Positions 1-64,000 of a stretch of 64,000 nucleotides of DNA are shown piece by piece (position 1 is the first letter of the stretch; every line of letters starts with the position of its first letter). The DNA comes from Phoenix dactylifera (Eukaryota > Streptophyta > Magnoliopsida > Arecales > Arecaceae): NCBI RefSeq assembly GCF_009389715.1, contig NC_052407.1, positions 8,528,475 to 8,592,474 of the forward strand, read 5' to 3'. The notes below the pieces were generated by a model, which saw only the letters and a list, made by a program, of their open reading frames with translations, did no database searches and was not told the DNA's origin. The translations under genes were made by a program, and so were the position numbers.

Positions 1-253
1 TTCTTTTGTGCATTAGGCAGGCTCCCATCTGCTGTGCTGTTTCTGGGTTGCCTGATCCTATATGTGGAACGAAAAGGAGTAATTTTGCATTTTTATATTT
101 TACTAGTATGTGCTGTTACTGATGCGCTGTTTTTGTTTGTATTTGATTATATGATCATGTTTTAAAAGTTTTGAGATGAAAATCATCAGATAAAAATTTT
201 TGTTCTGTAATTTAATAGTTTTTTCTGACATCAATTTGCTGTTGAAAAAATAG

Positions 254-355
254 ATCAAAGATGGGTTTGCGGAAGGGAAAGATCTGGTCGTGACTGTGAT
301 GTGTGCCATGGGCGAGGAGCAGATTTGTGCACTGAAGGACATTGGCCCCAAGTAG
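254..355 (+). CDS. eIF5A: eIF5A (translation factor 5A), last coding exon only
   Basis: This is the 3' terminal exon of eukaryotic translation initiation factor 5A, the hypusine-containing cytosolic factor that helps ribosomes through difficult peptide bonds. After a polypyrimidine/AG acceptor ending at 253 the frame encodes 33 residues beginning IKDGFAEGKDLVV, containing the family motif AMGEEQICALKDIGPK, and ending at TAG (353-355). This is the extreme C-terminus of plant eIF5A. The hypusination loop and the other exons would lie to the left of the window; I found no further exon in bases 1-253, which read as intron. The exon length (102 nt) is in phase with a codon boundary at the acceptor. 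An eIF5A paralogue or a broken copy cannot be excluded from one exon, but the frame here is intact. Confidence 0.88.
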   Translation: MKDGFAEGKDLVVTVMCAMGEEQICALKDIGPK

Positions 356-3300
356 CATCTTGGTTTTGATCAATAATGGAGATTTCTTATATTTGAAGAT
401 ATATGGGTGGTTACTGTTTCCTTGGCATGAACCATGGGCAACGATGGATGAACCTTGCCCAACCGATCTCAAAAAATCTCCTTCCATATGGTCCCACTGC
501 CTTAATATCTATGTTTTAGGTATTGTGTTTTTTTTTCTGCCTTTTATCAGTACATTGCTTGAAATGCTTGTAAACACAATGATTTTTTTTTTGGTTCTTT
601 TGTTGCTTATGATGCCGTTTCTCTACTTTTTTACGGAATGTATTTTGCAAGATATATCATGTCTTCACATAAGTTATTCCTTCACAAATTTCATTAGTAC
701 CGCAAGTTTTTACAAAAAAAAAAAATGCCCCTTTTGCTGCACTATTTGTGAAGGCTAGAAGGGAGGATATCTTGCTTACTGTGGTGGCTGATGACAGAGT
801 CTTGTGGAACAAAGTGGTAGTTGACTGCAAGCCTTAAAGATGATTTATAAATTATAAAAGAAGTTTGGTGGATCATAGTTTGTTTCGCACTCATTGTGGC
901 AACTTTGATTCATTATATTGAAAAGATGGTCATCGAGGACATAATTTTTGTTGCTTAAAATTGTGTAATTTTATTACTTGATTTTTTTTGCTTGTGTACT
1001 TTGGGGCGTAATTTCTGTTGCTTAACATGGTGGTGTAATGATTTCTAAATTCAGCGCTCTTGTTTTGTTCGTTTTGGATGGTGAGGTGGGTCTGGTAATG
1101 ATTCATTATACAACTTCAAGCCCTTCCCTTCTGCGATGAAGGTATGTTTCATTTTGCTTGTTAATATGTACTTGGGTTTTTCAAACTTCCCTCTGGATTT
1201 CTGAGGGAAAACTATCAATAGATTGCTCATCCACTGAGTTGCAATCACAGGTTATGCACAATCGAATAATGCAAGGTACCTTAGGCAGAAGATTGGCCCA
1301 CGTTATTTGATGATGTTTAGATGAAAGGGGGGAATAAAGAACCAGCAGCGACTAAGCTCAATGAGACTTAACAGAGAAAGTATGAGCGATGAAAATGTTC
1401 TAATAAACCGTGGATTCTCGTTGTGCTCGAGGTTATACATTCAAAGGTAAATAACGCCGAGAGACTTGCGCACTATGGAGGAGAATGTGTGCTGTCGCTG
1501 TTGAAACCAAGTATAGTTATTTTTCCCTGACTGCGTCACATAACATCATCAAAGATTAGGCTGCTGAACTTTATTCACAGAAATTTGGCAAAAACAACTT
1601 TGTGATCAGATTCCTAATGAAATTATTCTTGGTGCTGAATGATATGTGCTAAATATCAAGTTATTCTTAGTTATACATGAGCTGCAATTTCAATTGGTCA
1701 AGTAATTTCAGATCTTGGCAGTCATATGTGCTGGAGGACAGCATGCAAGCGAATGTGATCTTTGCTTATCTTCTGTCGTGTTGATCAGTTTCTAGCGACT
1801 CATTATAATGTTGTAATGAGGAAAAATTGCATAACGTTAATCTTTAGAAAGATCGCCAAACAAGGCAGTAGTTTTCCTTAAATATTCTCCCTGCTACAGG
1901 AGTTTCTGTTTGTACAAATATTTGTATGAAGTTTGAAAATATTCGAGGAAGAACTACAGCATTCGGAGTACCGCAAATGTGGTAGTAGGCTTATTGATGG
2001 CGAGCATGAGCAATAGATTGGCCAATATGTAATCCAAGCTGCAAACATCAGCATTTGTTTGTCATATCAGCAAAGGATTGGATCGCTTGACCACAACATT
2101 ATAGGTAACATTCAAGACTATAGATGGTGCAATTGAAATAGTACATGCAGTGGGGCAAGCAAACTCTTATGTACATCAATAGGAAAAATAAGAAGTGAGA
2201 AGTGGATGTGAACTTGGCCCATGTATTCCCTTTTCAAATTAAATTAAACAAGTTGCAGGATTAATCTAACAATATTTGGGGCAAAAGTTAATTTTTGTGA
2301 AGATAATATACTTTTAATTGAGGAGGGTGGCTAAAAAAATATCAGTATTATTATGGCACTTGATCCATGAGATCAATTCTTATAGAATAAATCTTGATGT
2401 CTTTATAAAATTCTTGACTCAACAAACCAACTCATCGTCATTTAAAAATTACTAAAAATATTTTACTTATCTAAACATCTATAGTTAATTTAAGTTTAAT
2501 ATACTTTAATCCAATATCATAAACTCAATAATGATAGGTATATTTCATCTTGACCGAGTTAAAATTTTAAACAATAAAAAAAGATAACAATGTGACTTGA
2601 CAATTTATTTGACTTGTCAATTCAATTGGGTCATGAAAGACTTGGTAATTCTCATCTAAGTTATTTTTTAATAATTTGTTTTGAGTGTATACCATCCTAA
2701 ACATGTAAAATTACATAAATACTTTCACAAAGTTACCGTTTGCATATATACCCTTATACATACATACATACATATATATTGCACATCTACTTATTAAAAA
2801 TATTTTAGTCATTTTAATTTCATACTGCTCATTTTTTTAATAGCGTTAGATAGCATGGGTATATATGTCAAAAAAGAAAAAAAAAGTATGAATGTAAAAT
2901 AAATGTTTTATAACTGTATACATGTAAATAGCAATTTTGCGAGGTATATATGCAAGTTCGCATATTTAGGAGGGTATATATTCAAAAAATCCTTAAATAA
3001 AATTCTTCAGATGATATCTTCATTGGAATACTTCAATGACAGATGGAAGATTCAATCCATTAAACGCACCTAATATATCAAGTCTTTATATCCTAGTTGA
3101 TTGTTTGGATAAGAACAGAGGACCCAGGAAAGTCAAAATTGTATCAGTGTTGTGTGAAATCATAAACTTGCATCAGTGTTGTGTGAAATACCTCAAAATA
3201 TAGATTCCATCTTTTGAGCATGTAATTCACTAATCCAAACAGTTGATGTTCACCCAAACCGGCCAGGCATAATGTTACAGTTCATATATGCAATATTTAG

Positions 3301-3374
3301 TATGTAAGATACAAAAGGTACAATAATGACTAGCTGATAGTAATTGTAGAACCTTTGTTTTCATGAATTCTCGA
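356..3374. other. Intergenic between convergent eIF5A and IPK genes
   Basis: No coding region could be supported here. The left part (about 356-1050) should contain the eIF5A 3' UTR. The rest is AT-rich, with a long-inverted-repeat MITE at 2677-2990 that carries a short TACA repeat (about 2754-2770). The eIF5A and IPK genes point towards each other, so both 3' ends fall in this stretch. Confidence 0.5.
2677..2990. mobile_element. MITE-like element with long terminal inverted repeats
   Basis: The left arm (starting near 2677, with TTTTGAGTGTATACC) is matched in reverse complement by the right arm (ending near 2990, with GGGTATATATTCAAAA). The imperfect arms extend about 80 bp, and the interior is AT-rich without an open frame. 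A related copy lies at about 11590-12045; both share a central segment built around ATTTTAGTCATTTTAATTT-like sequence. Boundaries are approximate and I did not find a convincing target-site duplication, so superfamily assignment is open. Confidence 0.5.
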
Positions 3375-6300
3375 TCATTTAGATGAAGAAATCAGTCTAG
3401 AGTGGATAACAGTGCCAAGCCAATCATCCGGACTGCTGTGTATTTCCCCCTTAAGTGCTCTCAGCGAGTGATCTGTACCAGCCTGATTTTCCAACAGGAT
3501 ACCCAAGGATTCTCAAAACTAAGCTATTACGCACAATTTTCTGTTAGGATATATAAAACTTCTTACCTTTGTTATGTAGACAGTAATCCCAAGTTTTGCT
3601 ATCATTGCAGCTTCATTTATTTTGGTCTCCATTCCCCCAGTTGTATCATGAGCTGCTACTGTGATCTCAACTGCATGCAGAATACACCAATCTATAATCA
3701 AACTAGACCCTTAATGCATCTGGATGATCAACTATGGAAGCTCTGCTTTGAGGCAATTTACAGTATGTCATTTGAAGAGAGATAAAAACGCTTAAACAAG
3801 GGTGAAAAATGGAATAATCACTATGAACTAGCCATACAGATTTCTGGTAGGATCACTTTCATGGCGACACTGTAGTCACAGGCATACCTTCCTTTTTGGC
3901 ATGTGGCAGCTTAGGCTTCACAATGGACCAACTTCCATCCTCAGTGACCTCTGCGATGATTGCAAGTCAGTTTACCTGGCATAGCTTTCAATTAAAATAC
4001 TTGTGCAACCCATTAGCAAATGAACTAACGATCTAGGCATTCAGCATTATATAACATGTGCTCAGATATGATTGGCTGGACATTGATGTCTAGCAATATG
4101 AATGCTCACCAATCTCTCTGAGAAGTATGGCATTTGGATCTGTCGGTGGGCAGTCATATACTCCTAGAACATCTGTCTTAATTGCTCAATAGTAGGAAAG
4201 CAAGTTCAAAACCCTTCAGAAGAGGTAAGTGAAAAAGCATACTAGTGGAAGGAAGCACCTTTTCGGGGTAACAATTATTAATTGCATGCATAGGCATTAG
4301 TTGCTGCAAGTCTTGGTGCTATGCTGAGTATCTATTCAAAGCAAAATTTTTGCAATGCAAGAATCTTCATGTGTGTGTGTGTGTGTATATGTTTGCATGC
4401 ATGCATGTGTAGTTATTGATAGATGGATGAAAACAGTGGATACAAGAAATACAACATATTTGGGCATCAACAGCTGCGCAAGATGACGTATAATCACATC
4501 TCCACTCAATATGGTGCAATCCTGGTCAGTTTTGTCATAAGGTCAGTATGAGGTGAAAAAAAATGTGGCAAAATTTGGTTGCCCTCATGACTTTATTAAC
4601 CGATCTTTTCATTGCATAAAAGAAGGTTTCAAGAAAACTTGGCAATCTCTAGAGAACCAACCTGCAAGTGATCCAGCACTGCATCTCCATGCAAAATCTG
4701 CAAGAAAATGGTTATTAGTTTATATGCACCACTGGTCTGATGCCAATTACTCTGAAGATCACAGCACCAAAGAATGTCAGATATTTAGAAATATTAAGCT
4801 TAAGGTGAAGGAGCGGAAACTTATGACACCTTCTGTAAAGCAACTTTAACATGCCCTTACATGAAATCTTACACCTTCTGTAAATCAAGTAATGCTTACA
4901 TGTCCTTATGTGGACTCTTCTGAGGTGGTTTACTGAAAAAAAACAGTGCTTTAATTACAACAAATACCATCTCTATGAGCAGCATGCACCAGTTGTTTTG
5001 TTTTGTATGACTGGAAGCTAAAAGTTTTTGCTGAAATTTCACTATAGCTTAGGTCATTGAAAGCAATAAGCAGAAATTATCGGACCGACACTAAGGGCGA
5101 CCACATGCATGAGGCTCCTACCACTGCGGGGTTTGGGGAGGGTCAAAAATACGCAACCTCTATCCCCGTGAAGGGGCTGTTTCCGTGTTTTGAACCCGTG
5201 GCACCCCGATTACAATAGAGCAACCTTACTGTTTCGCTAAGGCTTACCCTCTAAATTGGTGCACCAACACTACAGACAGAAAAGAAAAAAAACAGTGCTC
5301 TTGCACCTCTTTCTGCTCAAACAATCACCTTCTAATTAGTCCTTGCATGCTTAAAACTCCATTAACAGAAAGCTTGAGAGCATCCGTATCTTTGACTGCT
5401 GTAGTTAACAAGAAAAAATAAAGCTGTGCAATTTCACTTCATGAGGACAAGACAGAGCCATCAACTGTGTCAAATGGGGACGATCTCAGGGCAACAGGCC
5501 TCCCATAAAGTTAATGCATGAGAAGCAGCAGTGGCTAGTTTCATTTATGTGAAATTCAAGGAAATCGACACGAGCATCATCTTAGTTGAATTTTGATTAC
5601 TTGGTGCAAGTTTGAGTGAGCAGATGATAATGCAGGAGTCTCAAAGCAGCTGTGTAAGGCAAAGCAATTGAAATAGGGTTCCCATTTCTGATAATTGGCG
5701 GAGCAACATCCAACTCTATCAGAATGTAGCATCTTGTGCATGATAAGCCATGCAAAGGCAAAAGCCATTTAAATATCCACACGGGAGGCAAGATAAAATA
5801 CAACAGCAATGTAATCGAATATATGCAAATTGTTAGGGGATAACTGCCGTAAGTTCGTTCACAAAAGGTTTGAGAATGCCAATTAGATGATGACCTCATG
5901 AGATGAATAGTCGATTACCGTTAAGGCACTACTAACATGGCCTCAATCAAAAGCTGAAATCACAAGCTTTAGAGGTGATGGGACAAGAAGCCAAGACTTG
6001 AAGCAAAAGAGGAAACAGATCAGGAACACTTGACACAATAAAAGGAAGAGGGGGTGGAGAATATACAATTTTTGTATGATTAAACCACAGCTAATAGTTC
6101 CTACCAAAAAGAAATATGTAATTATTCATATTGCAGATATGTGATGTTGCAACTTACTGGGACAAACCCAGCTTCGAGAGCCTTAATGATCTGAGAAGCA
6201 TTAGCTGAAGCAATCTGCAAAATGGTGCCAATACCAGTATTAGTTCTAGCTGTGTTTCTAGGACACAAGTCATGAGGATTCCCTACATAAAACAACACAC

Positions 6301-9300
6301 TATAACGTGAAAAAGGCGATGAAAAGTATAGGAATGAAAAAAAAGGCCAGAATTGTCCAACAACTGGTAATTAGTCTTCTTTTAATCTTTCTGGTACTGC
6401 CAAATGTGTTTTTGGTTTGCATAAAGGCCTACTCATTCTTGAATGTTAAACTAGATGCAAGTGATGTAACATTTGGTTTTACAGATGCTTCTGACATTTC
6501 TTTGACGAGTAGACCATCCACAGGCAAATGGTGACATTCCAACCGATGGTATCCCTTCTGCAAGAGAACTTAAAAATTGATCAGGATGCTAAATAAATAT
6601 TCCTGTTCTATGCAGTGCTCAAACACATGCAACTCAATGTAACCATTCATTGTATAAAATTTTGCTGTATCTCCTCAAAGAAATAGTTAAACCATCAGTA
6701 GTTTAGATCCTATAAAGGAAAACATATCCATAACAAGATTCACAAAGAATACTAATGAACCTCTTCAAACAGCTATCCAATTTTAAGAATAATGAAGCAA
6801 AAAATATGAGACGTGACTACATGAGTCTCAAGTGCATTGCTTTGACTGCAGTCTGCAGCCATGTTTCTAGCAAAAAACAGGTTTAAGCATATAAAACATT
6901 ATCATGATGGATGACTATTGTCTGGCTGTCCTCCAATGCATTTCTGCAGAGAGATGTGTATTACTTGCACGGGATGGATCTTCCTTTATAGGAACTAAGA
7001 CCTGCCCATTTTGTAAATATGCTCTAGGGTTAGATGGCCCTTGTCCCACTAGTGCTTTTCAATCACTTAAGAGGAAGCCACAAATCTTGCAGATAAAAGA
7101 ACCAACTCCAATTGTGCTTCACAACAATGCATAAGAGGTGAAAAAGAAAGATGAGAAGGACTTCTCAACACAGATGGCAAACAGATTGTTGATACTAGTG
7201 GAGTACTAATACGTTGAATTTAATATTTACAAATTGTTGAAAGGTGCCATAGTTCCTTTGAAACAATTGCCATTATTAACATCATCAAGAGCTTTACTAT
7301 CATAAATTTGAGCACCAACGTTGTTTTTCTTGGCCATGCAACTACAATTTGAGTGTGCTACTTTTAAATTGTTTCCCTTTCCTTTTAGACAAGTCTTCAG
7401 ATGCTGGGAACTTGATAGTGTCAAACAGGGGAAACAGATAGCACAAACAAGTTGTATGAGCTAAACTGTAAAAATTCTTAGGCTTGCTCAACAGGGCAAA
7501 ATGCTTTTCTATAGATGGGTCCCTGTTAGGACTCTAAATGGTCATGATCAAAACACTGTGCTACAGGCACTCATGATTCCATATCTTATCATCTGAAAAT
7601 AACAAATTAACCTGCTGAAACATTACCTATTATCTATTTATAAATTAAGCAATATTCTGTGAGACCATTAAATGAGGATGGATAAATATCCTTTGGCAGT
7701 CTGAAAGGCTCAAGTAGATACCATACAGCTTTTCCCCAACTGTAAGTAAAAGGGGTTGCATGGCAGCTGATGTCACACCCAAGTTGTGACAAGGTATCTA
7801 TTACAGAGCAGCATAAACAGTCGCAATACTTATTAAACTTATAGGATATAAAAGGCCACAGCATTTATGTACATAATGTTCAAAGTTCAAACACTAGCAT
7901 ATGTTTTACTAAGAGGTGGAACTTGGAGATGCTGAAAATGTTAAACAATGCTTACCTCTAGCAAGACCTCTCACAATTTCAAGGTTGAGTGATGTCACCT
8001 GATTCAATAGAAATAGACATCGTTAAAAAAAAAGAAAAAGGCAAAAGAGAGAGGAATAGTTGGAAGATATGGAAAGAAAATAAATAGGACATGCAAAAAG
8101 AAGAAGCACAACAAGAAAACAGACAAACAAATATATAAATAAATAAAGAAAAGAGTTGCAAGACACTTACCAAGTGAAGAGGCAACAGACAAATGTCATT
8201 TATGCAAATACTAAAGGCATGAACTTCTTTCTTTATCAGCGAACATGAACTTCTGTTAAACAAGTTCTTGTCTGCTGATAAAGAAAGAAGTCTTAACATA
8301 TCCAAGATCAAAAAATTCAGTACCTCAGACAGGAATTTTTGGATATATAATCTCACATGATCCAGAATTATGATGTGGTAGGTAAATAGGGAGGCCAACA
8401 GCAGAATGTAGAAATTTGATACTGTGTGATGGCTAGAGTACCTCTGCATCCAATATTGCTGAAGATAATTGATACCCCTAGATGATATAACCATGGAGAA
8501 TTGTATCCCCATAATAATTTCATGACAAGAGAAAAAGAGAGATGGGCAATGAATATTGCAGCACTAGTAAAACTTTACCAACTTGCATGTATCTCAAGAA
8601 TATTGAAGCATGGGTGTTTGTTGCTTTTAACTCCTTTCAATTTAAAGAAGATGTCCATTAAAATGGGAAACAAAGTCTCTCTGTGACAACAAAAATACAG
8701 TACTAGATGTACATGTAACTACTCAACTAGGACTGGGAAGGCATGAAAACAGAAGAAAATTATTTCTCAAATCAAAGTTCTGATGAACATAAATTTTCAT
8801 AATACCTATTATGAAAAGCTTAGTCATAAACAGAATCAAAGAATTTCAGCCTAAAAATTGCGTGAGGTAGCAAACAATTTTCAGAAATTCAGGCTACCTA
8901 GCAAACAAGATAGATTCTCTCGAATGTTAAATTTCTCATGCTATTGTAATTTGAGAACTACTGAATAAGATAACAGAGGTCCATAAAGTTAATCTCAAGA
9001 AAATGATGATAGACACCCATGAAAAAACATTAAATCAGAAAAGTGCAAAATTAAAGGATCAAAGCCATTGGAAGGATGTAAATAAGTTTTTTTCATAGAA
9101 TTGGGCCTTACAGAAATGCGTGTAGCCACAAAACCAGCCTTGACAAGAGGCAAATCCAGTCCTCCCTTATGGACCCCAGATCTGCTTGCTTGAAAATGTC
9201 CAAAAGAACCTAAAACAAGAAATGAGTTATGGCATTCTAACAGAGCATATAATAGTTATATGGTATCGACTTCTTTGTCAAATGATAAAACAGCAGGTAT

Positions 9301-11339
9301 TATTCAATCTGCACACAATCTATCTAGCCCGAGAGTAGAAGAATACATAGAATCATCTATCCTACTTAAAATATGAAATTACTTTGCTTTTGATGCATTG
9401 ATGGATCATTTTTGCATAATCTATGAATCTATTGTTGGGAACTTAACACCTAGAAATTGCTATTTTGCTTTGAAATAATAAAATGAATTAAAAACTTATT
9501 ATCTACTAAACCTTGAAAATCAATTGGTTGAAAGCTTGCTAAGATTGAGGCATGTGAGAACACTGTCCTGAGAACATGATTCGCCCCTTACGTGCGGGTC
9601 TACGGCAATTTTATGTCCAAGGTACAATAACCCAGCTCAACCCAATCCTCCCTCTAACAAGCACGAACGCTAAGAGGCTTGACCCAAATGACTTCCTTCA
9701 GTTGCCTAGAAAAAGGAAGAAGAAAACAGAGAAACATTGTCTCTGTCTATAGTGGAAGAAGAAAAGCAGAGTCTCTATTGTGGAAGTAGAGTCTTAAAAA
9801 ACAGAAGCAATGTGTGTATCGGATTGTGATCAGATATCACAGGAAAAATAGAACCAGAGCCTATTTATAGATTCTGTTCGGATGACCGAGGAGACGCTAT
9901 GGTTCTGAGGTAACATGATGTTTCATTGACTTGAAAGTGAGACATTTGGCAAAAAGGTATGTGGTACACATACGCGCCCGCGCCCGCGCCCGCGCCCCGC
10001 TTTGCCCTACCACGCACCGAGCCCAGTACGGGTGTGCATGTGTGGTCATCAACCCACTTACCTTAAAGCCCAACTTGGTCTTTCTAGGAAAGCATTTCAA
10101 TTTAAGCAAGAAGACTTGCTTTCACATATCCTATGTGGGACTAAAGAGGAAAGAGTTTTAAAGCCTTTGAAACAACTAACAAATAGGGGATAAGATTGAT
10201 TTTTTAAAAAATTTAAATCTTTTCCTAAATTAAAACTCTTATCATCTACAAGGGTGCAACTTCTCTGATCCACTTCTTGAATCCAATTTTGGAAAGTCTT
10301 ATAAGTTCAACATAATTTGGGCTTCCTTGAAAAGCAGCAGTTATCAAGTCTAATCATCCTAAAAGGCATGGACCTAATAAATCTAAAAGCAACCCTGTGA
10401 GTCAACTAAAGATCATCCATAAGTAATTGCCTCCAAGAATCTTCTTTTGTGATAAACCATTAAGAGTGTCAAACCTGACTGCTTTTCCAAGCTCAAGCTA
10501 TGTGCTTTAGTTTTTGAACTACTTATATTCCTATCTCTAAATGACACAGTAATTGAGGAGGAGGGGGAATTCTCTCTAAAGCCCTCAATAATTTCAATCA
10601 TGGAATGCGGAACCGTCCCGAACCACCCAGTTTGGAGCGTACCGAGCTGTACCGGCGGCAGACCGAGACAGTTCTGGCATTCAAAATGGTAAACCAGCAG
10701 GTGCGGAGAGAAGGAGAATGAAAGAGAGGAAAAGAGAGAGAGGGAGGGAAGGGAGAGGGAGGGAGAGCCACCGGAGGCCTCCGGAGGGCGTGGGGATGGG
10801 GGTGGTGTGGTCCGTCGGATTTTCTTTTTTTATTCTAACACGTATAAAGCTCCTAAACAGAAAAAGAAAGAACGGTAAAAAACAATCTTTTTCAGAGCAA
10901 AAGAATCACGCTAACCTGCTCCGTGGACTATAATGAAATTGCTATCCAAATCCAATGCCTGTTGCTCTCTGAACTCATCGACGGTCGAAACAGTCGGATT
11001 TCCGAGCCGTCTGCTCCAATCCATCCCTAAAACTCTAGCTGGAGAGGGACTCTTGGAAGGCGTCATGGCTTGCCTCAGCTGCGCACAAACCGATCGAAGA
11101 TTCTCCTCATTTATGCTCTCCAGCTCGTCCTTGCAGGTGATCGCAGCACCACCTAGATCAGAAGAGAACAAACAACGCCATGAGAGAAGATTCCAAGAAG
11201 AGGTTTAGAAAGAGGGAGAGGAAGAGAGAAATATACCGAGTTTAACGATGCAGCGGAGGGGTTTGAGGGCTCCTAGGGTTTGATCGGAGCTACAGGAGGA
11301 GGACATGATGGGATTCGGCTTCCCCTCCTCGTCCCCCAT
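3375..11339 (-). CDS. IPK: Isopentenyl phosphate kinase (12 exons, complete)
   Basis: IPK phosphorylates isopentenyl phosphate to isopentenyl diphosphate with ATP, feeding the cytosolic isoprenoid pool; it is an amino-acid-kinase-fold enzyme. Exons in transcript order: 11339-11237, 11152-10916, 9209-9112, 7998-7956, 6557-6496, 6214-6158, 4697-4662, 4521-4444, 4176-4110, 3950-3888, 3670-3567, 3482-3375. All phases close and give 351 residues (the Arabidopsis enzyme is slightly shorter). Visible motifs: KLGGAAITCK near residue 33, VVHGAGSFGHFQASRSGVHKGG (exons 2-3) with the His of GSFGH at about 118, EGIPSVGMSPFACGWS, ILHGDAVLD, TILSGDVIIRHL, VVFLTDVLGVYD, and VAAHDTTGGMETKI. The stop is TGA at 3377-3375. 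An in-frame second ATG at 11306 (11 residues later) has A at -3 and is an equally plausible start. Exon 5 uses a weak donor, GTCAGA. Introns 2 and 6 carry a probable LTR fragment and an Au SINE. Confidence 0.93.
4372..4388. repeat. (GT)n microsatellite in IPK intron 8
   Basis: A run of alternating GT lies just downstream (in gene direction) of exon 8 of IPK, followed by TATATG and ATGC repeats. It is a simple-sequence repeat with no evident function. Confidence 0.6.
5094..5252 (-). mobile_element. Au-type tRNA-derived SINE in IPK intron 6
   Basis: Read on the minus strand the element begins GAGGGTAAGCCTTAGCG and contains an A-box-like tRNA head, a B box (GGGTTCAAAAC) about 35 nt further on, and the conserved body GACCCTCCCCAAACCCCGC followed by GGAGCCTCATGCA. 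This order matches the widespread angiosperm Au SINE family. It is inserted in the same orientation as IPK transcription, within intron 6 (6157-4698). The A and B boxes carry substitutions, so it is probably an old, inactive copy. Target-site duplications are not clear. Confidence 0.75.
9433..10200 (-). mobile_element. Probable solo or partial Copia-like LTR in IPK intron 2
   Basis: The left edge reads TGTTGGGAAC, a common Copia LTR terminus in reverse orientation. On the minus strand a TATA-box-like CTATAAATAG lies at 9870-9861, and a segment near 10130 (reading CCCACATAGGATATGTG on the minus strand) resembles the start of many Copia LTRs. No coding domain, primer-binding site or second LTR was seen, and I could not fix the right boundary or a target duplication. 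Call it LTR-derived sequence rather than a proven solo LTR. Confidence 0.38.
9972..9998. repeat. GC-rich CGCGCC-type tandem repeat
   Basis: A run of four to five CGCGCC/CGCCCG units ends in CCCCGC. It is an extreme GC island inside an AT-rich intron of IPK. The minus strand is G-rich, with repeated GGGCGC. Confidence 0.7.
10606..10692. repeat. GTACCG-rich repeat fragment in IPK intron 2
   Basis: This segment contains GGAACCGTCCCGAACC, GCGTACCGAGCTGTACCGG and related short motifs. It resembles in style the larger GTACCGG cluster at 45535-45765 and is probably a fragment of the same repeat family. A GA-rich tract follows at 10707-10770. Confidence 0.4.
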
Positions 11340-11589
11340 CGGCTCTTCCGGCCGGCGCCGTCGGACTGGGGAGGATTTGAACCGCCGACTCGGGAGTCGA
11401 CGAGTTACCGGACCGGAGTTTTGAGCGAAAGGATTTCGAGTCGAGCTCTGAAATAACACCCGTTAAAACGTTGTTGTAACATTCTTATAACGGACGTCTC
11501 CATATTTAACAACAAACCGGTAAGTTATTCCAATCCCTCTTTGCCATCCGGCATGAGAATTGTTTCCATGCATCCAATGAGCTTGCATT

Positions 11590-12045
11590 ATATATAAAAA
11601 TTTTATTTTTCATAAATACTTTTCTAAAAATTTAAATTTATGTAAATATTTTCTTAAAATTTATATTTATTTCTGTACCTTATAAAATATCAATTTTCTA
11701 CAAATACCTCTAATATAACGGTTCTTCTAACACTGTTAATAAAACAATATTTATTTTAATTAAAATAAAAATAAAATTTGAAATTATTTTTTTGTTCTCC
11801 ATCGTGATCGTTTTATAAAAGTTTTCTTTTACACATCTATCCATTAAGAAAATTTTAATTATTTTAATTTTAAACCGTTAATTTTTTAACGGCGTAGATG
11901 GTGTGAGTACATATGCAAAAATAAGGATAAAAAAGAATAGAATAGTAAAACAAATGTTTTATGAGGGTATACATGTAAATATTAATTTTGAGAGAGTATT
12001 CATGTAAAATTCGATATTTAGGAGGATATTCATGCCTATATATAA
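11590..12045. mobile_element. MITE-like element, same family as 2677-2990
   Basis: The right half reads TATACATGTAAATATTAATTT, then a GGTATTCATG-like end, as in the copy at 2677-2990. The left half contains the complementary CATAAATACTTTTCTAAAA-type arm. The element has no coding capacity. It sits about 250 bp upstream of the IPK start codon, so it may form part of that gene's upstream region. Boundaries are approximate. Confidence 0.42.
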
Positions 12046-13200
12046 CAATGAGAAAAAAAGAGAAAATAGTTACTATCTATATTATATATCTCTATTTTTT
12101 AAAAAAAAAATTGTTTTAAACCAATGGATATTCAATCAGGGTTTGCACTGCCATTTTTTGGTTTTGAAAAATATCCCCTTGCTATTCATAAAATAAATTA
12201 ATGCTTGCAGATAAATGACAACAGGCATATTAGGAAGGATTTCAGAAATTAGATTAGACAATGAATAATTGAATATTGCAAATTTAATATTTAAATATTG
12301 AATTGTAAGAAATTCCACAAATCATTATATTTGGAAGGATTTCATGTTAAACATTGATTTTAAGAATTAAATAAAAATTACTGATATATTAAGGGAAGAT
12401 TTTTAAAAAAAATTCTGAAATTTTAGAATATTAAATATAAATTTGAAAAAACTTATATCCTTAAACTAAACCATGAATCTATTTATGGATTAAAATGGGC
12501 TGCTGATCTATTTAGAAATTAAAGTTGGAGTGAATATAGACTTGTTGTAAAATCATAGAAATTAGTGATATAAGGAAATCTGGAAATCAGGATCAAGATA
12601 ACGAACCTTTTTTAATGAAATTATTTTTAGGAATTAGACTGAAACATACTATCTATTTATAAATTAAAATAGACTGAATATATAAGCAATGCTTTATAGG
12701 TTATACACAATACATTATTTTTATCATTTTTCTCCATTAAACATGTGCCTAATTACTGATGAAATAAAAATGATAATTTTGAAATATGTAAATATTTTTT
12801 CTTGTTTTCATTTGTCATTTTTTATGCCAATAAGATTCATCTTTTTTGTTTTCAAAAATACCACAATTGCTATGCTAACTTCTACAAACTTGATCACGTT
12901 TACCATCGCATGCATTGTTTCTTCTCCTTTATTGATCATATCGCATCGCCTCACAAAACTCTTTTTTTGATCGGACTTCCAAAAGAAATGTCCTCTTTGA
13001 TCCTACACATAAACATGTTGAACTCTATCACTTGCTCTCCTCTCTTCCACGTATTCTACGCATGCTTTAGCCGCAAATAATAAATTATTTAATGTGAAAA
13101 TAGTTTAGAAATCTAACGGTCTTTAAATCAGAGAATATTTGAATAGCTTCTCATTTTGCCAAATTGAACAATAATATGTGATTAATGCCAGCACTTGTGT

Positions 13201-13300
13201 CTGTCTGCTTATCAAATTGGTAAAGCGTCTGGCAATTGGACCAAGTGACTTAGGATTAAGTCTTGTTTCATCCAGATTTAGAGGTTAGAGACATCTGAGA
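13201..13300 (+). mobile_element. tRNA-like SINE fragment
   Basis: An A-box-like segment (ATCAAATTGGTAAAGCG) is followed about 35 nt later by a degenerate B box (AGGATTAAGTCTTG), spacing typical of a tRNA-derived SINE head. No cloverleaf with paired acceptor stem is present, so it is not a functional tRNA gene. The family is not identified. Confidence 0.3.
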
Positions 13301-14358
13301 GAGGGACACCTACCATTGTGTAGCCTAAGGTACAAAGATTTTCACAAAAGGCAATGGCGTGATCTTAATTGGAATTGCATCAATTATCCCCTTGCTACTA
13401 TCTTCAATAAACAAACCACTTCGAATAAAAGAATGTAAAAATAACTATCAATTTTTATTTTTAGGAAACAAATTTGTGGGGTTATAATATTTTTTTTCAT
13501 GTATATATTGCTTACATAGTAAAAGAGCATTTGCTAAAAAAATATTTTTTTTTTAGTTTTATGCCAAAATTGAATCTTCGAAAAACTAATACTTTTATTA
13601 CATGAAGAGTGATTTAAAATAGTATCATTATTTTCTATTTTTGTCCATTATTTTTCATTATAATGCTATTATAATGACTATTGTATTAGTCAAAGGAAAC
13701 ATTCAAAAGTATATTACGTTTAACAAGTAATAATCATTAGGTCAATGAATAATAATTTTGGTGGGATTTATTATAATAAAATTATATTTTCTAATGGCTT
13801 AGTATATTGATTGCATATGGCGAAAATTGTGAATTTACACTGTCACATAAATAGATCCCTGGATGTTTCATTGGAAGACCGGTTAAAATGCAAATCCTCT
13901 GTAATCTTAGTTATATAATTTTTTTAATAATTAGAGTGTGCGGTATATTTCGATCATCCCAAACTATGTCCTACTCAAGATTACATTGTGTATGTTAATA
14001 GGTTAAAAGAGCAAATCTGGAACATCATGTCTTTTTGTTAATAAATATTATTTTAATTTTGAAAATCTATGCGACAGATTTTGATCAACCATATGACTTA
14101 GACCCGCATCCACTACTTATTAAATAGTTGATTTTTAAATGAACAAAAAAGAAAATCTGAACAGGAAAAAATGGCCGAATCATAAGCTGCCGTGTATCCA
14201 GGTTACAAAAATCTTCTACGCTGGTACGTCGCTGTATTAACGACCGTTATCTTAGACCTCGGGCCAGACGGATAAGGTTTTCTTTTTTTTTGGTAAAATA
14301 CGGATAAGGTTTCAATCTACCATAGCCGCGCGATCTCTGTACCGTTACAATTGCTCCC

Positions 14359-17300
14359 ATGGCGGAAACCCTAATCCTCAACTGCACTCGAGGAATCCCA
14401 TCAAATTTCCCGAATTCGAGGTCGAGCACCGCTCCCAGACGCCGGTTTCCAGCTCCGATTACTTCTATTTCCGTCCATTCCAATCCAAAGACTGCTTTTG
14501 GCTTCCAGAGATGGGTGCTTCGAGCGGAGGCAGCGTCTTCTTCTTCCGCGGTGAAGGAGGAGACGAAGGGAGATGAGGAATCGATGAGCATTGATGCCTT
14601 GCATCGCTTCGTTGACCTCAACTTGGGGAAATGGAACGGTTCCTTCTATGTGAGTAGCGCTTGCTCTACCTGAGTTTATTATGGTCTTTTCTTTCGTTTT
14701 CTAGGTCTATAAAAATTGTTTTTCGTGGGGTTTTGGGATTGCAGCAATTCGATGCTCAGGGGAACTTGCTGCAGACTGTGAGCACGAAGCTTTCGGCCAG
14801 CTCCTACGGGGAGGATGAACTGATCAGTCTCATTCAAACGTGAGCTTCTTTGATTAAAGCTCGATCTTTTGTAGAAAATTCCTGCTTTTCAAATAACGAA
14901 GAAAGATAATTTCATATCAAAAAGCAATCTTTTATTGATAAGATCTGCCGACGTCGTGATCTCTTCTTGCTTTTGACCCTTAATAATGTTTGTTTCTCTT
15001 TGTTTGCTTGGTGGAAATTACAGTATGTTCAATGAAAATATGTATATCTTGTGAAGTAAAACACACAGAGTCGTGTTGTTTGGTGATGAAGATTAGTGCA
15101 GGTTACTTATGCCGATTTTCAGAAAGAGTTCATTTTTTTCCCTGTAGAATTGGATTTTCCACATTGACTCATACATTGACGGTAAGATACATGTGACTGA
15201 GGGGTGCGCTGGCTAAAATTGGAAAGTTTATAGATTTGTTCATGGGTGCGGTTTGTTGTATTGAATTCTTTTCCTGTGTTTGGTGCTCGTACAGATTGTT
15301 ATCTATGATCCTGGAAACAAGAAGATGCTTGTAGTTCTGCAATTTCTTTTGAGCATGTAATAGTTATACTTTCACTATTCCCTCATACCGAATTTTGGTA
15401 CGCATGCTTAGTTAATGAAATTGAACTGTGTATTACATACTCTATATCATTTATAAGAAGAAGACGACTTGGGGTGAAGAGGATTCAAACTATTATTTTA
15501 TCCTTTGAGGGATTTTTAGAACTGTCCGGGTAACCAAATGATTATTTTTTTTTGGATAAAATTAGCCAATCTTTTTTAGTGATTTATTCATTTTTAACAT
15601 TGCATGTGCAACAGATATGGCACATAACATTTACTTGAATTTCCAACATCATAATGGAATTGTCAGGTTTAGCTGACCTCTCAGCATATGCTGTCATGGT
15701 TTTAGTATGCCGATCCTTTAATTCGGTCATGTTTGTTAAATTTTGTAGGCTATACATAAAGCAGCCTCCTTCCGGAACATCAATTGCAGGCTATGATTCT
15801 GAACCAGAGTGGATGGAGTACAAAATCAAAGAGACTAACATGTTTACTGCAGACAAGTAATCAACAGGTGATATAGAGTGAAAACATTTGTTAAAACTCT
15901 TTTTTATAGCTCCATCTTTTAGCTCTTTTTATCCCAGTTCCCAAAAGAGTTAAAACATGAAGCTGTAAAAATTGCTTCTAATGAATGCCATATTTGAACT
16001 TATCAGACGGGTTTTATTCTAAGTGGTTTTTTGGTTAGTCTGCAGATTGGATTCTTCCCTCAAGAGAAGGCAATTTTCTCTCCAGGTACCAGACTGCTGG
16101 AATGCTGGAAACTGTCCTTAGAGCAGGTGTGCTCGGAGAAGATGACACTGAGGAAGAAACTCCCAGGTAATTTCTTCTTGTATGAAATAAGGCTCTGCTC
16201 GCTCGTAAGTTATCATTCAATCAAATCTAATGATCTAGTTGAGCAGTCATTGATTCCTTGTTTCTCTCTTTCCTCTCTTTTTTGTGAAATTGGTCTTTGG
16301 AAAACATCTCTAAGTTCAAAGAACGGTCCTAGACTAATCAACCCACTTGTCGTGTGGCATCTAAACTCTTGAAATCTTTTTCTTTCCCTTGATTTCCCAC
16401 TTTTTTTCTTCCATTTTAAAACTTCTAATTAAGACCAAAAGGTTTGTCATGCTGCATTTTCTAATTATCTTTGTTGTTTGTATGGTACTGAATTACTGAT
16501 CTGAAAGGATTTTCCTTTTTTATCAACTTAACCATGATGTCTCTGAGAATCTTGATTATCATACTTGTCCGGGTTTGTAACATTGTTCTACATTTTTGTA
16601 ATTTGCTGCAGAAACTTGAAGATTCCTTCTCGTCAGCCCTCTGTAGTATGTGAAAGCTGTCTTACTCTCTGAAAAAAAGATATGCGGGCAAGAGCCTTCC
16701 ATATAATGGATCCAAAGGGGGTTCTTGAAATGCTTCTTATTTTTTCTTGAAGAACGAGGAAATGAGGCGCCCAACATTACATTATGTTGCAGTTTCAAGG
16801 TTAGTGCAGGTGACCAACTTTTTCCATAAACAAACTAATAATTCTTCTTAAAGTCACCAAGCGATTATCTCTCTGCAATATATTTTTCATTCAATGCATT
16901 GCAGACTGTGCAGTCCTAGATTATAGGTATCATGGTGTTGTGGAAGAATGACTTGTAAGGTCTGTGACACTCCAGCTAAATGTCTTTATTTATACCTTCT
17001 GAGCAAGTTGGGGTCCTTATTGGCCATCCTTAATCTGGTTTCACTTCTTTACTTTCAGGATATCCCAGATAGGGTAAGTCATCCTTATCCAGTTTCACTT
17101 CTTTACTGTCAGGATATCCTAGATAAATTAATTCCCTTGCTTGGGCGATGGGAAGGTCATTCTATAACCAAACGCAGCGGTGTATATGGAGCAACAACTG
17201 CTGAGGCTGATACAGTTTCTTTGCTTGAAATGGATGATAAGGGTCAATTAATTCAGGTGTGTCTATCTCAAACACTATCTAATCCCTTAATTTGTTAAGT

Positions 17301-17982
17301 TTCTATAGTCACATCAGCAGAGATGACCTTTCCATAAGCACGAGGGGAAAATATGCAATATATTTACCCTATCTTGTTTATTGACTACTTGAATGATGAA
17401 AGCTCCGGAGGATCTTGAGAATGTCAAACATGATGTTAATCTTTACCAACTAAATATAATATGAGCATTTCCTGGACTTCTAAAATTTTGAACTATGCCC
17501 ATAAACTTCAAGAGAGTGCACAGAAATACTAATCAGATCAACTCTCTGGCCATTACACCTTCCCATTTAATCGTTGTTAAGAGTATCCAAATTGCGAAAG
17601 AAACATGTTTATTTACTTGATATATCAATTGCCCTTCATGTTCTAGGTATAATTTAAAATCTCAAACTTTTTTATTCAATCACTCATCCAGGACGTAACT
17701 TCAACTACCACTGGGAGTAGCACAACCACTAACGTCCGCTGGACAGGAACGGTAAGCAATAACTTGGTTCGCTTTGATGGAGGCTTCCAGCTGACCTTAT
17801 TACCTGGAGGGATGTACATGGGATGCCCATGCGACATTGGCAAGAATGTAGCCCAATCACAGCCCTTCCATCTGGAGTTTTGTTGGATGGAATCACCAGA
17901 GAAGAGGCAAAGGCTTGTGCGCACTTATGATGTGGAGGGCCTAGCAGTGTCATCGACGTACTTTTATGAGATCAAAGTATAA
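14359..17982 (+). pseudogene. DUF3598-family plastid protein gene, frame broken in middle exons
   Basis: The family is found in cyanobacteria and plants; its molecular function is not established. Exons seen: 14359-14649 (Ser/Arg-rich N-terminus like a chloroplast transit peptide, then LGKWNGSFY), 14745-14839 (QFDAQGNLLQTVSTKLSAS), 15749-15867, 16046-16166, 16612-about 16800, 17113-17256 (LIPLLGRWEGHSITKRSGVYG), 17692-17982 (GGMYMGCPCDIGK, ending EIKV and TAA). The first two and last two exons are intact. Between them I infer an extra A giving TAA at 15858-15860, two extra bases near 16072 and 16083, a missing T plus extra A around 16664-16678 that creates TGA at 16670, and an extra T near 16742. 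Either a recent pseudogene or a locally poor consensus would explain this; alternative splicing cannot rescue all the lesions. Confidence 0.68.
17025..17125 (+). repeat. Tandem duplication of a 3' splice site with a 15-nt exon-like unit
   Basis: Two about 46-bp units (17025-17071 and 17080-17125) both run from CATCCTTA through a pyrimidine tract, TTTACT(T/G)TCAG and GATATCC(C/T)AGATA. The first copy is followed by a strong donor (GGGTAAGT), so GATATCCCAGATAGG (17059-17073) could be an in-frame 15-nt microexon ahead of the 17113 exon. They lie at the acceptor of the penultimate DUF3598 exon. Confidence 0.75.
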
Positions 17983-18565
17983 AGGCATCCTATCTTCGCC
18001 AAGCCTCATTCCTCGACATCTAAATATTTGTTAGATGACTCCATGCAAGTGGAAGCATACCATCCCGAGTCATTTCCATTTTTCCATGCAAGTATCTCCA
18101 TGCAATCCATTGCACCTCTCTTGCTCTCCACAATGGAAGTGTCAAATTACCTGTGCTCTTACAAAAGTCTGACTGAAGAATGCTTTCTTACTCCTTCCAG
18201 TCTTTTTACTGTGTTTTGAAAGCTACAAAAATCTCTCTTTTTCCCCCCTTTTCCAGGTACGGGAGACTTATATTTGTGTAGGCTTCCAGCAGATTGTAAT
18301 GGGAGAGCGTGTGCAACTTTTAAAAGGAAAAACAAAGAGAGGGGAAAAGATCTGTACTTAACAATGGCCTGCGAACACATCATATCTTTAATTGTTCATT
18401 CTTCAAATTTTCTTATAAACAGAGTGCTGAGCCTTGTAAAGATCAAAAGCTTCGATGCTACCTAACTTCTATTGGTGTACTTCCTTGTGTTTTAATCTGC
18501 CGCTTCTTCTCGTAGCCTTTGTCTTCTTTTGCTACTAGCCATTCTGTTAACCATGTTCATTTAAT

Positions 18566-18621
18566 GATGAATTAGTTCATAAACCATAGTCTAGATGAAT
18601 TAGTTCATAAACCATAGTCTT
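18566..18621. repeat. 28-bp perfect tandem duplication
   Basis: The unit beginning GATGAATTAGTTCATAAACC occurs twice head to tail (starts at 18566 and 18594). It is a short slippage-type duplication downstream of the DUF3598 locus. Confidence 0.8.
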
Positions 18622-18949
18622 CTTTGCTGCTAGCCTTTTATTCGGGGCATTATGATTTTTTTCTCCTCGTGGCATGCCCTGCAAAGTACCGTTTTCTGGA
18701 CGGCATTTCAAGGCACTGTTTTTGTATTTGGATCTTGTTCTCTTTAACAGGACTTCTATCCAGCATTTCAAGGTACTGCTGCCACATTCTTTCCGTTGTT
18801 TCCATACGTTACCTTCTTGGTAAATGAATTAAATTTGGTTTTAAAGATTTCATTTATCTTGGAAACTGGAGAGGTCATTATTTACTGAGATATGGTTGGC
18901 TTCGTTGGCTAATTAGAATGGTGGGTTTATGCATCGAGCATGAAAGATT

Positions 18950-18976
18950 GTTCTGCATGCATTTCTCATGCAGAAC
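18950..18976. repeat. Perfect 10-bp inverted repeat with 7-nt loop
   Basis: GTTCTGCATG (18950-18959) is followed after CATTTCT by its exact reverse complement CATGCAGAAC (18967-18976). The hairpin is too short for a typical plant miRNA precursor. Confidence 0.7.
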
Positions 18977-19002
18977 AAATTGCACCAATCTTCAAAGTAG
19001 GC

Positions 19003-19232
19003 CTCGACAACATCGATGCCAAATATACTATATAGTTGTTGCTGCCGCTGAAGCATTTTTCACATTTTCTTTCACGTATATCATTTATCCAGTAGTACAA
19101 TTTTATCAAAAAGTTGGCTCGACAAAATTGATGTCAAATAAAAAAAGAAGTTTATGTTCTTTCTGCCGCCGCCGCTCCTTTAAATCTCAAGCATTTTAAA
19201 TTTTCTTTAACATATATCATTTATCCAGTGGC
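19003..19232. repeat. Imperfect tandem duplication of about 110 bp
   Basis: Two adjacent segments share the order CTCGACAA..ATCGATGCCAAAT / TTGATGTCAAAT, a CTGCCGC run, AAGCATTTT, and end with ACGTATATCATTTATCCAGT / ACATATATCATTTATCCAGT. The second contains a longer CCGCCGCCG stretch. Confidence 0.6.
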
Positions 19233-21264
19233 AAATTTCAACTAGTGAGATATAGCTAAGATTACCTTTTTTTTTTTTTTTTGTTTCAGATGATTGCCTT
19301 TACCTTGTTAGATTTATTAATATAGTGATGATACACTTAATGAGTCCAATAGGCACAAGACGATGGAAAAAGATATTGGCATCAAGCCAAGAATTCCACG
19401 TGTAAACTACTATTAGCTCTCTCTATCAGGTACGTTAATAAAGCTAAGATGGCAAAGGCAGTCGTTATCTTCTTTGGGAAAAGGTCCGGACCCATTGCAA
19501 AACATCACTGTTTTGAGTGGTAAAAGCCCTACTATCATCCATTATTAAGCTCATAAAAGTTTTGGCTCTGCCTTCTTAGCCTTTTATTTCTTCTCTCTCT
19601 CTTCCTCTTGCGATCTTTTGCTCCTTTTTTTAGCCAGCATGAGGGAAACATGAGACTTTAACTCTTGACACTTTCTAACTTGTAGTCTGGCAATTGACCT
19701 GCAGGTTCTGCCCAAGTGACGCATCCTTTGGGCTTTGGGCCTTTGGGTTTATGTTGATTTCAGAGGTGAAAAAAAATGCTATGAAGCACAGCTATAGTAC
19801 CACTCATGTACCTTTCCCTCTTGGCACCCCCATTATGAGTGGTCATGCTGTGAATTATCTTACCTCTCCATAAGTAATAAGTTGCAACAATTTCCTCCTG
19901 CTACAGTGGGTAAGGAAGGCAGTGGGTATGGCAGCCTCTTTAGCATTGCTCTCCTCATTAAAACTTTCTAATGTGAATGAAGTGTGGAAGCTCTGCCCCA
20001 TGACTTTTTCTTATTAATGTGTTGATAAATAGTTTGAAATATGCAATGAGTCATCCTACCTTGACAATCTCAAACTAATAAAGATTCAATCCAAGGTTTC
20101 TAGTAGGGCTATTGGAGACTTTGTTGGAAGGTAGTTGGTACTTTTTGCGAGCATGATTTCAACTAATGCCACATCTATTTTCCAAACTACTGGTGGAGCT
20201 TTGGAAATTTTGGTACGACTAAAGTGGCATTCGAGTGACAAACCTACTTGTGAGATCGAGAATACCTACTTAGTTTCGTAAACCAACAATACTATTAAAA
20301 GTTGTTCCTTGTGATCCCATAAGAAGTTTTATAATATATGAATTGCTGCTTAACTACTAGATTTTAAGGTAACCTTTGATTTAAAGATTTAATCTTTCAT
20401 GGAGTCAACTGCCTTGGGTTTCAGATCACATATGTAACGGCGATGCTGATCGACCAAGTATCCAATGTTTTTTTGTTGAAAGACCAAAGCATCCAATTGT
20501 ATGGTTCCATATCTACCCACTTGTTCATTCATGACACTCATTGATTATGATAATGAGCAAGACTTGAAGCATCGATTAAGTAGATCAAAGGTCCAGAGAC
20601 TCTGCAGAAATGATCGCAAGTTACCACATTCCAATGTATAATCTACAACGGCAAGATAGTTTTATCTAATAATAATAAAAAATAATGCAACATATATTAA
20701 ATTAGGACATTTGACTCTATGTTAATCCTAAATTTAATCTAACATCTAAAGATATTAATCCTAAATTCATGTTATACTTTTATCTAATCTAAATATTTAA
20801 ATATTTCAAAAAATAGTTATTTAACAGAAAAAAATTTGTTGCTAAAAGATAAAGTCAACTGAGAGACTCGCACGCGAAATGCTAACCATCATCATCTTTA
20901 AGATTTTACTGAGACTAAATATTATCTAATCGCGAGAAGATATTTTTAATTTAGAAATATCAGTGCAAGGGACAATTCCAACGCATGTTCTCCATGAACA
21001 TTACGGCTAGATGTTCAAGTCAACGTCGCACATTGCATTTTGATGTTTAATTTGGAGGGAATTTAACTCCCATTTTGGAAGCCTTCTCTCTCTCTCTCTC
21101 TCAACTTCCACGATGGAGACCTCCCACCGGCTTACGCTTTCCATGAAGTCCAAAACGTCCAAAACCGAATCCAATTTCGATCGAAGCCTCGATTCAAACT
21201 CATAACCAAGAAGAATAAACATCGAGTCTTTTTGTCCTCCGGCGGGAGCACTCCAAGAAGATAG

Positions 21265-21415
21265 ATGGCGGAGCGCGACGGAGGAGCTTCCGAAGGCGGT
21301 CGGCGGCGCCTCCGCCGCGGCCCGACCATAGCCCTCCCACCCTGGTCCTCCATGGAGGGACTCTTCCGAGAAGGCGGGAGGCGGAGGCGGGGCGGCGGAC
21401 GCGAGCCCCGGCCCG
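21265..21415 (+). other. Out-of-frame conserved N-terminal WRKY coding segment
   Basis: The ATG at 21265 opens MAERDGGASEGG, followed by PTIALPPWSSMEGLFREGG, which closely resembles the start of SUSIBA2-like group I WRKY proteins. Its frame runs to a stop at 21501. The continuation expected in the family, [18 protein letters not shown], is in the +1 frame, which leads to the intact downstream ORF starting at ATG 21416. One extra base (or equivalent) between about 21360 and 21400, in a GGCGGAGG-rich tract, would explain the break. It could be real truncation of the protein or a consensus error in GC-rich DNA. Confidence 0.6.
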
Positions 21416-24400
21416 ATGACCCTGGTGTCGAGCTTCTTCGCGGAGGATCCGGACTCGGAGTACCGGTGGCTTCTCCCAGCCTCCTCGCCGGAAGCTGTTG
21501 ACTCTTCCCGGTGGCGCCGCCGCCCAGTAGGCCGCGGAGGAGCCAGCGGCAGCTCCGACGGAGGGGAATCCTGGGGGAGGGGAAGGGATGGGTCTGAGAC
21601 AGAACCATTGGCCGTTTGGTTCGCAGCGACGCCCGGGCTCAGTCTGTCCAGCTTGCTTGAGTCCCCCGCCGGGCTAATCTCATCTAATTTGGTGTGTCCT
21701 TTGTTTAAAAATTTGATTTTTATTGGTTCGCATACTGTCAACTTTGTTAAATTTAACATCCTGCCTTCAGTAATTATTATTGGGAAATGATGTTTTTGGT
21801 CAGTAAACTTAATAAAAATAGCAACTTGCTGATTGAGTTGTAAGTCCAAGGATGCTTGTGATTCAAGAACTTTAACTTTTGTTCTCTTAATCGTCTGTTA
21901 TTAACAGGAAGGACATATATGGGTGGCTCTGTCTATGAGTTTTAATGTGGTTTGCTTAAGTTTTAGTGGGGTAACTTTTATTGGGATAATTAGGTTTTGT
22001 TCATTAAATCTAAGATAGCAGAGTGAGTTGAGGGAGGAGCATAAATAGGAGGAATGAAGAGGATAAGGGTGGTGTTTAAGCCTAAAAGTTGAGAAGGGAT
22101 CGTGATAGGATGTCTTCCTCCTTCTGTGCTTAAGCTAAAAGTTCTTTACAATGGACTACCCAGTCTACCCAATAGTAAGATTTAGATCGCAAGCTTTCAG
22201 CATTCCCTTCCAACTTTATTCTTGGAGAATTTTCGTAGGTTGTGCCTCGGGAGAGAGAAAAAAGTTGAGGGTTTTGTGTTAGGAACCAAAAATCCGGGTC
22301 CCACCATGGATTTCTCAAATAAAAAAAGAGAAAAAACTTACCTCAGTAACTCTGACATTCAGAAGATAGTGGATTTTATCTTTACTCCGAGGTATTTTGA
22401 GTATATTTCTGGCCTAAAAGGTAGTTAAAAGAATATTATTGGGTATAGTTCAAAGAATATCATTGGGTAGAATTGATTAGAATAGGCTTTGCATGTTTTG
22501 ATAGCGTTATTGTGAACTACTTGGTTAACATAGGGTGTTTAATACACAAGATCCAAAATTAGAAGAATTAGGTGATTCCCAATTTCAATAGGCGACAAGA
22601 CAACCTGAATAGATCGGGGATGCTAACTTAATTGCATACAACATGTCTATCTTTCGGAGAGCCTTCTTTTTGTAAATTAGCTCAAAAGGATCATGGCAGA
22701 TATTTATTGAAAGGGAGGAAAAGGTAGTGGACCCACAAGAGGTATTTATCTAGTATAAATGGCTTGTAGATTTGTTGTTGCAAATTTTGTTTTCTTAGGA
22801 TCTGTTGGTTGTAAGTGAACTTGCGAAAGGGACAGGAAAATAAATATTTCTTTAGATAAGAAAAAGTTTCAGTTTCCCAATTGCTTGATTTGTTGGAAAA
22901 TCTAGCGATTTGAAGAAGAAAAAAGTAGGTTACCGAAAGAAGAATGGAAAAAGTAACCCTCCAAACTCAGGTTTGTCATTTTTCTCTTCCATTTTATCTT
23001 CGGGTGCTCCGTTAGCTAGATTAGACCTTTAGAAAAAAGATGATATAACAATTAAAAACCTAGGATTTTTAAATATTGGCTATACTGAAGGATATTTTTC
23101 TAGTGAGAGCATAGCAAAGAGTCTGAAATTAATGGTCGATGATTATTACTTTTATTATTATATTAATATTTTTATTTGCTCCACAGCGAAAGAGTCCATC
23201 TTTAGGAGAACTTGAATAGTCGTAACCATTCTCTTTTGTAGGTTGCCTTATTTAAAGCTATTGAATGACATGGAAGACCTTAGAATCTGGAGATTTGAAA
23301 AGAGGGTATGGAAATCTTTGAACTTTCACAGTTCAAATCATTATTGTTGTTGAATACTGTTGGAAAGATCTTTGTAGCAGAGAAAGTCTTGCTAAAAGAG
23401 GCACCTCAGTTATTAAAACCTGTGTTTGTCCAAGAGGAAGATGAGTTTTTTTATCATCCTTTCCTCAGAGTTCATCTGGGCCTCTTGGTGTCGGATTGGT
23501 GTCTCCAGAAATAATGAAACCTCGCTTGTTAGAAATGCAATGTCTTTATTTCCTGCTTGGACTTGTCATGATGTAAATTGAGGGCCTGTAGATGTTGGAG
23601 TGTGGTTCCACATGTGGTGGGATGGGGTGGGGTGTTTGGGAAGCAAGTAACGGGAAAATCTTCATACAAAATTCAGCATTTGAGGTGATAGGAGATGTGC
23701 CTTCAGTGGTACTGTAGTCCATGGAAAACGTGGCTACTTTGCTTGGAGAGGAAATAAAGTGGGATATGCTGTGCTGCCTTTTCATTTCTGTCTTTGTTGC
23801 TCTGGTGTTCCACTTCCTCTTTAACTTGTACTCATATACTATGTGTCGATTTTAATGAAAATTTCACTGTTTTTCCATGGAAAAAGGGGAAGAAATTATG
23901 CTTTGGCTGCTATCAAGAGCACAAAGTAAAACCATGGTACTATCGTAATTATGCCATAATGCTAACCAACAACCTTTATTCTATTCATCTACATTTTGAC
24001 TGTACTTTTTATTTTTTTTAATGCTGTTCAATCTTATGCAAGGATCCAAAGCCATTATTAGCTTCTATAAACTGACCGATCTATTTTCTTGCCTATTTTT
24101 CTGAAACTTAGCATGTCAAAATGTGATTTTCCTACTTAGAGAGAGAGGGAACTGTATTAACTCACTAGTTGTGGAGTTGACACTTTTGAGCCATAGAATA
24201 AAACCAGCTATTTTGCTTGGGCTGGTTTTTACTGTACAATGCCCTCTCCCACCCTTTTAGAGGTCCCTCCCTCCCTCCCTCTTTCTCTTTCAGCGATGGA
24301 AACCAAGTCTTCATGATCTCCATCTTTACTCTTTTCCCATCTCTAACGAGGTTTAGATAACATAACAATCTCTTACATCTCTGGAAGTATTATGGCAACT

Positions 24401-27400
24401 CAGTTTTTTCCTATCTCCAGAAGATATTAAGAATATTTTGTCTGCCCTACACCCGCGTGGTAAAGTTTCAGCAAATAATTTTAAGCTCAATGGCCATCTT
24501 TCTTGAAGCACTCTCTAGCCCTTTCTGTCCTAATCGCTATTCCCATCAACATCTTGGTTTAACTAAGAAGGTGGATTTTTATAGCGATTTTTGGTTTCAT
24601 CATGTGTAGCTTTTCTGAGTGGTACGAGATTAAATTTGGCCATGATGAGGAACTATATTATGCACATCTTTAGGTTCTATTAAGTAATTTGCTAGTCTTA
24701 TCTGCTTCATAATAAATCTGAAGTATGAGAAGATGAGTACTGATTTTTGGAAGCAACTAACAGGAAGCAATCTTATTGGTTACTCGGTTCTTGAATTTAG
24801 AACTTGGAATACAGGAAATTCAATGGTAAATTATGCTTCAAACTAGCATGGACTACATACTTGTTGGGGAAAATTAATGGGAAGTTATGCTTCGAGTTGT
24901 CTTCAGAGCATCCCATTGTGGACTTTGTGTTGCATTCTTTATGTAGAAGAAGGTTGAGTCCAAACATTAGTGTATATATTATGCTTACAACTTAGAAGGC
25001 AAAGCCCAAATATTAATAGAACTAAGCAAATTTGCAACAAATAAAATCTTTATAATAAACATCTTACTGCAACAATTCTAATGAAGATTTCAACCATATA
25101 TAACCAAACAATGTCGAGTTCTCAACTCTGTTTTTGCAAAAATACTTGAGCATCATACAAACAGCCTAGTATTATCAAAATCATATATTTAGCCTACAAA
25201 TATAGACTCGCAGAATATCAATGCTTTTGGATCAGTGTTTCATGCACTCTTTCGCAAAAAGACTTTATCGTACATAAGATAGGTTTCTTAACTGGCTTAT
25301 TTTACAATGGCTTTTACAGATTTTAGTAATAAGCTGCAGTCCATTCTTTGTACAAGAATAATTCCACTGTTCCTCTAGCCCAACCATATTCAAGTTGTCT
25401 TTCACTGCAATCTGAGTTCCTATACATAATCCTTCTCAGTATCAATTGCATAATCAGGAATGAGGATTTCTTCGAGACTCCTGTTATCATCTTAAAACCT
25501 GCATCTCCCTTCAGCAAGAAAAATGTGTATAATTTGGCTCCCCTTTTGTGCTGGTTGTCATCATTATCACCTCCAAACTTTTCTGTACTAGCTTGATCTT
25601 GGGATCTAGCAAAAGTTTTACAAGATAACCATGGTGTTAGATCCATTAAAACTTGAAACAGAATTTATAGGGGAAAAAACTTAAAATTTTGAGCATCAAA
25701 TAGGGAGAAAGTTATGGATGAACACGATCTGATCCAAATGAAGTATAGTTCTCTTTTTGATATCTCATAAGTATTAACATTTAAAGGTCCAAACTACCCA
25801 TCAAGGTTTTTTTCTTTTCTTTTCCTTTTTCTTTTTCTTGTAGCAGCCAACAGGGTTGGTAGATGTTAGAGAGAGAGGGCTGGGGGGGGGGGGGGGATGA
25901 CGGGGCTCCTAAGCCACACATCAGGGCAGTCGCAGGCGGTGGGGAGAAAGAGAGTGAGGTCAGTCAATCTTCCATGCAGACTGTGAGTGAGGTCTAGAGC
26001 AGCTATGGAGATGGTTGTCCTTGCCACTATGGGAGAAAGAGGACAGCAGCAATGGAGATGGTTGTCCCTGCTGCTCTAGGAGGGTAAAAGGTAAAGTCAA
26101 TAACTGATGGCCAAAAGATTACTTTTAAAAAGTATGTGTTGAAAGTCAAAACCACTTCACTAGTTTTTGACAGTGTTTTGCATGGATCTCAAGATTGATG
26201 AATGGCTATCAACTTGTTAACTCCTCAACTAGGGAGTACATATAAAGTGTGTAGTCTGTGTCATATATAATGTATGTATGTATATATGTAAAATGGAGGG
26301 GCATAGCCCACCACAGTGTACTTTGGTTGTTGACACCTTCCCACTGTCCCAGCTAAGGCCTTCTCATTTGTGGAGTTAGGATGGTTTTGTATATTGTTCT
26401 CAGGGCTTCTTATTTATGAGACCCTTAGAAAATGATGCCAGTCCCCATCCTTATCTGGTTATGCACTGACTGAAAGCTCTGCTTAGATTTATGTTGCTCT
26501 TTTGTTTGAATTCTCTAATTCTTTTTGTCAATAATAACTACCTTACAATCCCTATCCTTTGTAAACTTAGGTTGCAATTCATAGTATATAATATTTTATG
26601 GCCTTCGAATTTATTTGTCTCTCCTCTTACATAGGAGCTTTCTGTTCATTTTATTGTTGCAGATAATGAATCAGTTAGCTGAAGGAATTCTATTTAAGTT
26701 TAAATAGAATTGATCTTATGAATGAGCAACGATCTGTTCTTCAAAATATGTCTGAAATAAAAAAACTAACAAGAAAAGGTATTAAAGATCAAGATGCAAA
26801 CTTGTACAAGTCCTTTGCAAAAGCCAAATACTTGCTTGTGTGAACTGATATTAAGAATTGGAGAGGATTTTACTCATCTCTGGAGTGGAGAAGTTGCATG
26901 ATTATCAAGGTGTAATCCACTGCTGATGAACTATATTTTGATGTGTTCATTTGGGAAGCCTTGTCCTAGGGGTATTAGTGGGTCTATGGAAAAACTTGTT
27001 GACATGTCCACTCAGTTTGGTTTCTCTAGCTAAAATTCTTTGAAGTTTCTTTGGAGTTTTTGGCTCATGATGCATTGAAAGAACTTGTTGTTTTAGAGGT
27101 AATTAGGTACCTATCCTGATTATTGTTTCTTCTCTGTCATCTCTTTGGCTGAGTTTTGCATGGAATAACTGTGCCAAGTGCTCTCTCTCCGCGCCCTATA
27201 TACAAGTGAAAAAGTGGGAACACTACCTTTTGAGTTCAAACCTGGAAATTCTTCCCCAGCCAAGTTTTATTTATAATGTCCTCTTGGAAATAAGTTCATA
27301 ACTTGAATTCACATGTCAGTCTGTTGGATTTGCAGGGATACTTTGGAATATCTCATCAACAGGCCCCGGCACAGGTCACATCTCAGGCTGTAGAGTCTCA

Positions 27401-28941
27401 TTCTTACGTGCATGTCCAAGCAGAATATCCATCTCTCTCAGCAGCATCAACCTCCTTGACAGTGCCCCCTGATTCTTCGATTACTATGTTATCGCTCAAA
27501 CAGATGCCACCTCTATCATTGGATGCAAATAATACAATGAACAAATCTGCAGATGGTTCCCATGCCGATCATAAACCTCAACCTGCTGCTCTCACTGTTG
27601 ACAAACCTGCTGATGATGGCTACAACTGGCGAAAATATGGGCAAAAGCAGGTGAAGGGAGGTGAATATCCTAGAAGCTACTACAAATGTACCCGTCCAAA
27701 CTGCCCGGTAAAGAAAAAAGTCGAACGCTCTCTCGAGGGCCAAGTAACAGAGATAATTTATAAGGGCCAGCACAATCATCTGCGGCCCTCTCAAAATAGG
27801 CGCAGCAGATGCAATGAGTTAAATGGGAGTTTCGATTTTCCCACGAATCCTGAAACAGGCACTGCAAATTTCAGCAGATCAACCGAGACTATGTCCAAAA
27901 GAGATCGAGATTCCAGCCATTGGACACCTGAGCAGTTGTCCGATTCCGGTGAAGACGAAGAAGGTGATGGTGAACCAGGGACAGATGAAGGGAGTGATAC
28001 CGAGCAAGATCCAAAAAGAAGGTCATGTTTTATTTGTTATTGTCTTTTTCAAGAATGGTAGTGGGAGCATCCCTGCACCAACTTCAGTTTTTCCAGAGCC
28101 AAACACTTGGGAACCACCTCTCATGGTTTGAACCCAGAACTTCCTCCCAGATGGAGGAGTGATGCAACCACTGGGACATAGTTTGCTGAAAGTTCGTATA
28201 AGCGTATTACTTATGCTTGCATTGCACCCCGCATTCTGAAAAATTTTGGTTCTGATTGGGCAGGACTATGGACACCAGGGTGATGGAATCAACTTCACAC
28301 AGGACAGTAACAGAACCAAGGATTATTGTGCAAACAACAAGTGAAGTTGATCTTTTGGATGACGGGTATCGGTGGCGCAAATATGGACAGAAGGTGGTCA
28401 AAGGAAATCCTCATCCAAGGTTGTGCATCCTGTCTGACTTGTATGCTGTACCTGCTTGCACTGGGAGTAGGTTACAATTCTATTATGTCGGGATATTCAT
28501 CGGACGAATATAGACTTTATTGGGAGATGATAACAAAATTTCCAAGCACGTTCATGATTTTCGTTTACAATTTATACGTGAATGTTTGATCTTTTTAAAA
28601 ATATATATATATATACAACTGATAGTTCTATTGAAATCTGCAGGAGTTATTACAGGTGCACCAGTGCGGGATGCAGCGTGCGGAAGCACATTGAAAGGGC
28701 TTCAACGGAGCCTAAAGCTGTTATAACAACATACGAGGGGAAGCACAACCATCATGTACCAGCAGCTAGAAACAGCAGCCATGCCACAACGAATGCTGGT
28801 GCTGCTACCAGCAGTATACAACCAAAAGCACAAAATGCCAATTCCAGCAACCAGCCCTCCATTCATGGAATAGAATTTATAAACAACGTCGCACGGCCAG
28901 TTGCAGTTCATGCGCTGAAAAAAGAGCATGATGTTGCTTAG
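21416..28941 (+). CDS. Group I WRKY transcription factor (SUSIBA2-like), 4 exons
   Basis: A nuclear DNA-binding protein of the two-WRKY-domain class that binds W-boxes (TTGACC/T). Exons: 21416-21691, 27336-28021, 28264-28419, 28644-28941; phases close, giving 471 residues from ATG 21416 and TAG at the end. Exon 1 carries [17 protein letters not shown] and an SP-rich segment ([14 protein letters not shown]) as in group I proteins. The N-terminal domain has WRKYGQK starting at residue 190 with C-X4-C and HNH zinc ligands; the C-terminal domain has WRKYGQK at about 358, split by the conserved PR intron, with [11 protein letters not shown] and HNH. An acidic linker ending DPKRR lies between them. 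The conserved residues normally preceding MTLV are encoded one frame out at 21265-21415. Intron 1 is long (5.6 kb). Exon 1 also shows local changes after DSEYR compared with the family. Confidence 0.85.
21692..27335. other. WRKY intron 1 (5.6 kb)
   Basis: No additional WRKY exon was found here. An open frame of 107 codons on the minus strand (25646-25323) resembles nothing I recognise and has no gene-like context. A homopolymer of 15 G lies at 25882-25896 and CCCT repeats occur around 24264-24285. The size suggests old insertions, but I could not delimit any element. Confidence 0.5.
25882..25896. repeat. Poly(G) run of 15
   Basis: An uninterrupted G tract follows GAGAGAGAGGGCT in the WRKY intron. 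Such runs are unstable and prone to length errors in sequencing. Confidence 0.85.
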
Positions 28942-31345
28942 ACTTTCTGTGCCTTTGAAAGTATTATTGGTGACCTGCGCGCTGAATTCATGGAAACTTC
29001 CGAATGAGTATTGGTGGATTCCGGAGTAAATGTCATGCAAACACTTTCTGCAATTATGGCAAACTACAGAAGGGCTCAGTTTAACATCAAAATGGAAGCA
29101 GGGTGAGAGAACTGATAAATTTTTTTCAGGGATGGCTTTGTACCGTAAATGGTTGTCATGTGTTTTTCTATTCTATAAGTTTATTATTTGCCACAATCCT
29201 GATGTACCTGTAGTTCTTGTGCTCTGTTCATTCTTTTTGGTGATACAGATTGTATGTTCTGGTTCCACATATAATAACACATGGATGAAGATATATGGTT
29301 CTTTTTTCTCCCCATGAACGTGGAAGTGAGCAACGAATCTTTATAATTTTCCTCTAGCGGCACTAATTGTCTTTTTTGCAAGGAAAAAAAAAAAAGGGTT
29401 GTAGCAGCCCAGCCTGATTTATTTGGGCTAAAGGGCCGCCCGAGAAGAATAGGTCCTCCGGCCGCCTCCTTGTCGGACCACACTATCATAGCCGCTAGCT
29501 GTCCTCTTTCTCTTCTGTTTTGCCGAGGTGGAAGAAAAAAAAAGAAGAGAGAGAGAAGAAAAGAGGAGGAAGAAAGAAAGAAAGAACAAGAAGAAGAGGA
29601 GAGAGAACCATCCCACTCACTCTCTCCACGTTCTCTCTCCCTTCTCTCCACGTTCTCTCTCTACCTTCTCTTGTCTCTCCACTTTCTCTCTCTATTTTCT
29701 CTCTCTAGAATGTTCGAGGAACCTAAAGATGGGTCATGTTGACCTGGTCTACGAACCCGAGTTGATCCTATAAAGGGTCTGATTCGTCCTAGTGCACGGG
29801 CCACCTACTGGACCGATCATCTCCACCCTGTTGAATGTTTCTAAAACCTTCATTAATTAACCGTGTTAATTAACCTTGGCCCTGGTTGAGTTTATGTCCT
29901 AGGATTTATTGATTAAATCGTTCAAACCGGATCCATATGAAACTACTGAATGCCTGCTTAACTCTTCTCGTATTATTTTATTGAAGTCGTCAGTTAGAAA
30001 TTAATTTTATTGTTAGTATTTTAAATAGATCTAGTGGAGTTGCCTAGCGAAGTCTGACGGTCTAAGACGAAAGAGGTAAGCCTTGTACTTCTTACTAATT
30101 TCGAACTTGTAAGTAAGCTTTATACTCTTTATTAGTTTTTGAACTTGTAAGTAGATCTTGCGTTCCTTATGATCATATCTTCCGTGCATAAAATCTGTTT
30201 GTGGAAATATCATGCTTTTCTCAAAATTATGGATCAGCATATATGTTACGAAAAAATCGTGCTTTATTACGAAAAATAGTTCTATAAATATTTTAATAAA
30301 AATAAATTTATTATAAAATATGAATTTGATCATGTCATTTAGTGTTTTCATCTATTTATTTGTATATTTTACGAAAAAGATAAAATTTTTTTAAAGGCTC
30401 TTAAATAGTTATATATATGAACCCCTACATTGGAAAAATTGACACATAGATATTCATACAAACAGTGGCCCCGCTAACAAGTATAAACTTGGCATATAAA
30501 CATGAATCTATGTCGATTACAAATACTGGCCTTGTCACGGATCTAAGGCATGACAAATCATGCTCTGGATCTGGATGGTGACAAGAGTAGTCTACCCTTC
30601 ACTTCAAATGTCATTGCTTACTCTCTTGCAAAAATTTTTGGCCATCCTCCTTATTTTCAATAGTTGTTACATAAAAAGTGTCATGGGTAGCATGGTATCT
30701 AAATCGGATGGTAAGAGGCCTATCGATTCGGTGTTGGTATCCGAAATATTCTATATACGCCAGATTCATTTCTTCTGTGTACATCGATGTACTCAAGCCC
30801 GAGGGAATAAAATGGCACTGCTACTGCAATTATTGATGTAGAAGCTCACTCTTTTGGGACTCATGGGACCATTTTAGAATTCTACGTTCGGCTCGACCAG
30901 AGCTTTCCTATTCTATTCTATGATGCGCGAATCACATGATCTAGCGTTGGGTTTGGGTGTCCGACGTTCCAACGGCTATATTAGCCGCGATGATATCGGG
31001 GTGGGTGGGTTCGTTGAAGAATCCCACTCGTCGTGCCCTCCTTCTCCTCCCGTTTCCCGCCAATCTCGCGCGCGGGGAGGAAATCCGATGCAGGGTGACG
31101 CACCCCACATCATCACAAGTTGGAAGAAGCGATAAAAATCTCACCTTTCTATCTTTAGCCATGCCGCGATCCACCCTCCCCTCCGATTCTCCTATGTTCC
31201 CTGATCCTTTTTCCCCATCTCCCATCCATTATTTCCCCTGGGTGTGTCTTGGATCCCCTCTCCCTCTCTCGCTCTCACAATTCCCCTGTCCTCGGGCACC
31301 GGCACCCCCGGCCCTCCGCCGATGCCATTGGAGACGTAGGGCGCA
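28942..31345. other. WRKY 3' flank, LTR-derived DNA and kinase promoter
   Basis: The first about 350 bp should hold the WRKY 3' UTR. From about 29398 to 30560 the sequence looks like part of a Gypsy-type LTR (see that entry). The last 400 bp, turning GC-rich after 30920, should hold the promoter and 5' UTR of the kinase gene; GATAAAAAT at about 31131 is a weak TATA-like candidate. Confidence 0.45.
29398..30560 (+). mobile_element. Probable Gypsy-type LTR fragment
   Basis: The segment starts TTGTAGCAGCCCAGCC, carries a long GA/CT-rich stretch (29528-29710) and continues with mixed-complexity sequence ending near CTTGTCACGGATCTAAGG, resembling long LTRs of plant Gypsy elements. It includes an imperfect tandem duplication at about 30077-30151 (two units ending GAACTTGTAAGTA). 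There are no protein domains, no second LTR and no primer-binding site, and the boundaries are uncertain. Confidence 0.33.
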
Positions 31346-34300
31346 ATGGGCTGCGTGGCGTCGAAGAATGCGGCCGCCGTGACGCCGGTCGTTGACTTGG
31401 CCGGCGTTTCGGGAAGTCTGGAAGCGTCGTCGTCGCTGTTCAACCGCCCGAAGCTCGGGAGCTACGAGTTTGGGGACCGCAGCGAGTCCGGGGAGTCGGG
31501 GAAGATCGGCAGCGCCAGCAATTCAATGATCTTTCGGCTGGGGAATCTGCATCGCTGCATCGAGGGAGAGCAGGCCGCTGCCGGCTGGCCTGCCTGGCTC
31601 ACCGCTGTTGCTGGAGAAGCCATTCAGGGATGGGTGCCTCTTAAAGCCGAGTCCTTTGAGAGAATGGACAAGGTAATGAACAGAGTTTATGGCAAGCAGT
31701 CTGTTTAGTTATCCCAATTGCATGCTGAATCACAAGATTCCTCATGCAAGCATTGAAGATTTAGGAAAATTTTGAATGGGCCGCCATATCAATCCATGAA
31801 TGAATTCTATGATTGAATGATGCATCATAGTTTATGACAAAGTTCTCCGCATTCTTAGCTCTTTTGCTTCAGCGTTTCTTGGATGTTTTCAGCTGTCCGA
31901 TGTTCTATTATGGCCTCAACATTGATGTTCGGCAGCCGAGAAAAAAAAATGCTTGTGATCAATGGGAGGATAGCACTTTATGTTTTTGTCATTCTAATTC
32001 GTTGTTATAAATTTGCATGTTTTATCATAAAATAGTTATGTAAACATGGGAATCTCCTAAAACCGCTGAGGAGATCATGATATGTTCTCATATTCGGATG
32101 AGTATTTTGTTGCATGATTCTGCAATGGTTTTCCTGCTGGTGACATCCAGTGGTTCTATTTCGCATTCACGCATTCTGTTTTTGCTTCCTTGCATGACTG
32201 TTACTGACTAGATCTTATTCCCCATGTCAACTGCGTTCGAAGATTGGACAAGGTACCTACAGCAGTGTGTTCAGAGCACGCGAACTCGACACAGGAAAGA
32301 TTGTTGCATTGAAGAGGGTCCGGTTCGACGTTTACGAGCCTGAGAGTGTTAGGTTTATGGCACGCGAGATACAGATCCTCCGCAGGCTCGACCATCCCAA
32401 TATTGCCAAATTGGAGGGACTGATTACATCTCGACTGTCATCTAGTATCTATCTTGTTTTTGACTATATGGAGCATGATCTTGCCGGGTTGTTGTCTGCT
32501 CCTGACATCAATTTCAGTGAGCCACAGGTTTGTCCACATTCTCGACGAGTTCTATAAAGTGAAGAATTGGAATAAGAAATTCTGAGCAGTTGAATACTTT
32601 CCTGTGCATATGCATTGTAGATCAAATGCTACATGCGACAATTACTATCTGGACTCGAACATTGCCACTCACGCGGCATCATGCATCGTGACATCAAGTG
32701 TGCAAACCTTCTGATTAATAATGAGGGGATCCTGAAAATTGCCGACTTTGGTCTGGCAAACTTCTTCAGTGCCGGGCAAATACAACCACTGACTAGCCGC
32801 GTCGTCACGCTATGGTATCGCCCGCCTGAACTTCTTCTGGGTTCAACAGACTATGAAGCATCTGTGGATCTGTGGAGTGTTGGTTGTGTTTTTGCAGAAG
32901 TGTTTCTTAGGAAGCCTATCTTCCAAGGAAGAACTGAGGTAATCATCCTATGTATACCTTGTGCATATTTCCTGTATTTGTTTTTTTTAAATGCAAAAGA
33001 TTATCTTGCTACTTCTAGGAACAAGACAAGTGCACAGATCAGCCATGATGATGACAGAACCATGACATTTCTGCCCCTTTTCTTTCTTTTTTCCTTTAAC
33101 TTATAACGTAGATTCAATTCACTAAAACATAAAAAGGTAAAAAAAAAGTAAATCACTAGAAGCGAGAAGAAACCAGAAAACAATATATTGTGGGAAAAAG
33201 ATGATACAAATCCTTTCCTTTCTCTGTAGTAAATGATAGGCAACTCAACATGCAAATCTCGAATTCTTTCCAGCATTTTCACTCTAAAAATTTCATGCTG
33301 TAGTTTCTTTAAGGGTCTCGACTGTGGAATGCATTAGGATTTGGCTACAGATCAATTTAATGGGATACAATTCAAGAAAACAAACCAGCACTGAATTGCA
33401 GCTATAGCCATGGCTGATCGGTAGAATACCTGAATGATATCAATTAAAATGGGTGCATATCTGACTTTAACAATATTCACATGAAATCGAACATATGAGG
33501 AGAATTGTTCAAAAATTTTACAACTCAGGAATGTATATATATGCTTGTACTATTAACCACAGGAAATAGTTTCAGAATTGTACTGTGGACACTGCACAGC
33601 ATATTTGCATCTCCGATTCTTAAAAATGAAGCACCAGCCATCTAGCAACGCAGTGGAATACATACAATTGACAGTCATCAAAACTATTTTTTACGTATAT
33701 TGTGGTAACATTTCTTTAATCTAACAATCTATAGATTAAAAATATATTCTCTCATACTCAAGTTTGCACTATGGTAAGTTATGAAGTCTCATTATTTTTC
33801 TTTTACTTTCAGGTTGAACAAATACATAAGATATTTAAGCTATGTGGTTCTCCACCAGAAGAATTTTGGAAGAAGTCCAAGTTGCCCCATGCAACACTTT
33901 TTAAACCGCAGCAACCTTATGGTAGTTGCCTCCGAGAGACACTTAAACGTTTACCAGAAAATGCCTTTAACTTATTAGAAACTTTCCTCTCTGTTGAACC
34001 ATATAGGCGCGGTACAGCCTCGACCGCTCTTGCATCTGAGGTAGCTTTATATAAAGGAATTCATCTCTCATTATGTTTACATATTTCATTTATAATGCTT
34101 CTTCTTTTCTTGTGTTGTTTTAGACAAAGTGGCATACGGTTGTCTAATCTAATTGCAGTGATGCCTGCTTGCTTTTTTCAATTTTTTATAAAATATCTCT
34201 GAGCAGTAGCTTTTGGGTTGAAAAAGAATGAAACTTAATGCGATTATTTTACCAAAAAGATATGGAACTGTAAATTACAGAAGAGGATACAAAGAATCAC

Positions 34301-36893
34301 AGAAGAACCAAAAAATGAACGATCCAAAAATAGCACATATTTTTACCTTCCTCTCCCAACAGGAATCCGGATTGATGGAAGAAGGAACCTATATCCAAAA
34401 TTTCGATGGTTGTGCTCTGTTATATAACTTTGATTTTTGTACATTTCCCCAAACAACTCAAGCATCACAGAAGGTACTCCAAAATTCCAAACAACTCAAG
34501 CATGACAATAGATGTTACCATCAGTTCTAGACACTGATTTTGGCTGCTCCAAATTATTTCTGGTCGAGAAGACTATCACTAGTCATGGTCTCTACCAACC
34601 TGGTTAGCAAACAGAATCCTACTTTGATGGTTTGTTATGTCTATTGCTAGCTGACCTCTATGACACTGTGAGATGCTTTACCCTGTGCTCTCTCTCCCTC
34701 TCTCATATTTAGAATATGGTCTTTAATCTTTGAAACAAAGGCATCCAGGAGTACTAGACTTTCAAGACCTTTATCAGTTCTAGGAGAACCTGTTATTGCT
34801 CCAAATGTAGTCAGTAGCCCAAGTTCTGGAGTATTATAAGTTCAGCATATGACCATCTAGGATAATTGGAGCATTTTGGCCCTAGAAGACTTGCTTAAGC
34901 TATAATGTTCTGTCTTTTACTGCTTTTATCTATCACAAGAAATCATGTCAATATGACAGTAATGTTTGCGACGGCTTGTCTGAGATTTTTTTTTTCTTCT
35001 TAACCTGGTTTTCTATCATAACTACTTCCGATATGAAATATTTGGGGATCATGTTGGTATGTCAGGTTGCAATTCTATTTGATGTTCTTTTTTTCCTCAT
35101 TCATGTTCAGTATTTCAAGTCAAAGCCATATGCATGTGCTCCGTCAAGCTCGCCAAAATACCCACCTAACAAGGAGATTGATGCAAAAGCCCGTGAGGAC
35201 GTACTCAGGTAAGCTTTCACAATCTTCATTACTTCACACTTCCAACTTCCAAGATAAGAAAAAAATCCTTTCAGAGGAAGAAAAAAAAGAAGAGGAAGCT
35301 AATTTCTAGAAGAATGATCATCAACTGTTCTCGTATTTGCTGTGTTAGTTGGTCAGGTTCACGCATTGCAAGTAAATTCAGTTTGTGGATGTTGAACCTT
35401 AGAAAGTTGGATACCAATGGAAGTTTAACATCATATGCATAATGCATCTACGATCCTATCCAAATATAAATTTGGTTTACAATATTTTGCTCCCATAATT
35501 TCCAAACCAGAACTTTCTCTTGCTCTTTCTATATCAAACAATTAAGCGAATGTAACAACCCAGGACCTCACCCAAAATGGCTAGCCGGAAGGTATTATTT
35601 GGGTTCCTTGATCCTGTATAAGTACCCAAGATTTACCCAGCAAATAACCGATATGGGACTAAACACACGTCCGCACAGGTCCTCGCATATAAAAAGGAGT
35701 ATGGATTGGATGGTTGGTGCGTTGGTTTGATGGGGATGAGGTAACAGGTTCGATTCCCCATTCCCTCCTTTTTTATGTGAGGAACCGTGCGGGCGTGTAT
35801 TTAGTCCCACATCGGTTATTCGCTAGGTAGATCTTGGGTACTTATATAGGATCAAGGAACCCAAACAATACCTTCCGGCTAGCCATTTTGGGTGAGATCC
35901 TGTGTTGTTACAAATGGTATCACAGCGGACCCGGCCCATAACCTGTGGACTAGGGGACACTGCAGTACGGATTTATTGGGGCTGACGACGGACTGATCAT
36001 GGTGCTTGTGATTAGATTTGAATGGATTTGAACCCTTAGCCTGACGAGGACGTCAGGGCTTGAACGGGGGAAGTATGTGAGGACCCGTGCGGGCGTGTGT
36101 TTAGTCCCATATCGGTTATTTGCTGGGTAGATCTTGGGTACTTATACAGGATCAAGGAACCCAAATAATACCTTCCGGCTAGCCATTTTGGATGAGGTCC
36201 TGGGTTGTTACAAATGGTATCAGAGTGGACCTGGCCCATAACTTATGTGGACTAGGGGACACTGCAGCACGGATCCATTGGGATTGACCACGGACCGATC
36301 GTGGTGTTTGTGATTAGATTTGAATGGATTTAAACCCTTAGCCTGACGAGGACGTCAGGACTTGAACAGGGGGAGTATGTGAGGATCCGTGCGGGCGTGT
36401 GTTTAGTCCCACATCGGTTTTCGCTAGGTAGATCTTGGGTACTTATGCAGGACTAAGGAACCCAAACAATACCTTCCGGCTAGCCATTTTGGGTGAGATC
36501 CTGTGTTGTTACAGCGAACCCTAATACGAACTTGACCAAACATAAGTATTAAATCAGCTAAATTATCTGTAAATATTACAAAGCCAAACATCAGTAGTTA
36601 TTAACGTATCCAGTGACACTTAAGCCTTCTAACGCGGCCATTGTCAAAGCCAAAGCCATCTTTGTTTTGCAAATCCTTGTAAGTCAGTAAAGGAAATGTA
36701 GTTACTCATATCTGATACCATCATCAGACAATTCACTTTGTAGAGTTTTAACTGATCTTCTTTTTTTTTTTTTTAAGGAGAAGGGTCCATTGTAGGCCGT
36801 GTGGTATAGAAGCCACAAGAAAACCTTTAAGAACATATAGAACTTCACAAGAATCAAATGGGCTAAGCAGAGCAGCATCTCTCCAAAAGGTAG

Positions 36894-36930
<37 letters not shown>

Positions 36931-37814
36931 AGTTATATGATTTAGGGATCAGAAATTCTTTGTTCCTGCAGGACTCATGGAAAACAACTGGAGGCAGTAG
37001 TAGTGGTGCAAAGAGAGATCCAAGAGAGAATGGTGACACCAGAATGCTCATAGATCTGCAGCCAGTACCAGAAACGAATTCAAATCCCCCAGACAAGGGT
37101 CGATATGTGAAGCAGACCTGTCAGAAAGACGTTCTTCCCTCAGGTCCCTTGCAGGTGCCTGCCTCCAGCGGCTTTGCATGGGCAAAGAAACCAAAAGAAG
37201 ACCGTTCATATACCAAATCTCGTTCCAGATCCAACTCAAGAAGCCACGCTTCTCGTGCACTCGATCATTCGAACATCCCGCATATGAAAAATCCTTCCAA
37301 CCCAAAGGGACAAGCTGACAGACTTGTCGGACATGCACCACGTTCGAAGTCCAACAACTGCAAGCCATACGAGATTGCAAAGGATAAGATGCTCGCACAA
37401 CGGTCACAACCAGAGATTTCAGACCGTTACGAGATCGCAAATCATGCGATTATGAACCAATGGACAAATCCAGGAGAACCGGACTTGCTTGATTCCTGTG
37501 ACTCCTACCATTCTCGGGATTTGTCAGATGCACTTTACAAGAGAGATGCAAAATCAACTAAGTGCAGCATCTTGGTACTGGTGCATTAATTTGCCTTTTT
37601 TTTTTCCCTACTTCTCTGTCTATTTAGCTATAATTTAACTGTCAACTTGAAAAAAAAAAAAAAAACTCAGGATTACAAGGATCAAAGACAAAGTGTTGAG
37701 TTATCTGGGCCTCTACTGTCTCAGTCATTGAAGATTGACGAACTTCTAGAGAAGAATGAAGGGCACATCGGCCAAGCTGCTCGCAGATCATGGTTCCAGA
37801 AAGGTAAAAAGTGA
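31346..37814 (+). CDS. CDK-like Ser/Thr protein kinase (IBS1 / At1g54610 type), 8 exons, complete
   Basis: Exons: 31346-31672, 32243-32527, 32621-32938, 33813-34040, 35111-35208, 36778-36889, 36972-37574, 37671-37814; phases close to 704 residues with TGA at 37812. The N-terminus MGCVASKN fits N-myristoylation (Gly2) and palmitoylation (Cys3), suggesting membrane attachment. The kinase domain starts at about residue 110: IGQGTYSSV glycine loop, VALKRV (Lys133), the subgroup signature PESVRFMAREIQILRRLDHPN, HRDIKCANLL (Asp228), DFGLANFF (Asp246), TLWYRPPELLLG and DLWSVGCVFAE. A basic, Ser-rich C-terminal tail (about 240 residues) ends RRSWFQKGKK, typical of this plant CDK-like group. The final stop is reached by reading through a donor-like AAAGGTAAAA. 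Intron 5 contains a compound TRIM insertion. The physiological substrate is not known from sequence. Confidence 0.93.
35551..36513 (+). mobile_element. Compound TRIM-type LTR retrotransposon insertion in kinase intron 5
   Basis: The order is: inverted LTR 35551-35687, spacer 35688-35775, direct LTRs 35776-35912, 36076-36212 and 36378-36513, with internal regions 35913-36075 and 36213-36377 between them. Each LTR is about 137 bp, starts TGTGAGG and ends TTGTTACA (inverted copy: TGTAACAA...). Each internal region starts AATGGTATCA(G/C)AG, a primer-binding site matching initiator tRNA-Met, and ends with a purine tract (ACAGGGGGAGTA) before the next LTR. There are no gag/pol sequences, hence a terminal-repeat retrotransposon in miniature. 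The bases just outside the whole structure are GCGAA on both sides (35546-35550 and 36514-36518), indicating insertion as one unit. The two outermost ends are both U5 ends in inverted orientation. Confidence 0.85.
35688..35775 (+). repeat. tRNA-like hairpin spacer between inverted TRIM LTRs
   Basis: TATAAAAAGGAG at the left and CTCCTTTTTTA at the right form an inverted repeat that extends the palindrome of the flanking LTRs. The loop contains an A-box-like GGTTGGTGCGTTGG and a perfect B-box-like GGTTCGATTCC about 35 nt later. The arms expected of a real tRNA do not pair well, so it is tRNA-derived at most. Confidence 0.5.
36895..36927. repeat. (CT)n microsatellite in kinase intron 6
   Basis: About 16 CT units fill most of the 82-bp intron between exons 6 and 7, supplying its polypyrimidine stretch. 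Confidence 0.85.
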
Positions 37815-40800
37815 AGCCTCATTTCAAAGCATTTCATGTGTGTACTCATTTTTCTGTGGTAACCATTATTCTCTTCACATCAGCATGATGTCCTGCTTCC
37901 CTTCTTCTCGCGACATCATGTATTCTGAAATGGAAATTAAAATTGTCTATAAAGCCCTTTTCACTACTTCGATTCGTCTCTCTCGCACACAGATACACTC
38001 GTGCATGCGTGCGCGCACACACACACACACACTACATTCTTCCTTTTCACTTCCAAGTTTCACTGAGCTTCCCTCACTCACCTTTTACTCATCCTTCCTA
38101 AACCTAGCATAATCTAATCAATATTTGCTTTGCTGATATCGTTTTCATGTTCATCATCTATCTTTCTACTGCTACCAAAAGGTCAATCTGGCCATGGTAT
38201 CGAGTCATGAAACCAGCTCCGAATCCTGACACCTAAAAAAAGAAACCAGAAGTCCTTCTCTCCTTTATAGGTGACTGAAGGGGCTCACAGAATGTAATCA
38301 CTCGTTGAATTGATGATTACGCTCTGCAGCCATTTAAAGCTAATATGATTTGCACATATATGGGTTTGGCATCATTGGTTAGAATATGCTGTCAAACTAT
38401 ATATTAGAATTTGGCATTCTTGGATTTGGCTTCTCAATCATTTCCTTTTATTTTAATTGAATAAATTTTAGGTGCAAACTTCAATCTTGTTTGCTAGAGA
38501 AATATTTGTTTCTTAATATGCTGTTGAGCGGAATCACAATGACTATCTTTGATTTTCATGGGCAGGGACAAAGCAAGGACATTGAAATTTATGGACATTT
38601 TATTCTCAACTAATGGATATATGTGTCCTCGGAAATTCGAGAAGTGTATCCTGAGCTACTCCGAGAAACAATACTACAAGCTACTCCGAGAACAAATGCC
38701 ACAATGGCGACCTACCAATTAAAGGGTGAAGATGATTTGAAATGTCATTCATGAATCTTTTCTGTTGGACATCAAGTCTAAAAGTGAAATTATTTGATTA
38801 ATCATAAGTGAATTCAGGGATCCACTCCAAGTCATCAGTCGGTACTTTCGATGCTCTTGGCGCTATTGATGTGCAGTAAGTCAGATAGTTGCAAACACTG
38901 CCTTTTAATTTTCAGCTATTTTAGATCTTGGAATGAACTTATAGATGGTTAAGAAAGCAAATTCCTCAGAAGATCTTCTAGATGCCTCAAAAGGAGGCAA
39001 TTCTCCTGTAAAGATAGCTTGTACAGAATCAGAAGCCCGTATTTTTTCAAAACCCAAGGCGAAAATACTCGAATAGATGTTGCTAGTTATTTGATATGCC
39101 AAAGAGATTTCAAGCCTGTGACACTAAAATTCTGCCAATACAAAACAAAAAAAAAAAAATTGCTTATCAAAATATCCAATCAACAATGGGGAAACTAGGA
39201 GAGTGCCAAATGCCAAGTTAGTGAAGTCTTTTGTATAAGTACAAGAGGCCTGCAGTGGATCCTGCCCTTACTCCGATATTCAGCAAAGCTAACCTAGCTC
39301 TCACTGAAAAAAAAAGGGAAGAAAAAAAGCCAACAACTATGGCAGGGAGATCTATTGGGCATACATGAATATATACGTCGAAACTCGAAAGCAAATTATT
39401 TGATTTTTTTTACAATGATATTGAATAATTTAGATAGTCGAAAATTATTTCTGTTGGAAAAGAAAATTATGAATCAAATGCAATTTAATTAAATTTTAAC
39501 TAAATCACAAATATTTAAGGGTAAACTAGCATAGATTTCAACCTTTTTAGCTAAAATGTATGATGTGGATGTGCAATATGTCGGAACAAGCTTTGTTAGC
39601 TGTCCTAACAAGCTTCTCTCTCTCTCTAGCTTCCTTGTATTTATTATATAATACATGATTATAATCATGTTATCTGACGTTGAGTTTTTTTTTCTTTCAG
39701 TTTCAAAGAAATCTAAGCTATAATATTTACATTCTCTATAGACGTTATGTGGATTTAAGGCAGTCCTGACACTCCTAGTGCTGGAATTACTTAAAGTTAT
39801 CATACTTGCCGTCCCGGGGGAAAAAAGAAAAAGGTTAAAGTATGAAATGGCAGGACTAGCTCAAAACTAAATGCAATATTTCATAAGACCCTTAGAAAGG
39901 GAAAATTCAGAAATTTATGTAAGAAGCCTTCAATTCATGCAAGTAGTTGAAAATTCATGCATTGCAGTATTGCAAATACGCCCCTACCAAAGTTAATATG
40001 TTACAAAAAGATCCATCTTAGGAGCCTAGCATCATGATGTTTGAAGTTTGAACTAGTACCAATTGTAATATAATAAAGCTCCGGCCGCCTCCAGAGAATA
40101 TGTCAACTAAAAAGACCCATAATCTCCGAGGATGTGCTGTGTTTGGATAGGTTTTTCATCGAAGTTATGGAATAAAACCAAATTGTGATCTAAGCAAATT
40201 GAGACAAACGTTCCTTCCGATGATAAACATAAAGCCTATCCAATTGTCTTATGCAGGTCACACGTAAAAATTGAAGATATAATACTAATAATTACAATTT
40301 TTTTAATTCTGTAAGAGAGGTCTAGTGGGGGAAAAAAAATTATACATGCAAATACATCAAAACACTGGATGCATAAATGAATAGTATGGAGTTCCAACAT
40401 TGATGTGTTGACTTGAAAAATGTTGAGAAGGTCCATGCAATACAATGCACTTCCAAGTAACTTACAGGAACTATTTGCAGTAGTTCTTTCCCTTTTCAGA
40501 GCATTTTTAATTGATGAAAATTTACTGCTTTGAATAGTTTTGGCCAATCTTATAGACAGCATTCCATTGTTTTGTCATACCTTGGGAGCAAATCCGTCAA
40601 ATATTCAAACCCCATACACCAATTCCGCCACCCAGGGCAGACTCCACCATGGCTTGCACTGATGATTATAATGGTTGCCAGGATCAATTACAAATACACT
40701 AACAGAGCTGCTTGCAAAATAAATCGAACAGTAATCTAATGGCCATTACAAGTATACAACTTCTGGAGACCTCTCACTATTTATACTAGCATTTAGCATA

Positions 40801-41740
40801 CGCAACTGCACCGCTTTTGCAGGTCTTGACTTAGTTGGAGAAGATGTTGATGGCCGGATACTCCAAGAGAAAGCCATAGCCAGGGCCTCAATGATGGAGT
40901 GGGACTGGGTGGAGTAGAAGCATTCCCTAGAATCCACATTATATTAGTAGAAATGTAGAATTTAGTTAACATGCTCGAAGGCTTTTGCTTTATAATATGA
41001 GAAATGCCTATTGCTTCTTGTATTATTTATGGAGAGATACAACCTTTTTCTACTACCATTCAAGCTAACCAAATCTGAGACTCATGTTCCCTGGTACTGA
41101 AGCAAGTCTTTATCCCTGTTTCTCAAGGTAAAGCCAAGTTGCTAATGAACAGCTTACTTTAGCCATTTGATGACCCCACCTATGAGACTCTGAATCAAGA
41201 TGAGGACAATTTGATGCATATTTTGTCCAACAACCTATCGCGAATTGATCAAACACTGGATATGGACCACAAATTCCCCACACCCATTAGATATGAGGCA
41301 AAATGGAATCAAATGATGCAGCTGGTCCAAGTAATAAAACCATCCAGCCAGAGTGGATATCAGTACATGATTTGTTGGCAGTAACCTGGATATCACAGTT
41401 TGATAACTACACATAGGTACTTAAAAGTGGTTTCCGGATTTTTCAAAAAGCTATTCCCAAGAAAACTACTATAAAACTTTTCTGGAACAATAGTATAGCA
41501 TACTTTTCGCTTTGTTGTTGGTTAACTCAAAGTGGATTAATGCATGTAAGAACAAATGGCTGCTAAGATCTGGATCAAGAGGAAACTTATTATTTATAAT
41601 TAATAAGACAATTTATCTATATTAATTTACCAATAAATGCCTATTCAGGTGTCTACAAGGTGGGGATTGGCCCGCTGAGCTTCTTCTCTTCCAGCCAAGC
41701 AACCAGCTTCCAAAGCAAGAGCTTGTTTTAGCTCTGGCTA
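37815..41740. other. Convergent intergenic region between kinase and DUF1336 genes
   Basis: The region holds the 3' flanks of both genes and includes a CA/GC repeat at about 38010-38032. I found no gene with family similarity or linked exons; the open frames are short and isolated. No clear mobile element was delimited. Confidence 0.5.
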
Positions 41741-44700
41741 TCAGTCGTCGACAAGCTTCACGAGTGTTGGCATCTGTCCATGATTAATGAAATCAATTTT
41801 GTTCAACCTCAGGCAGCACAGGACATGCTCTGGTAATTCCTCCTGTTTCTGCGCCTGCACCAGTTACCCCACCAGTTAACTTGCAAATAAATAGTCAAGT
41901 ATAAAATCATATCAACACTATAAGCTCAAAGCTAATAGTAGTACAATATGTTTTCATTTTTTCGAGTGGGGGCGCCAAGTTGCTCTGACAAAATGAGAAA
42001 GCATAGCAGTACTAACATACTGCAACATTATGTGCAACCATGTTCAGTGCAACCATCTTCAGTGCAGTGCATCATGTTAAAGTCAAGACTAGTGGCACGA
42101 ACAGATCGAACAAAACTAGGAAAATATAGATAACAAAATGCAAGATGCTGCTAAATTCCATTTCATGATATTAAGCATACAATGCTACAAAATTCACAGA
42201 CCAACTGCAGCACCAATTGATAACTATATATAACTTTAGACAGTTATTGTTAGGTTCCAACTTCCTGTATACTGCAAAGCAGGACAGGAACCTTGTTTTC
42301 TTCTCTCTTTTTGTTTTTTTTTTGTTGTTGTTGGGGGGGAGGGGGTGTGGAGAAGAAGGAAAAAATGGTCGAGCAGATCACTAATATGACTTCTTCAAAG
42401 AAGGAGACCATTCATACATCAGATGGAGAATATGGAAAGTGATCTGATGCAATAATATACCTGGATGCTTAATCCAAGATTGAGTATCCCATGTTTCAAG
42501 CGTTCACGAAATGCTTCGAGTCCCTTTCTTGATATGTAGCTAAAGCGATGTATATCCAGGTCAATCTCAAAGTAATTTGAACCCTGAACAAAACCAACAT
42601 AAAGAAAGGATCAGAGAAATACAGACACATACCGAACAAGGATAGTTATCCAACACGAGCAGGAGCTTCAAATGAAGTGTTAACAGGAGATGTCACGAAA
42701 AGTAGCCCTGCGAATTGCACTGCCAAAGGAATACCTCTTTGCATAATGGCAAAGAAACCATAAAAGTAAGCCAATCTGATTGGGATGCACTAGTGATTAT
42801 AATTGTTGCAAGTGAATGAGTCCAAAAGACAGGAAAATTTCATTCTTTTAACTGGTAAACGACTTCCTTACCCGGAAAAAATTATGTTGAGGGCGTGAAA
42901 GCACTGGCTTTTCATTATAAGCATGTACAAGCTTCTTTTCTGTGCTATTTAAATGGAGATCCTCCGGATTAACTAAACCAGCCAATATTTTCAACCTTTC
43001 TCTATAAGGAGCAGAGGAGTCCATTGGAAAACCTTTAACCTTTTCTATTTCATCATTTACAAATCTCTGCAAAGGCCTAAGTAGCATCAGTCCATAGGAA
43101 AAAGTTGCCTAACAAAGTCATGGCTGCCAGGAAAATATACATAAGGCTGATAAGCAACATACCCTAATGCTATCCTGAAACTGAGGAGAAATCTCTTTGT
43201 CAAATTTATCAGATAATTTGAAATATAATACAAGACACATCCCTTCCCCATCACTATCACCAAGGAACATGGCAGCAGGATAAGTAGGCAACTGTGAAGA
43301 AGAAATAATAAGAAAACACATACCAATGAAGTACTCCTACAGATAATGCAGGGATTGTCAGAGTGGATTTGCAATATATTTATGTGAAACATACCTGAAT
43401 ATTAACAATGAACAGTGAGGGAACTTTCTCATGTGCCTTTACCCATGGAAGGTCAATGTGCTGAGCAATGTGATTTATTTTACGAGGACAACAAAATAAA
43501 TCTACACCAATTGGGGTGTATGGGGCATAGTTTGGAGCAGGAGATTTCTTCTTATCTCTGCATTTAAGTTTGGGGAAATACATTTCAGAAATTTCAGAAG
43601 CAGGGTTTAATTGAACAGTGTATGCAAACAAAACATAGGCTTATGTTTGAGCGACCCATACCTGAAATAGCTTTCCCCACGAAGCTTGAAGGTTGAAGGT
43701 TCTAGAACAGACCAGCATCCTTGCATTGGTTTCTCCCCCATGGAACATGGGACAACTAATCCGGCTCTGGGATGATATAAGCATCGTTTTGAAGAACCTA
43801 CAATGATTAAGCGCCGCAATAACCATCATTTCCAATTTTGATAACGGTCTTATAAAGCATAAACAAAATTAAATGCAAACTTCATTCAGACAACGAAATC
43901 CCAGTCATTAATTTTGCATAATTTTGCTACATGCATAATTTCTGTAAAGGTTGTATGTAGAACAATTTTGGCAAATGAGATCAAAGACAATAATGTCCTG
44001 CAACATGCAGATGTTTCCACATCTCAATTGTCAGCGAACCAAAAGCAAAAGCAAAATCCAAAAAGCTATCAACAAAAGCAGAGTTCGATACGGTAAGCAA
44101 AGGATAAAGACTGCATAAGAGAGCCCCGAACGTCTGCAAGTAACGGTGCAAGTAGCATGCATCCTGTATTAGAATGTTTCTAGTATATGCTAGTTTGCAC
44201 ATAGTAATGTTAGAAGGGTAAATCAGGGAAAGACAATGTGAAGGTAGGGCAAAGACAGAAATTAGATGCACAGAAGAAAGCAGCAAAAGATCTCAATTAA
44301 AAGAACATAGAAGGCATGGAAGGTATAAGAATTGTGATTAACATCATAATGTAGGTAATTTTTGACAGAAATCAGAACCACAGTAGCAGTAGAAAATATC
44401 AGTAGCTTGGAGGAAGTAGGATAATGTTTTAGGCAACAACTTTTAGAAAATCATATTTTAATAATGGAATAATGCTAAGAGGAATCAAGATATTAAAATA
44501 AGTTATATAGTGAGAATGTACAACTTTTAAAACAGCTTTAGCATGCCTAATTCCTAGCCAAATATTTGTAGCAGTTCTTAGAAAAAAACATCAGGTGAAA
44601 AAGGTAGAAAGCAGAATAGGTATGCTTACAAAATTCTGTAGTTTCATCTCCATCTTTAGATTTTCGATTGAATGAAAGCCTAATAACTCCTGATTTCCTT

Positions 44701-46282
44701 TTCTGACATGGTGGGCTAGCACAATTAATTTGTTCAATCTTATCATTGAAACTGACAGAACGAACTAATTGAGGTGTGCAAGATGATGTCATCTGCTTCA
44801 AGGTGTTTTCATGAGCTTTTTCTCCCGTGTCATGTTTATCCTCCTTTGAACCTTTAAAGCTACCATGAAAGTCCTCTAAAACGTTCTTCCTCTTGGTACA
44901 AACGTCAGTGCCTTGGGTGTTAGGTTTTGCCTCATCAGCTTTTCCCAGAGGAATCTCATCTTTGCTCAAGGGCTTCTCAGTTCTACCTCCATCTCTTTTT
45001 AAGTATTGTTCAACAGCCAAAGCTATCTGAGTGTCATCACAAAATTCCTCAAACTTACATATACCATCCACGAAGCGTGAAGCATTTTCAAACTGCAGCA
45101 TTTGGGTCCCAATTGCACTGCCTACTGATGGGAAATAGTCTACCGGAAATTTAACATGTAGAGAATAAGTAGTTAGGTGAAGAAAAAGCAAAAAAGCATT
45201 CGGTGTGACTATCACAACCAGATAATTGAGATAAATGCTGCACCTCCATGAACACTAATGAAATCATCTTCAGAATCTGATTCCAGAATGCTGACACAGT
45301 CAAACCATGCTTCCTCTTGGCACAACACTGCAAACATATTATGCTTTAGTCACATATTTTGTTTTGCGGATATCCAAATCAAGGAAGATGAAAAGAGATA
45401 AGGAAGGCCAATATTTGATAGGAATGCAACATAATGAGTGCTTTTACCATGTTGCCTGAAACAAAGGCAACTCTATAATCTTCAATGCGAATAACTAGTA
45501 CAAAACAATTTTTACATGTTTCTCTCATTTATCAGATCGGTGAAACCATGGTCCACCGTACCAGTCCGTACTGGCCGGTACGAGCCGGTATGGCCTGAAA
45601 TCGGTACCGGATCAGCGTGGAATCCGGTACCGGTAGCTTATCGTTGGAAAACCGATACGGACCGGTACGGGACCAGTCCAGGACCGGCATGGGACCGGTA
45701 CGTACCGGTCCGGGCCATCACCGGTACGCCGATTAGTACCGGTACGGCGGACCTTTGGTGAAACAGTATTCAGCTCCTCCTTATATTCAAGATGCAGAAA
45801 GAAAAAGGAACTGCAATCTAGTGGTATGCTTGTTAAGTAGAAGGAAACTAGATGACATATGAAACCAAATGGATAGGCCTAAGACTGTGCCAAAATACAA
45901 TTTTCATGCAAAATTCATCTAAAACATTGGTAAGGTCAAATAATTTGCTTGGGAGTGAGAACTCTGTCATAAACAACCCCCTTTTATCAAGCTCTTAGAT
46001 TCTTTTTTAATGCAATTACCTAGAAGTAAAATTCAGGCACCATTTGTGTCCACCTGGCTATGATGCCACTGCAACTGGGTTAGATGAAATGTTAAATTTG
46101 AACGTTCAGACTCTGGACGAGTTTTTACAGCACTCACTGTGAGCAAAATGGCTTTCAGTGTTGCACCAGGCTACAGGAGCATCGGGAATTGAAGCAGAAA
46201 CCTTCCCATGGCATTTTCTGGACCTAAGAGAGTACTTCCGTGACTTGGGCATTCTGTTGGATTTTGATACGCAGGCACCCAT
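41741..46282 (-). CDS. EDR2-C (DUF1336) domain protein, 9 exons, complete
   Basis: Exons in transcript order: 46282-46138, 45327-45244, 45139-44630, 43797-43662, 43557-43395, 43291-43163, 43066-42872, 42583-42461, 41854-41741; all phases close, giving 532 residues and TGA at 41743-41741. The N-terminus MGACVSKSN predicts myristoylation/palmitoylation. Residues about 80-245 form a charged, probably disordered region. The C-terminal half is the DUF1336 domain: [106 protein letters not shown], ending TLVKLVDD. The domain is shared with ENHANCED DISEASE RESISTANCE 2, but no START or PH domain is present here. Biochemical function is unknown; membrane association is inferred from the N-terminus. 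Intron 1 holds a GTACCGG repeat. Confidence 0.93.
45535..45765. repeat. GTACCGG/CCGGTAC-rich repeat in DUF1336 intron 1
   Basis: More than ten occurrences of GGTAC or its complement are packed with CCGG into about 230 bp, in both orientations (for example CCGGTACCGG, GGTACGTACCGG). Edges near GATCGGTGAAACCATGG and GGACCTTTGGTGAAACAG share GGTGAAAC as direct flanks. It has no coding capacity and resembles the dense subterminal repeats of some plant DNA transposons, but the family was not identified. Confidence 0.6.
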
Positions 46283-48270
46283 GATGATGACACGGTACCG
46301 CAGAATTAATGCAAGGATGAGTTGAATTCTTTGTAGGCTATGCCAAACTCCTGGAAAAATCTTGCTCAAACCTTATCCAGTAAAAAGATGGACCTGCCAA
46401 GTACATGGTAAAAAGACGTTACTGAAGGAATAAAGTAGGATCCTGTATGGCTCAAGGTGTAATATATATGATATAATCATTTTTTTTCAGATTATCTCTA
46501 AGGCATGCATCAACTTGCTCTCCCAGAGCACGCTAAAAGTGGAAACTGTGCTTTCATTAGGCTTCGTAGCAATATATATTATTGAACATATAGGTTCAAA
46601 TAGAGAACCTCCAACTAGTGCTCTAACTATGAAGAATTTGAATAGCCATATGAATAATCATTCTACTTGTACATGTGTATCTCCACATAGTTGTGAACTA
46701 TGACAGCTTAGACAAATTTTCCTTCATGCAAAAGTACTAATACCTTGTTGATCTTTCGGTTTAAAATGTTTCAGTTGCGTATCCTCAAATCATTGTTGGT
46801 GATATCTCAATGAATAAATGCGAAATTGAGAAAAAACAAACGAAGTTGAACTGGTTTTTATAATACAGTTATTCAGCCATAGAACGCTAATGCAAAATTC
46901 TGAGCTAAATATATATTTACATTTAAAACTTTAAGATATTTCATAGAAGATTTTGAAGAACTCGGAAGACAAGGATTCATTGCACTCGCATAACAAAGAC
47001 CAAAATTACAACTTCACTGCAGGTCCATATAAAGCAAATAGATGACTCGATGAAGTACCAACAACAACACCATCAAAAATTGAGGCACATATATCCTCCA
47101 GAAATAATCAATAGCACGGATGTTCGAAATGTCTAGCACAAGAGCTACTATAGAGGGAGCACAAATATTTACCATAACCATTCAGGAGAACCAACAAGTC
47201 AGCTAATGTCGCCAAGAAGAAATTGAAATGGGGCAGAAGCCAGAGATACAGCAGCAGAAAGCTTGCTCTTTTACATGGAAAGGAGAGCTCTTTAGATCAA
47301 TCAGCGAGCTGCGCCGAGGACTAGGATCACTTCACCTTCAAAGAGAGCTAGCATATAAATAAAACTAAGTAATATATAGTTACAAAAACGGGATCGTTGC
47401 TCAGTTATCAAAGAGCTAATGCAAAGAGAAACCGAGAGCGAATGAGGCGGATCAAGGAAGTCATGGCGAAAGAATTACACTGGAGATTGGATGAATGGTG
47501 ATCCAAACAAAGCTTGGAAGAATCTATAAAAACAAAACCACGGAGACAGGCAGACAAAAAAAGACGGCGACAAAAGATCGAACCAATGAAGTCCAAAATC
47601 CAGTCTTTGGTGAATAAAACATTAGAAAATATTACGAAAAAGTATGTAGAAAGGGAGAAGGATTAAAAATTCGTAATTTGAGAAAATAAAGTGATCGAAA
47701 ATTTCCAGATATGAAGTTTCGTGTCGATTGCTAAATAAGTTTCTAAACGTTGACTTAGCCATTTCGTTGCTCCAATTTTTTTCTCCAAATGTAATAAAAT
47801 AAGTAATAGAGAAGTACAGAAATGGATAAAGATTAGAAATAGAAGCAAAAGAAACGGATCGAATACACTAAACCAATTAACAATACTTATTTTCCTTTCT
47901 TTTAAAGAAAAGGAAAAGTTAAAGGAATAGCAGGAAAAAAGCAAGAAAAAAGGTCAAAAAACCGAATCCTGATTAAAGAAACCGATCCTAGTTTTAAAAA
48001 GATGATAAATGTTCGCCAAGGAAAACGAAAAAAAAAGGGATTTTTTTTTGGAACACAACCAAAAAAATGGCACCTTTTTAGAAAAGGATTCGAAGCTTCC
48101 GATGGAGAAGATGAAAAACCTACGAGCTTCTTCTGTAAATCGAAAGGAGTCGACGCCGGCGGCGTGAGGCATCGATTTCCAGCGGTTGAGAACGGTCGAA
48201 GAAGCACCGAGGATCGGGCCGTCCGTCCGTCCGTCCGTCGGAGAAGAAAAAAAGCCGAAACAATCCGCCA
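46283..48270. other. Probable 5' leader region (with intron) of the DUF1336 gene
   Basis: No coding exon is visible upstream of the ATG at 46282 until the GC-rich block at 48120-48250, which carries a TATA box on the same strand at its outer edge. The simplest reading is a non-coding first exon around 48100-48240, a leader intron, and an exon that includes the start codon. Splice sites of the leader were not determined. Confidence 0.4.
48219..48240. repeat. (CCGT)n microsatellite
   Basis: Four to five CCGT units lie in the likely transcribed leader of the DUF1336 gene, about 35 bp downstream of its TATA box. Confidence 0.8.
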
Positions 48271-48281
48271 CTTATTTATAG
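48271..48281 (-). promoter_or_regulatory. TATA box, probable DUF1336 gene promoter
   Basis: On the minus strand the sequence reads CTATAAATAAG, a near-consensus plant TATA box. It precedes a GC-rich, leader-like segment on the same strand as the DUF1336 gene, about 2 kb upstream of its ATG. No other gene on this strand lies nearby. Confidence 0.55.
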
Positions 48282-50216
48282 CCCTGGCATCCCCTGCGGT
48301 GGAACGACTTGAGTTCGGCTTTCGGTGCGCCGTATTCCGCCGAAGAAGAGGAGAGAGGAGGAGGAGGTGACGAGATGGGATGGGTTCTCCTCTCCCTCGC
48401 CGGCGCTCTAGTGTTATATAGTTTCATGAATGCGTATCGTTTCGGCGATACGCACGTAGCCGTGTCGGAAAGGTGGGGAAGAAGGGAAACAAAATCCCGG
48501 CCAAGTCGCCAGCTCCTCTGCTCGATCTGCCTACGTCCGCAAGGATTTCTCGCAAACAAGCAAATAATATGGAAGATATGATACTCTGAGAAGGTGATGG
48601 ACACCAAAATCCTAGGTTGTTTTTTAACTTATTTGTGGCTTTTTATTTTTTTATTGTTCGCAAAAAAAAAAAGGGCTTTGATGTGATATCCCCCCTCCTT
48701 TTTCCTGCAGCGAGATTTTTTTTTCTTTCTTTGTTTGGGTGCAATAGCGCTATATAGGTTAAATTTTGTGAATCTTACAAGTCAGTCCTTCGTAAAGTAA
48801 AATATTTCTTTGTTCCGTATTAGTCCCTCCACTCTTTGAATTTAGATTTGTTAACTAATATAATATTCAAATCTGATATCACTCCCTGTTTGCAGCAGTT
48901 GCTGCAACTAGGTCTCTAGTTTTTCAACAAATGTGTTGCATCCCAATTCAAAGATGTATTACGCCAGCATTACTCGTTTTATACGCATCATCTGAATTCA
49001 AGAACCCTAGAGGTTTTAAATTAAGGAGATAGATAAACAAATTAGTAAGTTACCATCAAATTTATCATTCAACTACATGATATTGTCAAAGATATTGCTA
49101 TTGTGATTGTATGGAGAGGAAAAGTTAGAGAACCTATGGAGTAATTAATTAGATTAGATAAGAAGTAACTCAGCTCTTTTTCTATAGGTGGGATAGAATT
49201 TACTTGAATTTCCACTAAAACTATGTCTGGATGCTACGGATGGATCGCTTTTCGAGATGGCCATTTCCAAACCGGGTTAAAGTGATCTAATATTTGGTTG
49301 ACATTCTTTAAGTTGGTAAGATAAGTTACGTACAAAAAGTAAAATTAAAAAAAATAAAGAGAGGGAAGAAAAAGCCTAAAGGTTAACTTCTTCTTTCTTT
49401 TTTTTTTTTCACTCTTCCCCATGAAATAAAGCTAACCGGATTAAATGACTTTTTGAGATGTTGATTGACTGAAGTTTAATTCATGCTTTTTGGTATGTGT
49501 TTGGATGATTAAATTGTTGATATTATCTTTAACTAGCGGATGATCGAGAACCAAATATATCTCTTTAATTAAAGAGATTATGCTTTAATTCATGTTATTT
49601 AAAAGAGAAGGTGCATGCTTTCGCTCATGATATTTAATCTTATCTTTAGTTAATATAGCGAAGCCGCTTTCATTCGAATGCATCGAGGAACACGAGACGT
49701 CAAATCAATTACAAAAGGTTGCATGCAATGATGGGTGGTGGTGGCAGCCAGGACGTAGAGTCACTGGCAGCCACCGAATGGGAACAGTAGTTACATTTTC
49801 CCACCCACCACCTTTCAAAACCAAAAGCTACGGCCGAGTCTCAACTCCAGATTTTGCTGCTTCTCCACAAAAGCAGTAGCAAATTAAGTAGCACCCAAGC
49901 TGCCAAAAGGGCTCATTGTGGGTCGTTCAAAACTATCTCGAGTAAAAAAGCCGCTTGGTTCAGTGCCTCGTGAAGCTCGGATAAAGATTTTTTTTTTTTA
50001 CTCTTAGGCGTGGGACAAGCATGCACACGTTTGGACTTCTATTTGGAAAAGGCTAAGATACCACTTCCAAAGAAAGGGCCTAAAGTGCTCTCTGTCTCTC
50101 TCTCTCTCTCTCCTCGATAATGGGTGAATGAAAAAGAAACTGGTTTGCTTTAGTTGGGGTGTCGTGTGGAATGGAAGTGACGACACGGCGAGCCCTGTGC
50201 TTGTTGACGTGTGGCT
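48282..50216. other. Intergenic, no gene recognised
   Basis: A plus-strand frame starting with ATG at 48375 (MGWVLLSLAGALVLYSF) begins with a hydrophobic stretch, but it is short and matches no family I know. The rest is AT-rich. TC repeats occur at about 50092-50112. Confidence 0.4.
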
Positions 50217-51250
50217 TGTGTGAGTAGGAGTCCCATGTCAAATGTATATATATTCTTCACTTAACCTTATTCTCATAATTTAATTTAAATTATTAATTTA
50301 GCTAGTATTGTTAAGAATTATATGTATAAGATTTAGTCTTATACGAGATAATTAGTAGGAAATAGATAGGTCGATACCGATGATTGGACTCAAAACTTAA
50401 TAGCTTAACTTTTTGAGGTTGAGTTGAATTCCGTCATGTATCAAGGCATCCATCTAGTTGGACTTGAACTCCCCTTCCTTCCCAACAAATGGTTTCGGAG
50501 CTGATGGTTGACATGGATGATGATCAAATTGATAGCTTTTATGAAGAATGGTAATATGTGAGATGGTAGAGTTGAGGCATTGCGGATGCGGTGTGTTGAG
50601 CATATACAACAAGTAGACTCGACGTGAGCTGATAGAGCTAAGTTATGGTGGCCACAATATGCCGACTGGATGCAGGAAATGGATTTAATGGAGCAATGCA
50701 TTGGGTTTGAGAGGGAGCTTGGACATAGTTGTTGAAGAGTGGTGAAATGTTTTTGAAAGCTGCTCTTATGAAGAATGGTAATATGCGAGATTGTGACATG
50801 CAAGATCATAAAGCCAAATCATTGCAACCGCAATATGTTGAGTGGATGCAGCAAGTGGTCTCGACCTAAGTTGATAGAGCTCGGTCATGGCAGCCATACT
50901 ATGTCAAGTGGGCGCAGCAAGTTAGATTGACGGAGAAGGCATTGTGTTTGAGTGTGAGCTTGGTGTAATTCTTGGAGAGTGATAAAATAAGACTCTTATA
51001 GAGTGGGATTCTTGAATTGGAGTGGTAAAACACCAGGTGAAGTGTATAGTGTGACTCTTGGAGAGTAAGCTCTTAGCTAGGTTGGAGTATGCGTGGTAGT
51101 TTAGCATGGAGCTCGACTATATAGAGTAGTAGTGGATTTGACTCAGCTGGGAGTTCAATTAGCTCACATATAAAGGGAAAATTTAATAGCTTAAGCTTTT
51201 ATGTTGAGTTAGTTTCTAGCTTACACATCAAGGTCTTCTTCTCTCCAACA
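50217..51250 (+). mobile_element. Non-autonomous LTR element with PBS and internal duplication
   Basis: The first LTR ends TTCCCAACA at 50487 and is followed by AATGGTTTCGGAGCT, a degenerate initiator-tRNA-Met primer-binding site. A related sequence at about 51180-51250 repeats the order TTAATAGCTTAA, GTTGAGTT, CATCAAGG and CTCCAACA and is the second LTR. The 690-bp interior has no ORF of note but contains an imperfect tandem duplication with period about 227 bp (ATGAAGAATGGTAATATG at 50541 and 50768). The 5' limit of each LTR is uncertain; the second LTR appears shortened. Confidence 0.5.
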
Positions 51251-52699
51251 AATATAGCCTTTCATCAATATGATAACGTTAACGAAAGGCAAAAAAACAA
51301 AAAAAGAACAATAGAATAACGTTAGAGCATGCAAGCATGGATTGGTAGGTTGACATTGACATTTTTGGCAAGTTTGGACACTTTGCATTGTTAGGGCTGA
51401 CACAGCATGACAATAACTTTGTATTTAATCATATTGCACAAAATTTTTTCATTGCGAAGTAAAAAACAAAGCAGTTTCACATGATTTAAGATGAGGGTTT
51501 TCTTGGAAGGAGCCTTTTTGTGGGGGTGTTTATAGGAAGGTGGGTTTTATATGACAAAAAGCTTCAAAATATACATCAATTAACAAAAACTAAAAAGATA
51601 ATGAAGGCTTTTGATGTCCACACTGAAGCCTTTGCGGCCCTTAGCTATGGGTTGATGTGGTACAAGCAAAAGGACACCATTGCTTGGTTACAATTATTAA
51701 TTTTGATTGATGGACAAAGCTCATATTAAATTAGTCAAAGAAAGAATTAAAAAAATAATAGATAATTGGCTGTTCAGTGTCAGTATCCTTATGCGCTTAG
51801 TTAATTGAGATAAAGATAGCTAATTAAACTAAGCCTCTCTTGAACATCATGAATTAAATTAAAAAACTTTTGAGACAACATAGTTAAGTTGATAATTTTA
51901 ATGCTTCATTCTGTATTATGTGGTGGTGGGTGGAAACACACTCAAACCAAATGCAACCCATGAAAACTGGAAATTAATTTTATATGACCTTGCATTAATT
52001 GTAGAGTACTGAACTAGATGCGTTCTGCATTCTTTATCCAAGAAGGCTCAATTTTCAAAAGGCTTGTGCCTAACTTGGATACCTAACTACCTTGCTTTTG
52101 TACTTTGATTAGAAGGGGTTCGCCAAATCCAAACTCATCGAACCAATTAAATATGGACGTCAAAACTCAAGGTGATGCAGGAAGAAGAGATGAATTCATG
52201 CGTTATTTATTTGAAGTATATTGAAGAATTAAGCACCACCTTCCACAATAACATCTTCATTTAAATTTGTAAAAAAAAAATTTCTAGAGTGGCACATGTT
52301 GCTTTTGCAAAGTCATTTCTATCTGTTCTTAGAGAATGCTAGAGATCACCTATTTCTGTCATTGCTCAGTCATTGATTTTATATGGTATTTGGTGATTGG
52401 CAGAGTGGAATTAGATAGCTTTTGGCTATCTACATGAGTCCCAATAATTGACACCATCAAACCCATGCATTGCACTAGTCCCAAGTTGCCACTTATAGGA
52501 CTTGTGAGTTGCATAATAAACAAGTGATTGATAGCATTACTCTTTGCTTGGACATGATGCAATTTGCAAAGAAAAGTAATGCGTGTGACAGTGTGATATC
52601 TTACTTGGACAAAAGAATGCATTCAAAGTGCAACTTATGGCAAAATGAGCATCTTTGGAAGATTCTATAAAAAAGCACTTGGAATCTAATATATATACA
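51251..52699. other. Intergenic, nothing recognised
   Basis: AT-rich unique-looking sequence with only short open frames, none linked to a family or to neighbouring exons. Confidence 0.5.
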
Positions 52700-53300
52700 C
52701 TAAAATGATGACTCCATTCACCGCATGGATACCTATATATTAATGGTGTTATTAATAGACCTCTTCATTTGGGATAATAGATAGGACTCTTATTTAATAC
52801 GATTCTTTGTCAAAATATAACAATATAATGGCGTTAATAAAAAATATTAAATTATTAAATTATATTAAATAAAAAAATATTAGTACTATAAAATTGATAT
52901 AAAAATTAATGACATTAATAATAACCATATTTGCTTAATATATGCTGATATATACTTAATATATATTTATTAAACAAAGAATCTATTAGTATGACTAAAT
53001 TAATCTTGTGCAGAGTTCTCCATTCACTATGTGGATACCTATATTAATAACATTATTAATATAGGATACCTATATTAATAACATTATTAATATAACTTTT
53101 TATTTCGGATAATAGGTATGCTCTTATTTAATGGTTCTTCATCAAAAATAGCAATATAATTTCATTAATAAGAAGATTATTAGCTCATTAATTTGTATTA
53201 AATAAAGATTTTATTAGGGCTACAAAATTAATACTGAAATTAATGATATTATTAAGAACCATACTTGCTTAATATATACTGATATTAATAAAAGATACTT
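52700..53300. repeat. AT-rich tandem duplication, period about 307 bp
   Basis: CTCCATTCAC(C/T) followed by GGATACCTATAT begins at about 52712 and again at 53019. Both units continue with GATAATAG(A/G)TA, CTCTTATTTAAT, a run of TTAATAA motifs and CTTGCTTAATATAT/GCTTAATATATGC. Within the second unit a 33-bp segment starting GGATACCTATATTAATAAC (about 53033 and 53066) is itself duplicated. Confidence 0.6.
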
Positions 53301-53732
53301 GTCATTAGCATTGTACCCTGCAAATATCTCGTGTAGGTCATTAGATTACACTATTTTTTTATAATCTCTAATGTATTTTTAAGATCAAGATATTACTTAA
53401 AAGTGAAAGGGCAATCACTAATGGTCTTGCTATATTGTATTTAAATATCCATAGTTCCAATATTTTTTTATTTATTATTATATGTAGGTTAGATCATGAT
53501 CCTATTATTTTATAATAATATATTATTTTACCATATCGATAAATATACATATTACATATATTATTAGAATTTTATATAATGACATATGTCGTAATAATTA
53601 ATATCAAAATTTTATTTTAAAAATAACTATGCTCTTATATTTATATTATACTTTGTTCTATTATATCTATCTCATATTGCATTTCAATAATAGTTTGAAA
53701 AAGAGAAAAAACTGCATCCTATGCATTGCAGG

Positions 53733-54208
53733 GGTTTAAGGGTGCATATAAGCTGATCAGCTTGTGAGCTGTTCGAACTCGACTTGGGTCCAAGGTTGAC
53801 TCAACTCAGCTGTTACTGAGCCCAACTCAAGCTTGAGGAGCAAAATATTTGAATATATATATATATATTAACAATATTATATTTATTTATAATATATATT
53901 ATTAGTTTAATCTTTTAAATATATAGTATTTATATTTTTAAATTGGATCTAACTTCTATCATTTAATTATATTTTTTTAATTTTGATTAAGATTCAAATT
54001 CAAGCTCGAACTCAAGCTCGAGTATGGCTCGATTGATATTTAAGTGGAGTCAAGTCGATCTCAAATATTGCTTTTTTTTTTAATTAAGTCGAGATCGAAC
54101 TTGAATATTAAAGCTCGATCGATCTCAATTAGAATTTCGAGATCGAGTATTTTGAATCGAATTGAACTTAAGTCTCTGCATTTTGCTCGACTCAATTGCA
54201 CCCCTATG
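53733..54208. mobile_element. MITE-like element with CTCGA-rich ends
   Basis: The ends read GGGTGCATATAAGCTGATC (left) and GCTCGACTCAATTGCACCC (right), so GGGTGCA/TGCACCC form terminal inverted repeats. Repeated TCGAG/CTCGA/AAGCTCGA motifs occur on both sides, as in common plant GGGTGCAA..CGAGCTCGA non-autonomous elements. The centre is AT-rich and non-coding. Exact termini were not fixed. Confidence 0.45.
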
Positions 54209-54869
54209 CCGGTTCTGGTTATATGCTATTTCTTCGTGAAAGAGTAAGCTCCTCATGATATAGCTTTTGAGCGAACTACGAAGTTGATTAGTAGTGATAC
54301 CACCCGCAGTTGATTAGTGAAGCATGCAAACTTCTCCCTTGGTCCCTAACTCCAGCGGTCCCATACAATAAACTCCTTAAGTCAGATTAGTACGTATATG
54401 ACTATAATGCCCCTAGCTACACGAGCTGCCGCCTGCCGTCCATGACATGGGGGTATTATGGTAAAAGAGCTCGACAAGGCTTGTGGCGCTTTTGACCACG
54501 CGAGTCTCACGGGAAAGAAAGTGGTGGTCCCCGCGGAGACCTTTGGGCACTTTGAGGCCGTCACATCGTACGAACGCCGCGGCCTTTTATTCTAAGTATA
54601 TATTATAATATTTTTTTTTGTTGTTCGCGTCCTCAGGTTAATGATCCGTAATACCTGAAATAGACCGGGGTGTTTGGCGCGGTACGTGTCAAGCAGGGCA
54701 AAAATAGGGGAGTAAATGTTCTTAGCATATTCCACATGGATGGATTGGCATTTTGGCAGTGCATAGCCTGAGACACAGCACTTGTTTTGTTATGATTTTT
54801 TTTTTAATGGATATATAATATATTTTCCGAATTACACTTATAGATATCGATGCGAGGCTAAACATATAT
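54209..54869. other. Intergenic, no gene recognised
   Basis: A locally GC-rich patch at about 54400-54590 could be mistaken for a promoter or exon, but no open frame with family similarity or splice context goes with it. Confidence 0.4.
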
Positions 54870-55308
54870 TGTAACAACCCAGGACCTCATCCAAAATGGC
54901 TAGCCGGAAGTTATTATTTAGGTTCCTTAATCCTGTATAAATATCCAATATCTACCAAGCGTATAACCGATGTGGGACTAAATACATGCCCGCATGGATT
55001 CTCACATACTCCCCCCGTTCAAGCCCTGACGTCCTCGTCAGGCTAAGGGTTCAAATACATTCAAATCTAATTACAAACACCACGATCGGCTCATGATTAG
55101 CCCTAATGGATCTGTGCTGCAGTGTTCCCTAGTCCACATAGATTATGGGCCGGGTCTGCTCTGATACCATTTGTAACAACCCAGGACTTTACCCAAAATG
55201 GCTAGCCGGAAGTTATTATTTGGGTTCCTTGATCCTGTATAAATACCCAAGATCTACCCAGCGAATAACCGATGTGGGACTAAATACACGTCCGCACGGA
55301 TCCTCACA
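54870..55308 (-). mobile_element. Complete TRIM-type LTR element with TATAT target duplication
   Basis: On the minus strand the structure is LTR (55308-55172), primer-binding site ATGGTATCAGAGCAG, internal region of about 165 bp, purine tract AACGGGGGGAGTA, and LTR (55006-54870). The LTRs start TGTGAG and end TTGTTACA. TATAT flanks both sides (54865-54869 and 55309-55313). It has no coding capacity. It belongs to the same family as the compound insertion at 35551-36513. It may be mobilised only in trans by an autonomous element. Confidence 0.9.
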
Positions 55309-55313
55309 TATAT

Positions 55314-55568
55314 TTGTGCGGATTTTTACATATTTTTTTATATAAGTCCTAACGTTCGTGTCAGGTTAAAGTTCTAATTCATTCAAATCTAATTAAGAGC
55401 ATTATGATCGGCTCGTGGTTAACTCCCATAAATTCGTATTGCAGTATTCCTTAGTTCATATAGATTTTGGGCATTGTTTGAGTTTCTTGATTCTGTAAAA
55501 GTACTCCAGATCTATCCATCGAATAATCGATATAGAACTAAACACACACCCGTACGGATCCTCACACA
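55314..55568 (-). mobile_element. Degenerate TRIM copy adjoining the complete one
   Basis: Beginning GTGCGGATTTTTACATA, this segment follows the TRIM internal region and then an LTR body (AATCGATATAGAACTAAACACAC ... GTACGGATCCTCACA) with many substitutions. The LTR's U5 part and the primer-binding site are deleted. It appears to be an older copy of the same family in the same orientation. Confidence 0.65.
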
Positions 55569-58500
55569 TATACTGTGATAAACATTTCTTAATATTCCTT
55601 AATACTTTATTAACAGATAATAAGGTAATCAATTATTGGTTCCTTGTGGACCATAAAGAAATGTTGGAAACAAATGGTATCTTTCAAATTTTGAATCAGG
55701 CACCATTTATGCATTGCTAGTTTGGGTGATATTTTTTGGTTGAGATAATCAACCTTTCATTGGGTTATACTCTTTGTTATCTCTCCACAACGTATCTACT
55801 TTAGAAAAAGTCATACTAAATACTCAATTTCGATAACTTTATATGCATTAACATGCTTTGAAGGGTTGAATCGATTATCAAAACATTGATTTTGTATAGC
55901 ATTGATACACCATCTTATAAGTTCAACCTTTAGCAAACAGCTTAATAAAATAATTGAAAGAATTTTTTTTTTTATGAAGCAAGAAAAAGAATAGCTTTTG
56001 TGTACTTATTTTTATATAGTATACGAAAGAAATAACACAGAAGAGATCATTCTCTGCCACTTAAGTATTATTTGCGGATGCCCCCAATCATAAATTGTTA
56101 AGACAATCTTTAAAAATTATTCACAGGCTCACCAAATAATACTAGAAGATATTTCAAAAGAAAATGTAACTCTTTAAGTTAAAAAGTACAAAAAAAATTT
56201 GAAGTTGATAGAATGATTCTTAAATGTTATATGAGTCATTAAGCCTAGAAAGAAAAGTTTCCATAAAGGAGAGGAAAGAGGGGTTTAAATGTGGAACAGA
56301 CGAGTTTTTATTTTATTTTATTTCATTTATTGGTAGGGGATGGAAAACAATTAGCTAAAAGAAAATTTTTCCATCACCCAGGTCTGTGCCATGGTCCTTT
56401 TCACTTTGGAAAAGGATGCAAACCATCTGAGATAATGTTGATTAAAAAGCTATTGTTCTTTGACTTTGCATTACATATCATTTTGTTGTTATTGAGTTGT
56501 TATGATTCTCCATTGAGATTTGAAGAATAGAGAACGACCACCAGTTAAACATTACGGCAGCTCCTCTTGTAACCTGAGCAAAGGGAGGGGAGGGGAAGAG
56601 AGAACAAAATAGGCATCTAAAGAGTTGAGAAGCACATCAAGAACTTATTCAACTACTGCAAGCAAATGTGCAAGAGAATTGCCACTTTGTTTGATTAGCT
56701 AATTCTAACTTCACTAGTTGATTTTAAGTCACATAGCAAGAAGCCTGGAACTAATAGGTACATGAGGAAGTCCACTTAGCCGAATTTGGATGCTACTTTG
56801 TGGTATCTCCATAATTTTGTATAAAACTGTTTCTTCTTCCATTAATATTCAAACAAAACTGACCTTAGAAGAAACTGAAAAATATTTGGCGAATGAAGAA
56901 AAAAGGCCAAGGGGTTTACCATCTATCTAACTCTCTATCCCGACTTCTTCTGCAACAACTCTTTCATCTTTGATGATAGCACCTAAAAATTTTGACCTCT
57001 CTCTGAAGATCTCTTTATCTTGATAGTCGGATATTATTATCACGCATAGAGACTTGCTTGAACTTTCTTCCAAAGTTTATCCAGCCTGAATAATTAGTAA
57101 CTTGCTTGCAACTAGGTTTTGAACTTATTTTTAAGAGGAAGAAAAAAAAAACAAGGTCAAACTATGACCATATCAGCTCAAGTTGTTGAAGCCCTGTGGG
57201 GCACTCAAACATTATAATGTCAAAAAAAGGCTGGGCGAGAGGTCAGCCATGGGGTTTCCGACAGCACACTAAAAGGATTACCAGCGTCTAAGCAAATTGG
57301 CTGGCCTCACTGGAATTATGATGATGCACTTGGGGAACAGCCCTTCAGTTTTCAAGAATAAGATCAGAAATATTTATTGCCTATTCGAACTATTAGTTAA
57401 TGAGCTGAATTAAACAATATCTATTAAATTTTCACTTGCTTGCGGGTGGGATGACCTTTCAAGTGATTCTACCAAAAAAAATAAGGATTTTTTTTTTTTA
57501 AGCTCTTAAAAAAAGAGAGGATCCATTTCCAAACCACTTGAAGATACGTAAGGCTTCATGTCAGATATCCTGTCTGGATTGAAGAGTACCAAGCTGTCCT
57601 CCCTAATAAATGGGCCCTATTAAACTGCATTTAGAATGCACTGAACATGAACAATAATACTTCAGTGTACATTCCCTGAGGATCCGTCCAGCATTTTGAA
57701 TTGTTTAAACTTTGCATCCGTCCATTCTGCTGCATGACAGTAATTTTCATAAAATAATCCAATTCTCATCGCTGTGCTTGAAGACTTTTGCAGGTCAATA
57801 AATAAAACTATGCTTCTTAATTTTCATGACTCTTGTGACAGCTGAGGACCTATTACAAAATTTAATGGGATTGAATGGGTTTGAATTTTCTGCAAAAATC
57901 GTACTAATTGGCTTGTTCAGATTTTTTTTTTATAGCCCATCTTAATTTTTACTTAAATTCTATTTATGAGTCTGTTCGAGTGCAGAATAAAAAATATTTA
58001 TTTTTTTTTACAAAATTTGAGTTGGATTTTTCAAACAGGCTCTAAGTCTGCTAAGGATTCTAAGTCCTAAAATTCTTGCAAACGAGCTCTGATTATTCAA
58101 TTAGGATTTTTTTTTACTTTGGCATTTTAAGAAAATCTAGAGAAGTTTATCATGCAATATAATGGATTGGTTAAAATTGAATGAGTCTGCCCTTCAAACA
58201 ATGAGGTCAATCTATGAGATCTACTATAATCGGACATGTGATTCACATGAGATCCACTGGTTAACTCTGATTTTGGTTTCTTTTTAATTATTATTCACGT
58301 AATTTAATAAATTATATGACAGCTGCATTTCTTTTTTCTCCCTCATAGAAATGAATCAAGAGGACTATTTTTTTAAAAAAAATAAAGAATTAGAGTTAGT
58401 ATGGTAGCGTGGAGAGGGAGAATCACGTCTTGGAGCCTCATGAAAACTCCGGAGTCCGATTTTGTTATTAGAATAGATGAACCCAATTCTTCCAAAAGAC

Positions 58501-58649
58501 ATTTTTGCGAGGAAACTAGCAAAAAGCATCCTTTGGTTTCTTGATTAATAGGTGGCAATTGTTGATGATGGACCTTGGCCCACCTCATAGTGGCCGGTGT
58601 TCCCAAGAGAACGTTCTCACGATCCATGAAATTTAAGCTGACTCACTAA
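55569..58649. other. Intergenic, no gene recognised
   Basis: AT-rich sequence. The plus-strand frame at 56291-56530 has no family similarity. At about 57840-58110 a segment reading ATTTGAGTTGGATTTTTC and GCAAACGAGCTCTGATTA could be part of another inverted-repeat element, but I could not pair its ends. Confidence 0.4.
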
Positions 58650-58875
58650 GAGCCTATTTGAATGATTGAACTAAAAATCCTATAAAATTCGTGGATTGGG
58701 TTAGTACAACTAACAAAATTATAGAATTATAGATTGGGGTGAACAGTGGGTTGGCCAGAATCCCATAGGTATGAATATAAGCCTAGCGTAGCTTGTAATC
58801 CTATAATTTTGCTGGTTGTACTGGTCCAGTCGGCAAATCCTATAGGATTTTCAGCCTAGACATCCAATCAAACCA
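58650..58875. mobile_element. Tourist-like MITE with about 80-bp inverted repeats
   Basis: The left arm (GAGCCTATTTGAATG ... AAAATCCTATA ... AGTACAACTAACAAAATTATAG) is matched in reverse complement by the right arm (TATAATTTTGCTGGTTGTACT ... TCCTATAGGATTTT ... CATCCAATC). TAA trinucleotides flank both ends (58647-58649 and 58876-58878), as expected of PIF/Harbinger-type MITEs. No coding region. Confidence 0.65.
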
Positions 58876-61551
58876 TAAGTTTAATTCTGAATCTGTCATT
58901 AAGTTAGATGGGCATTCCATCCTCGTATATTGGAGTCACAAGCTCATGTGTAGCCATCCAAGGGACAAGAAAGTGCAGAAGTGCCAACTCAAGTCTCATT
59001 ATCCTGTAAATACTCCTCCCATCAACAAAATTCAGGGTGGCTTTGTCTCCCTTTCCATCAAAAAAAAAAAAAAAAACGGAATTGTGGAATAAAAATATGG
59101 ACTAAACCTCCATCATTAGGACTAATTTTTCTTCGAGCTTTGTTCAGGTGGATCTACGTTTGGATTGGGGCGTTAGTTTCAGGTGTTCAATATTTTTTTA
59201 TTCCCCTGGGTTCATGTGCAGCTCTCTCTCAGAAACATCGTTATGAGTCTACTTGGATACGAATGGATCAGTAGGCAAACATCTCCCAAGTCTTAGGCCC
59301 AAACTACGCCGATAGGCCAGCGGATGATTCGGGCAGAAGCTTTGCAACTCTTCAGGTTGGGTCTCGTCAGCAAACAACTAGGAGTGCGGATATTGTTGAA
59401 ATCACCACTTTTCGGTCAGACTTTTCTTTAATGGGTGAGCCCAACATGTAAAATTTTTAATAATGGAGTTAAAAAGTGCGGAGACAGGATTCGAATTCAA
59501 AACCTCTGCTCTGCTACAATGTTGAAATAATCACTTATCCCAAAAACTTAAGTTGATAGGATGAGATAGATTTATTTATATATTTTTATATTTTCTTATA
59601 GATATCGTATGTTTAGATACTAATCGGCATCCAACTTGTCCAACAAATATGTATGGACATTGAAATCCAATCTTGGGGGCCAGAAGAAAATCTGAATAGC
59701 CTAGACAAAGCTTGGCGGCTTTGGTTATGAGGAATCCAAGGAAACATCCACATTTTAGCAGGGACTGATGAGAAAACAAGAAATGTAACACAAAGGTAAA
59801 CGATTTGAATGCGTCAAGAGTGCAACTAGAATGGTGGGAAACTGGAGTTCCTACATAGATCATTTCCCCTGATATCTATTAAACAAAATCATATATAACT
59901 AACTGGGTTTGAATGTCTCTACTAAGATAGGATGGTTGAAACAAAGAATCATTTTTTGAGTATTGTACATTATTCGATAATGCAAAGAGAATGAGTAGAC
60001 ATATGACCATTTTTTGATGATTGTGGTTATGATAATTGCAAGACCAACTTAATAGGCATCTCAGGATGCATCTCAGTGGGCATGTGTGGATATTGGGTAA
60101 AAACATCTGCAGAGAGTTTCCCAAAATCCAATAGAAAAAAGGGAACTAATTGACAAGTGTAATAGTCATCATCATCAACAATATTTGTTATGAAATACAC
60201 CTCTCTTTGTCTTTTTTTTTTTTTCTTTTTTAATGCTACTACAGGGCTTATCATGTCTCATCATTCTATATTAGTGGAACCTAGAATTTTTATCATTATA
60301 GAATTGTTTGGTTGCCTATAAGTTATGGAACACAATTTTTATAACATGTCCATTATTGGAAATAGGGGAGGACCTATTTTTCATCAAACTACTTTATCAA
60401 GTTTTATAACTTGCTGGTCTTAATAAAACAGAATTTATGAAAATAACCAAACAACTATTTTGTGTAAAACCTATTTATTTTGTTTTTTTTATAAAAAAAT
60501 TGTTATGGTAAAACTTGCCAACCAAGCAGCCTTTATATTATTTTTGGTAATTAAGGTTGTCAAATGAATAAATTGTTCATAAGCAATTTATATTTTGCTC
60601 GAACTTTATCTTTTGGCTTGCTTAATCTATAACGAGCTGACTATGAGTTGATCAGCTTGTTCTTGGGTGCCAACTACATATAATATAAGCTGCAGAAAAA
60701 TTATATAACATCATATTTATAACTTCATATTGGTGATCTATGTTATGAAAAAAGAAGAGGCACTGTTCTATTAACTGTGTTTTAAAATCTACTAGCTCAT
60801 GCTTGTAGGACGATTGAAAAATTGCTGAAATAATTCAGTTTCATATGCCCTAAATTGGCCTTCTGGCTTTTAGGTTTTACTCTCTTGCGCTTGACGATTC
60901 AAGGGTGGTGGTGCTTTTTCATTCTCACCAATGTTTCAGCTCCCATCCTTTGCAATCCATATACAGATCTTGTATTCTCATCTCTGATTAAATAAGTTTA
61001 AACCTTGGCAGGGATCTCCCATTTATTTGGGTATTCATCAATCACCCATTGCCCTAGAGGGAGGGAGGGAGGGAGCGAGAGAGAGAGATCTTAATTTCTT
61101 GGTTAGGGTTTTGTAATTCATTCAAAAGAAATAATGTTCACCTAAGTAAGTTAAGATTGAGCCAATTCAAACTTACATGAGCTGAAATTGCTTAGTTTGA
61201 GTTGGCTTTGCGTGAGCCATATTGAATCTTGAGCGAGTTAAGCTGGAGCTAGCATCAGCTTAATTGTGCTTCACTTATTGGCAATTGTCTGCTATCAGCC
61301 CATATTGAAATGTTCTTCTTTTCCTTGATCCACTGAGGCCCATCCTTTTCAAAGTAGATGAAATGCTAAGAAGGCACACAAATTGTAGCACCTTCGCCCT
61401 TGAGGTCAGCTTACTAGCACGGTAGGATCCAATTGACCACTCAAATAACCCACATGAAATTTATATCATTAAAATCTAAATTTGGAAACAATTTGGCTCC
61501 CCTCCTCGTGCAAATGGCTCTGCTATTCTACTAGGAGCCGTTGGATTGCAA
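58876..61551. other. Intergenic, no gene recognised
   Basis: AT-rich sequence with scattered short frames. An A-tract (59060-59076), a GGGA microsatellite (about 61058-61075) and a CTCGAAC/GAGCTGAC-containing fragment near 60595-60660, reminiscent of the element at 53733-54208, are the only features seen. Confidence 0.4.
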
Positions 61552-61760
61552 TCCAAGGATCCGTGCATACGTGTATTTAGTTCTATATTAGTTATTCGCT
61601 GAGTAGATCTTGAGTACTTATATAAAATTAATGAATCTAAATAATACTTTTCAATTAGCCATTTTGGGTGAGGTCTGAGATTGTTACAAATTGTATGACA
61701 TAGTTTATGACTTATGTAGACTAGGGACACTATAACACTATTAAATTTGAACTCTTAATG
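61552..61760 (+). mobile_element. Decayed TRIM fragment (LTR plus part of internal region)
   Basis: The segment from GGATCCGTGCATACGTG through TTCGCTGAGTAGATCTTGAG and GCCATTTTGGGTGAGG to TTGTTACA (ending 61688) is an LTR of the TRIM family described above. It is followed by a degraded primer-binding site (AATTGTATGACATAG) and a shortened internal region (GACTAGGGACACTATAAC). No second LTR is seen. Confidence 0.7.
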
Positions 61761-62804
61761 GAAAAAATATACCGGAACATGTATGGATAATATTTTTTTT
61801 TGGATGTGCTCGTGGTTGTTATAGAATATCTTGTCCTCGAGAACCATACCAATTCGCCTTGGATTTCACAAGACGGTTGATGCAATGTGGGTGGGGGGAG
61901 AAAGGTAATCACTTTTTCTTTAATAAATAAAAAAATTAAGGAACATGAACCCGAGACGGTTGCAGGGGATCCTAGCCAGTAGCCACCCCACACAATCATG
62001 GCTGTCGCACGACCTGAGATCCATGTCCATCCTTCCAGATCGATCCGACGGCTACTTTCGCTGTTCGGAGCCCAGCAGCAAACCAAATCTACCTCCCACC
62101 GTAACGGTCGGAAGCCACCCCCTTCCGGTCCCTTTCCATCTCCCCCCACGTGCGGCTTACGTGTCGCTTCCCCGTGGGCCCACTGTGTCGGTTTGCAGGA
62201 CGTGCCAGATGACGTGCCAGATTTCAATTGGAAAAGGCTTGGCCCCACTATGAGTCAACTCCTGGTCAACGAAAGCTCGATCACGGGCTTGCGGGCCGGT
62301 GGGGCCCACTAAAATCCTCGCTTCACCTCCAAATAACGGTAGTTAACGATGCCATTGGTGAGATGACTCCGTAGGCCCCATCTAGTTCCCAATAGCAGAG
62401 AGACAGTTCATCAAACACGGAGGAAAACGCTGTTCGAGGCGACCCAGCTGAGCTAGCCTATTTCGGCTTCCCCTTTCGCTCTCTCTCCACCCCCCCCCCC
62501 CCCCTCCTTCTCTCTCTCTCAATGAAGGCAAAAAGAAGGGAAAAGAACGACACCGCCATTGCGACCTCTCCTCTTCTTCCTCTTTATGTCTCGTTCGATG
62601 CGATTCTAAAACCCTAGAGATCACTATTGCCTCGAAAATTCTCCAATCGCTTCGGGCAATAGGTATTGGTGCCGCTGATTCCTCATAGGCTCGAGGAAAG
62701 ATTGCTCGTTTCCGGCATTGGGGCAGGTCTAGTCGTTTCTTGCCGCGGATTTCGGGTTTGGATCAGGACGGGGAAGCGACGGCCGCCGCTGGCGGAGCCG
62801 GCGG
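61761..62804 (+). promoter_or_regulatory. Upstream region and 5' UTR of the formin gene
   Basis: Composition changes from AT-rich to GC-rich at about 61940. A cluster of four ACGTG cores lies at 62147-62216 (see separate entry). A C run (62490-62504), a CT-rich tract and A/G-rich sequence at 62480-62560 look like a transcribed leader. The ATG at 62805 lacks an obvious upstream TATA box. A short frame on the plus strand (62666-62881) overlaps the start codon in another phase and is considered a shadow. Confidence 0.4.
62147..62216 (+). promoter_or_regulatory. Cluster of four ACGTG (G-box/ABRE-like) cores
   Basis: CACGTG at 62147-62152, ACGTGTC at 62159-62165, and two GACGTGCCAG units starting at 62199 and 62211. 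ACGT-core elements are bound by bZIP and bHLH factors. They lie about 590-660 bp upstream of the formin start codon. Confidence 0.5.
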
Positions 62805-64000
62805 ATGGCGTTGTTCAGGAGGCTGTTCTACAGGAAGCCACCGGATCGGCTTCTGGAGATCACCGATCGGGTTTACGGTAATGCTTTACTCGTCCCTTGT
62901 TGTGTTACAACATCGAAAACTTGGAATGTTTTGAGCTATCTTGGTTCGTTTTCCTAAATATTGGGGAATTTGGTGGTTAGGGTTTCTTTCCTTGTAATTG
63001 TGAAAAGTTCACGTTCTTGTGGTACGAATGATGGATTTTGTGCTTTTTTATGTTAATTGAAAGTTCGTGGGGAAATTTTGCTAGAGAAAGTGAGTGGGAG
63101 TCTTGTGGGATTCGGATACTCTGAAGCATATTGTTGTTTTGAAACGATATCATGGCTATGTTTGTTTTGTTCACTTCTTGAACTATTTTATCTGTGGAAC
63201 TGATGCAAAGGTGCAAACTTTTTTGCCGGGGAGGGTGTCAAGAGTGATCCTGTTAATGTTTCTGGACAACGTTGCTATGTGGTTTTTTAGTTTTTGGCAT
63301 GAGAAGCATTAGAACCTATTCTTCCTTCACTTTTCTGTTCTTCAGGAATTTCAGAATCATTGAAAATTTATACTGTAGTTTTGGCTTCTATACGCTATTG
63401 CAGAATTTTCTTAGTTTTGCTCTTCTTACAGTTTTTCCCTGTGCATTTGTTTAAGAATTTGATGTCTCGGTCTGACTCGTACACAATCTGAGAGTAGTTT
63501 CTAGGTGAAAGAGTATTGTTATCTGTCGCTGTTTCTGATTTTTGGCGCTTGGGCTCTATAGGAAATAATTGACAGCTATAGAGATCCTTACCTCTTCAGA
63601 AAAAGTATCATAGGTTTGAATTTTTAAGTTAAAAAGTTTAGAGAGTATATGAATCTCTAGTTTCTTTTCCTACAAAATTTAATTCAATTCTCCCTCAACT
63701 AACTGGGTGCACTTGCAGTGTTTGACTGTTGCTTTTCTTCGGAAACCATGGAAGAAGATGAATATAAGGATTACATGGATAAAATTGTTGCTTCGCTTCA
63801 GGGTTATTATTCTGATGCTTCATTTATGGTATTTAACTTCAGAGAGGGTGAAAGGAAGAGCCAAATTTCAGGAATCTTATCCCTATACGACATACTTGTC
63901 AAGGACTACCCTCGCCAATATGAAGGGTGTCCGTTGCTTCCTTTGGAGATGATCCAAGAATTCTTGAGGTTGAGTGACAACTGGCTTACATTAGAAAGGC
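62805..64000 (+). CDS. Class II formin (PTEN-like domain), first two exons, continues beyond window
   Basis: Formins nucleate and elongate actin filaments; class II plant formins carry an N-terminal PTEN-like domain that can bind membranes or lipids. Exon 1 (62805-62877) encodes MALFRRLFYRKPPDRLLEIT and is joined in phase (G|TG) to exon 2 (63719 to the window edge). Exon 2 reads VFDCCFSSETMEEDEYKDY, ASFMVFNFREGERKSQIS, and DYPRQYEGCPLLPLEMI, ending in DNWLTLER. About 118 residues are visible, all in the PTEN-like domain. The catalytic-site loop region, the C2 domain and FH1/FH2 would lie to the right of the window. The start matches the family's usual MALFR(K/R) N-terminus. Paralogue identity (for example FH5-like or another class II member) cannot be settled from this part. 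Confidence 0.9.

Follow-up and report, generated by a model that had tools for sequence, protein, structure and literature searches.

A TRIM array lodged in an intron of a protein-kinase gene presents a U5 end on both of its outer sides, and there is good support for the view that a rearranged molecule, with U5 at both termini, was inserted in one piece. The array occupies a single target site, encloses filler from a foreign element, retains TA at both of its inner U3 ends, combines two LTR sequence types, and has counterparts elsewhere in the genome. It is probably an integrated concatemer of TRIM reverse-transcription products joined at their U3 ends. The window, i.e., the whole 64-kb stretch of DNA that was analyzed, has a GC content of 0.377 and belongs to a 773-Mb assembly of 2391 contigs.

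The block extends from position 35546 to 36518 and consists of an inverted LTR, a spacer, and a direct LTR-internal-LTR-internal-LTR series bounded by GCGAA pentamers (Table 1). This is the layout that the original prediction had described: four LTRs of about 137 bp (one inverted, three direct), two internal regions with primer-binding-site (PBS)-like starts, a single duplication around the whole, and U5 at either extremity. The outermost letters read TGTAAC... and ...GTTACA, which is the U5 end twice, whereas an ordinary TRIM is bounded by U3 on one side and U5 on the other. LTRs of 137 bp and internal regions of about 163 bp place the element in the TRIM size class. Both internal regions start with AA and the PBS-like TGGTATCA.., presumably complementary to initiator tRNA-Met, and both end in a purine run and TA directly before the next LTR. 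Having at least three LTRs, at least two internal regions, and one duplication, the block qualifies as a TA-TRIM; internal duplications were not seen inside it. The same TRIM recurs in the window as a second array (54869-55570, minus strand; three LTRs, all oriented alike and the first of them degraded) and as a diverged fragment of the family comprising a single LTR with the beginning of an internal region (61556-61731).

Table 1. Features of the TRIM block and its host intron (positions in the window)
Feature	Position	Strand	Basis or remark
Host intron of protein-kinase gene, GT..AG	35209-36777	+	Exon edges conserved in paralog; boundaries by eye
Target-site duplication, left copy GCGAA	35546-35550	.	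Empty paralogous site has one copy, GTGAA
Inverted LTR (L1), 137 bp, U5 end outermost, LTR3 sequence type	35551-35687	-	96% to LTR3
Spacer, 88 bp, filler captured from LTR of unrelated LTR retrotransposon	35688-35775	+	TA kept on U3 end on either side
LTR2, 137 bp, outer LTR of direct array	35776-35912	+	LTR comparison
Internal region 1	35913-36075	+	AA, PBS-like TGGTATCACAGC, purine run GGGGGAAG, TA
LTR3, 137 bp, middle LTR common to both units	36076-36212	+	LTR comparison
Internal region 2	36213-36377	+	AA, PBS-like TGGTATCAGAGT, purine run GGGGGAG, TA
LTR4, 136 bp, U5 end outermost	36378-36513	+	LTR comparison
Target-site duplication, right copy GCGAA	36514-36518	.	Read from sequence

The target site also exists in an empty state. 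When the flanks, joined with one GCGAA, were run against the same genome, a paralogous intron on contig C19 aligned straight across the joined site (351/448 identical), with the site reading AATTAAGTGAACCC against AATTAAGCGAACCC. The paralog carries one pentamer, GTGAA, and lacks an insert, and the 1901 bp fetched from it yielded no TRIM sequence. Therefore, the whole block entered one target site, and a short duplicated target with an empty counterpart is what integrase-mediated insertion leaves. The predicted location in a kinase intron is supported by Pfam Pkinase matches in two ORFs upstream of the block (32198-32554 and 32621-33103) and by GT..AG edges conserved in the paralog, with the gene model read by eye. 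Farther upstream, at 27294-28058, the window holds an ORF with a WRKY DNA-binding domain.

The spacer had been described as a hairpin. Its ends are complementary, but it folds no better than chance (z -1.09; 28/200 shuffles as good), and the idea of an unusually stable hairpin was dropped. Searched against the genome, the spacer returned 155 candidates and 40 scored matches, the window itself among them. The other 39 share 88-94% identity, many as same-strand pairs about 5-6 kb apart. Pairwise comparison and reading of the loci place the donor copies roughly 75 bases into the LTRs of a larger retrotransposon, which start with TGTTAG and are preceded by a purine run. Resemblance to the TRIM is absent from the donor flanks (29 of the 39 aligned). 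Judged by these matches, the spacer is filler captured from another retrotransposon's LTR. On either side of it, the TRIM sequence begins with TA followed by TG, the TA lying outside the LTR. Given how LTR elements replicate in general, such a TA would be expected on a U3 cDNA end that had not been processed. Both U3 ends of the window block accordingly keep the unprocessed terminal nucleotides that characterize an end-joined, 2-LTR-type junction. This signature, the dinucleotides that integrase normally removes, can tell end joining of unintegrated DNA from chromosomal recombination.

Other searches did not explain the spacer: neither Rfam at gathering thresholds nor ARAGORN returned a match in the window. 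MIR6462 matched weakly across the inverted junction (24.5 bits against a gathering score of 96; E 0.12), which we interpret as an inverted-repeat effect. The spacer has a T-run at its end and A-run/T-run inverted ends (35690-35774), and it includes GGTTCGATTCC, which we take to be a box-B-like motif; the donor LTR stretch may be tRNA derived, although ARAGORN found no tRNA. The donor family itself holds a palindrome of two facing LTR starts (L058 at about 1380-2120, C1581 near 40505; also L053, C225), with arms about 96% alike over the 3007 columns measured between the overlapping loci L045 and L058. The palindrome contigs C1581 and C225 appear to represent a single locus, with 99% identity over 2561 bases.

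A first look at the genome gave 6340 TRIM candidates. The search for further copies with inverted outer LTRs, suggested along with the original prediction, identified 11 distinct inverted arrays of this family, the window (L001) included, eight of which are U5/U5 (Table 2); their detection relied on resemblance to known arrays and on strict patterns, so that this number implies no genome-wide frequency. Thirty loci cut from the first search contain five with inverted units: L001 and, among the 29 others, which were chosen for likeness to a three-LTR array, L017, L018, L022, and L026. A U3-U3 pattern gave 18 matches at 13 places versus 0 for the reversed pattern. True head-to-head LTRs occur at 6 of the 13 places, corresponding to five loci, since C5 and C517 are one locus (L061, L063, L066, L067, and L077). 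L081, on C10, came from an additional search, and L083 was fetched for a direct LTR-LTR junction. Matches at C6, C17, C221, C236, and C364 were discounted, as their letters do not resemble this LTR; C221 (L071), the sole annotated one of these five, yielded no LTR. C52 (L070) and C277 (L073) were rejected as inverted, with LTRs in one orientation only. Tail-to-tail U5-U5 junctions within 30 bp were not recovered by a strict pattern, which gave 2 matches versus 16 in the reversed control; the two correspond to an ordinary element (L079) and a degraded one (L080).

Table 2. Inverted arrays of the TRIM family
Array	5-bp duplication	Outer ends	Center	TA at inner U3 ends
L001 (window)	GCGAA	U5/U5	Spacer (Table 1)	2/2
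L017	GTTTT	U5/U5	Internal position 43, CAAT, TA-U3	1/1
L018	ATGCA	U5/U5	Internal position 42, TTTT, then first PBS base	
L026	CTAAC	U3/U3		
L061	CTAGT	U5/U5	TA-ATT-TA	2/2
L063 (again as L075)	CATAC	U5/U5	CATTGG, without TA	0/2
L066 (same array as L022)	GATGG (left end in L066, right in L022)	U3/U5, two internal inversions	CACATATGTG, two U3 ends overlapping at TA	1/1
L067	Too degraded, right end unassignable; counted as miss	None assigned (degraded)		1/2
L077	None clean	U5/U5	CACATATGTG, two U3 ends overlapping at TA	1/1
L081	AAGAG	U5/U5	U3 to LTR position about 123	0/1
L083	AGTTT/AGCTT (one mismatch)	U5/U5	LTR fragment from position 83 meets last bases of another LTR	

Exact 5-bp duplications flank 8 of the 11 inverted arrays. 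The seven beyond the window, five of them U5/U5, add to the single-pentamer empty site in sustaining the proposal that a molecule with two U5 ends inserted as one unit. That the GCGAA match might be fortuitous is not borne out: flanking pentamers are identical in 18 and differ in 10 of the 28 arrays measurable among the 30 loci (L006 and L022 were dropped because an end inside the locus is not an LTR end), versus 3/756 for mispaired left and right flanks, with about 1/1024 expected by chance for a 5-bp match. Empty paralogous sites are available for three inverted arrays in total. For L061, two lie nearby (L089, 493/522 bases; L090, 408/431 aligned), with a 5-base space at the site that reads TCACT and TCACC in the empty copies versus CTAGT; a third paralog, L092, is rearranged there. 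The L061 pentamer differs from both at no fewer than 3 of 5 positions, though the flanks are about 94% identical. Such differing letters weigh against the concatemer reading, as do the lacking, imperfect, or unassignable duplications of L077, L083, and L067. The empty counterpart of the U3/U3 array L026 is on C13 (348/471 aligned; CCAAT versus CTAAC). The same search found no empty site for L018 and L081, and L017, whose flank is repetitive, was left out of it.

The U5/U5 arrays have intact outer ends and variable inner ends. Those of L017, L018, and L081 are, from their sequence, cDNA-like truncations, and the centers shared by L066 and L077 would fit annealing of two self-complementary TA ends. 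One arm each in L017 and L018 stops at internal position 42-43, beside a purine run, a possible recurrent stop site. By hand count, TA lies immediately 5' of the U3 TG at 8 of 12 inner U3 ends, the single TA common to both sides of L066 and L077 being counted once; the chance of this is about 2.5e-6 if p(TA)=0.096 and the ends are taken as independent. Counting against the pattern, TA is absent at three inner U3 ends (both in L063, one in L081) and is one-sided in L067. Direct LTR-LTR junctions gave 16 pattern matches versus 2 in a reversed-pattern control, and 7 of the 16 are annotated (L007, L015, and L081 to L085), the other 9 being pattern matches only. TA precedes TG in 14 of the 16, AA follows the U5 CA in 12, and exactly AA+TA is present in 4, among which L084 and L085 are one locus twice and the left LTR of L083 is reduced to its last ~8 bases. 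Internal-like letters are retained in 5 of the 16, and some of these junctions might instead stem from loss of internal sequence between AA and TA. Arrays with a direct LTR-LTR junction also carry single duplications (L007 ATATT, L015 AATAG, and L082 AAATC).

In LTR elements, the tRNA primer starts reverse transcription at the U5 end, and synthesis reaches the upstream U3 end last. To produce the window block, an LTR2-int-LTR3-int-LTR4 cDNA and one LTR-long product, possibly a plus-strand strong-stop-like species now seen as the inverted single LTR, would have been end-joined at their upstream (U3) termini, trapping about 83 bp from the LTR of another retrotransposon between them as filler. 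The joining presumably preceded integration and relied on host end-joining enzymes. Joining at the upstream ends leaves two U5 ends that integrase can use. These may have been inserted concertedly, like a normal U3/U5 pair, by the integrase of an autonomous partner, generating the 5-bp duplication. Since synthesis starts with the U5 end and completes the upstream end last, often leaving it truncated, as at the centers of several other arrays, U5/U5 products should outnumber U3/U3 ones. The recurring inverted insertions point to loose copies joined end to end before or during insertion.

The order of these steps could also be reversed. In a two-donor concerted integration, the U5 ends of two cDNAs would enter one site, and the dangling upstream ends would then be joined as a chromosomal break with filler. 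The final structure would be identical, truncated inner ends fit end trimming, and filler capture fits the repair of plant chromosomal breaks. Nevertheless, L081 and L066 each combine at least three joined units of mixed orientation within one duplication, which needs joining beyond a single dangling pair. These multi-unit arrays therefore favor joining before integration, and we regard the two-donor route as unlikely.

An inverted cDNA could likewise be generated by template switching in the course of reverse transcription or by snap-back self-priming, as offered in the original prediction. In L026, the inverted arms meet near a small palindrome and the facing arms are 104/111 identical; L066 and L077 contain short repeated motifs in their inverted arms where an internal jump could have occurred. 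However, the inverted arm of L026 is nearer the middle LTR (107/111) than the facing one. In the window block, pairwise differences among the inverted LTR (L1) and LTR2 to LTR4 (L2 to L4) amount to 5 for L1-L3, 7 for L2-L4, 10 for L2-L3, 12 for L3-L4, 13 for L1-L2, and 15 for L1-L4, and six positions separate L1 and L3 from L2 and L4. The likeness of L2 to L4 is the one predicted for the outer LTRs when a three-LTR element is reverse transcribed. The inverted L1 is thus not a copy of the facing L2, which argues against snap-back self-priming, as do a filler from a different element and two breakpoints that both fall at a cDNA end with TA. As read from these letters, the junctions favor joining of unintegrated cDNA ends over self-priming, which we consider quite improbable.

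A stepwise origin, by independent nested insertions or by later genomic inversion or recombination, is conceivable where TRIMs are so abundant and neighboring copies are common, but it is very improbable in view of the empty paralogous site with one pentamer and no TRIM, the lack of internal duplications, the same design at other sites, and private changes in L1 to L4 (4, 3, 1, and 5 by hand count, one of the last five being a gap) that are compatible with one age for all four LTRs. An assembly artifact, to which the 2391 contigs and loci present twice (L063/L075 and L084/L085) might lend itself, can hardly account for fillers, breakpoints, and duplications that differ between the loci examined, nor for arms that differ from each other.

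Beyond the concatemer reading of the window block, we tentatively propose, somewhat short of even confidence, that TRIM cDNAs are routinely ligated before integration in any orientation, fragments of other retrotransposons included, that integrase takes any two ends, and that the order of reverse transcription biases the survivors to U5/U5. If so, many TRIM arrays, direct and inverted, would be integrated concatemers, and end joining would contribute to retrotransposon propagation. Two like ends with a normal duplication suggest that the integrase complex can work in vivo without a U3/U5 pair. When they lie in genes, inverted arrays could also give rise to hairpin RNA, which may matter for silencing.

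A literature search, judged by titles and the start of abstracts, brought up no recognizable description of U5/U5 LTR-retrotransposon insertions. The product is nonetheless less exceptional than it first seemed: further examples occur in this genome, and a TRIM array of two inverted TRIMs with one duplication is in print for maize (Gao et al. 2016, Fig. 2 legend, PMC4717578). TA-TRIMs resemble the window block as L3I2-type short-LTR arrays with one target duplication; in the portion of that article available to us, they differ in comprising one inverted case, presented with no account of the junction, like outer ends, filler, or mechanism. Cassandra TRIMs, named in the same article, also form multi-LTR arrays. 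The window block differs from them in that Rfam gave no 5S rRNA match at E<=10 over 35400-36700.

Tandem LTR-retrotransposons of rice (PMC11899658, 2025) are likewise thought to have inserted as a unit with a 4-5-nt duplication; their units share an LTR and run in direct orientation, unlike the window block, and the accessible text leaves the mechanism of tandem-array formation open and contains neither "head-to-head" nor "end joining." End-joined 2-LTR circles are considered possible in work on yeast Ty circles, which also lists inverted 2-LTR circles among the products of autointegration (PMC4751563). The abstract of that study reports no signs of end-joined or autointegrated junctions in the Ty circles, which counts against an end-joining model. 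The window block is like these circular and autointegration products in that cDNA ends are joined, and it differs from them in that the joined molecules would have integrated, with U3 ends that retain the nucleotides integrase would remove.
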